Part shown: one piece after another, positions 1 to 64,000 of the stretch
Layout of the letters: every line of letters starts with the position of its first letter
Numbering within the stretch: the stretch's first letter is position 1
DNA from: an uncultured Poribacteria bacterium
Lineage (GTDB): Bacteria > Poribacteria > WGA-4E > WGA-3G
Direction: 5' to 3'
DNA: 64,000 bases
Assembly (NCBI GenBank): GCA_951828385.1
Contig: OX639973.1
Span: forward strand, 558,001-622,000
The notes under the pieces: model-generated
What the model was told of the DNA's origin: nothing
What the model saw: only the letters and a program-made list of their open reading frames with translations
The model's database searches: none
Program-made: the position numbers and the translations under genes

Positions 1-1
1 G

Positions 2-745
2 ATGTGCAGCAGATCCGGGCTGAGAGCGGGCGCATATTCATGGTTTTATACCTCCACAGATCGGTGCAAAAGTTGGGAGGGTCCCTTTCGGTTGCCGATG
101 TTCGGGTACACCGGTATCGCAGCACGCACGGATTACTTGGTCTCAAATTCAGATGAATGCTTGGTGTTTCTTACTGCATCAAAGGCAGACGGTCAAGAGG
201 GATTGATATTCTGTGCGCATAGCACCGATGGCGGTGCGTCGTTTTCGCTGCGCTCCCAGATTGGACCGGAACCTGAGGGGTTCGCGATTATGCCAGCAAG
301 CGTTCGATTATCGGATTCAGAGATATTAGTCGCTGTCCGGTGCCGTGGCCGAGGGAACGAGTCAGGTTCAGACTGGGAAGAGCGTCAAAATTGGATTGAT
401 CTCTACAGTTCAAATGATAACGGTCAAACCTGGGATTATGTGAATAGACCCGTGAAAAATACTGGGCGTGGCGGGAATCCGCCAACACTTACCCTTCTTC
501 ACGACGGTAGGTTGTGTCTTATCTACGGCTATCGGGATGCGCCGCATCGGATCTGTGCGAAGTTGAGCAGTGACGCTGGCAAGACTTGGGGTGAGGAAAT
601 TGTCTTACGCGATAATGGTGGTGATGCCGATATCGGTTACCCTCGCACCGTTCAACGTCCTGATGGGACTGTGGTAACTGCCTACTATTTTGATGAGGAA
701 CCGGATGGCGAACGGTTCATTGAGGCGACGTTGTGGAAACCGTAA
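2..745 (+). CDS. BNR-repeat sialidase-like protein, 3' part
   Basis: This frame is open at the left edge of the window, so the true start is probably outside it. The visible 247 residues carry at least three Asp-box (BNR) motifs, STDGGASF, SNDNGQTW and SSDAGKTW, spaced as in six-bladed sialidase-type beta-propellers. Such proteins are exo-sialidases or related glycan-binding hydrolases. The catalytic Arg triad cannot be assigned in a partial protein, so the substrate is unknown. The stop codon abuts the stop codon of the convergent PQQ-propeller gene with no spacer between them. Confidence 0.75.
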   Translation: MCSRSGLRAGAYSWFYTSTDRCKSWEGPFRLPMFGYTGIAARTDYLVSNSDECLVFLTASKADGQEGLIFCAHSTDGGASFSLRSQIGPEPEGFAIMPASVRLSDSEILVAVRCRGRGNESGSDWEERQNWIDLYSSNDNGQTWDYVNRPVKNTGRGGNPPTLTLLHDGRLCLIYGYRDAPHRICAKLSSDAGKTWGEEIVLRDNGGDADIGYPRTVQRPDGTVVTAYYFDEEPDGERFIEATLWKP

Positions 746-2086
746 TTACTTGGGGCTTGAACGTAGGTCGAAACAGATGAGCCGATCTTTACCGCGGACG
801 TAGAGGTAACCCTCTGCCAATACAGGTGCTGCCCACGCAGGATATTTCACTAACTGGCGACCGTTTTTATCTTTCAGTGACGGAACTTGTGAAATTACTT
901 CTAATTTCTCTGGTGTGCATTTGAGGAGCATTAAGCGTCCGTACTCACCGAAATAGATAAAGTAATCGTTCACCCAAAGTAGCGAGGCGCGTTCATCAAC
1001 GCGTTGGGACCATGCGACTTTACCTGTTTTGAGTTCCACGCAACGGAGTTCTGCACCGTTGGGGCGTTGCCCGCTACAAGCGTAGAGGTAACCTTCATGG
1101 TGGATTGCGGTGTTCCAGTGTAATTCCAACGACTTGTTCCTGCGCGATGCGCGATCTTTCCAAACGAGTTCGTAGCTGCCGGGATGCACCTTGAGAACCG
1201 AGCTGCCAATCCCGTACGATTCGCTAATAAAAACGAAATCGCCAGCGACGACCGGACTCGAAGCGTTGACAGATTCAATCTTAGTGTGCCGCCACGGATA
1301 GTGGAAGTCAATTACCCCGGATGTCGGCTCAAAGCCGACAAGACCACCGCGTAGGAACGCAAACCCCCAACGTCTATCGTCAATCGTTGTAAAGACCGGA
1401 CTGGCATAACTGGCGAGTTCATCTGCTATTTGGTAGACGACCTCGCCAGTATGCTTGTTAAAGGCGACAATGCCGCTCCCGTTCGGATCGGGCCTGCCGT
1501 TTGCGCCCCAAATATCCTTCGGACTGCCTGGGGGTGAACCCCCAATCTGAACGATGAGCAGCTCGCCTTCGATCGCGGGTGCTGAAGCGACCCCGAAAAA
1601 GTTTTGGACGACGTGAAACTTCGCCATCGTGTCAACTTCCCACAAAGCTTTACCGTCTGAGACGCGCACACAATGTAGCATTCCGTCTGCCCCGAAGATA
1701 TAGACGCGATCTTCGTCAATGACCGGACAACACCGGGGCCCGTTGTTGTAGCCGTACATATCTTCGTAGTCCGTTGGATATTCAAATCGCCAGAGTTCAC
1801 TGCCAGTAATACTTTCCAAGCAAATGAGACGCGCCATATTCCCGTGACGTGCGAAGATAAATAAACGTCCATTGGCAACGGTGGGTGCCCCGTAACTCGT
1901 GCCGATCTGCTGATGCCAGACGACCGGGGGACCCGTTTTACCCCAGGGTGCAAGGTCTATTTTTTCTTGCGACTTGCCGTTTCTTTGTGGACCGAGGAAA
2001 TCGTTCCAGTCAGAAGCCTGTGCATCCGCGAGCAGTGTCAACGGAAGATTCAGTAAGAATAAGATGACGCGTGCGAGTGTCCTCAC
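746..2086 (-). CDS. Secreted PQQ-like beta-propeller protein
   Basis: A 446-residue protein with an N-terminal signal peptide (hydrophobic stretch ending near ADAQA) followed by repeated PQQ-type blades such as GRLFIFARHG, GKALWEVDT, HTGEVVYQIA and TGKVAWSQRV. It is expected to fold as an exported propeller of the BamB/quinoprotein superfamily. No complete dehydrogenase active site is recognisable, so an enzymatic role is not claimed. It starts with GTG at 2086, preceded by a strong GAGGAGGT Shine-Dalgarno. The GTGA overlap with the upstream isomerase stop indicates translational coupling, so the two proteins are probably made together in a sugar-acid or polysaccharide-use context. Confidence 0.8.
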   Translation of the reverse strand: MRTLARVILFLLNLPLTLLADAQASDWNDFLGPQRNGKSQEKIDLAPWGKTGPPVVWHQQIGTSYGAPTVANGRLFIFARHGNMARLICLESITGSELWRFEYPTDYEDMYGYNNGPRCCPVIDEDRVYIFGADGMLHCVRVSDGKALWEVDTMAKFHVVQNFFGVASAPAIEGELLIVQIGGSPPGSPKDIWGANGRPDPNGSGIVAFNKHTGEVVYQIADELASYASPVFTTIDDRRWGFAFLRGGLVGFEPTSGVIDFHYPWRHTKIESVNASSPVVAGDFVFISESYGIGSSVLKVHPGSYELVWKDRASRRNKSLELHWNTAIHHEGYLYACSGQRPNGAELRCVELKTGKVAWSQRVDERASLLWVNDYFIYFGEYGRLMLLKCTPEKLEVISQVPSLKDKNGRQLVKYPAWAAPVLAEGYLYVRGKDRLICFDLRSSPK

Positions 2087-3102
2087 GCCGCGACCTCCTC
2101 ATTGGCGCGCTTCACAAGGGCGTTCATGTAGGCGATCGTGTAGGCTGTGCCAACACGGTGGTCACCTGCCATGCTTGGGATGTGATCTGGAATTAACACA
2201 CCGTTGAAATCCACTTCGCGGAGGGTTTTTGCGACGTGGTACATATCTTGATAGCCGTTATCAACGAAGGTCTCAACGAAGTGCGGGAGCGGCTGATCGA
2301 CGTTGCGGAAGTGGACTTTGAAAATCTTGTTCCGTTCGCCGAAGTAGCGGATAGACTCAACGACATCTTTGCCCATGAGTTCACCGCCTTCCAACCAACA
2401 ACCGACGCAGAAACACATCCCAACATTCGGGCTATCAGCGATTTCGAGGGCGCGCTTGTAGCCTTCAAAACTACTGAAGATACATCTCGGAATTCCAGCG
2501 AGATGCACTGCGGGCGGGTCGTCTGGGTGGATGCCGATCATCACACCGGCTTCCTCAGCGACGGGTGCTGCCTGCTTGATGAAGTAGGTGTAGTTGTCCC
2601 AGAGTTCCTCTTCACTGTATTCGCGTCCGTGTGAGAGCGGCATCCCATATTTCTTACCGCCCCAGTGTCCCTCATCGGCAACTTCAAGGTTGAATCCCCT
2701 TGCACTTGCGCCGCCGCGGGTGGTCTCGCGTTCGGTACTCCAGATACCGTTACCCATGTGTGCATAAGTGGTATACGGGATGCCGGCTCTACCGAGATCG
2801 CGGATATAACGCTTGTACTGTTCAACTTTTGCGTCGCGGTTCTCCAAGTTAAGCACAATCCCGTCTTGGTTGTGGACATCGCTGTTGCCAAACCCGTAGA
2901 TTTTGAGTCCAGCGTTCTCAAAAATCTCGCGGCGACTCATGAAATAGTCGTAATTCGCATTTTCGCCGTTCGTCCAGAGGACGACATAGTCAACATCCAT
3001 CTGCTTGGCAAACTGCAAGTCTGCCTCACTCGGTTCCGGCGACATCTGTGCCGTAACTTTCATACCGGGTTCAATGTTTTTCAGTGGACTCTGATTTGCC
3101 AT
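2083..3102 (-). CDS. Mannonate dehydratase (UxuA)-like TIM-barrel protein
   Basis: A 339-residue TIM-barrel protein of the xylose isomerase-like superfamily. GIHPDDPPAVHLAG and the following MCFCVGCWLEGG resemble the metal-binding signature of UxuA, which dehydrates D-mannonate to 2-keto-3-deoxygluconate in hexuronate catabolism. The start at 3102 (MANQSPLK) is preferred over an ATG 30 codons upstream because GGAG lies seven bases before it and the extra residues look non-coding. The last codons overlap the PQQ-propeller start. Family-level assignment is good, but the exact substrate is inferred. Confidence 0.75.
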   Translation of the reverse strand: MANQSPLKNIEPGMKVTAQMSPEPSEADLQFAKQMDVDYVVLWTNGENANYDYFMSRREIFENAGLKIYGFGNSDVHNQDGIVLNLENRDAKVEQYKRYIRDLGRAGIPYTTYAHMGNGIWSTERETTRGGASARGFNLEVADEGHWGGKKYGMPLSHGREYSEEELWDNYTYFIKQAAPVAEEAGVMIGIHPDDPPAVHLAGIPRCIFSSFEGYKRALEIADSPNVGMCFCVGCWLEGGELMGKDVVESIRYFGERNKIFKVHFRNVDQPLPHFVETFVDNGYQDMYHVAKTLREVDFNGVLIPDHIPSMAGDHRVGTAYTIAYMNALVKRANEEVAA

Positions 3103-3661
3103 TTTGTGTCTCCGTTTTTTATAGCAGTCAGCGGCCAGCCAAAATCTCTTTGTAGCGGATAGACGTTTGCAACCGCCACAACAAGTAACCAATAGCCGAC
3201 TACTGAAAGTCGATAGTTATATTGCCAATAAAGAGAACATGTACGCTAACTATTGCTTCATCCATCTTGAATTTTAGAGTAGGTTCGTAGTCGTGCGATT
3301 TTGGGACATACTTGAAGAAATCCGCAGAAATACCCAAGCAAACACCCCCAGCAATACGCAGAAATACCCAAGCAAAAACACCCCAAATGCGAAGTGCATT
3401 ATCGCACGCAGGAACGGGCAATGAATTGCCCTACTACGAACCGAGTTTACCTTCAATTTGAAAATGGATAAAGCATTACTCGTCGTCAGCCACTTCTGAA
3501 AGAACGGGCAATGAATGGTTTCCCTACTACGAACCGGGTTTACTTTCAATTTGAAAATGGATAAAGCATTACTCGTCGTCAGCCACTTCTGAAAGAACGG
3601 GCAATGAATGGTTTCCCTACTACGAACCGGGTTTACTTTCAATTTGAAAATGGATAAAGCA
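3103..3661. other. Gene-free stretch of repeats
   Basis: No credible gene. It holds repeat-like debris at 3122-3230 (short CAGTCAGC- and CCAATAGCC-type words), an intergenic palindromic element at 3280-3441, and a 93-bp tandem array running into the end of the sulfatase gene. The minus-strand open frame across 3274-3642 is only the translation of the array (93 is a multiple of three). Confidence 0.7.
3280..3441. repeat. Intergenic palindromic repeat element, copy A
   Basis: Bounded by an imperfect inverted repeat: GGTTCGTAGTCG on the left and CTACTACGAACC at 3431-3442 on the right, with one mismatch. Inside are the hairpin GGGCAA-TGAA-TTGCCC (3416-3431), an AATGC/GCATT hairpin and GTGCGAT paired with ATCGCAC. 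The same ordered elements occur at 9231-9323. An extra insert in the middle contains two copies of AGAAATACCCAAGCAAA. Confidence 0.75.
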
Positions 3662-3673
3662 TTACTCGTCGTC
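3431..3673. repeat. 93-bp tandem repeat, about 2.6 copies, including the sulfatase 3' end
   Basis: Copies begin at 3431, 3524 and 3617 (partial), and the second and third are nearly identical. Each complete copy contains CTACTACGAACC and ends with the sequence that encodes the last residues and stop of the sulfatase (TTACTCGTCGTC on the plus strand). The array therefore appears to have grown by duplication of a segment that spanned the gene end, leaving vestigial gene tails downstream. Confidence 0.85.
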
Positions 3674-5059
3674 TCCTGCTTCTGCTTTGAGCCGATATAA
3701 CTCTTGCGTTAATTCGGCAACAATATCTGCGTACGCTGGATCGTCGTAGACGCTGCGCATCTCATTAGGATCTTTTTCCAGATCAAAAAGTTCCCATTCC
3801 GGTGCTTTCGATTCATCGACGGATCCGGTTGTGCCGAGTGCCTCCCCGTAGTAGTAGATGAGTTTATAACGATCTGTTCGTATCCCATAGTGCGCCGGGA
3901 CATAGTGGTGCGAGAGGTGCATCCAGTACCGATAGTACATTGATGTTCGCCAATCGTCAGGTGTTTCACCATTGAGGATGGGTCGTAGACTTGTGCCTTG
4001 CATGTCATCAGGAATTGGGACGCCTGCGTAGTCGAGCCAAGTCTCCGCGAAATCTATGTTTAAGGACATGGCATCGGACGCGCTGCCGGGTTGGATCTCG
4101 CGCGGATAGCGGACGAGGAAAGGCATTCGTAATGATTCTTCGTACATAAACCGCTTGTCATACCAACCGTGGTCGCCTAAGAAGAAGCCTTGGTCAGAGG
4201 TATAAATCACGAGCGTGTCGTCTGCGATGCCGTCTTCATCGAGGTAATCAAGCATCCGACCTACGTTGTCATCAATTGAGGCGACACAACGGAGATATTC
4301 TTTGATATACCGCTGATAATTCCAGTTTGCCATCTCTTCCTCTGACAACCCTTCAGGGGGTGGACCGAGTTTATCAATCTTGAGGTCCCTTTCGGTCATG
4401 TGCCCGAAGACGCGCATTTTCGCATCCTTTGCGGCGTTTGAGCGGTTCGCGTAATCGTCGAAAAAGTTGTCTGGCATCGGAACATCGCCGTCCTCGAACA
4501 TGTCGGCGTGCTTTTCATCGGAATCCCATGGACGGTGGGGTGCCTTATGGTGACACATCATGAAGAACGGACGCTCCCTATCGCGATTCTGGAGCCATTC
4601 CAACGAAAAATCGGTGATGATGTCGGTGGTATAACCTTTATGGGTTTTCCGACCGTCGGGTTCAATCATGACCGGATCGTGATAGAGTCCTTGCCCGGGC
4701 AGCACGTTCCAATAGTCGAACCCTGTTGGGTCGGCATCGCCGCCGTGTCCGAGGTGCCATTTGCCGACCATCGCGGTTTGGTAGCCATCGGCTTGGAGCA
4801 TTTTCGCGACGTTCGGTCTTCTACCATCAAAATGGTCACCCAGTGTTTTGACCCCATTGAGATGGCTGTGTTTGCCGGTCAGAATGTTCGCGCGGCTCGG
4901 TGTACAGATGGAGTTAACACAGAAACAGTTATGGAGAATCATACCGCCGTCTGCGATACGATCGAGGTGCCGTGTTTGGTTAATCCGACTTCCGTAGCTG
5001 CTAATTGCGTGTGATGCGTGGTCGTCGGACATGATGAATAGGATATTTGGTCTGCTCAA
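3662..5059 (-). CDS. Sulfatase (arylsulfatase family, FGly type)
   Basis: A 465-residue sulfatase of the alkaline phosphatase superfamily. N-terminal PNILFIMSDDHASH carries the metal-binding Asp pair, and CTPSRANILTGKH contains the CxPSR motif whose Cys becomes formylglycine. GKWHLGH and the later SDQGFFLGDHGWYDK complete the metal and sulfate site. No signal peptide is visible, so it may be cytoplasmic or exported otherwise. The TTG start at 5059 is preferred: AAAGGAG sits six bases upstream and the protein then begins MSRPNILF. An ATG at 5095 adds 12 residues but has a badly spaced ribosome site. Substrate (sulfated glycan or other ester) is unknown. Confidence 0.88.
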   Translation of the reverse strand: MSRPNILFIMSDDHASHAISSYGSRINQTRHLDRIADGGMILHNCFCVNSICTPSRANILTGKHSHLNGVKTLGDHFDGRRPNVAKMLQADGYQTAMVGKWHLGHGGDADPTGFDYWNVLPGQGLYHDPVMIEPDGRKTHKGYTTDIITDFSLEWLQNRDRERPFFMMCHHKAPHRPWDSDEKHADMFEDGDVPMPDNFFDDYANRSNAAKDAKMRVFGHMTERDLKIDKLGPPPEGLSEEEMANWNYQRYIKEYLRCVASIDDNVGRMLDYLDEDGIADDTLVIYTSDQGFFLGDHGWYDKRFMYEESLRMPFLVRYPREIQPGSASDAMSLNIDFAETWLDYAGVPIPDDMQGTSLRPILNGETPDDWRTSMYYRYWMHLSHHYVPAHYGIRTDRYKLIYYYGEALGTTGSVDESKAPEWELFDLEKDPNEMRSVYDDPAYADIVAELTQELYRLKAEAGDDE

Positions 5060-5140
5060 TTGTAGCTCCTTTAAATTTGCGATTTTCCCTATCATATCCT
5101 ATTTTTGTAACAGAAGTCAATCTTTTTTCATCTGAAGTAC

Positions 5141-6550
5141 TTAACCAGCGTGTAATGACGGTGGTACCTCGGCGAGCGTGTAGCTTTGTGCTTTTGCTTC
5201 GGTTTGTCGTTGATACCACTTTGTCCAGCCCTCTCTTTCTTTAGCAGTGCCTTTTACAGTGCCTCTTGCCTCTTGGTAACTGGAGATCAGCGCAGGTATA
5301 ACCAGAAAAAGAAACGGCACAAAAGAGAAAAATAAAATAAAGGCAATAAACCAGCAAGTCCAGTGGACTATAAGAGACATTGGATTGCGTGCTATGAATT
5401 GTAAGGTCTTTTGTGCGATCTTGAAATAAGAATCCGTTTGTATGTTTTCCGATGGTGGTGGTTCCTCAAAATTATCTCCTTGTCTTATCATTTCCTGTTG
5501 TTGATGATACCACTGCATCCATACTTGTTGCGCATTGGCAACGCCTTTTAGGTTACCTCTTGCCTCCCGGTAACTGATGACGAAAACGATTAGAAAAACC
5601 CAAGGCAGCAATTGTCCAAACATACCTATTAGCGCAAATACTTCAAAGATATCTTCAGGGACTTCTCGTGGTGGGAGCATCGTGAAGAATAGAAGCGCGG
5701 ATGTGAAAATCCAACACGTAAGATGAATAATAAAAGGCTTCAGGTTACGGACCATGAAAAACAGCGTTTCTGGGATTTCTCCAAAATAAGAATAAGCTTT
5801 CATATTTTTCGATGATGGCGGTTCTCCAAAAGAATCTTCCTGAGCAACCGCTTTGATTTGTCGGTAGTACCACTTCGTCCAGATGTCTCTCTCTATAGCG
5901 ACTCCTTTCAGGTTGCTTTTCGCCTCTCGGTAACTAAGGATGAGCGTAAATATAACGGCAGGGATAACGATTTTAGGGAGTGATCGCACAAAATCGGTTG
6001 TGTCAAATAGCGTAGGAAGCGCGAACAGTGTCACCCAACATACGAAATGACCGATGAGGAGGGGCGGGTGCCGAAGCATGAATAGCACTGTTTTGCGTGC
6101 GGATATGAAATAGGCTCCGCCCGGTATATATTCTGATAAGGGTGGTGTCTCATAAGTGCCTCGTTCTGCTCTCACAAGTTGCTGTCGATCGGACCACTGC
6201 ATCCATACCTGTCGCTCTGTAGCAATGCCGTTTCGGTTGCCCCTCGCCTCTCTATAACTAAATGTGAGAGCAAATGGAATAGCAAATAGGCATAACTGAT
6301 AATAATCAAAGAAATCGTCAACGATTTCTTCAGTGATGATCGAAACGGCTGTAACTAATTTCCAGAGGGACCCAGGCAAATTTTCAAAAGCACCTTCTGC
6401 TGCCTCAGACACATCTGGCAATGTGCCGTATACGAATGGCTCATCTGACATAGTGATTGAGGCAGAAATTAAAATCCAACACGCGAGAAAATAACCGATA
6501 ACAGGTGCTGGGTTCCAAAGCATAAATAATAGTGTTTTTCGACCTTTCAT
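5141..6550 (-). CDS. Multi-pass membrane protein with four copies of an unrecognised module
   Basis: Not a family I recognise. The 469 residues are four tandem copies of a roughly 115-residue unit: (K/E)TLLFMxRNPxPLIxHxxCW at the start of a first hydrophobic segment, a second hydrophobic segment, the signature SY(R/Q)EARGNxKG, an amphipathic WxxWYxxQQ segment, then a PP-S-N linker. Each copy would contribute about two membrane helices, giving around eight in total. The start at 6550 has AGGA seven bases upstream. A two-copy homologue is encoded 49 bp upstream on the same strand, so the two probably form an operon. Function cannot be inferred; DUF-type repeats of membrane sensors or scaffolds are one possibility. 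Confidence 0.8.
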   Translation of the reverse strand: MKGRKTLLFMLWNPAPVIGYFLACWILISASITMSDEPFVYGTLPDVSEAAEGAFENLPGSLWKLVTAVSIITEEIVDDFFDYYQLCLFAIPFALTFSYREARGNRNGIATERQVWMQWSDRQQLVRAERGTYETPPLSEYIPGGAYFISARKTVLFMLRHPPLLIGHFVCWVTLFALPTLFDTTDFVRSLPKIVIPAVIFTLILSYREAKSNLKGVAIERDIWTKWYYRQIKAVAQEDSFGEPPSSKNMKAYSYFGEIPETLFFMVRNLKPFIIHLTCWIFTSALLFFTMLPPREVPEDIFEVFALIGMFGQLLPWVFLIVFVISYREARGNLKGVANAQQVWMQWYHQQQEMIRQGDNFEEPPPSENIQTDSYFKIAQKTLQFIARNPMSLIVHWTCWFIAFILFFSFVPFLFLVIPALISSYQEARGTVKGTAKEREGWTKWYQRQTEAKAQSYTLAEVPPSLHAG

Positions 6551-6599
6551 GATAGATCCTCATGTGCAAGATTTTCCGTGAAATCGTATTGCGTACCTG

Positions 6600-7382
6600 T
6601 TAATACATGCGGAACAATGGTGGAGACACGTCAAAAGGGACACCTTGTGCTTTCGCTTCTTGTTGTTGGCGATACCACTCCGCCCACGCCTGTTGGACTT
6701 TGGCTACTCCTTTCACAGTACCTCTTGCTTCTTGGTAACTGGAAATGAGACCGAATATAGCGGCGACTATCGTGAGAACAGGTATAGCCGACAAAAAATT
6801 GCGAGCGAAGTTCTCTGCTATCCGAACCACATTAGCAAGATCTGGAAGGACTGTTATAAGGATTAGTAAAAAGCAAGTAAGGAGCCAGCATAAGAAGTGA
6901 ATGAGGGGTAGTTTTGGGTTACGAATCATGAATAACAGCGTTTTTTGCGCTTTCCTGAAATAGGAGTTGACTCGCATATTTTTCAATGGCGGTGCGGGTC
7001 CCCCGAAATCGTCGTCTTCCGCTATCGCTTCCTGTTGTTGGTGATACCATTCCATCCATATCCGATACTCATCGGTAATGCCTTTTAGATTGCCGACGGC
7101 TTCTCGGTAACAGATCAGGAAAGGCGGCATAACGACAAGAACCCAAGTTCCAGTTCTCGTTAAATCTTCTATAATTTCGTCCCAAATAATTGAGGCAGCT
7201 TTTAGATAATCGCCGATAGACGCAGGGGATTCCACAATTTTAACAACATAGCGCCACCTCCCTTCTATGAATGGATCGTCCGACACGATTCCCCAGGCAG
7301 CTAACAAAAACCAACACGTTAAATGAACGATGAGAGGTATTGGGTTCCGAAACATGAACAACAACGTTTCTAAGACCTTCAT
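6600..7382 (-). CDS. Membrane protein with two copies of the same unrecognised module
   Basis: A 260-residue protein containing two of the units seen in the neighbouring 469-residue protein: ETLLFMFRNPIPLIVHLTCW with CYREAVGNLKG, then KTLLFMIRNPKLPLIHFLCW with SYQEARGTVKG. About four membrane helices are expected. The start at 7382 has an AAGGTGGT ribosome site. Together the two genes carry six copies of the unit, which suggests expansion by in-frame tandem duplication and possibly splitting of one ancestral gene. Role unknown. Confidence 0.8.
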   Translation of the reverse strand: MKVLETLLFMFRNPIPLIVHLTCWFLLAAWGIVSDDPFIEGRWRYVVKIVESPASIGDYLKAASIIWDEIIEDLTRTGTWVLVVMPPFLICYREAVGNLKGITDEYRIWMEWYHQQQEAIAEDDDFGGPAPPLKNMRVNSYFRKAQKTLLFMIRNPKLPLIHFLCWLLTCFLLILITVLPDLANVVRIAENFARNFLSAIPVLTIVAAIFGLISSYQEARGTVKGVAKVQQAWAEWYRQQQEAKAQGVPFDVSPPLFRMY

Positions 7383-7572
7383 GACACCACCTTCTTACAT
7401 ACGAACTTTTTATTTTACACTTTGGAACATTAAGGCAGGGTTTTCACTTTTAGTTGAAACCATTTCGGTTTTCTTCAAAAAAGTAGTTTCTATATGGATG
7501 GTGCTCCGATGGGACTAACGCGGGGATTTGGAAGAATAAACCGTTTTTTGGGGATAGGACGAAACGCAAAAT

Positions 7573-7623
7573 TAAAAAAGGCGAGGTGTTTTTGCTTGGG
7601 TGTTTCCCCCAAAAAACCTCGCC
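7573..7623 (-). terminator. Rho-independent terminator of the PotD-like gene
   Basis: On the minus strand, 22 bp after the stop codon, GGCGAGGTTTTTTGG pairs with CAAAAACACCTCGCC across a short loop, and a T-rich run (TTTTTTAATTTT) follows. The stem has one mismatch. The remaining sequence between 7383 and 7644 shows no gene. Confidence 0.8.
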
Positions 7624-7644
7624 AGCGATAGTGGGTTAAAACAT

Positions 7645-8673
7645 TTATTTCGCCTTAATCTCTTCCCATGCGCGATCGTAGTGCCTTGTAAAATCGCCAG
7701 GATCTCTCAGCCACTCCAGGGATTCGAGAACCTCTTTTGGCGGGTAGATGAATTTGTGTTCCCGTAAGTGTTCGGGTAAGAATTCTTTCGCGGTCGGCAC
7801 GCAGGTACCGTATTTCGTGAAGGCGGTAATCTTGGCGTTGACTTCGGGACGGAGGAGGTAGTTAATAAACTGCTCGGCGAGTGCCTGATGCGGCGCGGAT
7901 TTCGGGATGCAAACAGCATCAATAAACTGGCTTGACCCTTCTTTTGGGATGACGTACCGGATCGTCGGACGTGTCTCTGTTGCGCGGAAGGCATCGCCAC
8001 TCCAGCAGTGTGCCATAACGACATCGCCTGCCATAAGAAGTTCTTCCGCTTCGCTTTTATACTGTTTCACAAGCGGTTTCTGTGCGATAAGTTTCTCTTT
8101 CGCCGCTTTGATTTCATCCGGATCGGTGGTGTTGAGGCTATATCCGAGGAGTTTCAGCGCGGCACCGATGGTTTCACGCTGGTCGTCTAACATGCTGAAC
8201 TGGTTTTTATATTGCGTATCCCAGAGCACTGCCCAACTGTCCGGTGCTGGTGAAACAACAGCCGAATCGTAGGCGATGCCTGCGGTACCAAACGTGTAGG
8301 GGATAGAATATTGATTTTCGGTATCAAAGTATTTACCGAGAAACAGTGGACTAATGTTCTGAAAGTTGGGGATGTTGTCGCGGTTCAGTACTTCTAACAG
8401 ATTTTGCTTGATTAGGATGGATACCATATAGTCGGATGGCATAATGATGTCGTATCCTGTCGCACCCGCCAATAGTTTTGTGAGCAGGTCCTCGTTACTG
8501 GCGTAGGTATCAACGAGAACAGTAACCCCAAACTCCTTTTCAAAACCTTCACGGATATCATCGCTGACGTACCCCGCCCATGTAAAGACGTTGAGTTGTT
8601 TTTTTTGCCCACTGCTATCGCCGATGAAAAGTGTGAGGAGTATAAGTACTAAGAGGATATATCTGTTGCGCAT
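7645..8673 (-). CDS. potD: PotD-like spermidine/putrescine ABC transporter binding protein
   Basis: A 342-residue periplasmic solute-binding protein. After a signal peptide (hydrophobic core LLVLILLTLFIG) the mature part begins KKQLNVFTWAGYV, typical of the PotD/PotF family, and continues with YDIIMPSDYMV and the polyamine-pocket region around AHCWSGDA. It would capture polyamines or a related cation outside the membrane. The permease and ATPase partners (potA, potB, potC) are not beside it, so it is a lone binding-protein gene here and its true ligand is uncertain. Its own terminator follows. Confidence 0.85.
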   Translation of the reverse strand: MRNRYILLVLILLTLFIGDSSGQKKQLNVFTWAGYVSDDIREGFEKEFGVTVLVDTYASNEDLLTKLLAGATGYDIIMPSDYMVSILIKQNLLEVLNRDNIPNFQNISPLFLGKYFDTENQYSIPYTFGTAGIAYDSAVVSPAPDSWAVLWDTQYKNQFSMLDDQRETIGAALKLLGYSLNTTDPDEIKAAKEKLIAQKPLVKQYKSEAEELLMAGDVVMAHCWSGDAFRATETRPTIRYVIPKEGSSQFIDAVCIPKSAPHQALAEQFINYLLRPEVNAKITAFTKYGTCVPTAKEFLPEHLREHKFIYPPKEVLESLEWLRDPGDFTRHYDRAWEEIKAK

Positions 8674-8804
8674 GTTTTCTCCGTTGGTATCTTTTCTACG
8701 ATTGTTAGTAACGGGACGATAGTGGTTGCGGAAAGCGGAATCGCCCCGTTTGCGATGTAAAATATTGACAATGTGTGCTATCTATGCTAACGTAAGAGTG
8801 CTAT

Positions 8805-9170
8805 TTATTCGTCAGATTTTTCGGTGGGTAATCCTTCGGCTTTCCAGCCGCGGAAACCGCCGGTGAGTACTGAAACGTTTTCATAGCCCATGTTTTTTAG
8901 AGTATGTGCGGAGAGGGTTGCCCGTGTGCCGCCGCCGCAGTATGTAACGATGTGTGTGTCTGCGTTAGGGGCGACCTCATCGATGTCGAGTTCAAGGTAG
9001 CCGCGCGGTAGTGAAACGGCATTCGGTAGATGTTCTTCGTCATAGTCGGGTTCGTCCCGGACATCTAAGAGGATGGTTGCGTCTGCAGCCTCTGTGAGTT
9101 CGTCGGGCGATATGTGTCCAACGTTTGCTTTCGCTTCGGTAACTAATTGTTCAAGGGTTTTCAGTGGCAT
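8805..9170 (-). CDS. Single-domain rhodanese-like protein
   Basis: A 121-residue single rhodanese domain. The LLDVRDEPDYDEEHLPNA motif and the active-site loop YCGGGTRA, with its catalytic Cys, are both present, as is the C-terminal GGFRGWKAEGLP. Such proteins carry persulfide sulfur or act in sulfur relay. There is no signal peptide, so it is cytoplasmic. It stands alone between the PotD-like gene and a repeat-containing intergenic region. Confidence 0.88.
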   Translation of the reverse strand: MPLKTLEQLVTEAKANVGHISPDELTEAADATILLDVRDEPDYDEEHLPNAVSLPRGYLELDIDEVAPNADTHIVTYCGGGTRATLSAHTLKNMGYENVSVLTGGFRGWKAEGLPTEKSDE

Positions 9171-9230
9171 CGTTATCCTCCAAAAGGATTAAAAATAGTA
9201 GTAGTCTTTCAACTTTGAATCTGAGGGCAG

Positions 9231-9323
9231 GTTCGTAGTAGTGCGATTTTGCGGCGTACTCGACCAAATGCGAAGTGCATTATCGCACGTCAGCAACGGG
9301 CAATGAATTGCCCTACTACGAAC
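9231..9323. repeat. Intergenic palindromic repeat element, copy B
   Basis: Perfect 11-bp terminal inverted repeats GTTCGTAGTAG (9231-9241) and CTACTACGAAC (9313-9323) enclose nested stems: GTGCGAT/ATCGCAC (9241-9247 with 9282-9288), AATGC/GCATT, and GGGCAA-TGAA-TTGCCC near 9298-9313. The same order is found in copy A at 3280-3441. The rest of 9171-9457 contains no gene. Confidence 0.8.
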
Positions 9324-9457
9324 AGGATTACCTATAAACTCAACATTGAACGACTAGGAGTAGGTACGTTCCGCGTGCCATAACATGATAAAATATAGCA
9401 TAATATGGGTGGATTCGTCAATATTTTTTGCGTTATCGGTTGAGGAAGGAGAAAAAT

Positions 9458-9901
9458 ATGGAGTTGCTTAAAAAATCGGTTCAATCTGTGCTTGAGAAAG
9501 ATCGGATTGGGAGTCCAGTGTTCTTAAGGTGTGTGCTACACGTCACGGGTGAAGCGACGAATCTACTGCCATCGGTGGCAGAAGTGGCGGCACTCGCGAA
9601 TGCGTGGATACCCTCTGCCCCGGCGCGCGTCTATGCCCAAGGAGACGCAAACGGAACACAGATTACATTAACGGTTCACTATGGTGCCGGGCAGATGGCA
9701 CTGTTGAGTGTCAATCGGGTTGCTGTTGAGACGGCAGTTGACATCATGTTGGTCGGGAACAAAGGCGTTATCTATCATGAAACGCCGGTCGGTAGACATT
9801 ACCAGAACGCTATCGCGCCGGAATTCGATGATACCGGCGAACTCACAGAGGCTATCACGCAATCGCTTGAAAGCGGTCAGCCTATAGTGTTGGAGGGTTG
9901 A
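9458..9901 (+). CDS. Small protein resembling a Gfo/Idh/MocA C-terminal domain fragment
   Basis: A 147-residue protein that I cannot place firmly. The segment TLTVHYGAGQMALLSVNR followed by DIMLVGNKGVIYHETP resembles the beta-sheet domain of Gfo/Idh/MocA oxidoreductases, without any nucleotide-binding Rossmann part. The start at 9458 has GGAAGGAG six bases upstream. It ends two bases before the start of a complete Gfo/Idh/MocA gene, so the two are cotranscribed, and it may be an accessory subunit of that enzyme. Confidence 0.7.
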   Translation: MELLKKSVQSVLEKDRIGSPVFLRCVLHVTGEATNLLPSVAEVAALANAWIPSAPARVYAQGDANGTQITLTVHYGAGQMALLSVNRVAVETAVDIMLVGNKGVIYHETPVGRHYQNAIAPEFDDTGELTEAITQSLESGQPIVLEG

Positions 9902-9903
9902 AC

Positions 9904-11052
9904 ATGCAACAAGATGGAAAATACGGTGTGCTTTTGCTCGGTGGACATCGGACACATCAAGAAAATTACGCCTCAAGTTTTGCACAGGATACACGGTGTC
10001 GATTGGTGGCGTTCGCGGATGAACCTGAGGCACCGCCAGAGCGGATTGCATTGGCGCGTTCGCTTGCGAAATCATTGGATTTGCCGTTCATCCCGGACCT
10101 TGACACGGCATTGGCGCGTGAGGATGTGGATATTGTGAGTCTCTGCACGGAGGTAGAACGGCGCGGACGTGTAGGTGCGAAATGTGCGGCGGCCGGAAAG
10201 CACGTTTACCTCGATAAACCGATGGCACTCAACCCAGAAGATACGCAGAAAATTATTGATGCCGTTGCGAAAAGTGGTGTACGCACCCAGATGTTTAGCA
10301 ATATTCATAGCACTTGGGCACGTACTGTCCAGCAAGCATTGGCGAATGGGCGTATCGGCGAACTTCAGGCGATCCATTGTGATGTGCTCTTCTCCAAAGG
10401 ACATCCGGGCACTGCACCGGTCGGGAAAAAAAGAATCGAAACACCTACGCGCGAACGCTACAGTTTCGTTGAGGCAAAACCTGAGATGTTTGATGTCGGT
10501 GTCTATGCAGTGTCTATGGTCAATTGGTTGACACAGAAACGCGTGCAACGTGTCTTTGGTGGGACAGCGAACTATTTTTTCAAAGAGCATCTCGATTGTG
10601 ATGTTGAAGACTTCGGTGCTTTGGTGTTGACGTTAGAAGACGGTATTACAGCAACAATTGTTAGTGGACGTTACGGGTGGCAGAGTCACGCCCAGGGTGG
10701 AATTCGGAAGGCGCATCTCGTCGGTACCGAGGCGACCTTGACCTTTGATGCATCGGCGAACCGTTTAGAGGTTTTTGCGGCTGAACCGGGGTTTGAGCCA
10801 CCGACACCGCATCCGCTGGATCCGATGGGGATGTGGAGCAGCACACAAGCGGAGATCGGGATGCGACCGAAACAACAGTGGATAGATGTCGGTAGCGGAG
10901 ACGACGGTCAGCGAGAGTTCAGTGCGTTTATAGATTGTATTGAGAACGGTGTAGAGAGTGAGATGAACGCTGAATTTGCGGCGCATTCTGTGGAGATTAT
11001 CTGCGCGGGGTATCGTTCCGCGGCAACTGGTGAGGTTATCACTATTGGCTGA
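9904..11052 (+). CDS. Gfo/Idh/MocA family oxidoreductase
   Basis: A 382-residue NAD(P)-dependent oxidoreductase. The N-terminal part has a Rossmann strand and helix (GVLLLGGHRTHQENYA, slightly atypical in its glycine pattern), then VSLCTEVERRG and the characteristic KHVYLDKPMALNPED, whose Lys-Pro pair is the family hallmark. The C-terminal half is the substrate-binding sheet (EDFGALVLTLEDGITATIV). Substrates of relatives are sugars, inositols or their amino derivatives. ATG 9904 has GGAGG seven bases upstream; the earlier TTG at 9898 is too close to that site. Confidence 0.85.
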   Translation: MQQDGKYGVLLLGGHRTHQENYASSFAQDTRCRLVAFADEPEAPPERIALARSLAKSLDLPFIPDLDTALAREDVDIVSLCTEVERRGRVGAKCAAAGKHVYLDKPMALNPEDTQKIIDAVAKSGVRTQMFSNIHSTWARTVQQALANGRIGELQAIHCDVLFSKGHPGTAPVGKKRIETPTRERYSFVEAKPEMFDVGVYAVSMVNWLTQKRVQRVFGGTANYFFKEHLDCDVEDFGALVLTLEDGITATIVSGRYGWQSHAQGGIRKAHLVGTEATLTFDASANRLEVFAAEPGFEPPTPHPLDPMGMWSSTQAEIGMRPKQQWIDVGSGDDGQREFSAFIDCIENGVESEMNAEFAAHSVEIICAGYRSAATGEVITIG

Positions 11053-11085
11053 TGTAAAATTATTTGGGTCGGTTCAGCAATGTTC

Positions 11086-11454
11086 CTAAGGCAAAGGGGC
11101 AATTGTTACATCTCCATTCGTTACCACATCCAGTGTTACACGACTTCCACGAAGCAGCGACATACCAATTAATGGTTGCTTGTCTGTTTGCAGAACTTCT
11201 ATATCGCGTTCTTTGCCGTGCCATATCACTTTTGCAAGATACAAGTTGAGAAGGACTGCCCCTCCATGAGCAATAATTGCGCGTCGGGTACCAATCCGTG
11301 GGAGTTTTAAATAGTCAATTAAAAACTCTGGTAGTGTCAGATAATCCGTAAATCCAGTATCAAGGATTGCGTCAATTTTCGCGCGTTGATTTAAGCCGAT
11401 CACTTCCACTTCAATGATAGCTACGCGTTCGTCTCTAATTTTCCCTGTTATCAT
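11086..11454 (-). CDS. Clan AA retropepsin-like aspartic protease
   Basis: A 122-residue protein with the single active-site motif AILDTGFTDYLTLP and the later QPLIGMSLLRG, as in bacterial clan AA aspartic proteases that work as dimers. The start at 11454 (MITGKIRDE) lies inside the last codons of the upstream 97-residue gene, a 20-bp overlap that suggests translational coupling. Paired small-protein plus aspartyl-protease genes occur widely in cyanobacteria and other environmental bacteria (from memory), and their role is not settled. A more upstream ATG at 11469 is possible. Confidence 0.75.
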   Translation of the reverse strand: MITGKIRDERVAIIEVEVIGLNQRAKIDAILDTGFTDYLTLPEFLIDYLKLPRIGTRRAIIAHGGAVLLNLYLAKVIWHGKERDIEVLQTDKQPLIGMSLLRGSRVTLDVVTNGDVTIAPLP

Positions 11455-11728
11455 TATAATATTCCACATTACATTCCACAAAGCCAAAGCCGATACCGTG
11501 GGTGGCCGGGTACCCGATTCGCACACCGTAAGTCATAGCCTTCGGATTCTTAGCAAGCAGACGTTTTGTAGCTTCCAAATCCTCATCGGCGATTTCATAG
11601 TTTTCCGTTTCAATGTCAACTACAAAAAACTGACCTTTGTGTTGAGTTTCAAGTTCTTCGCGGTACTGCTGATAGATTTCTTCTCCGCGGGCGGCGATGG
11701 TTTCAGAGGTAGCATCAGAATATGACAT
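11435..11728 (-). CDS. Small partner protein of the aspartic protease
   Basis: A 97-residue protein of unknown function with the pattern HKGQFFVVDIETENYEIA followed by ATKRLLAKNPKAMTYGVRIG, typical of small proteins found beside clan AA proteases. AAGGAG seven bases before the ATG supports the start at 11728. The arrangement (small protein first, protease second, overlapping) looks like a toxin-antitoxin or substrate-protease couple, but that is inference. Confidence 0.75.
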   Translation of the reverse strand: MSYSDATSETIAARGEEIYQQYREELETQHKGQFFVVDIETENYEIADEDLEATKRLLAKNPKAMTYGVRIGYPATHGIGFGFVECNVEYYNDNREN

Positions 11729-11833
11729 GGTAATTCTCCTTCTGAAATGTTGTTTTGGAACACCACACTGTGTTCATTACACACTACATTATAACACAAA
11801 ATTGTGTCGCGTGCTAATGCAGCATTTTTCTTG

Positions 11834-13666
11834 CTACCCCGTAACGCCTGTGGCTTCGAGTCTCGCGATCTCTTTTAACCACGATTCCCGGATTTCTGGG
11901 GAATAGTCGCCGGGGAGTAGCGATTTGCGTGTGCAATTGAGAAGTGCCTGTAAGGTTTGGTACTGTCTTATGGGTCCGATATTGGGTAGGATCCGATCTT
12001 CGGCGACAGCAATAATCTCATCTAATGTGAGTTTATCCGTCGTTTCCGAATCTTTCTTGAACAGACTGGCGGCTTCAAGATCAGAACGTAGCGATGCGAA
12101 ACTCGCTGCAGAGTAGTCCTCGGTTACTTTTAAGAGCCGTTCAACTGCATCGTCAGGAAGGGAACCGCGGAAAACTTTGGCAAGCGTCCAGCGGAGAAAA
12201 GCCTCACGGTCATCGCCACTCGGATCAAGCACTGGAACCACTATATCCCCAACTCTGCCTTCCCGCCGTAGGTCGGGTGAGAGGTTGTAGATACGCGCAG
12301 TCATGAGGAGCCAAGTGATATTCCCTCGGAGTTGCGGATCAGACATCATCGCTTGTATCTTTCCTGTCAAACGGCGTTCTGTGCTGTGTGCATCCCGCCC
12401 GACACCGCCGAATTGTGTATCCGCTTCATCAACGAAGATCAACACCTTCACGAGTGCCATCAGCAAGCGTCGGAGCCGTTCAAAGATAACGTCTGTCTGT
12501 CCGAACCACATACTCCGAATGTTCTTGAGGACGAGGACAGGGATATCGAGTTCGCCAGCGAGTCCCTCGAAAATAAAAGTTTTTCCGCTGCCGATAGGAC
12601 CACAAACGCTCATTCCGGGGATCGCATCGGGACCGGTTGAGGTGATACGCGGAATCAGCTGCGTCTTGAGAAAATCCACCAGTTTCTGATTACCGACAAT
12701 GTCTTTTAAACTGTGCGCGGGTTTTTTGAACTCTACAACATCTTCACCCAACTGTGCTTGGATAAATTCAGATACTTTCTCAATAACATCCTCAGGTTGA
12801 AGTTTTTCACCGGAGTAGCAAGCAGAGAGCAACATCTGGCGGAGTGCTTGTAAGGATAACCCCGCAGTGAGCATAGCGAGTTGTGCCTGTGAACCCCAAA
12901 GGTTTAAAGGCTTTTCTACGAGTTTCGGCGTGTTATTAAACCATGAAATAAAGTGCTGGCGTTCTGCCATCCCGGGCGCTGGAATTTCAACGGTAACGAC
13001 CTGCGGCAACCTAATAATTCGAGAGTTCACGAGACTCGGAGATTCCGCGATAAAGACGACGGTATCGTTGCCGTTCATGAAATTAGAATCGGAGATCCAG
13101 TCTTGAACGATGCTGACGCGGTGTCTGTCTGGGAGCGACAAACTCCGAATTTCACCTTCCGGGAGCAACATATCCGTTGCTTCTATCAGGATGATCAGTT
13201 TTTCGGGTAGCAGTTTTTCGCCTTGTGCGTTTGTGCTTCGGGAGAGCAGACAAAACTGCCGAAGCACTTCAAGTGCCAACGTCGGGCTGCCGATGGCATC
13301 GTTCATGTACTGCGTAAAAGAGGCATCGGATGGCTTCGTAGCAGCGTCAAGTGATCCGAGAGATGCCCCGCCTAACCGCGAAGAACGTGATGTACCGGCA
13401 GTTGCATTTATATCCAGGTCCGCTTCGGGTGTGCCTCGCCATAGATTGAACGCTTCTTTAACTTTCTCGCGCTCCGACTCCTGTGCGAATCTTATGGGAC
13501 CGTTGAGTTCATAAACGATTAGGATGAACCCCGGAATGTCCCAACTGCGGCTTAAAAAGGGGACGAGTGGAATATAATCCGTGTTGTTCTCTTCGCGTAT
13601 AAAGAAGAGATCGTGGATATTTCCAGACAGGACGAGACTCCGAGAGGTGCCTGAATTAATGAGCAT
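11834..13666 (-). CDS. AAA+ ATPase partnered with PspA
   Basis: A 610-residue protein whose N-terminal half begins MLINSGTSRSLVLSGNIHDL and resembles a degenerate AAA region, followed by a complete AAA+ module: Walker A GPIGSGKTF, Walker B VLIFVDEAD, then a sensor-like TWLLMTARIY and arginine-finger region DLRREGRVGD. It is probably a cytoplasmic remodelling ATPase. It lies directly downstream of a pspA-like gene, 82 bp away. The start codon sits in a perfect 8-bp hairpin (see regulatory entry). Possible analogy to the Vps4 ATPase acting on ESCRT-III is inference from PspA homology. Confidence 0.82.
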   Translation of the reverse strand: MLINSGTSRSLVLSGNIHDLFFIREENNTDYIPLVPFLSRSWDIPGFILIVYELNGPIRFAQESEREKVKEAFNLWRGTPEADLDINATAGTSRSSRLGGASLGSLDAATKPSDASFTQYMNDAIGSPTLALEVLRQFCLLSRSTNAQGEKLLPEKLIILIEATDMLLPEGEIRSLSLPDRHRVSIVQDWISDSNFMNGNDTVVFIAESPSLVNSRIIRLPQVVTVEIPAPGMAERQHFISWFNNTPKLVEKPLNLWGSQAQLAMLTAGLSLQALRQMLLSACYSGEKLQPEDVIEKVSEFIQAQLGEDVVEFKKPAHSLKDIVGNQKLVDFLKTQLIPRITSTGPDAIPGMSVCGPIGSGKTFIFEGLAGELDIPVLVLKNIRSMWFGQTDVIFERLRRLLMALVKVLIFVDEADTQFGGVGRDAHSTERRLTGKIQAMMSDPQLRGNITWLLMTARIYNLSPDLRREGRVGDIVVPVLDPSGDDREAFLRWTLAKVFRGSLPDDAVERLLKVTEDYSAASFASLRSDLEAASLFKKDSETTDKLTLDEIIAVAEDRILPNIGPIRQYQTLQALLNCTRKSLLPGDYSPEIRESWLKEIARLEATGVTG

Positions 13667-13686
13667 TCCGGCTTCCGTCCGGAATG
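13664..13686 (-). promoter_or_regulatory. Hairpin over the AAA+ ATPase start codon
   Basis: CATTCCGG (13664-13671) and CCGGAATG (13679-13686) are perfect 8-bp inverted repeats with a 7-nt loop. On the transcript the stem contains the ATG and the loop contains the purine-rich ACGGAAG that would be the ribosome site. This could limit ATPase synthesis relative to PspA. Confidence 0.55.
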
Positions 13687-13748
13687 AATAAGTTGGACTT
13701 TTAACGGCTATGAGGTGTCGCCCCCTTCTGTTTTAGATATCAAACCTC

Positions 13749-14591
13749 TTAGAGCGGCAGTTCAGAATCGGAATCCTCTGTCTTCTTTGCAGGTTCAGGT
13801 TCCGTCTCCGTTTTCGTGTCCGTCTGTTGTGCGCCGAAGATTAATGCGTCAAATTCATCGGAGGCATTGGATGACCGCGCTGCGGCGAGGAATTCCTGTT
13901 CTTCGTTCTTTGAGTCGGTGCCAGCCAATTCCTGTGCGACTTTTGAACGTCCTTTCGCTTTCTCGCGGATTTCTCGCATCCGTGACAATTCAGCGGAAGT
14001 TCCGTCCATGCTGATGCCGGAAAGCATATCGGCAATTTCTTCCTGTTCGCGTGCGGTGATTAGATCGGCGACTGCCTCAGACTGCTCGCTCTTAATCTTA
14101 TCTAAGTCGCGATGGAGGTTGGTAATCTGGATTTTATGGGAGTCAATATCCGCTTGCGCATTTTCGATCTCACCTTCAAGTTCATCAATGCGTCCTTCTT
14201 TCTCTTGTAGATTGGAATTGAACTCTTGGTAAGCGGTAACACATCGCGTGTATTCGGCGTGCACTTTGACTTCTTCTGGTGCCATCCCTTCTTTTTGCAA
14301 ATCAGCGGCGGTCTGCTGTGCCTTGGCGATAGCCCCAGATTTCAATTCTTCCAAATTTTCGACTTCATCGGTAAGACTCTTTACTTGTGACCTCTTCTGT
14401 TCAACAAGTGCGATGAGCTGACCGATTGCTTGCTTATAGCGCTGAATATTCCCCTTCTTATCGGCGATGATGTCCTCATAAGCCCCTCTAACGGCTTCGG
14501 GGTTTTCCATCATTCTGTCCGCGGTTTCGTGTGCGCGACCTGTCAGTGTATACCAGATAGCCTTGAAAAATCGTGTGAATCCGTTTGCCAT
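13749..14591 (-). CDS. pspA: PspA/IM30 (Vipp1) family protein
   Basis: A 280-residue, almost entirely alpha-helical protein. The N-terminal amphipathic helix (MANGFTRFFKAIWYTLTG) is followed by long coiled-coil helices with the PspA pattern (NPEAVRGAYEDIIADKK, then LEELKSGAIAKAQQ). A variable acidic C-terminal tail follows. PspA proteins bind and remodel the inner membrane and share the ESCRT-III fold. ATG 14591 has GGAG eight bases upstream; a longer frame begins 42 codons earlier but lacks a site. No pspB, pspC or pspF neighbours are seen; the AAA+ ATPase downstream is the only partner. Confidence 0.88.
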   Translation of the reverse strand: MANGFTRFFKAIWYTLTGRAHETADRMMENPEAVRGAYEDIIADKKGNIQRYKQAIGQLIALVEQKRSQVKSLTDEVENLEELKSGAIAKAQQTAADLQKEGMAPEEVKVHAEYTRCVTAYQEFNSNLQEKEGRIDELEGEIENAQADIDSHKIQITNLHRDLDKIKSEQSEAVADLITAREQEEIADMLSGISMDGTSAELSRMREIREKAKGRSKVAQELAGTDSKNEEQEFLAAARSSNASDEFDALIFGAQQTDTKTETEPEPAKKTEDSDSELPL

Positions 14592-14795
14592 TTCAGTTTC
14601 TCCTGTTGCGTCGTGTCTTATAAGTGCGACCTTATTGTACGGTTTGCGAGTTGTACCCATGTTACTTTGCACGGTTTTGATCCGCGCTGCAAAACTTATC
14701 ACATCGTATTTTAACATATTTTATCTAAAACTGCAAGAAAATTCTGCATGGACTTATAACGTAGAGTTTTCAATTAGTCTCCGCTATGGGTAATT

Positions 14796-16790
14796 TTAAA
14801 AGATTATAAACGGTTTCATATCCCAAAGCAGAACGGTACCGTCATAACTGCTACTTGCTAAGCGTTCGCCATCCTTTGAAAAAGCGAGGTTTTGAACATC
14901 TGAGGTATGCCCCCAGAAGGTATGGATGTTTTCACCAGTTGCGACCTCCCATAAACGAACGGAGACTTTGTCTGTTTTCCACCACCAAGAGCCAGAGGCG
15001 AGATACCGTCCACATGGCGAAAACACAACGACACCAATATGCGAGCATCTCTCAGGTAGAATCATTCCCATGCGCGGCTCTAAAGTTGCAGCATCCCACA
15101 GATGAATCCCACCTTTTAATCCACCAGCCAACAAAGTGCCGCAAGGTGAAAACGCAATTGAATGGAGATTCTTTGACGGTTTGTGAGGTTTCCGCGTTTG
15201 TTTCTGGATTTGTCGCATATCTCCTTTATATAGGGTAACAAAGGTGGAATCTACAGAAAGGGAGCCGAGCTGTTCACCGCTCGTAACGTCCCAAAGAAAT
15301 ATATCAGTTCTCCCGTCAGTCGTAGCGAATTGCTGTCCGTTGGGATGAAAGTCTGCTCTCCGAATCGCCTCTACATGATGCCCTATAAATGCATGCTGCT
15401 TTTCCCAACGGTGGACACTCCACAAAATGAGTTTTCCATCTGCATCTCCGCTGATGAGGTGTTCCCCTGATGGCGAAAACACCACGGTGGTGATCAGACT
15501 TTGGTGTTCAGTGAGTTCTGCTATTCGGGCACCAGACGTGATGTTCCAGACTTCAAGCGTTTGTCCATCTTCTCCGTTGAGAGCTAATAATTCTTCACAA
15601 GGAGACAATGCACACCTCTTGCCTCTGCTCTTTGTCTTGATGGGAGAAGATATCACCTGTTTCTGAACAACATCCCAGAAAACGATATCTTCAAACCAGT
15701 ATTTGCTAATCAACCTCTTGTCCGATTGATAAAAAAACAGAGAGTCGGGTACCTGATGCGGTACTGTGAGTGGTGCTACTGCGACAGGGGTGCCCGCACG
15801 CCACACGCGGATATCGTCGTTGGTGAGAATTGCGAATTGCTCTCCATCCGTAGAGATACATTGTTCTGTCCTACCTTTTCCTTGATATTCAATGGTATCA
15901 AGTTTTTCACCCCGGGACGCATCCCAGATCACTACTTTGTCTTCATAAACATCAGCAACCCGTAATGCGCCATCAGGGGAATAGGCGAGAAGCACCCGAG
16001 TTCCGTCGTAGTCGGTGTAAGTTGTCTCCAAGGTCTCTTTATCAATATCCCATACTTGCACCTCAATGTTCTCACGTGTCGTTGGATCCTGAAGACTCGC
16101 AGCAAGAAACTGGCTACAGGGTGAAAAGGCGAGATCATACATATCTCCTGATTCGCACAGATGACGGTCTAAAACCAGCAAAGCGAAACGTTCTTTCGTT
16201 TTTAGGTTTTGGACGGTAAGGGTGGACGGGCCATTATAAGCGAGCAGCTGCCCATCGGGTGAAAAACAGAGCGGAAAACGAGTCGGATACTTTTCACCTT
16301 CCTTCGGTGTAACTCCCCTTTTGAAACTTGTGACGTGTTGCCCGGTTTCTGTGCACCAGACGTAAACGTCGCCGTATTCGCGGCCAGATGCGGCGATGTA
16401 TCGGCTATCCGGTGAAAAGGTGAGGCGGGAGGTGCCGTCGTGCCAGCCTTGTATCTTCGCGACACGCTGCTGGGTCTCTATTTCTCGCACTTTGATGATG
16501 CCGTCCGCGTTACTGGTTGCAACCCATTTTCCATCGGGTGAAAGCACAACGCTAAGAATCATGCCGCGTTCGGTTTCAAACAGTGTGACAGGCTGCATCG
16601 TGTCGAGTTCATACATCCATACCCCGATGCTCGTGCCAACAGCAAGCAACGCGTTATCGGGTGAAAACGCCATGTCATATATGAGTCCTTGTCCGAATCG
16701 GGCAATTGCGCCATCGGGAAGTTCCCAAGTTGTCTCATTACTGTTTGTCTGCGTAGACTGTGTGGTTGCCTGTGATTGTCGGTTTTCCAT
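14796..16790 (-). CDS. WD40-repeat protein A
   Basis: A 664-residue soluble protein made of WD40 repeats, probably two propellers. Typical units are FSPDNALLAVGTS, GKLILWSVHRWEKQ, GTLLAGGLKGGIHLWD and the last DGTVLLWDMKPFI. No signal peptide, kinase or other catalytic domain is attached, so it is likely a cytoplasmic scaffold. ATG 16790 (MENRQSQ) has GAGGTA close upstream. It shares its opening (TTWELPDGAI) and closing motifs with the gene directly upstream, so the two arose by duplication. Confidence 0.88.
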   Translation of the reverse strand: MENRQSQATTQSTQTNSNETTWELPDGAIARFGQGLIYDMAFSPDNALLAVGTSIGVWMYELDTMQPVTLFETERGMILSVVLSPDGKWVATSNADGIIKVREIETQQRVAKIQGWHDGTSRLTFSPDSRYIAASGREYGDVYVWCTETGQHVTSFKRGVTPKEGEKYPTRFPLCFSPDGQLLAYNGPSTLTVQNLKTKERFALLVLDRHLCESGDMYDLAFSPCSQFLAASLQDPTTRENIEVQVWDIDKETLETTYTDYDGTRVLLAYSPDGALRVADVYEDKVVIWDASRGEKLDTIEYQGKGRTEQCISTDGEQFAILTNDDIRVWRAGTPVAVAPLTVPHQVPDSLFFYQSDKRLISKYWFEDIVFWDVVQKQVISSPIKTKSRGKRCALSPCEELLALNGEDGQTLEVWNITSGARIAELTEHQSLITTVVFSPSGEHLISGDADGKLILWSVHRWEKQHAFIGHHVEAIRRADFHPNGQQFATTDGRTDIFLWDVTSGEQLGSLSVDSTFVTLYKGDMRQIQKQTRKPHKPSKNLHSIAFSPCGTLLAGGLKGGIHLWDAATLEPRMGMILPERCSHIGVVVFSPCGRYLASGSWWWKTDKVSVRLWEVATGENIHTFWGHTSDVQNLAFSKDGERLASSSYDGTVLLWDMKPFIIF

Positions 16791-16825
16791 CAAATACCTC
16801 CGATTTCATTCCAGCGAGCAATATC

Positions 16826-18865
16826 TTAAGAAGCGATAAACGGTTTCATGTCCCAGAGGAGAACAGTCCCATCAAAACTGCCGCTCGCTAAGAGCGAACC
16901 ATCAGGTGAGAAGGCAACATCTTGAACGTCTGAGGCATGTCCCCAGAGGGTATGAATGTTTTCACCAGTAGCCACTTCCCAAAACAGAATGGGTGTTTTA
17001 TCCAGTCCCTGATGCCACCAAGCACCGGAAACAAGGTAACGTCCGCAAGGCGAAAAAGTCAATGCCCACGGACGCATACACTGTTGCCCAGGGAGTATTA
17101 TCATACGGGTATCTAACGTTGCTGTGTCCCAGAATCGGATCTCGTTGGTCAACCCGCCGCTTTCCGTGGTGCCGATCACCGCAGCAATCAGGGTGCCGCA
17201 CGGCGAAAACACGATGGATTGAATGCATTGATGTCGTCTCCATCTTAGATTCCCGCCGTTGTTGACTCGCTCAATTTCCTCTGGTTCCCCTCTATATACA
17301 GTGGTATTCTCTAAGCGGTCTGGTAAAGGGAGCGGCGCAACTTGTTCACCGGTCTCAATATTCCAGAGCCGCGCAGTCCCGTCCCAGGCGGAAGTAACAA
17401 ATAGTTTTCCATCTGGGTGAAATGCGATGTCTAAAACCCAATTTGTGTGTGCTGTAAGTGAGTGCCGTTTTTCCCAAAGCTCGGCATCCCATACGTAGAC
17501 TTGATCAGCCCAACCACCACTGACGAGGTGTTCACCTGTAGGCGAGAACGCCAACGTGCTTGTACGATTCTCATGTTCGGTGAGTTCTGCAATTAGGGTT
17601 TCAGATGGGATATCCCAGATTTCGATGTTCCCGTCGCTCGTATCGACCGCCAGCAGTTCCTCACACGGGGAGAGTGCCATGCCTTTATAAAAAAAAGAGG
17701 TACGCTCGGTTAGCGGTGGGAATATCCGCTGCGTTTTCCTACTCGTAACATCCCAGAATACCTTATTTGATTTTCCCCAATGACTACTGAGCAACGTTTT
17801 GCTGTCTCGTGAGAATATCACCGAATAAGCACTCGGTCTATATTCAGGAAATAATACGACTGTAGAAGGGTTTTCAGCTTTCCATAGCTGCAGATTGCCG
17901 CGTGTATTGGCAATTGCGAATTGCGTTCCATCGGTTGAAAAACGTGCTGTAGTAGTCGTTCCCGGGGAGTCAAAGGTGTCTAACTTTTCTTGCTGCGATA
18001 CATCCCAAATCTCCACCTTGTCTTCATGGATATTGGCGATCCGCAGTGTACCATCAGGAGCGTAAGCCAGCCTTAACCGATCCCCTTCATAAGTAGTGGG
18101 TGTCATTACAAGGGATTCGTTGTAAGCATCCCAGACTTGTACTTCGTTGTCCAAGGTCGCGGTGGCAAGGTGCTGTCCGCAAGGCGAAAAGATGGCGGAA
18201 TGCACCGGAGCCGCGTGTCCAGTGAAATGAGCAATCTGTTCGCCAGTATCTATGTCCGAAAGCGTGATAGTGTCTATTGCAGTCGCATACGCAAGTTGGT
18301 TACCAACGGGTGAAAAAGAGACAGGAAAACATCGGTCGCCGTAATATCCCCTCCGGTAATCTTTTATTTTCGCATTTTCAACGGTGAAACTCATGATAGG
18401 GGTGTCGGTGTTTGCACGCCATTTGTAGACGGCACTATGTCCGAAACCGGATGTGGCAAGATATTGTCCGTCCGACGAAAAGTGGAGATGTAAAAGGCTA
18501 TTGACGTTTCGCGTACTTCCCCAATCTATTTTCGTAATACACTGTCCGTTTTGTGTGTCCCATATTTTAACAATGCCATCTTGGTCGCCAGTGGCGATCC
18601 ATCGTGCATCGTGTGAGAAAGTGGCAACATTAAACATACCTTGTTCGGTGCCCCACAATGCGCGAGGTGTCATTGTTGCCGTGTCATATATCCAGAATCC
18701 GATTTTGGTTGAAACGGCAAGATATGAACCGTCGCTCGAATACTCAACACCAAGTAGTACCCCCTGTCCCAATCTACCAATCGCGCCCTCAGGAAGTTCC
18801 CAAGTTGTTACATCCGTATCTTCAACGGGTCTCAGTGCGGGGATTGTGGTGCGTCTGTTTGCCAT
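16826..18865 (-). CDS. WD40-repeat protein B
   Basis: A 679-residue WD40 protein, paralogous to the one downstream: it begins TTWELPEGAIGRLGQG and ends GTVLLWDMKPFIAS. Repeats such as HLVSGGWADQVYVWD and GKLFVTSAWDGTARLW fit a double propeller. GGAG eight bases before ATG 18865 supports the start. The 35-bp gap to paralogue A suggests one transcript. The sequences have diverged clearly in the middle, so the duplication is not recent. Confidence 0.88.
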   Translation of the reverse strand: MANRRTTIPALRPVEDTDVTTWELPEGAIGRLGQGVLLGVEYSSDGSYLAVSTKIGFWIYDTATMTPRALWGTEQGMFNVATFSHDARWIATGDQDGIVKIWDTQNGQCITKIDWGSTRNVNSLLHLHFSSDGQYLATSGFGHSAVYKWRANTDTPIMSFTVENAKIKDYRRGYYGDRCFPVSFSPVGNQLAYATAIDTITLSDIDTGEQIAHFTGHAAPVHSAIFSPCGQHLATATLDNEVQVWDAYNESLVMTPTTYEGDRLRLAYAPDGTLRIANIHEDKVEIWDVSQQEKLDTFDSPGTTTTARFSTDGTQFAIANTRGNLQLWKAENPSTVVLFPEYRPSAYSVIFSRDSKTLLSSHWGKSNKVFWDVTSRKTQRIFPPLTERTSFFYKGMALSPCEELLAVDTSDGNIEIWDIPSETLIAELTEHENRTSTLAFSPTGEHLVSGGWADQVYVWDAELWEKRHSLTAHTNWVLDIAFHPDGKLFVTSAWDGTARLWNIETGEQVAPLPLPDRLENTTVYRGEPEEIERVNNGGNLRWRRHQCIQSIVFSPCGTLIAAVIGTTESGGLTNEIRFWDTATLDTRMIILPGQQCMRPWALTFSPCGRYLVSGAWWHQGLDKTPILFWEVATGENIHTLWGHASDVQDVAFSPDGSLLASGSFDGTVLLWDMKPFIAS

Positions 18866-19204
18866 AAAGATGTCTCCTGTTATTGCTGGAAGGCTTTTGA
18901 AATTTAGGGACCTCTCGCGCCAAAGTCCGCGCGTGTAGTGTTGAGTGTCATTAGAGTAGAAGGTACAGATTAGAAGGAGGATAATTGCGTGAAAACTTAT
19001 GGAGAATGGATGCGAAAATTTTAATGATTCGCCAAATCAATCGTTCCAATTATACAGCACATACCCGTCATTTGTCAACACCTTTATTAGATGCTTCGCT
19101 GCCCGCTAACAACTGAATACCCCTAAGATACACTAAATTCTACTTGACATAGAGCAGATATCTGAATAAAATAGATAATAAACACAACTTTCAAGTTGCT
19201 GAAG
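18866..19204. other. Intergenic region with a possible 11-codon reading frame
   Basis: This 339-bp gap separates the divergent WD40 and membrane peptidase genes and should contain both promoters. At 18989-19024 a GTG-initiated frame of 11 codons (MKTYGEWMRKF) follows a strong AGAAGGAGG site. It could be a leader peptide or a gene remnant; nothing else is recognisable. Confidence 0.3.
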
Positions 19205-21547
19205 ATGCACATACAACCGACAATACATAGGACGTTTTCATATTGGCTGTGGTTTACGGCATTCGGTGTATTGGCACTGATACTTGCTAACGTGCCGCTG
19301 TTTAACATTCTTGCTTTTGAGTTTTGCGCTGTGTTGGCGCTCGGCATCTCTTTCGCTGGCGCGCACGTGACACTCACAGCCGTGCAGCAGATGAAACGGC
19401 ATCCTGATGCGCTGAGAGGTTCACCGAGGCAGATCGTCACCCGGTGTTTCTGGAATGCGCTGATATTTAACTTCGGGCTGCTCGTGCTACCCGTCGGTAT
19501 TATTCTGCTGAACGCGCTTCGGATTAAAAACTGTAACTTCAGCGAAGGATTCATCTTTTTTTTTCTATTGTCCGTAATCAGTTGTGTATACGCGACAGCA
19601 GCAGGGACACTCTTTGGATTTTGGATTAAGAGACGATGGTTGGCGTACTTGGTATATATCGGATTTCTCCTGCTGACTTATGTCCCGGTGGTTATCAATC
19701 TGATATTTCATCCGCCGGTGTTTGCGTATCATGCGACATTCGGGTACTTTCCAGGACCCATTTATGACTTCGTCATTCGGATAACAGGGACACTGCTGAT
19801 CGCTCGTGCGGAAACACTGCTCTGGGCACTCCTGTTTTTGGGACTCGCCGTTAGTATTTGCGAAATAAGTAGGGACACAGACTTGATGCCGCAACTGAGG
19901 TGGCGTAAACTATTCAGTTCACTTACAAAACGTGTCTGGTTGTACCTGCTAATCGTCTGCTTACTCGGTTTCCAAGTCTATGCAGGCGCGTTGGGTATCC
20001 GTCCAACCCGCGGCGATATTGCTCAGAAACTTGGTGGCTTCCGTGAAACTGAACACTTTGAAATTTTCTATGCCCGCGAACTTGAAACCGAGATTGAACG
20101 CATCGTTGAGGATTGTGAGTTTCAGTATGCACAGTTGTCTGCCTATCTTACACCTGAAGGTGCGGAGCTATCTCGGAAAGTGCGCGCGTATATCTATGCG
20201 TCTCCTGAACAGAAAAAGCAGTTGATTGGTGCGGGTAGCACATCTGTGGAAGACCCGTTCGGACATGGGTTTCATATCCATGCGCAAGGCTTTCCGCATC
20301 CTGTCTTGAAACACGAATTGGCACACGTCTTTACTGTGCCTTGGTCGCCTCTGAAAGTGAGCCTGAAGATTGGGCTTCATGAAGGGATTGCGGTTGCCGC
20401 AGATTGGGATGAAGGTCGGCTTACGGTGCACCAATGGGCAAAAGCGATGCGCGAGATGGAGATTGCGCCCCCGTTGCCAGCCATCATGGGAATCGGGTTT
20501 TGGGGGCAGGCAGGTTCGCGGAGTTATCTGCTGGCGGGTTCCTTCGTGCGGTTTCTTGTGGATACCTACGGTATAGAAAAGTTTAAAGGTGTTTTTCCGA
20601 CCGGTAATTTTGTGAAACATTACGGGAAGGACCTCCAGTCGCTTGAAACGGAGTGGATCGGTTTTTTGGAGAGTGTCCCTTTGCGGGATGACGATATAAA
20701 CTATACTACGTATCGTTTAAAGCGGCGGAGTGCTTTTGAACAGGTCTGTACGCATGAGATGGCTGCGCTGCGGGATACTGCATGGCAGGCATACTACCGA
20801 AAAGATTTCGTCACCGCCGTGGAGACCTTTGGAACAATGCTATCCGATGAACCTGATAATTTAAGCACGCTGCGGGGTCTTATGTACAGTGCGTATCGGA
20901 TGCAGGATTACGAGGAAGCGTTATCCTTAGCGAATCGCATTGCAAGCGCGGGAGACACTCGATTCAGCCCAGAGGCGTTGCTGCTGATAGGTGATATTCA
21001 TTGGCTAAAGAACGAACATGAAAAAGCGATGGATGCCTACGTTTCTATTGAAACAGAATATGAGACATTTGAGCGACGGCGTATGAAGCGAATCGCAGCG
21101 TTGTCTTATCCTGATAGCGTCCAGAGTCAATCGAAGGGTGCAATGCGAGAAGAACGTTCGCTTCGCGAACTGCTTCGTGGTGTACTCGTTGCGTCGAAAC
21201 CGGTATCCGAAAAGATGGCACTTTTATCGGTATGTATACAAACAGCACCAGAGCGTTGGTTGCCCTACTTCTTAACAGGCGAGCTGCTTCAGAAAGAAAA
21301 GGCGTGGCAGATCAGCAACGCATACTTTCATCAAGCACTGGAACGCTTGATTCCGCAACAGCACGGCAAACTAATATTAGAAGCCCAGAGGTTAATCGGT
21401 ATCAATGCTTATCAACAAAAAGATTACGAGACTGCGCAAAATGCATTTCGATCAATAGCGGAGAACACAGCACTTCCGTTGGGAGAAATACTTTCAGCAC
21501 AAAATTGGATACAACGGTGCCAGTGGGCAGAAAGTCGCATGCCGTAA
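19205..21547 (+). CDS. Membrane-anchored gluzincin-like metallopeptidase with TPR-like repeats
   Basis: About 780 residues. The N-terminal 260 residues contain roughly six hydrophobic membrane segments. A peptidase MA-like domain follows with HELAH (near residue 365) and, about 30 residues on, LHEGIAVAADW, giving an HExxH plus Glu zinc site. The C-terminal 250 residues are TPR-like helical repeats (DFVTAVETFGTMLSDEPDN, ETAQNAFRSIAEN). It probably degrades or processes envelope substrates with the catalytic domain outside the membrane. The start is uncertain: ATG 19205 has only a weak site, and a TTG lies at 19196. Confidence 0.75.
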   Translation: MHIQPTIHRTFSYWLWFTAFGVLALILANVPLFNILAFEFCAVLALGISFAGAHVTLTAVQQMKRHPDALRGSPRQIVTRCFWNALIFNFGLLVLPVGIILLNALRIKNCNFSEGFIFFFLLSVISCVYATAAGTLFGFWIKRRWLAYLVYIGFLLLTYVPVVINLIFHPPVFAYHATFGYFPGPIYDFVIRITGTLLIARAETLLWALLFLGLAVSICEISRDTDLMPQLRWRKLFSSLTKRVWLYLLIVCLLGFQVYAGALGIRPTRGDIAQKLGGFRETEHFEIFYARELETEIERIVEDCEFQYAQLSAYLTPEGAELSRKVRAYIYASPEQKKQLIGAGSTSVEDPFGHGFHIHAQGFPHPVLKHELAHVFTVPWSPLKVSLKIGLHEGIAVAADWDEGRLTVHQWAKAMREMEIAPPLPAIMGIGFWGQAGSRSYLLAGSFVRFLVDTYGIEKFKGVFPTGNFVKHYGKDLQSLETEWIGFLESVPLRDDDINYTTYRLKRRSAFEQVCTHEMAALRDTAWQAYYRKDFVTAVETFGTMLSDEPDNLSTLRGLMYSAYRMQDYEEALSLANRIASAGDTRFSPEALLLIGDIHWLKNEHEKAMDAYVSIETEYETFERRRMKRIAALSYPDSVQSQSKGAMREERSLRELLRGVLVASKPVSEKMALLSVCIQTAPERWLPYFLTGELLQKEKAWQISNAYFHQALERLIPQQHGKLILEAQRLIGINAYQQKDYETAQNAFRSIAENTALPLGEILSAQNWIQRCQWAESRMP

Positions 21548-21612
21548 GCGAAGTCGCGATTCGGAGAGTGCTTCTATAGGAAACGAAAGTGCAATAATGA
21601 AAAGGAAAAATT

Positions 21613-23532
21613 ATGAAACTATTTGTGCCGGGAAGAATTTGCCTGTTTGGTGAACATACCGACTGGGCAGCAAGGTACCGGCTACTTAACGCAGAGCTCG
21701 AAAAGGGGTATACGTTAATAACCAGCACAAACCAAGGTGTATACGCTGAGGTTAAACCGCATCCAAACCGTCTAATTTTGAGGACAAGCCTCAGTGATGG
21801 TACCCGTCACGGTCCCTATAGCCTGCCTATGGAGCGGAGTGCGCTCCTGGCTGAAGCTGAAAAGGGCGGATTTTTTAGCTATGCTGCCGGTGTTGCCTAT
21901 CAAATTTTAACCAACTACCGGGTGCAAGGGGTGGAAATCGACAATTATCTCACCGATTTACCCGTCAAAAAAGGGCTGTCTTCAAGTGCAGCCATCAGTG
22001 TATTGGTCGCGCGCGCCTTCAACCGCACTTATGATCTCAAGATGACAACACGGGGTGAAATGGAATACGCCTACCAAGGCGAAACGACAACACCGTCGCG
22101 CTGTGGACGGATGGACCAAGGGTGTGCATACCAACGCCCTGTCCTCATGACATTTGACGGAGACCGTATTGATGTCCAAGACCTCAATGTACCGAAAGAC
22201 TTATATCTTGTAATTGTTGATCTTGGTGCAGGTAAAGATACACGCCTGATATTGAACCAATTAAGTCACTGTTATCCATTCGCAGAGAGCGAATTAGAAA
22301 AGAACGTGCAACACTACCTCGGGCCTCTCAGTGCTCAGATCACACAAGAGGCACATCAAGCCCTCCGTGACGGAGACGCGGAAGCCGTAGGCAAACTGAT
22401 GACGCGGGCTCAGACAGAGTTCGATAAACACCTTATACCGGCTTGTCCTTCCCAATTGACGGCCCCGGTACTTCACAAAGTCCTAAATTATGAACCGATT
22501 CAACCGTATATCTGGGGCGGTAAGGGTGTCGGTTCGCAGGGGGATGGGTCTGCCCAATTCATTGCGAAAGATAAAGAGAGTCAGGGACGCGTTATAGAGA
22601 TTATTGAACAAGATTTGCAGATGTCGTGCCTAAAGCTGGTGATTGAGGCTGGCAGGCATGTCCGCAAGGCAGTTATCCCCGCTGCGGGGTTTGGCACTCG
22701 GCTGTTTCCAGCATCCAAGGCGATGAAAAAGGAACTCTTCCCGGTGATTGACAAGTCTGGACGTGCGAAACCGGCAATTATGGCAATCGTTGAGGAAGCG
22801 ATCAATGCGGGTATTGAGGAAGTATGCCTTATCATCCAGAGTGGTGATACAGAACTCTTTGAGTCGTTTTTCAAAACCCCCCCTCGGATTGAGCATTATA
22901 ACAAACTCAGCAAAGAGAACAGGGCATATTGCGATTATCTACTGGAGTTAGGAAGCAAAATGGCATTCGTCACACAGGACGTTCAAGAAGGCTTCGGGCA
23001 TGCTGTTTACTGTGCACGGGAATGGGTTGGCAATGAACCCTTTCTTCTGATGCTCGGGGACCATCTTTACGGTTCGGATGAGGAGAAATGTTGTGCGCGA
23101 CAAGTCGTAGAGGCTTATGAACAGGTAGGGCACAGTGTTGTCGGACTTAAGAAAACACCGATTGAGCTGCTATCGAACTTTGGCTGTGTTACAGGTACAT
23201 GGAAAGAAGAAGATTCACTGCTTTCGGTGACAGAGTTTTACGAAAAACCGGATGCTGAGTATGCGATGGAGCATTTACATGTAGATGGCATGGATATAGA
23301 CCAGTTCTTGACCGTGTTCGGTATCTATGTGCTTCAACCTCAGATTTTCGAGTTTCTTGAGCAGAACATCGTCCATAATCTGCGTGAACGCGGCGAATTT
23401 CAACTGACTTCTTGTTTAGACGCATTGCGAAAGGCGGAAGGCTTTTCGGGGTACGTTGTTAAGGGACGACGGTTTGACATCGGCCTCCCTGAAGAGTATC
23501 GCCAAACAGTTGTTGACTTCAGGAACGCTTAA
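21613..23532 (+). CDS. GHMP sugar kinase fused to a UTP-glucose-1-phosphate uridylyltransferase-like domain
   Basis: A 639-residue bifunctional protein. Residues 1 to about 340 are a GHMP kinase: GRICLFGEHTDW at the N-terminus, the ATP loop LPVKKGLSSSAAISV, and a C-terminal GGKGVGSQGDGSAQF motif. Residues from about 355 on are a nucleotidyltransferase of the GalU/GlmU type with AVIPAAGFGTRLFPASKAMK, LMLGDHLYGS and FYEKPDAEYA. It would phosphorylate a sugar at C1 and then transfer it to a nucleoside triphosphate, yielding an NDP-sugar in two steps on one chain. The architecture parallels fucokinase/GDP-fucose pyrophosphorylase in the opposite domain order. The sugar (uronic acid, arabinose, galactose or other) is not determinable here. 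Confidence 0.85.
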   Translation: MKLFVPGRICLFGEHTDWAARYRLLNAELEKGYTLITSTNQGVYAEVKPHPNRLILRTSLSDGTRHGPYSLPMERSALLAEAEKGGFFSYAAGVAYQILTNYRVQGVEIDNYLTDLPVKKGLSSSAAISVLVARAFNRTYDLKMTTRGEMEYAYQGETTTPSRCGRMDQGCAYQRPVLMTFDGDRIDVQDLNVPKDLYLVIVDLGAGKDTRLILNQLSHCYPFAESELEKNVQHYLGPLSAQITQEAHQALRDGDAEAVGKLMTRAQTEFDKHLIPACPSQLTAPVLHKVLNYEPIQPYIWGGKGVGSQGDGSAQFIAKDKESQGRVIEIIEQDLQMSCLKLVIEAGRHVRKAVIPAAGFGTRLFPASKAMKKELFPVIDKSGRAKPAIMAIVEEAINAGIEEVCLIIQSGDTELFESFFKTPPRIEHYNKLSKENRAYCDYLLELGSKMAFVTQDVQEGFGHAVYCAREWVGNEPFLLMLGDHLYGSDEEKCCARQVVEAYEQVGHSVVGLKKTPIELLSNFGCVTGTWKEEDSLLSVTEFYEKPDAEYAMEHLHVDGMDIDQFLTVFGIYVLQPQIFEFLEQNIVHNLRERGEFQLTSCLDALRKAEGFSGYVVKGRRFDIGLPEEYRQTVVDFRNA

Positions 23533-23542
23533 ACGGTAATGA

Positions 23543-26500
23543 CTATACGTCAGAGCATCGCTTGATAACAACGATGGTGAGGTCGTCATATTGTTCCGCC
23601 TCACCGACAAAAGCGTGCGCGTCATCAACAAGGTGCCGTACAGTTTCCTCGGCAGTAAAGCTATCAGGGATCCGCGAAACCGATGCCATTAGCCGTTCTG
23701 TTCCGTACATCTCACCCTCCATGTTGAGTGCCTCAATGAGACCGTCGGTATGAAAGATCAGGAAATCGCCCTCGTTTAAATCGAAAGCTGTGGATTCATA
23801 TTCGACGCGTTTCATACTACCAAGCGGCAGATCCCCGCTTTCAATCTCAATTATATCCGTCCCTTGTTTGAGAATCGGATAAGGTTGACCGCCGTTGGCA
23901 TAATCAACCCGTTTTTCGGCTTCATTGAGGACTGCCAAGTTAATAGCGATGAAGCTGGGGCCGTACATCCGAGGTGCCAACCCGGTATTGAGGTCACTAA
24001 GAATGACTGCGGCTTCGGATTCAAAACGCGAGACTTCGTATAACATTCCATTCGTCAACACGGCAGTCATCGCGCCTCGCAACCCTTTTCCTGCAGCATC
24101 CGCTACCGCAACAGCGGTATGTCCGTCTGCCACGGTGAGGTAATCGTAGAAGTCTCCACCGACTTGTGTTGCGGGGACCGACATGCCTGCAATATCAAAT
24201 CCTTTTAGGTCGGGTGATTCCGTAGGCAGGAGGCCCATCTGAATATTTTGCGCTTCGCTCAACTCAGCACGGATACGCTGCATCTCCGCTTCTTCGCGTT
24301 GGCGCATAGCGTTGCGTAGCTGCAATGTATGGCGTCGGTTAACAATAAGGCGGCCGATCAGAGAGAGTACGACAGTCACAAAAATAAGCGTCGGTAAATA
24401 TGTTCGCCAGCGCGTCCAGATCGGTGGTGGGATACTAAAGTCCACAACTGCTGGTAAGGCGGTGTAAGCCCAATCTTTACGGAATGCTTTAATGAGGAAA
24501 CTATAGTTCCCCGCTTTAAGACCCGTATATCGGATGCGCAGAATACCGTTTTGATTCTGAAATTCTTGCCTAACGCCACTATTATTCAGAGCCTGTTGGT
24601 TCGCCACCCCAGGTGCGGAGAGCGGAGTCCACTGGTCAGATGGCATGCCAGAGCCAGGCGGCATAAGCGAGAATTCCTGTGTTGAGAGTTTTGTCCATGT
24701 CGGTGTATCAAGTCCAATTAATTTAAATTGATAGGAGAGGCCTTCTCGAAGTGAACTGATACCTCGCACATTGAAAATCTTAGTGCCGCGCCCAGGTAGC
24801 ACTAAATTGGATGAGAAATCCGTGTAAGGTTTATCAGCCTCTAAAGCGATGATTCGGCATTCTGGCAGTCCACTCCGCGTGGGTGTATACTGTGTGACAC
24901 CCCTTTCAGTCGCAAACCAGATATCCTTATCGGAGGATTCAAGGATTTTTGAGATGTTGTTATGTGCCCAACCATTTTTTGTTGTTCGGTTGTGGAAGAT
25001 TTCACCATCGTAGCGGACAGTGCCGCCGCCCCGCGTTGCGAACCATATATTTCCGCGACTATCCTCTATGACATCGCGGACATTCTCCACCAGAAATCCA
25101 TCCGCTTTTGTTGTGTAAGTCGTCAGATGCTTTCCATCGTATCGGACTGCCCCGCGGGAGGTTGCGAGCCAAAGGATTCCTTCCTGAGAAGTCAGTGAGG
25201 CATTGACTGTACCGAGTTCATCAATAACCTGAGTTTGGTCTAACACCGTGCCGTGATATGTCTTAAGGGCATCTGAAAAGATAAAAGTAATTTCTCCACT
25301 CTGTTCCGTTGGGTTTTGCCATACTGCAAGCGGGGCAGAAGTAGACTCACCGTCAAGTACAACCGGTTCACCGGTTTCGATGTTATTCCAGCGGATCAAC
25401 CTGCCTGTCACCGCATTGAAAAACCATTTACCGTTTGGTGTCGTTTTTAGCAGTTTTGTTGCTTTAAGGCTAAGTTCATCTGGCACAATAGGGCGCGCTG
25501 TCGCTGCTGCGCGATCAATATCCTTCGGGTAGCGCTTCACGTTTCCGTTCCCAAAATGCACCCAGAGTCTACCTTTAGCATCCCTGTATAAGTCCGTAAT
25601 AGCAACTGCGCCGGGTTCTATTTCTCGGTCCCTTGCACCGCGACGCATCTCGGCAGTTTTTTGAAAAAGAATTCTTTGTGCACCGCTTTCTGTAAGCCAT
25701 AAAAGTCCTGTTGCGTCCGCTTTGAAAAGATGTCCGCCAAAAGCCAACCATACATGTTCACCGCCTGCAACGCGTACATCCGTGTTGCTATCGGAGCGTT
25801 CCCCGCCGGGTCCGGTTTTTGTGCGAATAGAGATGGAAATTTGATGACCGAAACTTGCGTTTGCGTACCGGAAAAACGTGTACCGCGTGGAACGGAAGCG
25901 AGATTCGGGTTCGTTTATGAACCAGGTATCTCCGCCGACTTCAAATATTTTTACGATTTCAGACTGCGAACGTCTACCTCCCCTACGGATGGTTTGCGAG
26001 TTTGGGTTAGAACCGTTTTGGATTGGGCCTAACCTTAATGGTTCTGTGAAACTTTCGTCTGTTTTCGTATCATAACGCGCCACACCGCCTGAAACACTTA
26101 ACCAGAGATAGCCCCGGCTGTCCTCATACATCGTGCGAATCCTTTTCGTGCCGAGTCCTGCATGTGTGCTCACTGCGGGTGTTGGTTCAAATACTGTTAC
26201 ACCGTTATTGTGTCCGAACCATAATTTGCCATCCACTGCCTCAAAAACTGTCCGAATCTCGTCACTTCCGAGTCCGCTATTAATCGTACTCGGAATTTCC
26301 TTAAGGTCTTTATCATATTGACGCATTCCCTGTCCTTCGGTAAACCATAGGTTGCTCGATTTATCCTCAAGTTTAAGAAACCCGTGTAGGTTGTCGTGGC
26401 GCTGCAGCCGTGATCCATTCCACTCTCTTGTAGAGCGCCCATCACTAAACCAGAGTCGATCTTTTGTATCAATCTGGATTAAGGCGGGTCTTCCGGTAGG

Positions 26501-27451
26501 TATACCTCTTGAAAATCTACCTCCCCTGCGCCGGGCTGAGAGAATTTGTTCAAAATCTTTTCCATCAAACCGTAGGAGGAGATTGTTGCCACCGAACCAG
26601 AGATCCCCGGAAGGGTCTTCGGCTATCGTCTCAATTGGCGTGTCAGCATTTAGGGCGGACATATCAGGCCGCGTGAATCCTGCATTCGGATGGATCCGCG
26701 GTGTTCCGCCGTCTATTTCGTCATCCATATCACCTACTCCACCGAGTGCTGTGCGGTTCCATGTGTTCTCTCGGAAACTCAGAATTACGCCAGTTTTCTC
26801 CTCTTCTCCTTCACTCCCACCGATCCAGAGTGTCCCATCTCTGCTTTGGAAAATAACGCTTATTGTCAAACTTGTGGAACGGATCAGATCTTCACCGATA
26901 ATTTCATGGGGCTGTGCCTGTGGCAGTTTTTGTACCCCTTGCGCCACATACTTGGTTAGCACATGATTTTCACCGACCCATATATCGCCGTGCTGATCGG
27001 CGATGAGCGCGTTCCCCATCCCGATAAAACTGACGGAATTGCCATCAAACCGACTCACTCTGCCCGATCTTTCCGAAGAATTTCTTGAGAGAAACCAGAG
27101 GTGTCCCCATTTATCCTCAACGATTTGTTGCGTCTGTCCGAGCAGTGCGCCCGCTTCGACATCCTCAGAACCGTCAAGTGATCCAGCGTAGGGCTTAAAA
27201 GTGTTATCATAAAACCGACTTACGCCACCGCGATCGGAGCCGAACCAGAGGACTCCTCGACTGTCTTGGAAAATGACAGGAACAATCGGACCCACCAATC
27301 CATCAGCAACGGTGTACGTTTGAATTTGTTCAGCCCTGGTGTTACCACACACAAAAAGCGCAGCAAAGGTTATGCTAACGATTAAAATCAGATGTTTAAC
27401 CGTCGTTTTCAGATTCCCGAAACTTGCTAAAAAGCCGTGAGTATGTATCAT
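23543..27451 (-). CDS. Two-component-type propeller sensor with SpoIIE/PP2C phosphatase output
   Basis: About 1302 residues. A signal peptide or anchor (LILIVSITFAALFVCGN) precedes a large periplasmic region of two-component regulator propeller repeats (for example DSRGVLWFGSDRGGVSRF and EDSRGYLWLSVSGGVARY). A Y_Y_Y-like domain follows (SYQFKLIGLDTPTW). One transmembrane helix (YLPTLIFVTVVLSLIGRL) leads to a short coiled coil and a cytoplasmic SpoIIE-type phosphatase (QVGGDFYDYLTV, ADAAGKGLRGAMTAVL). It probably senses an external signal and dephosphorylates an anti-anti-sigma factor. ATG 27451 is chosen; an upstream ATG at 27535 would overlap dapL. Confidence 0.85.
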   Translation of the reverse strand: MIHTHGFLASFGNLKTTVKHLILIVSITFAALFVCGNTRAEQIQTYTVADGLVGPIVPVIFQDSRGVLWFGSDRGGVSRFYDNTFKPYAGSLDGSEDVEAGALLGQTQQIVEDKWGHLWFLSRNSSERSGRVSRFDGNSVSFIGMGNALIADQHGDIWVGENHVLTKYVAQGVQKLPQAQPHEIIGEDLIRSTSLTISVIFQSRDGTLWIGGSEGEEEKTGVILSFRENTWNRTALGGVGDMDDEIDGGTPRIHPNAGFTRPDMSALNADTPIETIAEDPSGDLWFGGNNLLLRFDGKDFEQILSARRRGGRFSRGIPTGRPALIQIDTKDRLWFSDGRSTREWNGSRLQRHDNLHGFLKLEDKSSNLWFTEGQGMRQYDKDLKEIPSTINSGLGSDEIRTVFEAVDGKLWFGHNNGVTVFEPTPAVSTHAGLGTKRIRTMYEDSRGYLWLSVSGGVARYDTKTDESFTEPLRLGPIQNGSNPNSQTIRRGGRRSQSEIVKIFEVGGDTWFINEPESRFRSTRYTFFRYANASFGHQISISIRTKTGPGGERSDSNTDVRVAGGEHVWLAFGGHLFKADATGLLWLTESGAQRILFQKTAEMRRGARDREIEPGAVAITDLYRDAKGRLWVHFGNGNVKRYPKDIDRAAATARPIVPDELSLKATKLLKTTPNGKWFFNAVTGRLIRWNNIETGEPVVLDGESTSAPLAVWQNPTEQSGEITFIFSDALKTYHGTVLDQTQVIDELGTVNASLTSQEGILWLATSRGAVRYDGKHLTTYTTKADGFLVENVRDVIEDSRGNIWFATRGGGTVRYDGEIFHNRTTKNGWAHNNISKILESSDKDIWFATERGVTQYTPTRSGLPECRIIALEADKPYTDFSSNLVLPGRGTKIFNVRGISSLREGLSYQFKLIGLDTPTWTKLSTQEFSLMPPGSGMPSDQWTPLSAPGVANQQALNNSGVRQEFQNQNGILRIRYTGLKAGNYSFLIKAFRKDWAYTALPAVVDFSIPPPIWTRWRTYLPTLIFVTVVLSLIGRLIVNRRHTLQLRNAMRQREEAEMQRIRAELSEAQNIQMGLLPTESPDLKGFDIAGMSVPATQVGGDFYDYLTVADGHTAVAVADAAGKGLRGAMTAVLTNGMLYEVSRFESEAAVILSDLNTGLAPRMYGPSFIAINLAVLNEAEKRVDYANGGQPYPILKQGTDIIEIESGDLPLGSMKRVEYESTAFDLNEGDFLIFHTDGLIEALNMEGEMYGTERLMASVSRIPDSFTAEETVRHLVDDAHAFVGEAEQYDDLTIVVIKRCSDV

Positions 27452-27497
27452 AATCTTTTTCTCGCCAGAGCCATTCGTCAAAGAGGTCGCTTGATGA

Positions 27498-28673
27498 TTA
27501 ATGGGTAAAGTCTCGAATCCGTGAAATTGCTTCATCTATCACTTCATCTGGATACGTTAAGGAGATTCTGCAGTACCCTTCGCTCCATTGTCCGTATCCG
27601 AGTCCGGGTGTTACGACCACGCCTACCTCCTCAAGCAGCGCTGTCGCAAAAGCGCGACTTGAACCGTTGAAACGGGGTGGTACAGGTGCCCAGATGTACA
27701 TCGTTGCCTTCGGTCTCTCGATTGCCCACCCACTATTTGTGAGTGCATCCACTACCGTGTCTCGGCGTTTTTGATAAATCACATTTATCGCAGGCGTGAT
27801 TTCGTCCGCTATTGAGAGTGCCTTTGCACCGGCAAACTGGAGCGATCGGAGTGAACCGTTATCTATGTTGTCTTTAACAGTTTTAACCGCGTTAACAGCG
27901 ATTGGGTTACCAACGACAAAACCTAAGCGCCATCCCGTCATATTAAACGCCTTGCTCAATGAAAAGAATTCAACGGCGACTTCGGCAGCACCCTCTACTT
28001 GCAAGATACTTGGGGAACGATAACCGTCGTAGGTGTTTTCGCTATAGGCGTTGTCGTGCGCGATAAGGATACTGTTTTGTCTCCCAAATTCCACGGCGCG
28101 CTCGAAGAAATCGAGGTCGGCGGTGGCGGTCGTCGGGTTGTTTGGATAATTGATCCAGAGGACTTTGGCAAGGCGTTTTATCTCGTCTGGGATAGCGTCA
28201 AAGTCAACATAGAAATCGTTTTCTCGCAGGAGCGGTGCATAGTAGGTCGTCGCGCTCGCAAAAACGTGTCCGATGTTATAGGTAGGGTATCCCGGACTTG
28301 CGGCAATGCCAATGTCGCCAGGATTAAGTATGCCAAGTGCCAGTTTAACGATAGCATCCTTACTTCCAAGGGTAGTAGCAACCTGATCGTCAGATAGCGT
28401 AACGCCATAACGATGTTGGTAAAAGTTGAGAACTGCCTGTGGAAAATCATCAACAGGGTTATCACATCCGTAGCGGTGCCGGTCAGGGTCTTCAGTGTTT
28501 TGGAGTGTGTGTACCAGCGTTTCAACAACCGGATCCGGTGTCGGGATATCTGGGTCACCGATGCCGAGGCTGATGACGTCAACGCCTCGTGCTTTCGCTG
28601 CCTGCATTTTTTGACGCAAATCTACAAAGAGATAGGGTGGTAGTTTCTGTAACCGTTCCGAGATTGTAACCAT
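27498..28673 (-). CDS. dapL: LL-diaminopimelate aminotransferase (DapL-type)
   Basis: A 391-residue fold-type I aminotransferase. LGIGDPDIPTPD, INYPNNPTTATADL and the PLP-lysine motif SLSKAFNMTGWRLGF fit the DapL/aspartate aminotransferase group. DapL converts tetrahydrodipicolinate directly to LL-diaminopimelate, bypassing the acylated steps of lysine synthesis. Two dapB genes, encoding the preceding step, lie 3 kb upstream on the same strand. An aspartate or other class I aminotransferase cannot be excluded without phylogeny. Confidence 0.82.
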   Translation of the reverse strand: MVTISERLQKLPPYLFVDLRQKMQAAKARGVDVISLGIGDPDIPTPDPVVETLVHTLQNTEDPDRHRYGCDNPVDDFPQAVLNFYQHRYGVTLSDDQVATTLGSKDAIVKLALGILNPGDIGIAASPGYPTYNIGHVFASATTYYAPLLRENDFYVDFDAIPDEIKRLAKVLWINYPNNPTTATADLDFFERAVEFGRQNSILIAHDNAYSENTYDGYRSPSILQVEGAAEVAVEFFSLSKAFNMTGWRLGFVVGNPIAVNAVKTVKDNIDNGSLRSLQFAGAKALSIADEITPAINVIYQKRRDTVVDALTNSGWAIERPKATMYIWAPVPPRFNGSSRAFATALLEEVGVVVTPGLGYGQWSEGYCRISLTYPDEVIDEAISRIRDFTH

Positions 28674-28744
28674 ATTTTTAATTTACCTTTTTGATAGTTA
28701 TCAGTTGTCAGTACGATTTTTCTCCGAAAAATCTTTCAGTGTAT

Positions 28745-28874
28745 CAGTAACCAGTAGCCAGTAACCAGTAGCCAGTTAAGAGGGTTTTCGCGAATCCTAA
28801 CGTCTCTTTCTCTTAACTGGTAACTCGTAACTGGTAACTGATAACCATTCCTCTGACAACTGGCAACTGGCAAC
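28745..28874. repeat. Heptanucleotide tandem repeats in two oppositely oriented blocks
   Basis: Block A (28745-28779) is five heptads of the type CAGTAAC/CAGTAGC. Block B (28814-28848) is five heptads of the type TAACTGG/TAACTCG, followed by three CAACTGG-like heptads up to the PhyH stop. Block A reads as YTACTGG on the other strand, so the two blocks are roughly inverted and could pair into a long imperfect hairpin. The region lies between dapL and the PhyH gene. Confidence 0.75.
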
Positions 28875-29617
28875 TATTTAAGATAGAGGATTGCCTGTTG
28901 TGCCTCACTGAGGCGCTCCATAACGTTTGGACTAAAATGCAAACCTTGACCGCCCCAATCCGGCATATAACCGATACTATAACAGTAATAGAGGGTCCGC
29001 CGTGGTCTGCCAGAGACATTGATGACGGATCCGTGTGTCAACGCCTCTGTAAAGATGATGGCATCCCCTGCTTTCGCCGGAATCGGTGTCAGCACAGGAT
29101 TTTCATCGGGGTGGCTTCCCCAAGGTTTGCGGAAATTGCTTTTATGTGCGCCCGGTATCACAGCGAAACAGCCGTCCTCCACATCACAATCTAACATCGG
29201 AAAAACAGCCTTTGTCAAGGTCGAAACCATCTCTCCGTTTTTGCAGTGGTATTGACATTTCGGAATAATCGGCGTGCCGTGCATGTGCAAGCCTGTATAA
29301 CCGCCGCCCCATCGGTAAATCGTGTAGGTATGATTGAGGCGATAGGGACCACTGGTTACGCCTTGAATCACGTCTAACACCTCCGGAATATCAATCAGCG
29401 CGTTAAAGGTGCTGTCTGCTTCCATGATATTGGAGATGTAGAGTTCCTTTTCCGTCCGCTCTGTTCCAAGACACAACGGCGACGGATAGTCTTCGGGAGG
29501 CATATTTTCGTACTGATCGAGCACAGCATTGCATGCGTTGACCACTTCTTGTGGAATCACACCCTTCAGCACGATAAAACCTTGCAGGTCGAATAGATAT
29601 TTTTGTTCGTCTGTCAT
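28874..29617 (-). CDS. Phytanoyl-CoA dioxygenase (PhyH) family protein
   Basis: A 247-residue Fe(II)/2-oxoglutarate oxygenase-like protein with a double-stranded beta-helix core. The region around YTGLHMHGTPIIPK supplies the first metal-binding His, and LTHGSVINVSGRPRR supplies the second His and the 2-oxoglutarate-binding Arg. FAVIPGAHKSNF is typical of the family. Substrate unknown; such proteins are very numerous in Poribacteria and other marine bacteria. AAGGA eight bases before ATG supports the start. Confidence 0.85.
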   Translation of the reverse strand: MTDEQKYLFDLQGFIVLKGVIPQEVVNACNAVLDQYENMPPEDYPSPLCLGTERTEKELYISNIMEADSTFNALIDIPEVLDVIQGVTSGPYRLNHTYTIYRWGGGYTGLHMHGTPIIPKCQYHCKNGEMVSTLTKAVFPMLDCDVEDGCFAVIPGAHKSNFRKPWGSHPDENPVLTPIPAKAGDAIIFTEALTHGSVINVSGRPRRTLYYCYSIGYMPDWGGQGLHFSPNVMERLSEAQQAILYLK

Positions 29618-29665
29618 GTTGATCTTCCTTGCGATGTGTGATTGTCTATTTGATAAACGGTGCGC

Positions 29666-31666
29666 TTACGGAACTGCCTCATATTTGAGGATTGTCCCGT
29701 TTTGACCAACCACCCATCCGCTGTTTGTGCTACTTATGTAGATAGCTTTCAGATCCGTTCGGGTATCTGTACGCTGAGGTCTCCAGTTTTGACCGCCATC
29801 CTTTGTATGGAGGACAAGCCCCTCTTTTCCAACGATCCAACCTTCTGTTTCAGAGATAAAAAATACATCGTCAAGAAAGTTTTTCGTATGACTCTCTTGG
29901 CGAACCCAAGTTTTCCCGCCGTTCTCGGTATGTAGAATCAACCCATCCATACCCAAGCTGCGCAAATCTAAACCGACGACCCATCCAATTTCTGGTGAGA
30001 CGAAGGTAACGGCATCGAGGAAAAAGAATGGGTGCCGTCCGCTGATAGATGCCAACTTCCAATTGGCACCACTATCGACTGTGGAAAGCATTGTGCCATT
30101 CATTCCGACGACCCAACCGCGCTGTTTGGAAGTAAAGTGAACGTCAAACAGGTTCCAAGCTGTTCCGCTCTGTTGCCGGTTCCACGTTTTTCCGCCATCA
30201 TTTGTATGGATGATTTCGCCGCCGCTTCCTACACACCATCCGTTTTCTTCGTCCACAAAAAACAGAGAAAGCAGGTCCTGCTCTGTCCCTGAAGTTTGAC
30301 GATGCCAAACGCTCCCACCGTTTGCCGTGTGCAGAACCACACCGGCTTCAGCAACTGCCCACCCTTTTTGCGGGGATACAAAATGAGCGGCACCGAAACA
30401 CTCAGTCGTCCGGCTGTCTTGCGCGTTCCACACGACACCGCCATCCTCAGTGCGGAGGATAGCCCCGCGATCACCAACGACATACCCTTCTTCCGACGAA
30501 ACAGCACAGACCCCTACTAAGAGATGGCTCGGACTCGATTGTGATTCCCATGTTACACCCCCATTGCGAGTGTGAAGAATCGTACCGTTTTCACCGACCA
30601 CCCAACCGAGTCGTTTAGTGACAAAGTCAACACCGAGTAGGACAGCGTCAGCACTGTTGTGGAAACGGGGACCGCCGCGTTGATGTTTCCATTTTCCTTT
30701 TCCACCCGACGCGGTATGCAGAATCACACCTAAGTCGCCAACGATCCAACCGTTTTGTGTATCCGTGAAGTCAATATCATAAAGTGTAAAAGTGTGCAGC
30801 GGCTCTTTGCCGAGATACTCCGGTTGCCCATAACTCGTCTTATGGCGTTGATTACTGCCATCTGTGATGAATTGCCATGTTTTCCCGCCATCAGTTGTTG
30901 CGTAGACACTCCGTCGATCCCCTATAACCCAACCTGTCTGTTTGTCAATAAAGTAAAGGTTGAACAGTGCGGCTTCTGTGGTGAATTGTTCTTCCCACGT
31001 GGTGCCACCATCGGTTGTTCGATAGATGTAACCCGCGTTTTTTCCTGCCGCCGTGTTTCGATAGGTGATAATCCACCCGTAATTTTCGTCTACGAAGTGA
31101 ATCCCTTTCAATGATTTTCTGCTAAACACGCTCCCGTCAACCTTATGAAAGGTCTGTCCGCCGTCGGTTGATTTGAGCAGTGTACCCCAATCCCCAACAA
31201 TCCAACCTGTGGCTTCCGCGATAAAAAAATCGTGGAGGTTATTTTCTGTATCTGTTTTAATAGGTTTCCACATTTTTCCACCATCGGAGGTGTGGATAAG
31301 TACACCACTTTCACCAAGGCACCATCCTTCTAACTCAGAACGGAAATAGACTTTTCGCAAAGGTTTACTGAAAACGCCGCTGTTCTGCCTGTGCCACGTT
31401 TGTCCGCCATTGTCTGTGTGGATGATAAGGCTTTCCGCATCCTCTTCAGCATCTAAACCTGGAATTATGTCTACAGCGTTACCCACTGCCCAACCCAGAT
31501 TTTCATCTACAAAATGCACATCGTATAGGTGCGATGTCCAATCGCCTTCCATGACGGTTTTCCATTCGTACCGGATATGTTTTTTAGACGTTGTATCCCC
31601 ACATCCGTTTATAACAATGATGAGAATAATAAGCAGAGAGAGGACTTGTGAACGACGCTGCAACAT
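29666..31666 (-). CDS. Ycf48/BNR-type propeller lipoprotein
   Basis: About 666 residues. The N-terminus (LSLLIILIIVINGCGD) ends in a lipobox Cys, so the protein is probably an anchored lipoprotein. The rest consists of many GWVVG-type repeats separated by TDGGxTW Asp-box-like motifs (HTDNGGQTWHR, STDGGQTFHK), as in Ycf48-like propellers. It starts four bases after the dapB stop, with no clear ribosome site, suggesting reinitiation; longer upstream starts would overlap dapB. No role in photosystem assembly is implied. Confidence 0.82.
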   Translation of the reverse strand: MLQRRSQVLSLLIILIIVINGCGDTTSKKHIRYEWKTVMEGDWTSHLYDVHFVDENLGWAVGNAVDIIPGLDAEEDAESLIIHTDNGGQTWHRQNSGVFSKPLRKVYFRSELEGWCLGESGVLIHTSDGGKMWKPIKTDTENNLHDFFIAEATGWIVGDWGTLLKSTDGGQTFHKVDGSVFSRKSLKGIHFVDENYGWIITYRNTAAGKNAGYIYRTTDGGTTWEEQFTTEAALFNLYFIDKQTGWVIGDRRSVYATTDGGKTWQFITDGSNQRHKTSYGQPEYLGKEPLHTFTLYDIDFTDTQNGWIVGDLGVILHTASGGKGKWKHQRGGPRFHNSADAVLLGVDFVTKRLGWVVGENGTILHTRNGGVTWESQSSPSHLLVGVCAVSSEEGYVVGDRGAILRTEDGGVVWNAQDSRTTECFGAAHFVSPQKGWAVAEAGVVLHTANGGSVWHRQTSGTEQDLLSLFFVDEENGWCVGSGGEIIHTNDGGKTWNRQQSGTAWNLFDVHFTSKQRGWVVGMNGTMLSTVDSGANWKLASISGRHPFFFLDAVTFVSPEIGWVVGLDLRSLGMDGLILHTENGGKTWVRQESHTKNFLDDVFFISETEGWIVGKEGLVLHTKDGGQNWRPQRTDTRTDLKAIYISSTNSGWVVGQNGTILKYEAVP

Positions 31667-31670
31667 CCAA

Positions 31671-32486
31671 TTAGTCGTGCTTTTGAGAATGAAAAAGGAT
31701 TTCGCTAACATCATGTAATCCCTTGGGAGCATTGACGACCCACCTCGCTGCGCGAATCGCACCTTTCGCAAACGCTTCTCGGCTGTGGGAGCGATGGACA
31801 ACACTTAATTGTTCGCCTTCGGTTGTAAACAGCACTGTGTGATCGCCAGCAATATCGCCACCCCGCACGGCATGGATACCAATCTGTTTCTTCGGTCTCG
31901 CGCCGACGATGCCGTGGCGACCGTAGACACCTACCTCATCTAAATCTCGTGCGAGCGTCTCAGTGACCGTTTCGGCTAAGCGAAGAGCGGTGCCGCTCGG
32001 TGAATCTACTTTGTGGCTGTGATGTGCTTCTATGACTTCAATATTATAATCATCTCCGAGGGCTTTGGCAATTAAATCGAGGGCTTGGATCATCACATTA
32101 ACACCGAGGCTCATGTTCGGTGCCATCACGCAGCGGATATGGGATGCGAGTTCCTTGACAGTCGCAAGCTCATCAGCATCGAACCCAGTTGTTCCGATAA
32201 CTATGGCTTTATCTGTATGGACAACTTGTTGAAGATACTCCAAAGCCGCGTTCGGTTTTGAAAACTCAATGACAACATCAGCGTTTTGAAGTACGTCGTC
32301 GAGTTTACCTGTGATAGGTACGCCGATATCACCAATACCTGCAACGATACCAGCATCGCTTCCGACGTGTGGATGCGATGGGTATTGGATAGCACCAACG
32401 AGTTGCATATCGGTTTGTTGCGCAATGCCTCGTGTGATGCACCGCCCCATACGACCACAGACACCGGTAATAACAACACGAATCAT
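31671..32486 (-). CDS. dapB: 4-hydroxy-tetrahydrodipicolinate reductase, copy 1
   Basis: A 271-residue DapB with the N-terminal dinucleotide motif TGVCGRMG, the catalytic segment EAHHSHKVDSPSGTA, and the C-terminal GGDIAGDHTVLF. It reduces hydroxytetrahydrodipicolinate in the lysine and diaminopimelate pathway. The start at 32486 (MIRVVITG) has AGGA six bases upstream and matches its paralogue; an ATG at 32492 is less likely. It follows a second dapB by only 18 bp. Confidence 0.92.
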   Translation of the reverse strand: MIRVVITGVCGRMGRCITRGIAQQTDMQLVGAIQYPSHPHVGSDAGIVAGIGDIGVPITGKLDDVLQNADVVIEFSKPNAALEYLQQVVHTDKAIVIGTTGFDADELATVKELASHIRCVMAPNMSLGVNVMIQALDLIAKALGDDYNIEVIEAHHSHKVDSPSGTALRLAETVTETLARDLDEVGVYGRHGIVGARPKKQIGIHAVRGGDIAGDHTVLFTTEGEQLSVVHRSHSREAFAKGAIRAARWVVNAPKGLHDVSEILFHSQKHD

Positions 32487-32504
32487 CGGCATTCCTCATA
32501 GCGG

Positions 32505-33308
32505 CTACTTCTGAAAAAGGACTTCGCTAACATCGTGCAACCCTTTAGGGGCATCAATGACCCATCTCGCTGCACGGATCGCCCCTTTGGCAAACGCTTC
32601 TGGACTGTGCGCGCGGTGGACAACACTTAATTGCTCACCCTCAGTCGCAAACAGCACGGTATGATCACCAGCAATATCACCGCCTCGCACGGCATGGATG
32701 CCAATCTGTTTCTTCGGTCTCGCACCGACGATGCCGTGGCGACCATAGACACCTACCTCATCTAAATCACGTCCCAACGCTGCGGCGACCGTTTCGGCTA
32801 ATCGCAGTGCGGTGCCGCTCGGCGAATCTGCTTTGTGGTTGTGATGCGCCTCTATGACCTCAATATCGTAATCGTCTCCAAGGGCTTTGGCAATGAGTTC
32901 AAGTGCTTGAATCATCACATTGACACCGAGGCTCATGTTTGGTGCCATCACGCAGCGAATTTGAGATGCAAGTTCCTTGACAGTTGCAAGTTCATCGGAG
33001 TTAAACCCAGTTGTCGCAATTATCATCGCTTTATCTGCATCAACAACCTGCCTGAGATGCTGTAACGTTGCTTCGGGTTTTGAGAATTCAATAACGACAT
33101 CAGCGTTTCCAAGTGCATCGTTGAGTTTACTTGTGATGGCTACACCGATTTCGCCGATACCTGCAACAACACCGGCATCACTGCCGATTTGTGGGTGTTC
33201 GGCGTATTCAATTGCGCCAACAATTTCCATATCGGTTTGTTGGGTAACGCCTTGGATGATAAGCCGTCCCATACGGCCGCATGCGCCATTAATAATTACA
33301 CGGATCAT
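32505..33308 (-). CDS. dapB: 4-hydroxy-tetrahydrodipicolinate reductase, copy 2
   Basis: A 267-residue DapB (MIRVIINGACGRMG at the start, EAHHNHKADSPSGTA at the active site, GGDIAGDHTVLF near the end). It is a tandem paralogue of the next gene downstream. Identity is very high from about residue 115 onward and clearly lower in the dinucleotide-binding part. AGGA seven bases before ATG. A candidate promoter lies about 85 bp upstream. Two full-length copies with intact active sites suggest either dosage or different cofactor preference (NADH versus NADPH). Confidence 0.92.
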   Translation of the reverse strand: MIRVIINGACGRMGRLIIQGVTQQTDMEIVGAIEYAEHPQIGSDAGVVAGIGEIGVAITSKLNDALGNADVVIEFSKPEATLQHLRQVVDADKAMIIATTGFNSDELATVKELASQIRCVMAPNMSLGVNVMIQALELIAKALGDDYDIEVIEAHHNHKADSPSGTALRLAETVAAALGRDLDEVGVYGRHGIVGARPKKQIGIHAVRGGDIAGDHTVLFATEGEQLSVVHRAHSPEAFAKGAIRAARWVIDAPKGLHDVSEVLFQK

Positions 33309-33393
33309 TAAGTTTCCTCGATAAAAACGGATATGTGTCTAATACACGACTATAATTAAAACTTATTTCTAATGTAAGCAGGTATGCAAAATT

Positions 33394-33422
33394 AGTTTAA
33401 CAGAAACCGAGTTTTATGTAAA
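33394..33422 (-). promoter_or_regulatory. Candidate sigma70 promoter of the dapB block
   Basis: On the minus strand TTTACA (33417-33422) and TAAACT (33394-33399) are separated by exactly 17 bases, about 85 bp before the dapB copy 2 start. No lysine riboswitch-like leader was recognised in the short stretch between. Confidence 0.45.
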
Positions 33423-33527
33423 CCCGAAATCGAACATCAGCCAGGGCATTCAATGTTTCGGCAGGAGGATTGCTTTTTAGATGTAGCAAACGTAAGCATG
33501 ACTGGAGAAACGACACAGGAGGTAGTG

Positions 33528-34427
33528 TCAATTTTTTCCTAATCTCGCCTGTTCTCCCGCGTGGTAAGAACTCCGAACCAGGGGTCCCGATTCTACATGC
33601 CGAAATCCCATTTCTATCCCTGCTTCTCTGAGTTCGTCAAATTCTTCGGGGGTATAGTAGCGTTGAATTGGCAAATGGCGTGAAGAGGGTGAAAGGTATT
33701 GTCCTATCGTGAGAATATCACACCCAGTGTCGCGAATGTCCTGCATTGTTTCCAAAAGTTCCGTCACAGTTTCCCCTAAGCCCACCATGAGTCCGGATTT
33801 CGTGAGCATCCGTGCATCAAGCTGCTTGCTGACTTGAAGAAGTGTGAGGGTCTGTTGATAATTCGCATAAGGACGGACACGGCGGTAGAGACGCGAGACC
33901 GTCTCTGTATTGTGATTCAGGACTTCAGGACGTGCTTGTACGATGACTTCAAGTGCGTCCCAATTCCCTTCAAGGTCGGGGATAAGCACTTCCACTGTGC
34001 ATCCGGGACGATGTTTTCGCGCTTCGGCGATGCATTCTGCGAAGACGCTTGCACCACCATCGCTGAGATCATCACGATTGACTGAGGTAATAACGATGTG
34101 TTTTAGTTTTAGGTAACCGACGGCTTCTCCGAGGCGTCGCGGTTCATCGGTATCAACGATGCCGCCGGGGGCACCTTTTTTCACAGCACAAAACATGCAT
34201 CGGCGCGTACAGACATCGCCTAATATCATAAAGGTCGCGGTACGGCTGTTCCAACACTCGCCGATATTCGGACATCGCGCTTCTTCGCAAACGGTGTGAA
34301 GCTGCAAATCCCGCATGAGTTTTTTGAGTTCAGCGTAGTTACCGCCGCCCGGAATTCGCGCCTTAATCCACGACGGATGACGACGTTGTTCTATTTTTCT
34401 GTCGATGATCGGAAGCGTTTTTAGCAT
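33528..34427 (-). CDS. lipA: Lipoyl synthase
   Basis: A 299-residue radical SAM enzyme that inserts two sulfurs into octanoyl groups to form lipoyl cofactors. It shows both clusters: the auxiliary CEEARCPNIGEC (C-x4-C-x5-C) and the radical SAM CTRRCMFC (C-x3-C-x2-C), plus the conserved C-terminal RSSYHAGEQ. The start at 34427 (MLKTLPI) is chosen because the longer frame would read through the tRNA gene upstream. It lies 29 bp after that tRNA. No lipB is present in the window. Confidence 0.95.
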   Translation of the reverse strand: MLKTLPIIDRKIEQRRHPSWIKARIPGGGNYAELKKLMRDLQLHTVCEEARCPNIGECWNSRTATFMILGDVCTRRCMFCAVKKGAPGGIVDTDEPRRLGEAVGYLKLKHIVITSVNRDDLSDGGASVFAECIAEARKHRPGCTVEVLIPDLEGNWDALEVIVQARPEVLNHNTETVSRLYRRVRPYANYQQTLTLLQVSKQLDARMLTKSGLMVGLGETVTELLETMQDIRDTGCDILTIGQYLSPSSRHLPIQRYYTPEEFDELREAGIEMGFRHVESGPLVRSSYHAGEQARLGKN

Positions 34428-34456
34428 TTTTCCGTATCCGCTTAGTGAGGTATAAG

Positions 34457-34550
34457 TGGCGGGAGAGGGTGGGAGTCGAACCCACCAATCCACGTGTATG
34501 GACTATCCGGTTTTGAAGACCGGTAGGGCCACCGGACCCTATCCTCCCCC
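34457..34550 (-). tRNA. selC: tRNA-Sec (anticodon UCA)
   Basis: A 94-nt selenocysteine tRNA. Features I could fold by hand: 8-bp acceptor stem (GGGGGAGG with CCTCTCCC, one G-U pair), 6-bp D stem (AGGGTC with GGCCCT) with a 4-nt loop, 5-bp anticodon stem with loop CTTCAAA (anticodon TCA), a long variable arm (TCCA/TGGA), a 5-bp T stem (GTGGG/CCCAC), and encoded GCCA 3' end. The 8-bp acceptor and 6-bp D stem are diagnostic of bacterial tRNA-Sec. It lies 15 bp after selB. Confidence 0.95.
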
Positions 34551-34565
34551 ATAATCATAGCACGC

Positions 34566-36506
34566 TTATATTCGCGACAACCGCGGGTGTAATCTTCGGA
34601 CGTTCCCGTCTCGAACTGTGAGATTCTGGGTGTCGCAGTATTCTAAGAACGGCACCGCATATTTTCGCGAGGTTTGCGCGGCTTCACGGAATTCAGCAAC
34701 GGTTATCGTCTCATTCTCACGAAGGTGAGCGATTAATAAATCACTAACTTTCTCAAAAACAGTTTTGTGGATGAAAAAATTATCTGCTATTTTGATAAAT
34801 TGCCCCAAGTTCAGGAGGGCAAAAAATGTGGATTCAAGGACCTTCGGTGTGTATTCTGACAATAGCGTATTGAGTTCACTGAGTGCAGGTGTGTTCATAC
34901 CCGCCTCCAAGAATAATTTCTCCAGCGTCTCTTTTGCTGTCTCCTCTTCTTGGGAAAACTGAATCTCATGGGATGCCAAACGGAGCAGATTTCCCTCCGT
35001 AACAAGCAGACGCTCAGTAATGAGTTGGTTTTCAAGTTTCTCAAAACCGAGTTCATCGATGTTGAGTTCTCGGCGCAGTTGCGACACATTTTGACCCGCA
35101 AGAAGCGGCTGTGCCTCATGAAACGCTGCCAATGCGTCTAATATTTTTTGTTTAGCTGCTGATGTCCGTGCTGCATCAGAAACGAGGGGTGTCCGTCCCG
35201 ATTTATCCCAACGGACAATTTTATCTTCAGTTTCAAGCCTATTTAAGAGGGTTTTTACATCCGTTTTGGAATGCGGGAGATAGTAATAAAGAAACGATTC
35301 TGGGACGCAAAGGGTTTCGCTATTTACCAACACGGTGTTAACTATCTCGGAGTCATCGGCTTCCTCCCATTGTGCTAAAGTGGCAATGGTTTCAGGCGTG
35401 AACCGCTTATGTTTTGGCGCAAATGGATTAATAACCGCGCCGCCACCGACTGTATGCTGTGCCGAGAAATCGCGTAAAATGATTCGGTCGCCTCTAAAGG
35501 TTAAAATCGGTTGCTCTAAACGGAGTTGGACTTGCACATTGTCCCCGGGCAGAATTGCCTCATCCACGAGTAGAATCAGTCTGCAAAATATTTCACGGGT
35601 ACCGAGATACGCCCGAAAACGGCTCCAATGTTCAATGAGCCTCGGAAATGAGGACAGCACCTGCAAAGACACATCTATGTTGTCAGTCACCTGAGAATAT
35701 TCAATCGGGCAGAGGACATCACCGCGTTGAACATTCTGTGCAGAGGTGCCAGAGAGATTCAGCGCCGTTCGCTGTCCGGCTTGCGCGACCGTTGCGGGTT
35801 CATTGTGGACCTGTATACCGCGTACCCGAACGACATCTCCTTGCGGAAGAATTACCATGCGTTGTTCTCGATTGATGGATCCACCGATGAGGGTTCCGGT
35901 TACAACAACGCCGAATCCTTGGACAGTAAAAACCCGATCAACGTATAGCCTTGGGATACCGTCATGTTCCTCCGATTTTGTCGCGAGTGCTACCTGTTCG
36001 ACAATCGTCCGCTTTAGCGTTTCAATCCCCGCGCCAGTTATTGCAGAGACACTCACAGTTGGAATCCCTTCGAGACTTGTACCGACGAGCATTTCCTGTG
36101 TCATTTCGGTCGCTTCCGCCAATTCATCGGCGGTTGCCAAGTCAGATTTTGTCATGACGAGGATGCCGTTTGAAATGCCGAGCAAATCTAAGATCGCCAA
36201 ATGTTCAAGCGTCTGTTCTTGCACCCCCTCTTTAGCATCGACGACAAAAAGGACGACATCCATCCCGTAGGCACCGGAAAGCATACTTCGGATAAATTTC
36301 TCGTGTCCGGGTACATCAACGATCCCTGCGCGCGAGTTATCAGGTAGGTCAAAATAAGCAAAACCTAACTCAATAGACAAACCGCGCTCACGTTCCTCCT
36401 TGAGCCGGTCTGTCTCCATCCCCGTGAGTGTGCCGACGAGTGCCGTTTTCCCATGGTCAACATGTCCTGCTGTTCCGATGATAAGGTGGCGACTATCTTG
36501 ATGCAT
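34566..36506 (-). CDS. selB: Selenocysteine-specific elongation factor SelB
   Basis: A 646-residue translational GTPase that delivers Sec-tRNA to UGA codons marked by a SECIS hairpin. G1 is GHVDHGKT, followed by DVPGHEKFI (G3) and VMTKSDLA (G4). After the EF-Tu-like domains come winged-helix segments at the C-terminus (RENETITVAEFREAAQTS) that bind the SECIS RNA. The tRNA-Sec gene follows directly and may share its transcript. selA and selD are not in the window, and no in-frame UGA selenoprotein was recognised here. Confidence 0.95.
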   Translation of the reverse strand: MHQDSRHLIIGTAGHVDHGKTALVGTLTGMETDRLKEERERGLSIELGFAYFDLPDNSRAGIVDVPGHEKFIRSMLSGAYGMDVVLFVVDAKEGVQEQTLEHLAILDLLGISNGILVMTKSDLATADELAEATEMTQEMLVGTSLEGIPTVSVSAITGAGIETLKRTIVEQVALATKSEEHDGIPRLYVDRVFTVQGFGVVVTGTLIGGSINREQRMVILPQGDVVRVRGIQVHNEPATVAQAGQRTALNLSGTSAQNVQRGDVLCPIEYSQVTDNIDVSLQVLSSFPRLIEHWSRFRAYLGTREIFCRLILLVDEAILPGDNVQVQLRLEQPILTFRGDRIILRDFSAQHTVGGGAVINPFAPKHKRFTPETIATLAQWEEADDSEIVNTVLVNSETLCVPESFLYYYLPHSKTDVKTLLNRLETEDKIVRWDKSGRTPLVSDAARTSAAKQKILDALAAFHEAQPLLAGQNVSQLRRELNIDELGFEKLENQLITERLLVTEGNLLRLASHEIQFSQEEETAKETLEKLFLEAGMNTPALSELNTLLSEYTPKVLESTFFALLNLGQFIKIADNFFIHKTVFEKVSDLLIAHLRENETITVAEFREAAQTSRKYAVPFLEYCDTQNLTVRDGNVRRLHPRLSRI

Positions 36507-36540
36507 GCGTTAATTCCGATGGTTTACTCAGACTTTCACA

Positions 36541-37413
36541 TTAAGGGGTCGCATGGATGAGCTTGCCAATACGATTGAATCTAACGTTACCTACCAATTT
36601 CCACACTTCCCACACTTTCGCTGGGCGCGCGTCAAATGACCAGTACACCATAAACGCTTGACCTTTAATGTCGCTAACGTCTACGGGTCCCCATGAACGG
36701 CTATCACTACTCTGGTCTCGGTTATCGCCCATCGCGAAGACCTTGCCTTTTGGGACCGTAAACGGTTTACCGGCAGGAAACTTGCGCTTGAATTGACTTG
36801 CGGTTAAAGTATAGTCGTAAAAGTCTTCAGTATCTGGCAAATGCTCCGGTCCACGGAACGGCGGAAAATCGTGCCTCTTGAAGCGCCTGAAGGTTGCATA
36901 CTTTGTATAATGGCTGTCGTCAACGGCTGCCCCATTTACATAAAGCGTATTTCCGTGTGTTTCAACTGTATCACCTTCAACCGCCACAATACGTTTGATA
37001 AAATTTTTCTTCTGAATTGCACTCCCTTTAATAAATTCCGCTATAATGTTCTGGATGAAATTTCGTTTCTGTTTTTCCTTCTCTTGTTCCCTTTGTTCTT
37101 GCTTCTCACGCTCAATCTCGTGGGGTGGAATAAAAACGAAAACGTCCCCACGGGCAGGTTTATGGAAATCGAGGACTTTGATGTCTGTGCCGGGTATCTT
37201 AACGCCGTAGATAAACTTACAGACCAGAATCCTGTCGCCAACAAGAAGCGTGTCTTCCATTGAACCCGATGGAATTTTGAACGCCTCAACGACAAAAGGT
37301 CGAATAAATCCAAAAACGAGAATGAGTGCTACAACGATGACTTGGGAATATTCCCATACGATGGTTTTCCGAAATTTTTGCCATTTCGATAATTGGGTGT
37401 CGTTATCATTCAT
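36541..37413 (-). CDS. lepB: Signal peptidase I, copy 2
   Basis: A 290-residue type I leader peptidase with one N-terminal membrane helix (VIVVALILVFGFIRPFVV). The catalytic Ser lies in IPSGSMEDTLLVGDRI and the general-base Lys in FIKRIVAVEGD. GDNRDQSSDSRSWGPV is the conserved box E. Compared with its paralogue it carries an extra charged segment (many E, K, Q residues around EREKQEQREQEKEK) in the periplasmic domain. It follows copy 1 by 44 bp in a lepA-lepB-lepB order. Confidence 0.93.
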   Translation of the reverse strand: MNDNDTQLSKWQKFRKTIVWEYSQVIVVALILVFGFIRPFVVEAFKIPSGSMEDTLLVGDRILVCKFIYGVKIPGTDIKVLDFHKPARGDVFVFIPPHEIEREKQEQREQEKEKQKRNFIQNIIAEFIKGSAIQKKNFIKRIVAVEGDTVETHGNTLYVNGAAVDDSHYTKYATFRRFKRHDFPPFRGPEHLPDTEDFYDYTLTASQFKRKFPAGKPFTVPKGKVFAMGDNRDQSSDSRSWGPVDVSDIKGQAFMVYWSFDARPAKVWEVWKLVGNVRFNRIGKLIHATP

Positions 37414-37457
37414 GATATTATAAGCCTCTAAAGATAAAAGCGTTCTCCTTTTTTCGG

Positions 37458-38270
37458 TTAGTTTGACCTGAACGAATCTGGTTCGGAACGGATCAGTTTA
37501 CCGATGCGATTAAACCGTATATTTCCCACCAATTTCCAAACCTCCCAGAACTTTACAGGACGATCAGCAACCGACCACCAAACCATGAAAGCCTGTCCCT
37601 TAATATCATCTACAGCCACTGGGCCCCAAAAACGACTGTCGCTACTCATATCTCGGTTATCACCCATCGCGAAAACCATCCCTTTCGGAACAACGAACGG
37701 CTTACCTTCCGGGAATTCTCGCCTAAACTGACTTTCTGTTAGCGTGTAATCGTCATAATTTTCGCCCGTCGGAATATATTCTGGATTCCGGAACGGCGGA
37801 AAATCTCTCTTAAAGTGGCTGAATTTCAGATGTTTTGTGTAGCTGCTATCATCAACGGCTTCACCGTTTACATAAAGGGTATCCCCTTCAGTATAAACCG
37901 TGTCCCCTTCAACTGCAACAATTCGTTTGATAAAATGTTCTTGATTCTTTACATGGGACGGAATAAAGACAAAAACATCGCCGCGCGCAGGTTGATGAAC
38001 ATCAAAGATTTTTATATCTGTGCCGGGAATCTTAACGCCATAGATAAACTTACACACGAAAATATGGTCACCGATGAGCAGCGTATCTTCCATCGATCCA
38101 GACGGAATTCGATACGCCTCAACAACAAAAGGACGTATCAGACCGAACATAAGAATCAGTAAAACAATGATCGGTTTTGCATGCTCTCTGACCCAGGCTT
38201 TTTGTAATATTTGCTTTATGGATAATTGGGTTTTCGTCGTTTGGACGTGTTTTTGTGTGTTATTCATCAT
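37458..38270 (-). CDS. lepB: Signal peptidase I, copy 1
   Basis: A 270-residue signal peptidase I with an N-terminal helix (PIIVLLILMFGLIRPFVV), catalytic Ser in IPSGSMEDTLLIGDHI, Lys in FIKRIVAVEGD and box E GDNRDMSSDSRFWGPV. The start at 38270 (MMNNTQKH) has GGAGG about ten bases upstream; the longer frame begins inside the ribosome site. It lies directly downstream of lepA, the same order as the classic lepA-lepB operon. Confidence 0.93.
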   Translation of the reverse strand: MMNNTQKHVQTTKTQLSIKQILQKAWVREHAKPIIVLLILMFGLIRPFVVEAYRIPSGSMEDTLLIGDHIFVCKFIYGVKIPGTDIKIFDVHQPARGDVFVFIPSHVKNQEHFIKRIVAVEGDTVYTEGDTLYVNGEAVDDSSYTKHLKFSHFKRDFPPFRNPEYIPTGENYDDYTLTESQFRREFPEGKPFVVPKGMVFAMGDNRDMSSDSRFWGPVAVDDIKGQAFMVWWSVADRPVKFWEVWKLVGNIRFNRIGKLIRSEPDSFRSN

Positions 38271-38334
38271 AGAACAGCATCCTCCTTTTTCCAACCTAAA
38301 AGCGGTTTTATCCCGTGCCTAATTTTTATATGTA

Positions 38335-40140
38335 TTACTCATCGGTTGCGAGCATTGCCGTGAACGCTTCCTGTGGCACATCAACCTTGCCGATTTGCTT
38401 GAGCCGTTTTTTGCCCTCTTTCTGTTTCTCCAACAACTTCCGTTTTCGGCTCACATCACCGCCGTAGCACTTTGCAGTAACATTTTTTCGGAGGGCTCGA
38501 ACCGTTTCACGAGCGACAATTTTGTTACCAATCGCTGCTTGAACCGGCACTGCAAACATCTGGCGGGGGATCAATTCTTTCAGTTTACTAACTAACGCTT
38601 TCCCACGCGTTTCTGCTGTATTGAGCGGTAAGATCGTCGAGAGTGCGTCCACAGGGTCGCCGTTAAGCAGCACATCGAGTTTCACTAATTTTTCGGTTTT
38701 GTATTCGCCAATATCGTATTCTAATGAACCGTATCCACGGGTCAGTGACTTAAGTTTCGGATAGAAATCCATCAACATTTCGCTGAGCGGAAGTTCGTAA
38801 AGCAATTGCACGCGTGCTGCGTCCAATTGGTTCATCCGCTTATATACACCCCGACGCTTCTGACAAAGTTCCATCGCATTTCCGATGTAGTCGCGCGGCA
38901 CGATGATGTCAATATTGACATACGGCTCTTCAATTCGTTCGATATTATTCGGTTCAGGGAGATGTGCGGGGTTATCAACGTATACATCCTCACCCGTTTT
39001 CAGATGAACTCGGTACATGACACTCGGCGCCGTCCGGACAAGCGCGAGTCCAAATTCCCGTTCAAGCCGTTCATGGATGATCTCCATGTGGAGCAAACCG
39101 AGAAAGCCGCACCGAAACCCGAAGCCGAGGGCGATGGAGGTTTCAGGTTCAAAATTAAAAGAGGAATCGTTCAGACGGAGTTTATCAAGTGCCTCTCGCA
39201 GTGCATGAAATTGGTTTGTGTCCGCTGGATACAAGCCGCTGAACACAAGCGGTTTCATCTCGCGGTAACCGGGCAACGGTGTTTCAGTCGGTCTCACGTG
39301 ATCTGTGATGGTATCGCCTATTTTCGCCTTGTCAATTTCTCGGATGCCAGCGATGAGGTATCCGACCCCTCCGGTGCGTAGTTCTGCACTCGGTTGCATC
39401 TCTGGTGTGAAGATGCCGACTTCCTCAACTTCATAGGAACGCCTTGTCTCCATGAGCCGAATTTTTTCACCCGGTTTCACGCTGCCATCAACGATGCGGG
39501 TGTACATAATGACACCGCGATAGTTATCGTAGACAGAGTCAAGCACAAGTGCTTTCAGCGGTGCTTCAGTTTTGCCTACAGGTGCAGGAATCCGATTGAC
39601 GACTGCCTCTAATATGGCAGGGATACCGATCCCCATTTTCGCACTAACGAGAAGCGCGTCGTCTGCTGGGATACCTACGACTTCTTCTATCTGTCGTTTG
39701 GCTTCATCTGGGCGCGCCGTCGGCAAATCAATCTTATTGACAACTGGGATAATCTCGAGGTCGTTGTTAATAGCGAGATAGGCATTTGCCAAGGTTTGTG
39801 CTTCGACCCCTTGGGCAGCATCCACAATTAAAATCGCGCCCTCACACGCCGCGAGGCTACGTGAGACCTCATAGGTAAAATCGACGTGTCCGGGGGTATC
39901 AATCAAATTGAGTTCGTAGTGGTTTCCGTCTGGGGCGGGATAGTGCAGCTTGACAGCGGTGGCTTTAATAGTAATACCACGTTCACGTTCCAAGTCCATC
40001 AAATCCAGCACCTGTTCTCGCATATCGCGCTCGGTGAGCGTATCGGTATGCTCGAGAAGTCGGTCACTTAGCGTGCTTTTCCCGTGGTCAATGTGTCCTA
40101 AAATACAGAAATTTCGTATGTTTTCAAGATTTGTTGGCAT
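38335..40140 (-). CDS. lepA: Elongation factor 4 (LepA)
   Basis: A 601-residue translational GTPase of normal LepA length. G motifs: [26 protein letters not shown] and NKIDLPTA. The LepA-specific C-terminal domain is present ([20 protein letters not shown]). It acts on ribosomes to aid initiation or back-translocation. There is no Shine-Dalgarno before the ATG, and a TATATA box lies only four bases before it, so leaderless translation is possible. Confidence 0.96.
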
Positions 40141-40240
40141 GATGTATATAGTGTATCACAACGTCTGTTCAATTGTCTATAGAATTCAGTTTTCGGCGGT
40201 CAGCCATTAGCAGTCGGAAACCGTCAGCAGTTCGCGGTTA

Positions 40241-40315
40241 GTAGGAGTCGCGACCGGGAGGTCGCTTCTACAGAAAGCGTCTGAAGGGAGGCGCGATTAG
40301 ATACTGTCGCCTCCC
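40241..40315. repeat. Intergenic hairpins between DUF1080 and lepA genes
   Basis: Two palindromes: GTAGGAGTCGCGACC with GGTCGCTTCTAC (40241-40271, bulged) and GGGAGGCG with CGCCTCCC (40286-40293 with 40308-40315, perfect 8-bp stem). The second lies about 20 bp after the DUF1080 stop and may end its transcript, though no T-run follows. Short CAGTCGG- and CGTCAGC-type words precede them at 40195-40240. Confidence 0.55.
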
Positions 40316-40332
40316 TGTGCAGATGGACCTTT

Positions 40333-40941
40333 CTATAGTGGTTTAACCTTAATATTTCTGCACCAGATTTTTCCGCCGTGGTCCTGGATGCCGATGTGGC
40401 CGCCTCGTGGGAAATCCTTGAGCGCGATGCCAAACTTATTCCTGCTGCCATCCGGGTTTTTGTGTGGCGTATCCCAGTCATCCAGATCGGCGCGGACGAC
40501 TTCTTCTTCGTTAAGTGTTACGGCAACAATACTACCATCGCATGTGATGGTCATCTGATTCCACTCACCGGCGGGTTTACACGTATTCCGGGTCGGTCCG
40601 AGGGCATCATAAAGCGCGCCGCAATCGTGATTATTAGCCGGTTCTTTGCCGTGTGTATCTAAAATCTGGATTTCAAGACCGCTCTGAACAGGGTCATCCA
40701 GATCAGCCCACCGGATGAAAATTCCGCTGTTGACTTTCGGTTCGGTTTTGAAATCGAGTGCGAGTATGAAGTTGTCGTATTGTTGTTCGGTATAGAGGTA
40801 TTTCCCACCCTGAACAGTGCAGAGAATACTGCCATCATCGACAACCCATCCCTCATCTTTTCCGGTGGCTCCCCAACCGTTGAGCGTCTCACCATCAAAC
40901 AGGGATATCCAACCTTCATTTTTTTCTTTTTCTGTTAACAT
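40333..40941 (-). CDS. DUF1080 (3-keto-disaccharide hydrolase-like) protein
   Basis: A 202-residue concanavalin-like beta-sandwich protein of the DUF1080 family. The opening GWISLFDGETLNGWG and later NSGIFIRWADLDD, with GLEIQILDTHG, are hallmark motifs. Family members bind or hydrolyse glycans, including 3-keto-disaccharides. There is no signal peptide, so it may be cytoplasmic. GGAGA close to the ATG at 40941 supports the start. Confidence 0.85.
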   Translation of the reverse strand: MLTEKEKNEGWISLFDGETLNGWGATGKDEGWVVDDGSILCTVQGGKYLYTEQQYDNFILALDFKTEPKVNSGIFIRWADLDDPVQSGLEIQILDTHGKEPANNHDCGALYDALGPTRNTCKPAGEWNQMTITCDGSIVAVTLNEEEVVRADLDDWDTPHKNPDGSRNKFGIALKDFPRGGHIGIQDHGGKIWCRNIKVKPL

Positions 40942-41001
40942 AATCTCTCCTATACATGTAGGTGCGTAGGCACAGTTCTCAAGTACGTAACGCACTGTTG
41001 C

Positions 41002-42111
41002 TTAACGCAGACTTTCTAAAAATAGTCTTCCGATATCAAGATTATATTCAAAATCTGTTGCCGACCATGGGCTGTTATACCCAATAATCGGCACGTAACT
41101 TTCGTGCCGCGAGCCGTGGGAACGCACTGACGTTGGTTCGACTGCGGTTTCCAATTCACCGAAGACAGTTGTTTCATCTGCTAAGACGAAAATGTCGCCA
41201 ATCCGTTCGCGGTGGAGGCGAAACTTGCAGGCAGCATCTTCTGCAGCGTATGCTTCCTCAATACCGGGTGTACTCAGAAATTTCTCAATCGCTTTCGGTG
41301 TGTCAGCACGGTTCTTGAGAAACACATACGCGGCGCCCCCTAAGTTGCCATGATGCGCGATATACCGGTCCTTAATAATAGGGATGGCGCTCGCGGGGAT
41401 ACCTTGCTCCGTTAGCAAGCGACCTGGGTCGAGAGCCGTAGTCTTTGCCAACATCCCGTGGTCTGCCGTGATATAGATTTCGCGCCCTGGATCATCATCT
41501 ACAATCTCACCGATGATTTGGTCCAGTATTGCGAGATGGCGTTGCGAGGGTTCCGCATCAGGCGCGTATTTGTGTTGAACCCAATCCGTTGTTGAGCAAT
41601 AAACAAGTTCGGGGGCATCCCTACGCAAAGTCTCACGCACAGCACGGAGGAGCCACCAGTTAATTTCGATTGAATAAATCGGCTCAACCTCTCCAGCCAT
41701 CTGGATGTATTCAGCGGGCGGTGCTTCGGCGGCGACAGCGATGTCGGCACCTGTTTCCAACATCCGTAACAACTTTTTCTTCGTCACAAACAGTGCGGTC
41801 TTGTCTGCGAATTTAGACGCTTTTGCGATTTCAAAGAGTGTCGGTGCGATCAGGAAACGATTATCCTCAATAAATTCGCCTTTGCCAGTTTTCCTGTCTA
41901 CATGGTAATTCGTCGTGATGCCGTGCGTCTCAGGAAATGTTCCAGTTGCGATGCTCACGTTGTTGACATTCGTAACGGACGGAATAACGGCATTGGCGTG
42001 CCGATAGAATCCGGCTTTTGCCAATTTTTGAAAGGTAGGGAGAGTGCTTGCTGCGAGGTAGTCATGACTCCCGGCATCGATGCAGAGGATGAGAATTTTT
42101 CGTCTGTTCAC
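41002..42111 (-). CDS. Alkaline phosphatase superfamily phosphodiesterase, PhnA-like
   Basis: A 369-residue enzyme of the type I phosphodiesterase/nucleotide pyrophosphatase group. ILCIDAGSHDY provides the first metal Asp, SVTNVNNVSIATG carries the nucleophile Thr region that resembles phosphonoacetate hydrolase, and YITADHGMLAK with AHHGNLGG supplies further metal ligands. The likely reaction is cleavage of a C-P or phosphoester bond, with phosphonoacetate only one possible substrate. It begins with GTG and the best ribosome site (GGAG) is unusually far upstream. Confidence 0.78.
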   Translation of the reverse strand: MNRRKILILCIDAGSHDYLAASTLPTFQKLAKAGFYRHANAVIPSVTNVNNVSIATGTFPETHGITTNYHVDRKTGKGEFIEDNRFLIAPTLFEIAKASKFADKTALFVTKKKLLRMLETGADIAVAAEAPPAEYIQMAGEVEPIYSIEINWWLLRAVRETLRRDAPELVYCSTTDWVQHKYAPDAEPSQRHLAILDQIIGEIVDDDPGREIYITADHGMLAKTTALDPGRLLTEQGIPASAIPIIKDRYIAHHGNLGGAAYVFLKNRADTPKAIEKFLSTPGIEEAYAAEDAACKFRLHRERIGDIFVLADETTVFGELETAVEPTSVRSHGSRHESYVPIIGYNSPWSATDFEYNLDIGRLFLESLR

Positions 42112-42230
42112 GTTTTGTGTGTAGCTCCAGTCTCTAATGTTTTGGCAGGTAATTTTATCCGTTTATCAAGAAAATTGTAGCAGCTATCCATCTAAATTGC
42201 AAACTTTTTGATGTGCACTGGCATTTAAGA

Positions 42231-42259
42231 TTGTTATTCCAGCAGAAACCTGTTATAAT
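42231..42259 (+). promoter_or_regulatory. Candidate sigma70 promoter of the HEAT/TPR gene
   Basis: TTGTTA (42231-42236) and TATAAT (42254-42259) are separated by exactly 17 bases, 40 bp before the HEAT/TPR start. The -10 is consensus and the -35 differs at two positions. Confidence 0.6.
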
Positions 42260-42298
42260 TACTGTCAAGAGGAAACCGCAACATAGCGAGGTTTAACC

Positions 42299-42952
42299 AT
42301 GTATGGGAACAATGGATTTTCCGAATTGGCGAAACTGATGTTCAAGAATTCAGGGGACAATGAGAAACTCAAACAACTTCTGACGACTAACTATTCAGAA
42401 GCCGATCTGGTTGTCTATCTTCATAGCGAAGACCCGTTGGTTGGGCGCGCTGCGGGATTTGCGCTCCGCTTAATCGGCACACCAGAAGTGATCCCAGCAT
42501 TGGTAGAAGCACTTAAAAACGATGATCGTGGGACCCGTTACAATGCTGAATATGCGTTGTGGGCAATCTGGTCGCGTTCGGGTGATGACACCGTTGACGC
42601 GATGCTTGATGATGGGAAAAATTCGCTCAAGAATGAAGCATATCAAGAGGCAGTTGAACGCTTCACCACGGTCATCGAGACAGATCCGAATTTTGCTGAG
42701 GGGTATAACCAACGTGCAATTGCCTACTTCATGCTTGAAGAGTGGAGTCAAGCGATTCGTGATTGCAAACGGGCTATTTCGCTGAATCCGAATCATTTCG
42801 GGGCGTTCGCTGGGATGGGACACGTTTATGTTCGGCTCGGTAAAATTGCTGAAGCCATTGATGCGTACAAGCAGGCGTTAATTATTAACCCGAATCTTAT
42901 CTCCATTGCTGAGGCAATTTTGCGACTCCGCAGCCGAATGCAATCCCAATGA
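42299..42952 (+). CDS. HEAT-repeat and TPR protein
   Basis: A 217-residue soluble protein. The N-terminal half has a HEAT-like repeat (VGRAAGFALRLIGTPEVIPA LVEAL) and the C-terminal half has about three TPR units (YQEAVERFTTVIETDPNFA, WSQAIRDCKRAISLNPNHF). It is probably a protein-interaction adaptor. GAGGT eight bases before ATG. The stop overlaps the start of the next gene by four bases. Confidence 0.8.
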   Translation: MYGNNGFSELAKLMFKNSGDNEKLKQLLTTNYSEADLVVYLHSEDPLVGRAAGFALRLIGTPEVIPALVEALKNDDRGTRYNAEYALWAIWSRSGDDTVDAMLDDGKNSLKNEAYQEAVERFTTVIETDPNFAEGYNQRAIAYFMLEEWSQAIRDCKRAISLNPNHFGAFAGMGHVYVRLGKIAEAIDAYKQALIINPNLISIAEAILRLRSRMQSQ

Positions 42953-43755
42953 AGCCGTCTCTTGATATGATTATCAATAATCGAAACTATTTCCTAAAGT
43001 CCCTTTCCGTGTGCATCATCGCGAGTTTTTTGCTCTGGATCCTCTATCAACTATTGATGCACATTAAACTCGGTCTACCGGCAGAATGTCTCTTCATGGC
43101 GCAGGTATGTGTTGTGCTTTTGATCGCGCCTTATCTCGCTGCATACACGGTTCATACGCGCTTTTCTGGAATCCGTTTTAGTACGGATGCTGCCGCTTCT
43201 ACGCGGTTGCTCACACGTAATCATATCTTCTCTGGATGGTGGTTGTTGCGCCAACTGGTGATAAGTCAGGTTCCGGTGTTAGGCTGGGTGTTTTTATCGA
43301 CCTTCGTCGCTTTATTCGTCACGAATCTTCCGTTTACGAAAGCTTTACAGATAGTAGGGATATTGGGGATTTATAGTTTGTCGGCAGGAGCCGTCGGCAT
43401 GTGGGGCGCCTATATTTTCAGAGACGCACTTTTCGGGGCAGAAGTTGCTACGCTTTTATGGTGTATTTTGATTGGGGGGCCGTTTCTACTCACCCCCTTA
43501 GAACGTTATGTGGACAATCTGCAACCCTTTATAGCACCCGTCTTGCACCTAAATCCGCTTATGGCGGTGTGTGGTATCTTCGAGGGGATGGACATCTTTA
43601 GAAAACCTGTGCTTTATGAGCTAACACCGGTTACTTCGTACGATCATAGGTATCCGAACCCGTGGTATCTTACGGGGGTATGGCAGTTAGGCATCGGTGG
43701 ATGCTGTTTTTTGGGGGCATGGCGGATGTTTGGATCCCGTGGGTCCATCGCATAA
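42949..43755 (+). CDS. Multi-pass membrane protein of unknown function
   Basis: A 268-residue protein with about six hydrophobic segments (VCIIASFLLWILYQLLM, LLIAPYLAAYTV, VLGWVFLSTFVALFV and others). The layout resembles an ABC-2 type permease without its ATPase, but no motif is decisive. It overlaps the HEAT/TPR stop by four bases, so the two are translationally coupled. It precedes the phosphohexomutase by 21 bp. Confidence 0.7.
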   Translation: MKPSLDMIINNRNYFLKSLSVCIIASFLLWILYQLLMHIKLGLPAECLFMAQVCVVLLIAPYLAAYTVHTRFSGIRFSTDAAASTRLLTRNHIFSGWWLLRQLVISQVPVLGWVFLSTFVALFVTNLPFTKALQIVGILGIYSLSAGAVGMWGAYIFRDALFGAEVATLLWCILIGGPFLLTPLERYVDNLQPFIAPVLHLNPLMAVCGIFEGMDIFRKPVLYELTPVTSYDHRYPNPWYLTGVWQLGIGGCCFLGAWRMFGSRGSIA

Positions 43756-43776
43756 ATACACTACAGAGAGGTTTAC

Positions 43777-45177
43777 ATGGGAAAAGTAGGAAAACCGATT
43801 ATTAGTGTTTCAGGCGTTCGTGGAGAGATCGGCATCTCGCTTGATGTCCGCGTCATTACGCAATTCGCGATGGCTTTTGGCACTTTTGTCGGCGGTAGAA
43901 CGGTGGTCATCGGTATGGACTCGCGCACCTCAAGTCCGACACTTAAACATGCAGTCCTCGCGGGGCTTTTTGCGACCGGCTGTCACGTCATTGATGTGGG
44001 GCTTTGTCCAACACCGACTGTCCTGTTGATGGCAAAGGCACTGCATGCACAGGGAAGTATTACCATTACAGCGAGTCATAATCCGGTTGCTTGGAACGGC
44101 ATCGAATTTGCCGCTGCATCGGGTAACCTCCTAACACAAGCAGAACGCGATGAATTGATGAGGATTTATGAAGCAGAGGATTTCGCGCTTGCGCCTTGGA
44201 ACGAGCAAGGGATCCTTGAAACCTATGAAGATGCAACGACACATCATCTGGAACAGATTTTGCGTTCACCGTGGCTTGAACAGGATTTGATTCGAGAAGC
44301 CAATCTGAAGGTAGTTATCGATTCCGGCAACGGTGCCGGGAGCGTGATAAGTCCGTCCCTCTTACGGGAACTTGGGTGTCGGGTTGTTGAACTTAATTGT
44401 GTTGCGGATGGACACTTCCGCCGTGCTGCCGAACCTACGCCTGACGCATTAGATGAGCTTTGTCAAACTGTCTTGGCATCTGACGCAGATATTGGCTTTG
44501 CCCACGATGGCGATGCCGACAGGCTTGTGGTTGTTACAGAACGCGGTGTTCCGTTGAGTGGTGAATGGACGCTCGCCTTTGTCGTTGATTTTATCCTCAG
44601 TAAAACGAAAGGCGACATCGTTGCGACAGTATCAACAAGCAGAATGTTAGACGATATTGCTGCGAAGCACGCGGCGACACTCCATCGTACGAAAGTCGGT
44701 GTGGGGTGGGTGGTTGAGAAGATGTATGAAGTTAACGCCGTGATTGGCGGGGAAGGCACTGGTGGTGTTATCTATCCGGATGTGCACTACACGACCGACG
44801 GCATCACCTCTATTGCGGCAATTACGCAATACCTCGCTGAATCTGGTAGTACCGTAACGCAGCTCGTAGAGAACATGCCGCACTATCAGATGTGCCGGAA
44901 GAAATTGGAGATCCCGTCGCAGGAGGCTGCAACGCATCTTGTTGATAGTGTTTTAAAGGTTTATAAAGAAGAATGTGAGGCTGGAACGGAACCATCTCTT
45001 GAACTAACGGATGGTGTTAAACGTGTTTGGAGCGATCGGTGGGTAAATATCCGCAAATCTGGCACAGAACCTGTGATTCGGGTTTTCAGTGAAGCCCCGA
45101 CTGCCGAAGCGGCGGAACAGTTGTGTGATGACACCCTTGAAACTTTGACGACCTTAATGAAACAGATTTCGTATTAA
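43777..45177 (+). CDS. glmM: Phosphoglucosamine mutase-like phosphohexomutase
   Basis: A 466-residue alpha-D-phosphohexomutase. The active-site Ser is in TASHNPVAWNGIEF, the Mg-binding loop is HDGDADRL, the sugar-binding loop is GGEGTGGVIYP and the phosphate-binding site is RKSGTEPVIR. The N-terminal GKPIISVSGVRGEIG fits GlmM/ManB types. If GlmM, it converts glucosamine-6-phosphate to glucosamine-1-phosphate for UDP-GlcNAc synthesis; a phosphomannomutase role is possible. AGAGAGG lies before the ATG. The downstream yvcK-like gene, a UDP-GlcNAc binder, supports the GlmM reading. Confidence 0.82.
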   Translation: MGKVGKPIISVSGVRGEIGISLDVRVITQFAMAFGTFVGGRTVVIGMDSRTSSPTLKHAVLAGLFATGCHVIDVGLCPTPTVLLMAKALHAQGSITITASHNPVAWNGIEFAAASGNLLTQAERDELMRIYEAEDFALAPWNEQGILETYEDATTHHLEQILRSPWLEQDLIREANLKVVIDSGNGAGSVISPSLLRELGCRVVELNCVADGHFRRAAEPTPDALDELCQTVLASDADIGFAHDGDADRLVVVTERGVPLSGEWTLAFVVDFILSKTKGDIVATVSTSRMLDDIAAKHAATLHRTKVGVGWVVEKMYEVNAVIGGEGTGGVIYPDVHYTTDGITSIAAITQYLAESGSTVTQLVENMPHYQMCRKKLEIPSQEAATHLVDSVLKVYKEECEAGTEPSLELTDGVKRVWSDRWVNIRKSGTEPVIRVFSEAPTAEAAEQLCDDTLETLTTLMKQISY

Positions 45178-45288
45178 TAGCGTTATCTATTACGTTGCTT
45201 ATAAAAGTGCGACGTTGATAATTCGCGGAAAATCTAAAATTTCTGACCACTAAGTATAAAAAGATCCGCGATTCAGTTTGGAGAAATT

Positions 45289-46518
45289 ATGTCTTTGAAA
45301 CTCGCCTGCATCGGAGGCGGAAGTGGTTTATCTGCTCTACTCAGCGGTGTCAAAGGTTATGCTGATCTGGAGATAGGTAAAGACAACATTATTGATTTGG
45401 ATAGTTTGGCAGCGATCGTCACTGTTTCGGATGATGGTGGAAGTTCAGGACGGCTCGTTGAAGAATTTGATATGCTGCCGCCCGGTGACATCCGAAGGCT
45501 TCTGTTTACCTTATCCGATGCTGATGAACTCGCAGGACTTTTTGAATACCGTTTTTCAAGCAATGGTGAACTCGGCGGCCATACCGTCGGAAATATCCTG
45601 TTAACAGCACTCACAGAACTCAAGGGCAACTTCCCGAAGGCGATTCAAGCCGCTTCCCGCCTCCTCGCCGTCCGAGGCAGAATTATCCCTGTTACTTTGG
45701 ATTACACGATACTCTGTGCCGAACTCGTTGATGGCGAAATCGTTCGCGGGGAATCCACAATTCCGATAAGAGAAAATCGCGAACCCATCAAACGCGTCTT
45801 TTTTGAACCCCGTGAAAACGGAAAGACACATCATCATCCAACTGACGGTTCTTATGAATGTCAAGCACATAAAGGGGCGATAGACGCTCTTCTCAACGCG
45901 GACGTCATCATTATCGGACCGGGAAGTCTATACACCAGCATCATGCCGAACCTTGTCATCAAAGGGATTGTAGAGGCAATACAGCAGTCCCCTGCGATGA
46001 AAATCTACATCTGCAACGTAATGACACAACCGGGGGAAACCGACGGATACGCCGTGACCGACCACGTGAATGCTGTGCTTGACCACGCCAGGATTGCGCT
46101 CGATTACGTCCTCGTCAACAACCAACCTGCCCCGACGGAGATCATCCAAGAATATGTGCGTCAGGAATTGGTAGCACAGTTGACGCGAATCCGTTCGCTT
46201 TCGGAAGAAGGGCTTTCAATGCTCTTTGGGAATACTGCGCATCCGATGGATGTGCTCAACCTTGCGAAACACATTTCCTTGCTGTCAGCGGAAACAATGC
46301 AGGTTGCGGATGCCGCAAAGGTTCAGGTTTCCTATAACCGTGAGGGAGAATCGCTCGAAGAGGACGGAATTCGTGTGATTGAAGCGGACCTCATTTGCGG
46401 TATGGTTGTAACTGAAGGTGGCGTTGAAATGAACGTTATCCGCCACGATCCCGAAAAATTAGTCCGCTCTCTCGTTAAAATATTTAAGAACCATCCAAAA
46501 CTCCAAGAGCCAGTATAA
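45289..46518 (+). CDS. yvcK: YvcK/CofD-like gluconeogenesis factor
   Basis: A 409-residue YvcK-type protein. The opening LACIGGGSGLSALLSGVK and the VTVSDDGGSSGRLVEEFD segment are characteristic. B. subtilis YvcK binds UDP-GlcNAc and controls cell shape and gluconeogenic growth. GGAG precedes the ATG. A 111-bp gap without recognisable features separates it from the upstream phosphohexomutase gene. It converges on a small gene of unknown function 18 bp away. Confidence 0.9.
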   Translation: MSLKLACIGGGSGLSALLSGVKGYADLEIGKDNIIDLDSLAAIVTVSDDGGSSGRLVEEFDMLPPGDIRRLLFTLSDADELAGLFEYRFSSNGELGGHTVGNILLTALTELKGNFPKAIQAASRLLAVRGRIIPVTLDYTILCAELVDGEIVRGESTIPIRENREPIKRVFFEPRENGKTHHHPTDGSYECQAHKGAIDALLNADVIIIGPGSLYTSIMPNLVIKGIVEAIQQSPAMKIYICNVMTQPGETDGYAVTDHVNAVLDHARIALDYVLVNNQPAPTEIIQEYVRQELVAQLTRIRSLSEEGLSMLFGNTAHPMDVLNLAKHISLLSAETMQVADAAKVQVSYNREGESLEEDGIRVIEADLICGMVVTEGGVEMNVIRHDPEKLVRSLVKIFKNHPKLQEPV

Positions 46519-46536
46519 CTGCGGGGCAGAAACCGA

Positions 46537-46731
46537 TTAAGAAGAGTTTGCCCGCTTAGAAGGGGCAGTGTCTTTGGAAGCAATCTCGGAGGCAAACGTA
46601 TCACATATCTGGGATAAATTGTCAATAAAACGTTCCCAGCGCAATTCGTCTTGACGTGCTTTCGTCATCGCAAGGCACAAAGCCGTTTCGTATAAGGATA
46701 GACGCTTCTTGCGTACATCAGTGGATTTCAT
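46537..46731 (-). CDS. Small hypothetical protein
   Basis: A 64-residue basic and helical protein (KKRLSLYETALCLAMTKARQ) of unknown function. No Shine-Dalgarno is visible. Just upstream, at 46758-46777, is a CCCAATCC-TTTA-GGTTTGGG hairpin of the type seen at TnpB/IS200-like element ends, so this short frame may lie at the edge of a decayed mobile element. It could also be chance, as it is short. Confidence 0.4.
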   Translation of the reverse strand: MKSTDVRKKRLSLYETALCLAMTKARQDELRWERFIDNLSQICDTFASEIASKDTAPSKRANSS

Positions 46732-46757
46732 AATTTTACGGGCATTTGGGCGTAAAG

Positions 46758-46777
46758 CCCAATCCTTTAGGTTTGGG
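46758..46777. repeat. IS200/IS605-end-like hairpin
   Basis: CCCAATCC and GGTTTGGG pair (one mismatch) around a TTTA loop, preceded by AAG and followed by ATATAAG. A hairpin with the same TTTA loop closes the structured RNA downstream (47090-47110). Such GC-rich TTTA hairpins are typical of transposon right ends and omega-RNA termini; identity is inferred. Confidence 0.45.
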
Positions 46778-46814
46778 ATATAAGCCCGCTAAGAGCGTAT
46801 TCCCCTAAATAGAT

Positions 46815-46843
46815 TTGACATTCAGAAAAAAATGTGGTATAAT
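46815..46843 (+). promoter_or_regulatory. Consensus sigma70 promoter of a structured RNA
   Basis: TTGACA (46815-46820), exactly 17 bases, then TATAAT (46838-46843). Both hexamers are perfect consensus. No protein-coding frame follows for more than 1.1 kb, so the expected product is a non-coding RNA starting near 46850. Confidence 0.8.
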
Positions 46844-46849
46844 CATACT

Positions 46850-47225
46850 AACACTCTGGACAACACTCTCACCCTGCACACTCATTGTGCAGGCGTTGTC
46901 CACCATTGTGAGAGGTGGTAAAAGGTGTTGAGTGTCAATACCACTCTAAAAAAAGTATTTTGGGCAGCTAACGCTTAAAGTTTCGGAGCAGAGGTGAAAG
47001 TCTGTACGCTGTATTGCTGCCCACTTTTCAACTTTTCTCTCTATTTCAGAGAGAGGTAGGCGGGGATAGCCAAGATTTCGCCTTGATATGCCTACGGGGA
47101 TTTTTCACCCTGTAGGGAATCGCCTACTGGTGGAGCGAAAATAAGACGTTCAACCTTATTGGAAGAATGCAGTCGCTACGAAGCCGAAGCCCCTGCCTTT
47201 AGGCAGTGGGTGCTATCACCCCTTT
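46850..47225 (+). ncRNA. Structured non-coding RNA, omega-RNA/HEARO-like
   Basis: About 375 nt of dense base pairing with no open frame. Helices by hand: TGGACAAC (46857-46864) with GTTGTCCA (46895-46902), enclosing CCTGCACA/TGTGCAGG (46873-46893); loop CTCTCAC (46866-46872) can pair with GTGAGAG (46908-46914) as a pseudoknot; ACACTC/GAGTGT (46851-46856 with 46930-46935); GGGCAGC/GCTGCCC (46962-47022); TCTCTCT/AGAGAGA (47036-47054); GTAGGCG/CGCCTAC (47056-47127) enclosing two hairpins; AATAAG/CTTATT (47140-47160); and a final CTGCC-TTTA-GGCAG hairpin (47093-47106 is its core) followed by CTATCACC. The 5' pseudoknot and the CGCTACGAAGCCGAAGCCCC tail recall IscB omega-RNA (HEARO). No IscB or TnpB gene is adjacent. 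Confidence 0.55.
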
Positions 47226-47838
47226 CTGAATTAATGTAATTATAGTAAAGTTTAGAATTAATTGGGCACTCTCCAACAGTCTGAATACCTATAACAGGCA
47301 TTCAGACTGGAAACCCAAACTAAAAGTTTGTGGTACGAATGTGTCTATTTATTTTTAGGATTCACTATAATATATTATTCAATATAACGTTTAAACAATA
47401 TAACGTTTAAACGGATGCACTGGCGAAATAGTTACACTTTTTTCAAAAAAAAATCAAAAATGCTAAAATTCAATTATACGTTTGTAAGTAGCAAGTTTCG
47501 TGCCAATATCCTAAGAAGATACAGCGTTTGTGTCAGAAATTCTGCCAAGGATGCCTAACATATAGTTACATAACTTAGTTATCCGTAAGAGGATCCGCCT
47601 TCACTTTTTTTTATAAATTACGGTTGAATTCGCTTGTCGTTTCCCTTCCTATTGCCACAGTAAGCAAAAATTGTTGTATTTTAGTGTATCTCAGCAATCA
47701 TCGGTTTCGCTGTGCATCAAGAGAATATCCTTTGGCGTTTATAGGGGACATATCTGCCTGTTTTTTACGCAATCAAGGTGGATTTTCGCGCAATACTTCG
47801 TGAACTCAGTAAATACGATTTGAAAGCGTACCATAACC
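47226..47838. other. A+T-rich region without genes
   Basis: No coding frame of note. It contains a 10-bp inverted repeat CAGTCTGAAT/ATTCAGACTG (47277-47286 with 47300-47309), nested in TTGGG/CCCAA, and a 16-bp perfect tandem duplication AATATAACGTTTAAAC (47381-47412). Nothing else is recognised; it may be relic mobile-element DNA. Confidence 0.55.
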
Positions 47839-47867
47839 TTGACTTTAGCGGGTTTTGAGGGTATAAT
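47839..47867 (+). promoter_or_regulatory. Sigma70 promoter of glnS-gltX
   Basis: TTGACT (47839-47844), 17 bases, TATAAT (47862-47867). It leaves a leader of about 100 nt to the glnS start, containing the hairpin ACCGCT-TCCAGG-AGCGGT (47901-47918). There is no recognisable T-box core in the leader. Confidence 0.7.
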
Positions 47868-47971
47868 ATATTAATCAGATGTTCCAACCTCTATAGACAT
47901 ACCGCTTCCAGGAGCGGTGGTCTCTGTAACACGCCCAAAATAGGACACATACGATTGGTACGGTATCAGAT

Positions 47972-49687
47972 ATGAAGCATTCAGATCCTCCTTTAAAAGA
48001 AACTATCAACAACACCTCCGATACAAACTTCATCCGTCAAGAGATTGAGAAGGACCTCCAGACCAATAGATATGACAGCCGGGTGCATACCCGGTTCCCT
48101 CCAGAACCGAGTGGTTACCTCCATATCGGGCACGCTAAGGCTATCTGTATTAGTTTCGGCATCGCCGAAGATTATGGCGGACTTTACAATCTGAGATTCG
48201 ATGACAGCAACCCCCTCACAGAAGAGAGTGAATACGTAGAAGCGATTAAGCGAGATGTCCGGTGGCTCGGATTCGATTGGAAAGATCGCGAATACCACGC
48301 GTCTGACTATTTTGAAACGCTTTATGCGTATGCGGTTAATCTCATAGAAAAAGGGAAAGCCTACGTCTGTGATCTGACCCCGGATGAAATGCGCACTTAC
48401 CGTGGCACCTTAGTCGCCCCAGGGACAAACAGCCCTTACCGAGACCGATCGGTTGAGGAAAACTTAGTGTTGTTCCAAGGGATGCGCGATGGGGAGTTTC
48501 CAGACGGTTCGCGGACACTTCGCGCAAAAATTGATATGTCAAGCCCGAATCTAAATATGCGGGACCCTGTGATGTACCGCGTCCTGCGCGCCCATCACTA
48601 TCGCCACGGCGACAATTGGTGCATCTATCCGACCTACGATTTTACACACGGACAATCCGATTCCATTGAGGGTATTACGCACTCACTGTGTGATGTGAAT
48701 TTCGAGGATCACCGTCCGCTCTACGACTGGTTTTTAGAAGCATTAGAGATTTATCAGCCTCGGCAGATTGAATTCGCACGACTGAATCTTACCTATACCG
48801 TGCTGGGTAAACGGAAACTTCGGGTGCTGGTAGAGGGTGGACACGTCAGGGGTTGGGATGATCCGAGAATGCCGACACTCGCCGGTATGCGCCGCCGTGG
48901 ATATACGCCTGAATCTATCCGCGATTTTTGCAACCGCATCGGCGTTTCAAAGGCTGATAACCTCATTGAAATGGGGCAACTGGAGTATTCTATCCGCGAT
49001 AATCTGAACCGTCGTGCCCCACGCGTCATGGCAGTGCTCGATCCGGTTAAGGTGATTATCAATAACTACCCAGAGGGGCAAGTTGAGATGTTTGACGCGG
49101 AAAATAACCCCGAAGATGAGAACGCAGGCACACGAAAAATACCGTTTTCACGAGAAATTTACATTGAACGTGAAGATTTTATGGAAGATCCGCCACGGAA
49201 ATTCTTCAGATTAGCCCCCGGACGAGAAGTGCGGCTTAAACATGCGTATTATATCCAATGCGAACGGGTCGTTAAAGATGAAAACACCGGTGAAATCGTT
49301 GAGATTCACTGCACTTATGATCCAGAAACGCGTGGCGGTTGGTCCGAAGATGGACGCAGAGTTAGGGGTACATTACATTGGGTCTCTACTGAACACGCTG
49401 TTGACGCTGAGGTCAGACTCTACGATTCGCTGTTTACAGAACGTGAACCGGAAAGTGCAGCAGAAGGCGAAGACTGGATACAGTTCCTGAACCCAGATTC
49501 CTTAGAGATTCTAAACAATTGCAAAGTTGAACCGAGTCTCGTTGATGCCCCCCCCGAAAGTCGGTATCAATTCCTTCGGATGGGCTATTTTTGTGTTGAC
49601 TCGGATACAACATCAGAGAAGTTGGTATTCAATCGCACAGTGCCGTTGAGGGATAGCTGGGCGAAGATTCAAAGAGGACAAAAATGA
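47972..49687 (+). CDS. glnS: Glutaminyl-tRNA synthetase
   Basis: A 571-residue class I synthetase that charges tRNA-Gln with glutamine. [12 protein letters not shown] and the HIGH-containing [20 protein letters not shown] are typical of GlnRS. The [19 protein letters not shown] segment and the C-terminal anticodon-binding barrels are present. It lacks a good ribosome site. Its stop overlaps the gltX start (ATGA), so the two synthetases are coupled. Its presence suggests direct Gln-tRNA formation here. Confidence 0.94.
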
Positions 49688-51186
49688 ACGAAACACCAAA
49701 TACCTCAACTGTCGTCGTGACAGATACGGTACGCGTCCGGATGGCACCTTCGCCTACCGGTTTCTTACATATCGGCGGCGCACGCACGGCACTGTTCAAT
49801 TGGCTATTTGCCAAACACCACAACGGCACATTCATCCTCCGAATCGATGACACGGATATGGCACGTTCCACTGATGAATCGATGCACGAAATCTATACCG
49901 CGCTGCAATGGTTGGGATTGGCGTGGGACGAAGGTGGCGATAAAGGGGGCCCCTACGGTCCTTACGTGCAGTCCGAGCGTAAACCTATCTATGACGCTTA
50001 TGTTACACAGTTGCTTGAAACCGGCAATGCATACCACTGTTACTGTACACCTGAAGAACTTGAGGAAATCCGGGCACAGGCACGCGCGGATAAGCAGACG
50101 CGTTCTTACGATGGGAGATGCAGAGAACTGACATCGGAAGCCGTAAACGGCTTTACCGCTGAAGGCAGAAAACCGACTGTGCGCATAAAGATGCCTGACA
50201 CGCCAATCCTTGTTGATGATCTCGTCCTCGGTTCACGCAACATCGATCCGGCGACTCTGGAAGATGAAGTGATCGTCCGTTCAAACGGGATGCCGAACTA
50301 CAATCTTACTTCAATTATCGACGATGCGGAGATGCAGATAACGCACGTGATTCGCGGGACGGAACATCTCAATAACACACCGAAACAGATTGCGATTGCG
50401 CATGCACTCGGTTTAGAGGTTCCGCAGTTTGCGCATATTCCACTGGTGCTGGATAGTAGTGGCAGAAAGATGAGCAAACGTCATCATGGTGACCTTGTCG
50501 CTGTGAACCGCTATCGTGAGCAGGGGTATCTACCCGAAGCAGTGCTGAATTTTGTTGCCCGACTCGGCTGGTCCTACGACGACAAACAAGAAATCTTCTC
50601 GGTCGATGAACTTATAGAGAAATTCGATCTCGAACGCGTCGGCAAAAGCGGTAGTGTTTTTGATATTAAGAAACTTGAATGGCTCAACTCCCACTATATC
50701 AACCAACTGAGTATTTCAGCACGGACCGACGCTGTGATCCCTTTCTGGCAAGCAGAAGGCTTAATCAATTCGATTGAGAAGCGCGACTGGCTGGAAAATA
50801 TTGTGGAAGCAGTTGGTGAACGCCTCACAACATTTCAAGACATTATTCCACAGACCCGTTATTTCTTTACCGATGCATTTGAATACGAACCGAAAGCGGT
50901 CAAGAAATGGTGGGGCGGTTCAGAAGAAAAGCGAGAGAAGACCTCCGAGATTCTGACGAACCTCTTACAAATTTTGGAAGAAGTCCCTTCGTTTGACGTA
51001 GAAACAGTTGAAACGGCAATTTGGAAATACACGGATGAGAACGACATCAAACGCGTCGCAGCGATGCAGGCATTGCGAATCGCACTGACGGGGACATCGT
51101 TCGGACCAAGTCTCTTTGATATTGTTGCCCTGCTCGGCAGAGACGAAGTTTTAAAGCGGATCCCAAGAGCGATAGCACATCTATGA
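49684..51186 (+). CDS. gltX: Glutamyl-tRNA synthetase
   Basis: A 500-residue class I synthetase. The HIGH region is [20 protein letters not shown], and the KMSKS-like loop is [11 protein letters not shown]. The bacterial-type C-terminal helical domain is present. It charges tRNA-Glu, also needed for tetrapyrrole synthesis. It starts inside the last codons of glnS. Confidence 0.95.
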
Positions 51187-51210
51187 GGCACTGCAGAATC
51201 GGAGTAAACT

Positions 51211-51525
51211 ATGGTTCCCAAAACAGGAAATACGCCGAATGTATCTGCAATTGACGCACCTATTGCCTTTCAACCGCAGGGCGAAAGTAAATTGCAACCG
51301 TCTGTCAAGGCGTTATGCGACTTAATTGACATTGTAAGCGAAAGCGAAACGCATATACCTATTTTATTGACAAAAATCGAATATGAAGAGCTTGCAGCAC
51401 GGTTAGACGATTTGCTTGATATAGTAGGGGAGGAAAATCATTCCTTGGCTCCCTTGCTGCATTTCGTTGGTACGCTTATTAAGAATTATGAGGATGAATA
51501 CGTTCTGAGACTCGCAGAATTTTAG
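51211..51525 (+). CDS. Orphan HigA-like antitoxin N-terminal domain protein
   Basis: A 104-residue protein whose C-terminal half (KIEYEELAARLDDLLDIVGE, then APLLHFVGTLIKNYEDEY) matches the region that precedes the helix-turn-helix in HigA-type antitoxins. The DNA-binding domain is absent. No toxin gene is adjacent. It is a paralogue of the antitoxin-like protein at 53210, about two thirds identical by eye. GGAG seven bases before the ATG. Confidence 0.7.
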   Translation: MVPKTGNTPNVSAIDAPIAFQPQGESKLQPSVKALCDLIDIVSESETHIPILLTKIEYEELAARLDDLLDIVGEENHSLAPLLHFVGTLIKNYEDEYVLRLAEF

Positions 51526-51589
51526 AGATTTTACGATAAATTCTTAATCTTCATCCCACCGAGCAAAATCCACAGAAAGGAGGTCCCTT

Positions 51590-52879
51590 ATGGCAGCAAA
51601 ACTTGCAATACACGGCGGCAAACGGACGATTCCTGATGGGTTAATTCAACCGTGGCCACAAGTCACCCAATCCGACAAGGACGCGATTGCCGAGGTTATC
51701 GCCTCTGAAAGAATTACTGAACAGCAGCGCATCCAATCTGAAGGTCTCGTGAAAGAATGGGCGGAATACATGGGGGTTCAGTACTGTATTCCGGTCAACA
51801 GCGGTACCGCTGCACTGCATCTGTGCGTCGCCGGGGTCGGCATTGAACCGGGTGACGAGGTTATCATTCCCGCCTTCACTTTCTGGGCAACTGCAGCAGC
51901 AGTGCTTCATCACAACGCTATCCCCGTTTTTGTTGATATTGATCCGGTGACCTATTGTATTGATCCGAACGAGATTGAGGCAAAGATTACCGAAAGAACG
52001 CGAGCGGTTCTGCCGGTGCATATTCACGGCATGCCTGCCGATATGGACCCAATCCTTGCGATTGCGAAGAAACACAATTTAAAAGCCATTGAAGATGTCG
52101 CGCAAGCGCACGGGGCGCGCTATAAAGGTAAGCTTTGTGGTGCTTTTGGTGATGCAGCCGGATACAGCACACAGGCATCGAAAACGCTCAGCAGCGGTTG
52201 TCAAGGCGGTTTATTCACAACAGACGATGAGGAAACTTATAAGCGCGCGGCGTTGTTGCAGTATTTCGGGGAGATCGTCGTGCCGGGACGGGAACGTGAG
52301 GAGCAGGAATATAACGCGTATGGACTCGGATGGATGTATCGCGGCGATATGTTCAGCCAGGCGTTCATCCGTAGCCAACTCAAACGACTTGATGCGAACA
52401 ATGCACTACGTATTGAGAATTGCAACTATCTCACGAAGCATCTCAGCGAACTTGATGGCATCGAAACGCCTTTTACACCAGACGGATGTAAACCGGTATA
52501 TTACAACTACGTCGTCGGTTTTAATCCTGATGCGTTGGGGTTAGACATTTCAGCACGCACCCTGCGTAAGAAGGTACAGGAAGCTCTACGCGCGGAAGGT
52601 GTCCCGACAGGACAGTGGCAACGGTTACCCGTACCATCTCAAGAAATTTTCCAAAACCGAATCGGTTACGGCACAGGCTGCCCGTGGCGATGCAACAATT
52701 CGACGGTTGAATACAAGACTGAGGACTATCCCAGAGCCGTTGAATTCATTGATTCCCACTGTTATGTCTTCGATATTAACCCTCCCAACGATCTTGAGTT
52801 GATGTCCTATTATGTTGAAGCGTTCCACAAAGTGATGGATCAGCTGGATGCTGTGCTTGATGCGCCCGTTGTGTCTTGA
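51590..52879 (+). CDS. DegT/DnrJ/EryC1/StrS-family aminotransferase
   Basis: A 429-residue PLP-dependent sugar aminotransferase-like protein. NSGTAALHLCVAGVGIEPGD, DVAQAHGARYKGK and the PLP-lysine segment GYSTQASKTLSSGCQGG are hallmarks. Family members transaminate nucleotide-linked ketosugars or build aminocyclitols. AAAGGAGGT, a very strong ribosome site, precedes the ATG. No sugar-nucleotide dehydratase lies beside it, so its substrate cannot be stated. Confidence 0.88.
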   Translation: MAAKLAIHGGKRTIPDGLIQPWPQVTQSDKDAIAEVIASERITEQQRIQSEGLVKEWAEYMGVQYCIPVNSGTAALHLCVAGVGIEPGDEVIIPAFTFWATAAAVLHHNAIPVFVDIDPVTYCIDPNEIEAKITERTRAVLPVHIHGMPADMDPILAIAKKHNLKAIEDVAQAHGARYKGKLCGAFGDAAGYSTQASKTLSSGCQGGLFTTDDEETYKRAALLQYFGEIVVPGREREEQEYNAYGLGWMYRGDMFSQAFIRSQLKRLDANNALRIENCNYLTKHLSELDGIETPFTPDGCKPVYYNYVVGFNPDALGLDISARTLRKKVQEALRAEGVPTGQWQRLPVPSQEIFQNRIGYGTGCPWRCNNSTVEYKTEDYPRAVEFIDSHCYVFDINPPNDLELMSYYVEAFHKVMDQLDAVLDAPVVS

Positions 52880-52918
52880 TACCAAGGGGAGTATTGGATT
52901 TTTCCCTTTAAAACAGAT

Positions 52919-53206
52919 ATGGAAATTATTAGGCGAGACAGGCTGATTGAATTCGCCCAGAGACATCCAAATACACGCCCATCACTTAACCGTTGGTATA
53001 GTTTGATACATGAAAGGAATTTTAAATCGTTTACTGAGTTGCGTTCGGTATTTCCTCATGTCTCTCGGGTCAGAGGACTAACAATTTTCAATATTGCCGG
53101 TAACAACGTACGCCTGATCGTCTCTATGAGGTATGATGAAGAAAGGGTTTACATCCGGCATGTGCTAACACACGCAGAATATGATAAAGGAAAATGGAAG
53201 GAGTAA
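52919..53206 (+). CDS. higB: HigB-type toxin (mRNA interferase)
   Basis: A 95-residue RelE-fold toxin of the HigB subgroup: short basic N-terminus (MEIIRRDRLIEFAQRHP), the motif SLNRWYSLIHERNFKSFTEL, GLTIFNIAGNNVRLIVSM, and the conserved VYIRHVLTHAEYDKGKW at the end. HigB cleaves translating mRNA. It is followed three bases later by an antitoxin-like gene, the toxin-first order usual for HigBA. Confidence 0.85.
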   Translation: MEIIRRDRLIEFAQRHPNTRPSLNRWYSLIHERNFKSFTELRSVFPHVSRVRGLTIFNIAGNNVRLIVSMRYDEERVYIRHVLTHAEYDKGKWKE

Positions 53207-53209
53207 CCA

Positions 53210-53524
53210 ATGGTCCCTAAAACTGAAACAACACCAAATATCTCTCCAATTGAAACGCCTATTGTTTTCCGTCCGCGGGACAAAAGTGAATTGCAACCGT
53301 TTGTTGAAGTATTATGCAATTTAATAGACTTTGTGACAAAAGACGAGATACATAGACCTACTTCATTAACGGAAATCGAATATCAACAACTCGCGTTACG
53401 GTTAGATGATTTGCTAGATATAGTAGGGGAAGAAAATCATTCTTTGGGCCCCTTACTACATTTCGTTGGAACACTTATTAAAAACTATGAGGATGAACAT
53501 ATTCCAAAACTGACAGAGATATAG
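53210..53524 (+). CDS. HigA-like antitoxin without helix-turn-helix
   Basis: A 104-residue protein immediately after higB, with GGAG before the ATG. TEIEYQQLALRLDDLLDIVG and LLHFVGTLIKNYEDEHIPK are the toxin-proximal part of HigA (COG5499-like) antitoxins. A HigA normally continues into a helix-turn-helix that represses the operon; this one stops before it. It may neutralise HigB without autoregulation. Confidence 0.78.
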   Translation: MVPKTETTPNISPIETPIVFRPRDKSELQPFVEVLCNLIDFVTKDEIHRPTSLTEIEYQQLALRLDDLLDIVGEENHSLGPLLHFVGTLIKNYEDEHIPKLTEI

Positions 53525-53603
53525 TTATCTCTTGAAATCGACAACATTTCATGATAAGCTATGGGGAGTCTGCACACCAATAGAATTAATTGAGGAGTTT
53601 CAC

Positions 53604-53861
53604 ATGAAAGAAGATCCTAAAACCTACACGGATCCTGTGATTGACTATACAGATCCCATGCTTGAAGAATGCTATCGGATAAAAGAGGAGTTTTCTGCCC
53701 AATTTAACTCCGTCAAAGAACTCTCCGCGCATTTGCGACAAGTTCAAGAGGAATGCCGACGGAAAGGTATGAAAGTTGTTTCGTATTACGTGCCACCTGA
53801 GGAGCACAAATCACAAAAAGAATCTGACAGTGATAAAACCTCAAGCGATGCCCTGCCATAG
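53604..53861 (+). CDS. Small hypothetical protein
   Basis: An 85-residue acidic, largely helical protein (MLEECYRIKEEFSAQFNSV) with a hydrophilic tail. ATG 53604 has GGAG six bases upstream; a longer frame from 53532 lacks a site. No family recognised. It follows the HigBA-like pair by 79 bp. Confidence 0.6.
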   Translation: MKEDPKTYTDPVIDYTDPMLEECYRIKEEFSAQFNSVKELSAHLRQVQEECRRKGMKVVSYYVPPEEHKSQKESDSDKTSSDALP

Positions 53862-53969
53862 AACTCCTCAACAGAAAACACTTCGGTGTAAATTACATCA
53901 TTTAACCTCGATCCAAATCGTGCGGGCAGAATGCCACTCCTGACCCACTTACAAAGATAATAAGGAAAT

Positions 53970-54156
53970 TGCATACATGCCAACACTAAATTGGATCGGC
54001 AAAGAAGCCGTCATCAACCACCACGATGAGGTGCCGATACACACGCTCACGCACGATCCTGATCGCTCCTTAGGAGCCGAGAACGAACCGCTCGGCACCG
54101 GGAATCTCCTCATTGAAGGCGATAACCTCCTCGCCCTCAAAGCACTCTTACCTTAC
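53970..54156 (+). repeat. Direct repeat 1 (5' end of mod gene)
   Basis: 187 bp repeated at 62428-62614 with six mismatches by my count. It covers the last bases before the ATG and the first 60 codons of the methyltransferase gene. Confidence 0.93.
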
Positions 54157-54174
54157 AGATATGATTCTTTTTGA
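53977..54174 (+). pseudogene. Truncated N-terminal copy of a type III mod methyltransferase
   Basis: Encodes MPTLNWIGKEAVINHHDEVP through GDNLLALKALLPY, identical in kind to the first 60 residues of the intact mod gene at 62435, then diverges to RYDSF and stops. It cannot make a methyltransferase, since both catalytic motifs are missing. The break point is followed at once by the promoter of the DUF262 gene. It marks the left end of the defence island. Confidence 0.9.
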
Positions 54175-54199
54175 CAAATCTTGACATATCTGTTATATT
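54171..54199 (+). promoter_or_regulatory. Sigma70 promoter of the DUF262-HNH pair
   Basis: TTGACA (54171-54176), 17 bases, TATATT (54194-54199), starting 15 bp after the end of the mod repeat. A second TTGACA at 54181 may serve an alternative start. Confidence 0.65.
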
Positions 54200-54235
54200 A
54201 TCAGTGTAATTGGTCTATTTCAGGAGGAAGATAAT

Positions 54236-55477
54236 ATGCGCGAAGAAAGTTTAGAAATCGCGCCAATTGTTAGCGAGCCAACTCGAACACAGAGCGAGAG
54301 TGTTGAGACGATTGTTAACAATTTTAATAGAGGTAGCATTATCATCCCGGATTATCAGCGAGATGCTGAGCAGTGGGATGACCGCAAAGAATCACTTTTC
54401 ATCGAATCGTTGTTGAACAACCTAACAACGCCTGCTCTCTTTTTTTTAGACGATCCGGATACGAACACTTCTGAAGTGATTGATGGCCAACAACGTTTGA
54501 ATACAATCCTGAAATATTCAAAAGATCAATTTAGTTTAAGCGCAGACGATGATATTAACTATCTTTCGCCACAGAGCGTCCACTACAGCGGAAAGAAGTT
54601 TTCGGAGATTCCCGAAAGATACCAAAACATCTTTTGGCGGTATCCACTTACGATTATCTACCTTCCACCGCGACTGGATCTCGGCACGAAACTTGAGATA
54701 TTTCGGCGCATCAATGAAGGCGGAACCCCTTTAACCGCACAAGATATTCGACTCTCATATTATAGCGGATCCAAGCGTGTCTATTTCGTGCGGGTTGCTG
54801 GCGTTTATGCGGAGACATCTTCGGCAGCGCGAATGATAACAGCCGCACGCGAAAAAGGGGTAGACAATCCATGGGAGCAATATCCTGAAACGTGGCAACT
54901 TTGGAAAGATTGGTGGGAAGGGAAAGATCGCGCGAAGGGGCAAACCCCCTCAGCTATGGTCCTTTGGTACCTTGTGTTTATGTATAGAACGGAATTGGAT
55001 AGTCTCCTTTCGTCTCCGAATTCAATGAAGCATCTGCCACTTGTATTTCACGGATCCACAGAGGAGGCACTTGACATCTTTTGTGCGCAATTGCAATTCA
55101 CGGATACACAAGGTGGAACCCCCGTCTTTCCAGCATACGGAAATGGACTTGAAGAAGAATTCCAAAATTTCGTTAGTTGGATAGATGCAATCCTCCGACG
55201 TGGACTCCCTGGCGTTAGCGTCGATAAATACAAACAAATGGCACTGTTGATTGGGGCTGCAGTTGAATCACAGATTGATGCAGATAGACTGAGTTTTGAC
55301 GCATGGGACGCGATTGCAGGATTTATACAGGCACCCCGTAAAGCGGGTGAAAAATGGCTTACGGAGGAAGGTGGATATCCAGAATCAAGAGGACGTTGGA
55401 AAGGTGAACGGGGTCAGAAAGCACAATGTGATATGGCAAAACGTCTTTTAGAAAGAATTGTGGACGAATATCCTTGA
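54236..55477 (+). CDS. DUF262-domain protein (GmrSD GmrS-like)
   Basis: A 413-residue DUF262 protein. The domain opening FNRGSIIIPDYQRDAEQWDD and the nucleotide-handling EVIDGQQRLNTI (DGQQR at about residues 83-87) are characteristic. DUF262 is the GmrS-type subunit of GmrSD type IV restriction systems, which use nucleotide hydrolysis and attack modified phage DNA. AGGAGG precedes the ATG. The partner HNH is a separate gene overlapping its stop, unlike single-chain GmrSD. Confidence 0.85.
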   Translation: MREESLEIAPIVSEPTRTQSESVETIVNNFNRGSIIIPDYQRDAEQWDDRKESLFIESLLNNLTTPALFFLDDPDTNTSEVIDGQQRLNTILKYSKDQFSLSADDDINYLSPQSVHYSGKKFSEIPERYQNIFWRYPLTIIYLPPRLDLGTKLEIFRRINEGGTPLTAQDIRLSYYSGSKRVYFVRVAGVYAETSSAARMITAAREKGVDNPWEQYPETWQLWKDWWEGKDRAKGQTPSAMVLWYLVFMYRTELDSLLSSPNSMKHLPLVFHGSTEEALDIFCAQLQFTDTQGGTPVFPAYGNGLEEEFQNFVSWIDAILRRGLPGVSVDKYKQMALLIGAAVESQIDADRLSFDAWDAIAGFIQAPRKAGEKWLTEEGGYPESRGRWKGERGQKAQCDMAKRLLERIVDEYP

Positions 55478-55743
55478 CTTCACTACCCCCCAATCTTCCT
55501 CCATGTGATCCACGCGACCGATTTTTTCCAACTGCATGGAAACAATCGTATTTCCTTCGGAACTACGACCAAGACTGTGGGGGATATGTTTGTCCGGACT
55601 GCAAAAAGGTTTTTTGTGGGCCCGCAGGCTTTCAGCAGCTTGAGGCTGATCATATAATCCCGTATGCGCGGGGCGGTTCCACTGTATGGGGAAACCTAAC
55701 CCTGCGCTGCAAGTCCTGTAACCTAAAGAAACGAGATAAGTAG
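55474..55743 (+). CDS. HNH endonuclease
   Basis: An 89-residue HNH nuclease. Zn-binding CPDCKK and CKSCNLKKRDK pairs bracket the catalytic ADHIIPYARGGSTVWGNLT. It begins with TTG overlapping the DUF262 stop (TTGA), so synthesis is coupled. Together they could form a split GmrSD-like nuclease in which this replaces the usual DUF1524 part. Confidence 0.82.
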   Translation: MTSLPPNLPPCDPRDRFFPTAWKQSYFLRNYDQDCGGYVCPDCKKVFCGPAGFQQLEADHIIPYARGGSTVWGNLTLRCKSCNLKKRDK

Positions 55744-55804
55744 GAGTGTCCCTCCATTAGGAGCAGTCTGGTACTGCATGATGTAGCAGTAAGTACACGC
55801 CACG

Positions 55805-55929
55805 GCAGAGCCATTCAGTTCTCGGTTTTCTGAGTCCATCATCGGGAACAAGTCCGCGCTGTTATCCACAAGAATCGGGGTTACAAACCCCTCCCACAAA
55901 AGTGATTTGTGACAATTGAATGGCTCTGC
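55805..55929. mobile_element. 125-bp MITE-like element
   Basis: Perfect 13-bp terminal inverted repeats: GCAGAGCCATTCA (55805-55817) and TGAATGGCTCTGC (55917-55929). An 8-bp direct repeat ACGCCACG flanks it (55797-55804 and 55930-55937), as expected of a target duplication. There is no coding capacity. The ends and the 8-bp duplication resemble ISAs1-type elements, by inference. Confidence 0.85.
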
Positions 55930-55947
55930 ACGCCACGGCAAAAAGAC

Positions 55948-55976
55948 TTGACAAGCGATAAAAAATATCGTATAAT
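55948..55976 (+). promoter_or_regulatory. Consensus sigma70 promoter of the CBASS operon
   Basis: TTGACA (55948-55953), exactly 17 bases, TATAAT (55971-55976), both perfect. It lies 11 bp beyond the right target duplication of the MITE-like element and about 180 bp before the CD-NTase start. The spacer contains a short palindrome (CGATAAAAAATATCG). Confidence 0.8.
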
Positions 55977-56155
55977 TTGCATTGATAATTAAGTGATTTA
56001 ATCTTGCCCTATCTCAATGTTTTATCCTCTTTAGAGGCATTGATTTGCGTAGGATAACACTCCAAAAGCAAGTTTCAGTTGGGTTATTCTCCGCCGAGAA
56101 TATTCCATTCCATAAGACAAAAGTTATAAAGTCTTCTGACAAAGGAAAAGAAATC

Positions 56156-57148
56156 ATGCCAACAATTCCACAAACTCGGTTCACTGAATTCCTGAGTGAC
56201 ATTGAACCGAGTGACACAACCAAGAAAGATGCTTCTTCCGCCCACACAGCATTACGCGATTTTCTCAAAGACGATGAAGATTTCAAAGAATACCATGTAA
56301 ACACTTTTCTATCAGGGTCTTACATACGCGATACGGCTATTCGGCCCCAGAAAAGGGAAGATGAGACGGAACGTCCTGATGTTGACATCATTGTTGAGAC
56401 AAATCACACTCGTGAGGATGCAGCGGAAGAGGTTATAGACCTTCTCTATAATACATTGGCAAAAAAATATACAGAAATTCGTCGCCAAGACCGATCAGTA
56501 GGCATAGAATCTAGCAAAGCAGACATGGATGTTGTCCCAGTGATAAAACACGAAGGTATTTATTTCATCCCTGACAGAAAACTAGGAATTTGGCTTCCCA
56601 CAAACCCTCCCGGGCATACAACTTGGACAACAGAGACTAACAAAACGGCAGGAAAACGCTTCAAGCCATTGGTTAAACTAACGAAATGGTGGAGGCGTGA
56701 AAATCCGACCTCTGACAAAAAACCGAAAGGTTTCGTCATAGAGTGCTTCGTTGCCTATTGCATGGATTACGTCGAAACGTATTACGGTGAGCTGTTTGTC
56801 CAGACTCTGGAGGCAATCGTCGAAAAGTATGAATGGTATACACTGTTCCGAAGGGTGCCTTCTCTGCCTGATCCGGGAATCCAGAGTAACTCTGTAACTG
56901 ACGGCATGACAACAGATGCCTTCATTGATTTCTACAACGAGGCAAAAGAGCACGCTGAATTGGGTCGAAAAGCTTTAAACGAAACTGATCCAGAGGAGGC
57001 AACAAAGTTGTGGAAAGAGATTTTTGGCGATCGGTTCCCTAAAACGGAGGGAGCGAATTCTAAAAGCCTATTGGCACCAGCAGTAACGACAGAAGTTACT
57101 TTCCCTGACGAATCTGCAGGTCCCAAAAGGCCCAAAGGATTTGCCTGA
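56156..57148 (+). CDS. CBASS cyclic oligonucleotide synthase (CD-NTase)
   Basis: A 330-residue SMODS-type nucleotidyltransferase. The G-S motif is [11 protein letters not shown] (about residues 54-64), the metal-binding pair is PDVDIIVE (D75, D77) and the third Asp lies in ADMDVVPV. All catalytic carboxylates are present. It would make a cyclic di- or trinucleotide after phage sensing. The Cap2-Cap3-Cap4 neighbourhood resembles the clade D systems that signal through a cyclic trinucleotide to Cap4, but the exact product is not predicted. ATG 56156 has AAGGA upstream; the longer frame from 56045 is unsupported. It overlaps the Cap2 start by one base. Confidence 0.9.
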
Positions 57149-58023
57149 TGTGGCTCCGGGACAATCTTCCTAGAGTTCACAAAGAACGAAAAGCAATCGA
57201 TTCATTAACCGCTGAAGTGGACTGGCTTCCATTAGCGGATTGGGAACTCTATAATGAAATAACTCTCTGCTTGGTTGCGGATATTGAGGTGCATGGCTAC
57301 TGTTATGAGGTAGCCATGCTTTATCCAGTTAATTACCCCGCTAATCCACCAACTGTAATTCCACGTAAAGCAAACCAGCGTTGGTCAACGCACCAATATG
57401 GTGACGGAGGTGAGCTTTGTCTTGAATGGGGACCTGATAACTGGCATGAGGAACTTACAGGTGCTCATATTCTCCGTAGTGCTCATAAACTCTTATGCAC
57501 TGAAAATCCAAAGGAAAAAGGGCTGCCACAAATAGTCGCACCGTCTAGACATGCACTGACGTTAGGCCAGCAATTGCAATCCATCGCATGGAGATTTGTC
57601 GTTAACGATGATCTTATATCCTACACACAATCGCTCCCAAAAAATGCATGCGGAATAGCTCAGTTTTGGATCATGTGCCATCGGAAGACGGTAACGGCTT
57701 TCGTGAGAAGATTGGTTCTTGTCAACGGTAACATTTGGAACAACACGATACTACCCAAAGAATTGGAAAAGACGACTATCCAAATCGAATGCCGCTTTTT
57801 CAAAACAAACTTGGAAGTTAACACTTTGAATTTTTCGAGTTTGAATTTGCTTATCACCGCTCTTAAAGCAAAAGATCTTAATGCTTCGCAACTCATGTCT
57901 AAACCAACAAGCCTTGTATTATTTAATACCAAAGGGAAACTCTATCTGATATTTCTCAAAAGTTATTGTAAAGCAATGATTATCAGGGTTCTTTTGGTAT
58001 TATTGTATGAAAATGCGTTATGA
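57148..58023 (+). CDS. cap2: Cap2 E2-domain fragment, interrupted by an insertion sequence
   Basis: The first 271 residues (to about 57961) are the N-terminal part of Cap2. The E2-like domain shows YPVNYPANPPTVIPR and the catalytic Cys in GELCLEWGPDNWHEE. After 57961 the frame continues into the insertion sequence and stops at 58023 with about 20 foreign residues. Normal Cap2 is one E2-E1 chain of about 600 residues that conjugates the CD-NTase C-terminus to targets. Here the E1 domain is encoded separately downstream, so the fusion is broken. Confidence 0.88.
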   Translation: MWLRDNLPRVHKERKAIDSLTAEVDWLPLADWELYNEITLCLVADIEVHGYCYEVAMLYPVNYPANPPTVIPRKANQRWSTHQYGDGGELCLEWGPDNWHEELTGAHILRSAHKLLCTENPKEKGLPQIVAPSRHALTLGQQLQSIAWRFVVNDDLISYTQSLPKNACGIAQFWIMCHRKTVTAFVRRLVLVNGNIWNNTILPKELEKTTIQIECRFFKTNLEVNTLNFSSLNLLITALKAKDLNASQLMSKPTSLVLFNTKGKLYLIFLKSYCKAMIIRVLLVLLYENAL

Positions 58024-59137
58024 AGTCCGTAAGCGTCTGTCTTTCTCCAGTGAGTTGAAGTTGTATTTGATGAAAAGTGCGTCGTTCTGAGATGCTCATT
58101 TGTAGCAACATCAGATAACTCATCACTTTTATACCGAGGCTCACATACGCCCCTTGTCTGCTTTCGAGGCTCATGGCAGAGACGTGGAGGTTCGATTTGA
58201 AGTGCCGCCAAAACTGTTCAATACCGTGGTGTTGAGACCAAATCCTGAGAGCCTCAGAGGTGCGTAGGGGTTTTCCAAAGACTAAAAGGGTTCGTATCTT
58301 GCCTCTATCTCGGAAAAATAGGACGACACATTCCCCGAAAGTTGGACTTTCTGCTTTGAGGCGACAGGCGGGTTTATCACAGCCCCATTGATCCGCAGCC
58401 AGCGCCACGCGTCTTTTATGAACCGAAAGTTTCGCCTTTGTATCAGCGATAGTCATGACGTAGTTATTTTTTCCGTGAATCAATATAGAGGTAAACCCCA
58501 ACTCCGATAAAGCCTCAACAAGTTTACGGCTCCCATACCATGAATCGAAGGTGATTGGATATTTTCTGATGTCTATGCCGTGGGTATCAAAGAACGCTAA
58601 GACTTCTTGGATCATGGTGATAACGAGAGTAGGTTTATCTGTGTTGCCGCGTCCTTGTTTACTGACGAGACGCATATCTAAGGGGATCACGCGATCTCCG
58701 CATTTCAGTGTGATGCCTAAGAGGTTCTGACACCAGATAGGCGTATTGTGTTTTTTCGAGTAGTAGTTTGAACAGTAAGATAACGTCTCGCCTTCACGCG
58801 GGAGATTGCTATCATCAATACTGACGGTGATACACCGCCGCGATTGTGTTGAAGCACTCTTACTTTCAGTGTCTTTGATGAAATCAACTGCCATCGCACA
58901 TCCGAGCCGGAGATTCAAACATTTCGAGTGATAAAGGCTCAGGTTTCCAAGACTGCGATAAAGACGTGCTTTGGGAAGTTTCAAAGCATCGGCGACTTGA
59001 TTCGGATTGTAAAGTCCAAAAAGATGGCAAACACAGAGCAGAAGTAGCGTCTCAACGATTTGCTGCCGCATCCGCTGAAAGTAAGAAGAAAGAAGGTCTT
59101 GAAAAAAGATTGTAGATTTGATAAGGTGATCCTGCAT
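57983..59137 (-). CDS. IS4-like DDE transposase
   Basis: A 384-residue transposase. The first catalytic Asp is in ITVSIDDSNLPREG, the second in ITFDSWYGSRKL, and the Glu in HHGIEQFWRHFKSNL, a Y-R-E-K-like signature of the IS4 superfamily. It appears intact. The ribosome site GGAGG and the start codon are inside an inverted repeat (see next entry). Confidence 0.88.
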   Translation of the reverse strand: MQDHLIKSTIFFQDLLSSYFQRMRQQIVETLLLLCVCHLFGLYNPNQVADALKLPKARLYRSLGNLSLYHSKCLNLRLGCAMAVDFIKDTESKSASTQSRRCITVSIDDSNLPREGETLSYCSNYYSKKHNTPIWCQNLLGITLKCGDRVIPLDMRLVSKQGRGNTDKPTLVITMIQEVLAFFDTHGIDIRKYPITFDSWYGSRKLVEALSELGFTSILIHGKNNYVMTIADTKAKLSVHKRRVALAADQWGCDKPACRLKAESPTFGECVVLFFRDRGKIRTLLVFGKPLRTSEALRIWSQHHGIEQFWRHFKSNLHVSAMSLESRQGAYVSLGIKVMSYLMLLQMSISERRTFHQIQLQLTGERQTLTDFITHFHTIIPKEP

Positions 59138-59187
59138 GAGATGGCCTCCTAAAGGTTGTAGTTATCTCTTAGGATGCCATCTCATGC
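59134..59187 (-). promoter_or_regulatory. Hairpin sequestering the transposase ribosome site
   Basis: GCATGAGATGGC (59134-59145) and GCCATCTCATGC (59176-59187) are perfect 12-bp inverted repeats, extended by TCCTAA/TTAGGA after one mismatch. On the transcript this buries the GGAGG and the ATG when transcription enters from outside the element. Several IS elements (such as IS10) use this device; its operation here is inferred. Confidence 0.65.
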
Positions 59188-59283
59188 GCTAAAAATCAAG
59201 AAACTTTTTCAAAACCATCGCATTTTCACTTGGCTACACCTGCGATCTCTTGATTATTATTACCTCCTTGATAGATTTGAGAA

Positions 59284-60243
59284 ATGCCAGTCTATCTATT
59301 TTCAGTCTCGGATACAAATAAATGGGTTAGGTTCACAAACGTGGATATTAGTAATAAAAAAGATAATTCTCGCCTCCCTGCTGAATTTACTACACTGAAA
59401 ACAAAGAAAGTTGGAATCGTTGGAGTTGGCTCAGCAGGCAGCAAAATGGCAATTTCCCTAGCGCGAACTGGTGTCCGCAACTTTCTTCTCGTTGACCACG
59501 ATATATTTCTGCCCGAAAACATCTGTCGTCACGAACTCGATTGGGAAGATATCGGACAACACAAAGTTGATAGTATCGCACATCAATTGAAACTGATTGC
59601 CGAAGATCTCAACGTGAAATGCTGCTGCTCTAAACTGTCAGGGCAAGAATCCACCGTGAGTATTGACAGTACCCTCTCTCAACTAGGAGCATGCGATCTC
59701 ATTATTGATGCCACAGCTGATTCCATCACTTTCAACCAATTATCTGCCGTAGCTTGCCAAAAACAGACACCTATGGTTTGGCTTGAAATTTATGCGGGCG
59801 GAATTGGTGGTATGATAGCTAGATTCCGACCTCATATAGATCCCGATCCAAAAATGATGCGTGCCCATCTTGACGCGTACTATACAGAACATGGTGTGCC
59901 ACAAACACAAGGAATTACAGATTATACAGCAGTAGATAATGAAGGTAAAATCATCGCGGCGAGCGATCCAGATGTCACGGTTATTGCTGCAAATGCCACC
60001 AAATTAGCACTTGACATTTTGATTGAACATGAGCCGCCAGAATTTCCTTATTCGTTGTATTTAATTGGCCTATCCAGAAAGGGAATTTTCAAGGCACCAT
60101 TCCATACCATCCCTATAGACCCCAAGAATACTCAATTAAATATCATCGAGTTAGAACTTTCGGAGGACGAGGTAGATGAGAATAGGAACTTTATAGAACA
60201 ATTGATTTTGAATGAGAAAAATGAAAATACATCTACCGATTAA
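59284..60243 (+). CDS. cap2: Cap2 E1-domain (ThiF/UBA-like) fragment
   Basis: A 319-residue E1-like protein, the C-terminal half of Cap2. The nucleotide-binding loop is KKVGIVGVGSAGSKMAISLA, followed by LVDHDIFLPENICRHELDW, LIIDATAD and WLEIYAGGIGGMIARFRP. It adenylates the CD-NTase C-terminus. In frame with the E2 part across the IS there is an apparent extra frameshift: after removal of the IS, translation continues in a different frame that stops near 59335. It may be translated from its own ATG at 59284, which has only a weak GAGA site. Confidence 0.88.
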   Translation: MPVYLFSVSDTNKWVRFTNVDISNKKDNSRLPAEFTTLKTKKVGIVGVGSAGSKMAISLARTGVRNFLLVDHDIFLPENICRHELDWEDIGQHKVDSIAHQLKLIAEDLNVKCCCSKLSGQESTVSIDSTLSQLGACDLIIDATADSITFNQLSAVACQKQTPMVWLEIYAGGIGGMIARFRPHIDPDPKMMRAHLDAYYTEHGVPQTQGITDYTAVDNEGKIIAASDPDVTVIAANATKLALDILIEHEPPEFPYSLYLIGLSRKGIFKAPFHTIPIDPKNTQLNIIELELSEDEVDENRNFIEQLILNEKNENTSTD

Positions 60244-60691
60244 CATACAACAAAAACTTATTCAAGCACTTGAGAAAGCAAGGAATTACGAAATCGGTGG
60301 TGTGCTTATGGGAGAACATTTTGCTGAAGCGGAATTCCGTATCGTTGATCTAACTGTTCAGAAACAACTTGGTAGCCCCATGTTTTTTACCCGCTTGGTA
60401 GCAGATATTGTTAAACCATTGAAAAGGTTCTTTAAACGGACAGGATATAACTATAGAAAATTTAACTATCTTGGAGAATGGCATTCACACCCGACATTTC
60501 CGCCGGTGCCAAGTCAAAAAGACATCCAGTCAATGCAGGAGATTGTAACTGATCCTGATACCGGTGCGAATTTTGTTATCTTGCTTATTGTGCAACTTAA
60601 AGGTGAACAGAAAATTGAAGGAACAGTAACAACTTTTCTCAAAGATGGTAAATTTTTCAAATGTCAACTAATAACGGAGAAGATGATTTGA
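60212..60691 (+). CDS. cap3: Cap3 JAB/MPN-type isopeptidase
   Basis: A 159-residue JAMM metalloprotease. The catalytic Glu lies in NYEIGGVLMGEH (E27), and the zinc site is EWHSHPTFPPVPSQKD (H91, H93, D104). Cap3 removes CD-NTase conjugates made by Cap2. All key residues are intact. It starts inside the last codons of the E1 gene (32-bp overlap) and ends at the Cap4 start. Confidence 0.9.
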   Translation: MRKMKIHLPINIQQKLIQALEKARNYEIGGVLMGEHFAEAEFRIVDLTVQKQLGSPMFFTRLVADIVKPLKRFFKRTGYNYRKFNYLGEWHSHPTFPPVPSQKDIQSMQEIVTDPDTGANFVILLIVQLKGEQKIEGTVTTFLKDGKFFKCQLITEKMI

Positions 60692-62130
60692 GCCAGAAAC
60701 ACAGTAGCGGGTCTTTGTTAGCACCTCAAGCCACTGGAGGTGATATTGCAGAAGGTGGTTTCAGGTACCAAGCCAACTTAATTACCGCCCAAATACCAAG
60801 TTGGCTCGCTGAAGATGGATTTACCGAGATGATTCGTGAATCTCTCGGTGATGTTGAAGCAAAGTTTTTTATTCCTAATGTCGGCTTAACTCGCGAGTTC
60901 GTTGAGTATAAGAACCATCTTCTACAGCCCACAGAATTTTGGGAAGAAGTAGAAAATTTTTGGGAAAAGGACAAGCACGCTCCAGATTCCTATCAACGCT
61001 TCGTATTGGCTTGTACATCAATTTCCGGTGGGTTAAAACCGATTGTAAACGCTTTGCGCCGAATTCAAGATGCCTTTCCTTTTTATGATGGGTCAAAACA
61101 GATACAAGACACATCATATAATGATTTTGTCAACAGAGTGAAAAAACATGGTAAACCAAAAGAGTTGGCTGACTTTCTGTTTTCAAAAGTCCACTTTAAA
61201 ATTGATTTGACCGATGCCGAAGATTGTCCTCGAGGACTTTTCAGAGAAGCCCTGTTCAATCATTTTCCAAATTTTGAGAATTTTCCTGCGAAAATAAGTA
61301 GTGACGCGTACTCATGCTTAGTGGAATTGATTTCATCCCGAAAGAATCAGCCTATCTATAGACATGAGTTGGAAAAAGCAATTTGGCAGGAAGCACTAGA
61401 AAAAGATAGACCTGAATCTACTATCAAAATTCACACCTTGCACGGTGAAAGTATCAGTAAATTACCCTATGGTTGTCTCCAGTTTGACTGGACAAGTTTT
61501 TTCGGTGGTTCTGAACGTAACTTTCCTCCACCAGAAGAATGGAACCAGAAGGTTATTGGCGAACTCTGTGCAACAAAAGACTGGTTAGCTGCAACAAACC
61601 GAAAGCGACATATCCACTTGAGCGGGCACCGTAGATTATCCGCGTCCATTGCAATTGGCTCAATCTTTTCTGCAGTCTCTGGTTTTACGATTGGCATGGA
61701 AAGTAGAGATGGTGTTTGGTGGACTAACAGCCATGCGAACGAAGATACACCAGATTATCAATGGCAGCAGTCTACGGATGGAGAATCAAAAAATGAGATA
61801 GCAGTGGGAATTTCTATCTTGAAAAACACTGCCAATGAAGAAGTAAAACAATACTTGCAAATGGAGCATTTCCATGGCAGACAACTTTACTTGTATAGTG
61901 ATATGGCTCTCCAATCCGATGCTCAAACAAATCGAGCGGTGCAAAAAGCGAAATCAATGATCCAAGAATTTGTTAGCAAATCACAAGCAAAAAAAATCCA
62001 TCTTTTTTTCGCAGGCCCTGCACAATTTGCGGTTTTCTTAGGACATCGCTTGAATACGATAGGGAAAATTCAATGTTATGAGCGGACTTCACCAAATGCT
62101 TATGTTCAAACAGTCCTTATAAAAACTTAG
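60688..62130 (+). CDS. cap4: Cap4 effector nuclease (DUF4297-SAVED)
   Basis: About 480 residues. The N-terminal nuclease domain (GGDIAEGGFRYQANL, then TREFVEYKNHLL with the E-x-K core) belongs to DUF4297, which degrades DNA. The C-terminal SAVED domain (HLSGHRRLSASIAIGSIF and IHLFFAGPAQFAVFLGHRL) binds the cyclic nucleotide second messenger. Start: TTG 60688 has GGAG eight bases upstream and overlaps the Cap3 stop; an ATG at 60661 gives nine more residues but has no ribosome site. Both domains look intact. Confidence 0.88.
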   Translation: MSQKHSSGSLLAPQATGGDIAEGGFRYQANLITAQIPSWLAEDGFTEMIRESLGDVEAKFFIPNVGLTREFVEYKNHLLQPTEFWEEVENFWEKDKHAPDSYQRFVLACTSISGGLKPIVNALRRIQDAFPFYDGSKQIQDTSYNDFVNRVKKHGKPKELADFLFSKVHFKIDLTDAEDCPRGLFREALFNHFPNFENFPAKISSDAYSCLVELISSRKNQPIYRHELEKAIWQEALEKDRPESTIKIHTLHGESISKLPYGCLQFDWTSFFGGSERNFPPPEEWNQKVIGELCATKDWLAATNRKRHIHLSGHRRLSASIAIGSIFSAVSGFTIGMESRDGVWWTNSHANEDTPDYQWQQSTDGESKNEIAVGISILKNTANEEVKQYLQMEHFHGRQLYLYSDMALQSDAQTNRAVQKAKSMIQEFVSKSQAKKIHLFFAGPAQFAVFLGHRLNTIGKIQCYERTSPNAYVQTVLIKT

Positions 62131-62245
62131 AAATCCAAATTTCAGGCTATTAAACATTACAGTTTATGTGCTGCCATCGGGAATTTGAGCACCTATCTAA
62201 ACCAAGATTGTGATGTAATAACAATCTAAGTGAAAGGAATATCCG

Positions 62246-62383
62246 ATGACCAAACGAAGAAGATTCACTGCTGAGTTTAAAGCGACAGTTGTTCTTGAAG
62301 CACTCAGCGGTGAAAGTTCACAAACGGAAGAGTGTCGCCGACATAACCTCAGCGAAGATCAACTCTCAAAGTGGAAGCACTAA
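62246..62383 (+). pseudogene. Truncated IS3-type orfA
   Basis: Encodes MTKRRRFTAEFKATVVLEAL followed by the helix-turn-helix of IS3-family OrfA, then stops after WKH at 45 residues, about half of a normal OrfA. GGA lies before the ATG. The region 62131-62245 upstream holds an ATTGT/ACAAT palindrome. No orfB remains. It sits just before the second mod copy. Confidence 0.8.
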
Positions 62384-62427
62384 CTCGTTTTGTCATGACA
62401 TAACCCAAAAAGGAATCTTGGAGATAG

Positions 62428-62614
62428 TGCATACATGCCAACACTAAATTGGATCGGCAAAGAAGCCGTCATCAATCACCACGATGAGGTGCCGATACAC
62501 ACCCTCACGCACGACTCTGATCGCTCCTTAGGAGCCGAGAACGAACCGCTCGGTACCGGTAATCTCCTCATTGAAGGCGATAACCTCCTCGCCCTCAAAG
62601 CACTCTTACCTTAC
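62428..62614 (+). repeat. Direct repeat 2 (5' end of mod gene)
   Basis: Second copy of the 187-bp repeat of 53970-54156, here joined to the intact methyltransferase gene. Confidence 0.93.
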
Positions 62615-64000
62615 TATGCTGGTAGAGTCAAATGCATCTACATTGATCCGCCTTATAATACAGGCAACGAAAATTGGATTTACAACGATAATGTCAACAA
62701 CCCAACCATCCGGAAATGGCTCGGAAAAACGGTCGGCAAACTCTCTGAAGATCTCTCTCGACATGATAAATGGCTCTGTATGATGTACCCCCGCCTCTGC
62801 CTCCTTCATCAACTCCTTCGAGAGGACGGTGTAATCTTCATATCAATTGATGATAATGAAGTGCATCATTTACGAATGCTAATGGATGAGATTTTCGGAG
62901 AAAATAACTTTTTTGCAATTCTCACAAGAAGAGCAATGCACACCGTGCGTAACTCCAGTAAAGATTTTAATCACAATGCTGACTATACCTTGGTTTATGC
63001 CAAAGAGAAGTCTTGGTTTGGTGAAGACAAAAGTCGGTATATTCGTTACATTACTGATAAATCAGCGAAATATCCTCATGACGACAATGATGGTAGAGGT
63101 AAATATAAACTTGACCCACTCAGTGCGCGAAACTATTACGAACCATACACATTCACTTTTGAAAATGGAGCTGTATGGTCTCCCCCATCAGGACGTTATC
63201 CAAGTTATTCGCAAGATACATTACGTAGCATGGAACGCGACGGTCGCATTGATTTTTCTGGGAACGAACCGCGGGCAAAACGCTATCTCTCTGAGGTACA
63301 AGAAGGACAACCACCAGACGTATTCCTCTCACCAGAAATCGTAGGGTTCAATAAAGAAGGAACAAGTGAACTTCGTAATATATTCGGTGAAGGGGGTGTT
63401 TTTCCCCAACCTAAGCCTGTAAAATTTATTAAGTTTTTGCTGGAATTGCTACGCAGTAAAGATGCCATTATCCTTGACTCCTTCGCTGGCAGTGGGACAA
63501 CGGCACACGCTGTTATGGAACAAAACCGTGAGGATGGCGGTAATCGGCGTTTCATTTTGGTTGAGGTAGAGCCGAAAATAGCCCGTGAAATTACGGCTGT
63601 CCGTCTTGAACGTGTCAGTGAAGGCTACACCTATGAACAGAAGGGTAGACTACAGCGTGTATTTGGGACTGGAGGCACTTTTTCCTATTATCATGTCGGC
63701 GAAACCTTCTCGGAAAAACAGGAAATTCCGTTTAGTGAGATGGCACAGTTACTCTTTTTTAAGGAAACAGGTACCCCAATGGCTGCAGATACCATGGTGT
63801 CTCTCATGGAGGGGGATAGACCATCGTACAATGCTTGTAATGTGGATGAAAGATACAAACGCGCCTTTTTGGGCAGTGCCGATGGTGTCGGGGTCTACCT
63901 ACTTAACAGTGATGATATTCTCACTGAGGAACTCATAGATCGCTTACCACAGCATGATGGCAGCAGGGTTATCCATTGCGGCGGCACCCGACTCACCGAA
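62435..64000 (+). CDS. Type III-like DNA methyltransferase (Mod), 5' part
   Basis: Open to the right edge, 522 residues visible. The catalytic motif IDPPYNTGNENWIYND precedes the SAM-binding DSFAGSGTTAHAV, the order of beta-class (type III Mod) N6-adenine methyltransferases. FISIDDNEVHHLRMLMDEIF between them is typical of Mod. A helicase-nuclease Res partner would be expected beyond the window. AAGGA and GGAG lie upstream at some distance from the ATG. The first 60 codons are duplicated 8.4 kb upstream. Confidence 0.88.
   Translation, partial: MPTLNWIGKEAVINHHDEVPIHTLTHDSDRSLGAENEPLGTGNLLIEGDNLLALKALLPYYAGRVKCIYIDPPYNTGNENWIYNDNVNNPTIRKWLGKTVGKLSEDLSRHDKWLCMMYPRLCLLHQLLREDGVIFISIDDNEVHHLRMLMDEIFGENNFFAILTRRAMHTVRNSSKDFNHNADYTLVYAKEKSWFGEDKSRYIRYITDKSAKYPHDDNDGRGKYKLDPLSARNYYEPYTFTFENGAVWSPPSGRYPSYSQDTLRSMERDGRIDFSGNEPRAKRYLSEVQEGQPPDVFLSPEIVGFNKEGTSELRNIFGEGGVFPQPKPVKFIKFLLELLRSKDAIILDSFAGSGTTAHAVMEQNREDGGNRRFILVEVEPKIAREITAVRLERVSEGYTYEQKGRLQRVFGTGGTFSYYHVGETFSEKQEIPFSEMAQLLFFKETGTPMAADTMVSLMEGDRPSYNACNVDERYKRAFLGSADGVGVYLLNSDDILTEELIDRLPQHDGSRVIHCGGTRLTE

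Follow-up and report, generated by a model that had tools for sequence, protein, structure and literature searches.

The 64,000-nt stretch of DNA analysed here (the window) contains a 480-bp non-autonomous element of the IS200/IS605 type, belonging to a sponge-associated Candidatus Poribacteria bacterium. Its RNA is a standalone omega-RNA of the TnpB kind, an identity that is well supported. We class it as a variant omega-RNA rather than a typical member, because its element lacks the tnpB gene that usually accompanies such an RNA. Since the element has no gene of its own, yet retains a promoter and a guide scaffold, it probably borrows the TnpB of related elements. We propose, with a probability of roughly 0.7, that this is a PATE-type satellite transposon that supplies a guide RNA of its own, directing TnpB in trans to cut the empty donor site.

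Element boundaries, copies and insertion sites

From 5' to 3' the element consists of a TTAC target, a left-end (LE) hairpin, a promoter, the RNA and a right-end (RE) hairpin (Table 1). The unit slightly exceeds the region (46815-47225) described in the initial annotation, which did not recognise it as a transposon: it spans 46740-47219, together with the TTAC and the guide that starts at 47220. A DNA search of the 6.66 Mb single-contig genome recovered 10 copies, nine of them full-length (474-496 bp) and the tenth (L010) 5'-truncated. All nine full copies have TTAC (once TTATC) before the left end and ...GGGTGCTATCAC at the right end; dozens of standalone copies are also found in related Poribacteria. 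Both the left and the right hairpin contain CTTTAG and are of IS200/IS605 type.

The exact empty site of the window copy, with TTCATAATTTTAC running directly into CCCTTTCTGAATTA, is present in three relatives (L182, L183, L185). The junction in these sites reads TTTTAC followed by CCCTTTCTGAATTA, that is, TAM plus guide, and the first 13-16 nt are identical to the window guide. Empty versions of two other insertion sites (L002 and L005) were also found, with TTAC in place. Target duplication is absent, as the IS200/IS605 family predicts. The element has the features of a PATE: subterminal palindromes shared with IS605, a tetranucleotide target, no target duplication and no transposase.

The sigma-70-type promoter that was first noticed in this region is exact in the window (TTGACA at 46815-46820, a 17-nt spacer, TATAAT at 46838-46843) and recurs in most copies; in full copies it lies at an equal position, mostly with 11-12 of 12 consensus letters and 17-nt spacing. 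The region was also rightly described as free of an ORF and of an adjacent nuclease gene, as 46740-47219 contains no ORF of at least 60 aa. The next gene beyond the element is a glutaminyl-tRNA synthetase-like ORF at 47972, and no iscB ORF lies directly downstream.

Two neighbouring features were observed. A small ORF of 64 aa (46537-46731, minus strand) lies in a region conserved across the genus, with the element inserted a short way upstream of the ORF's start codon. About 16-18 nt to the right of the element is a MITE-like repeat with terminal inverted repeats (47236-47365), which leaves the first ~16 guide letters undisturbed; the genome holds about 38 copies of its 91-bp core, and the repeat is missing from the relatives with the empty site.

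Table 1. Features of the element and its flanks, in window coordinates
Feature	Position	Strand	Evidence
TTAC target tetranucleotide, presumed TAM, left of element	46736..46739	+	precedes own-genome copies; retained in relatives' empty sites
Complete non-autonomous IS200/IS605-type element, 480 bp	46740..47219	+	full copies in own genome; exact empty site in L182, L183, L185
Left-end subterminal imperfect hairpin CCCAATCC-TTTA-GGTTTGGG	46758..46777	+	both LE types of standalone copies also at tnpB elements
Sigma-70-type promoter TTGACA-17-TATAAT	46815..46843	+	exact consensus; recurs in copies; also upstream of tnpB
5' leader with pseudoknot	46845..46936	+	R1 match, 87.9 bits (window sequence in seed); 99.1% paired
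Leader closing helix	46851-46856/46930-46935	+	
Leader helix A	46858-46864/46895-46901	+	
Leader pseudoknot	46866-46872/46908-46914	+	
Leader inner hairpin	46873-46879/46887-46893	+	
Leader hairpin B	46903-46906/46915-46918	+	
Middle domain: GGGCAG/CTGCCC stem with inner GGUGAAA-loop hairpin, then hairpin 47037-47053	46962..47053	+	paired, with double changes
TnpB-type omega-RNA scaffold, up to right end	47053..47219	+	R2 matches 3' ends of 22 tnpB loci
Right-end subterminal hairpin CCCCTGCC-TTTA-GGCAGTGGG	47190..47210	+	helix 16, 96.5% paired; RE motif in 10 standalone and 7 tnpB elements
Presumed 16-nt guide CCCTTTCTGAATTAAT, outside element	47220..47235	+	differs at every copy; directly follows TTTTAC in empty sites of three relatives

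Structure and covariation of the RNA

The structured RNA of ~375 nt proposed from the window letters is borne out, as the window RNA folds better than 100 of 100 dinucleotide shuffles (z = -4.65). To this we add compensatory base changes in homologues, identified in a MAFFT alignment (A1) of 36 distinct standalone RNAs with the structure written on the window sequence. In this alignment 93.0% of 3149 cells are paired, versus 79.3% in shuffles and 37-45% in slid structures; 53 of 89 pairs have changed on both sides, giving 475 double-change cells versus 154 in shuffles. Writing the structure on the window sequence biases the paired percentages in its favour; the double-change counts do not rest solely on this choice. 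At 70.8% paired, helix C (columns 100-122) is weak and is excluded from the claimed structure.

In the 5' leader, 99.1% of cells are paired across 32 aligned sequences, with 215 double-change cells versus 66 in shuffles, and slid structures reach only 38-48%. The pseudoknot suspected there is real: all of its cells (100%) are paired across 36 distinct homologues, and four of its seven pairs covary. It had been read as a likeness to HEARO; it is instead part of a leader common to tnpB mRNAs. A covariance model built from standalone leaders only (R1) matches tnpB mRNA leaders, and in each of the 12 cases examined 5 or 7 nt separate the end of the leader from the next ORF start. Eleven of these 12 ORFs carry the RuvC-III motif, and the ORFs span several TnpB subfamilies; of the 73 genomes of the order, 45 have R1 matches. 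In 35 of 36 RNAs the 5' strand of the closing helix has two repeated 3' strands as alternative partners, giving mutually exclusive helices, an arrangement that looks like a switch.

Several observations adjoin the leader. A tandem 7-nt repeat with two exclusive pairings is also found upstream of tnpB starts (L056-L100) in several TnpB subfamilies. The helix order of the leader suggested an HDV-like ribozyme, which was dismissed by eye as there is no plausible catalytic core. One standalone element of the same genome (L107, G000:C1:6484586-6484909) has the same leader and a different middle domain, and its right end, ...GTGGGTACCTATGAC, matches a second tnpB/tnpA subfamily of that genome.

The middle domain, between leader and scaffold, covaries and is seen only in standalone elements. 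Its outer stem is 97.2% paired, the inner hairpin 91.1% and the following hairpin 97.1%, with double changes. A search for its distinctive pattern in genome contigs matched only (Candidatus) Poribacteria records, and the same search in viral contigs gave no match. Covariation in the leader and middle domain cannot be put down to end recognition; selection acts on the standalone RNA, or did so until recently.

This distribution bears on whether the element is an ordinary PATE or MITE, conserved only through a TnpA that recognises its ends in trans, its RNA a passive remnant of a tnpB element. Such an origin would account for the presence of the left and right ends of tnpB elements around no gene, and PATEs arising by core deletion are known from passages of PMC3119063 and PMC7290912. 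We nevertheless consider it unlikely: covariation is strongest in the leader and middle domain, well away from the ends, the promoter boxes are retained, and the middle domain is not a tnpB leftover in any element examined here.

Class of the RNA and candidate partner genes

The initial annotation described the RNA as omega-RNA/HEARO-like. Homology to tnpB 3' ends upholds the first part of this description, a standalone omega-RNA, and the second, the HEARO/IscB class, falls away. The HEARO covariance model (RF02033) gave no match to the window RNA at E up to 10. As a positive control, the IscB loci of the same genome (L041-L043, L046-L048) match HEARO at 24-38 bits (L041, 38.5), below the gathering threshold of 83; a HEARO null at gathering level thus carries no information, since true IscB loci miss that threshold too. 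At the gathering threshold, Rfam matched only tRNA-Sec, elsewhere in the window (a selenocysteine tRNA gene at 34461-34550). A group I intron (IStron) was likewise rejected, as no intron family matched at E up to 10.

A covariance model of the 3' domain built from 29 standalone copies only (R2) matches 22 tnpB loci at their 3' ends with E values of 1e-41 to 3e-10, and finds 37 places in the own genome; on IscB loci its best E is 0.05, none convincing. The identical right end follows seven own-genome tnpB genes (L056, L058, L061, L063, L067, L068, L073), and the ~170 nt before the right end of those seven elements align with the window RNA. The scaffold letters differ slightly (standalone GAAGCCGAAG versus tnpB GAAACCGAAG). 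Both LE types of the standalone copies recur at tnpB elements (L056, L058, L067, L068, L073). The TTTA-loop terminal hairpin noted at the outset is present and is the right end of the transposon, and the "CGCTACGAAGCCG" tail, earlier taken as a HEARO/IscB likeness, is the 3' scaffold of TnpB omega-RNAs, with the guide 3' of the right end. As in TnpB omega-RNAs, the scaffold ends at the RE, and the flanking guide adjoins the target motif in empty sites. A HEARO/IscB omega-RNA working in trans with one of the eight IscB-type genes of this genome is therefore very improbable, given the failure to match a model that weakly detects true IscB loci, the homology of the scaffold to tnpB 3' ends, and a guide on the 3' rather than the 5' side.

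Three further standalone elements (L108 and L110 in the own genome, L160 in G045) have a TnpB-type right end and a different body, GGAATGCGTGAGCGGAGGAG...GGGTGGAAACAGAGCCAACCCACGACG, reminiscent of an IscB-type RNA. Rfam HEARO gave no match on these three; a dual guide RNA is possible.

A standalone omega-RNA of this kind probably acts with a nuclease encoded elsewhere. The genome-wide search for iscB and tnpB suggested at the start returned, besides the eight IscB-type genes, 54 TnpB-type genes above the Pfam cut-off; there are also 12 candidate TnpA-type genes. The TnpB of L067 aligns with ISDra2 TnpB (8bf8, E 1e-36) and keeps the RuvC D, E, D and the zinc-finger cysteines. The seven intact tnpB elements with the same RE have no room for tnpA between their ends; in four tnpA-tnpB elements the scaffold is related and the right end differs. 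Close TnpB homologues are found in 35 of 38 genomes of the genus. Three draft genomes contain standalone copies and either no TnpB at cut-off in the tested clade (G051) or TnpBs of that clade that are only ~52-54% identical (G038, G041); these copies may be relics, users of other TnpBs, or an effect of draft assembly.

Proposed mechanism and comparison with known systems

We propose the following route for the satellite. Sequence documents it as far as the RNA and its junction with the flank; expression, TnpB binding, cleavage and retention are inferred. An ancestral element would have lost its tnpB ORF while keeping the ends, the promoter, the tnpB-type leader pseudoknot and the omega-RNA scaffold, with an extra structured domain present. 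Transcription from its own promoter would cross the right end into flanking DNA, so that the 3' terminal ~16 nt of the RNA would form a guide that matches the sequence to the right of the insertion; at the empty site this sequence directly follows TTAC. This agrees with known TnpB systems, in which the ~16 nt of flanking DNA beyond the right end serve as guide (PMC8612924; PMC10278001), as in the ISDra2 reRNA, which ends in ~16 nt of flank (PMC8612924); TnpB processes the 5' side only and tolerates 3' padding (PMC10278001). A TnpB from a related element would bind the standalone RNA in trans and cut the empty donor site left by excision during peel-and-paste transposition, and repair of the cut site from a sister copy would restore the element. 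Excision and insertion themselves would be carried out by TnpA acting in trans.

The RNA could instead be a trans-acting regulator or decoy, its leader and/or scaffold titrating or restraining TnpB instead of directing it to cut the element's own site. The leader shared with tnpB mRNAs, lying 5-7 nt before the start codon and having two exclusive closing helices, would suit this role, and inhibition of TnpB by its own mRNA has been reported (PMC10278001). We judge it improbable, as the 3' domain extends precisely to the RE and TTAC stands at the opposite end, the layout that a functional guide RNA requires; a correct guide junction would be superfluous in a decoy, although TnpA also requires these ends. 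A broader proposal, that RNA-only satellites reprogram TnpB in trans for their own retention and that the shared two-helix pseudoknot leader is a regulatory RNA, perhaps TnpB-sensing, across several subfamilies, is more speculative than the satellite reading itself and we offer it tentatively.

If the satellite reading is true, guide-RNA-directed retention is not private to nuclease-coding elements, and gene-less satellites manage with a promoter and an RNA alone. It would also be a natural case of a guide RNA separated from its nuclease, as in CRISPR arrays. The conserved leader ahead of many start codons of tnpB offers another lead on TnpB control that can be tested, and about 36 distinct natural RNAs are assay-ready, the empty target site being known for several of them.

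Standalone HEARO/IscB omega-RNA loci have reportedly been described in Ktedonobacter by Altae-Tran in 2021, and Altae-Tran in 2021 and Meers in 2023 reportedly discuss standalone IscB omega-RNAs and possibly PATEs in Geobacillus. The window element resembles the Ktedonobacter loci in being a guide-RNA locus away from the nuclease gene; those loci are of the IscB class with the guide 5' of the scaffold, whereas here there is no sequence or covariance match.

Like PATEs (PMC3119063; a single Halanaerobium case in PMC7290912), the window element is short and gene-less, with IS605-type subterminal palindromes and no target duplication, and is presumably mobilised by TnpA in trans. It differs in that its promoter is conserved and its RNA, which includes an omega-RNA scaffold, is full-length and covaries, whereas the passages on PATEs in those two papers describe no RNA; it is a PATE with a conserved RNA, a combination absent from those passages. 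With the omega-RNA (reRNA) of ISDra2-type TnpB (PMC8612924; PMC10278001) it shares a 3' scaffold that overlaps the right end, a terminal RE hairpin, a guide from the right flank and a target motif left of the element. Unlike that reRNA, which derives from tnpB mRNA, the window RNA comes from a gene-less element with its own promoter and carries a leader and a middle domain within its ~375 nt.
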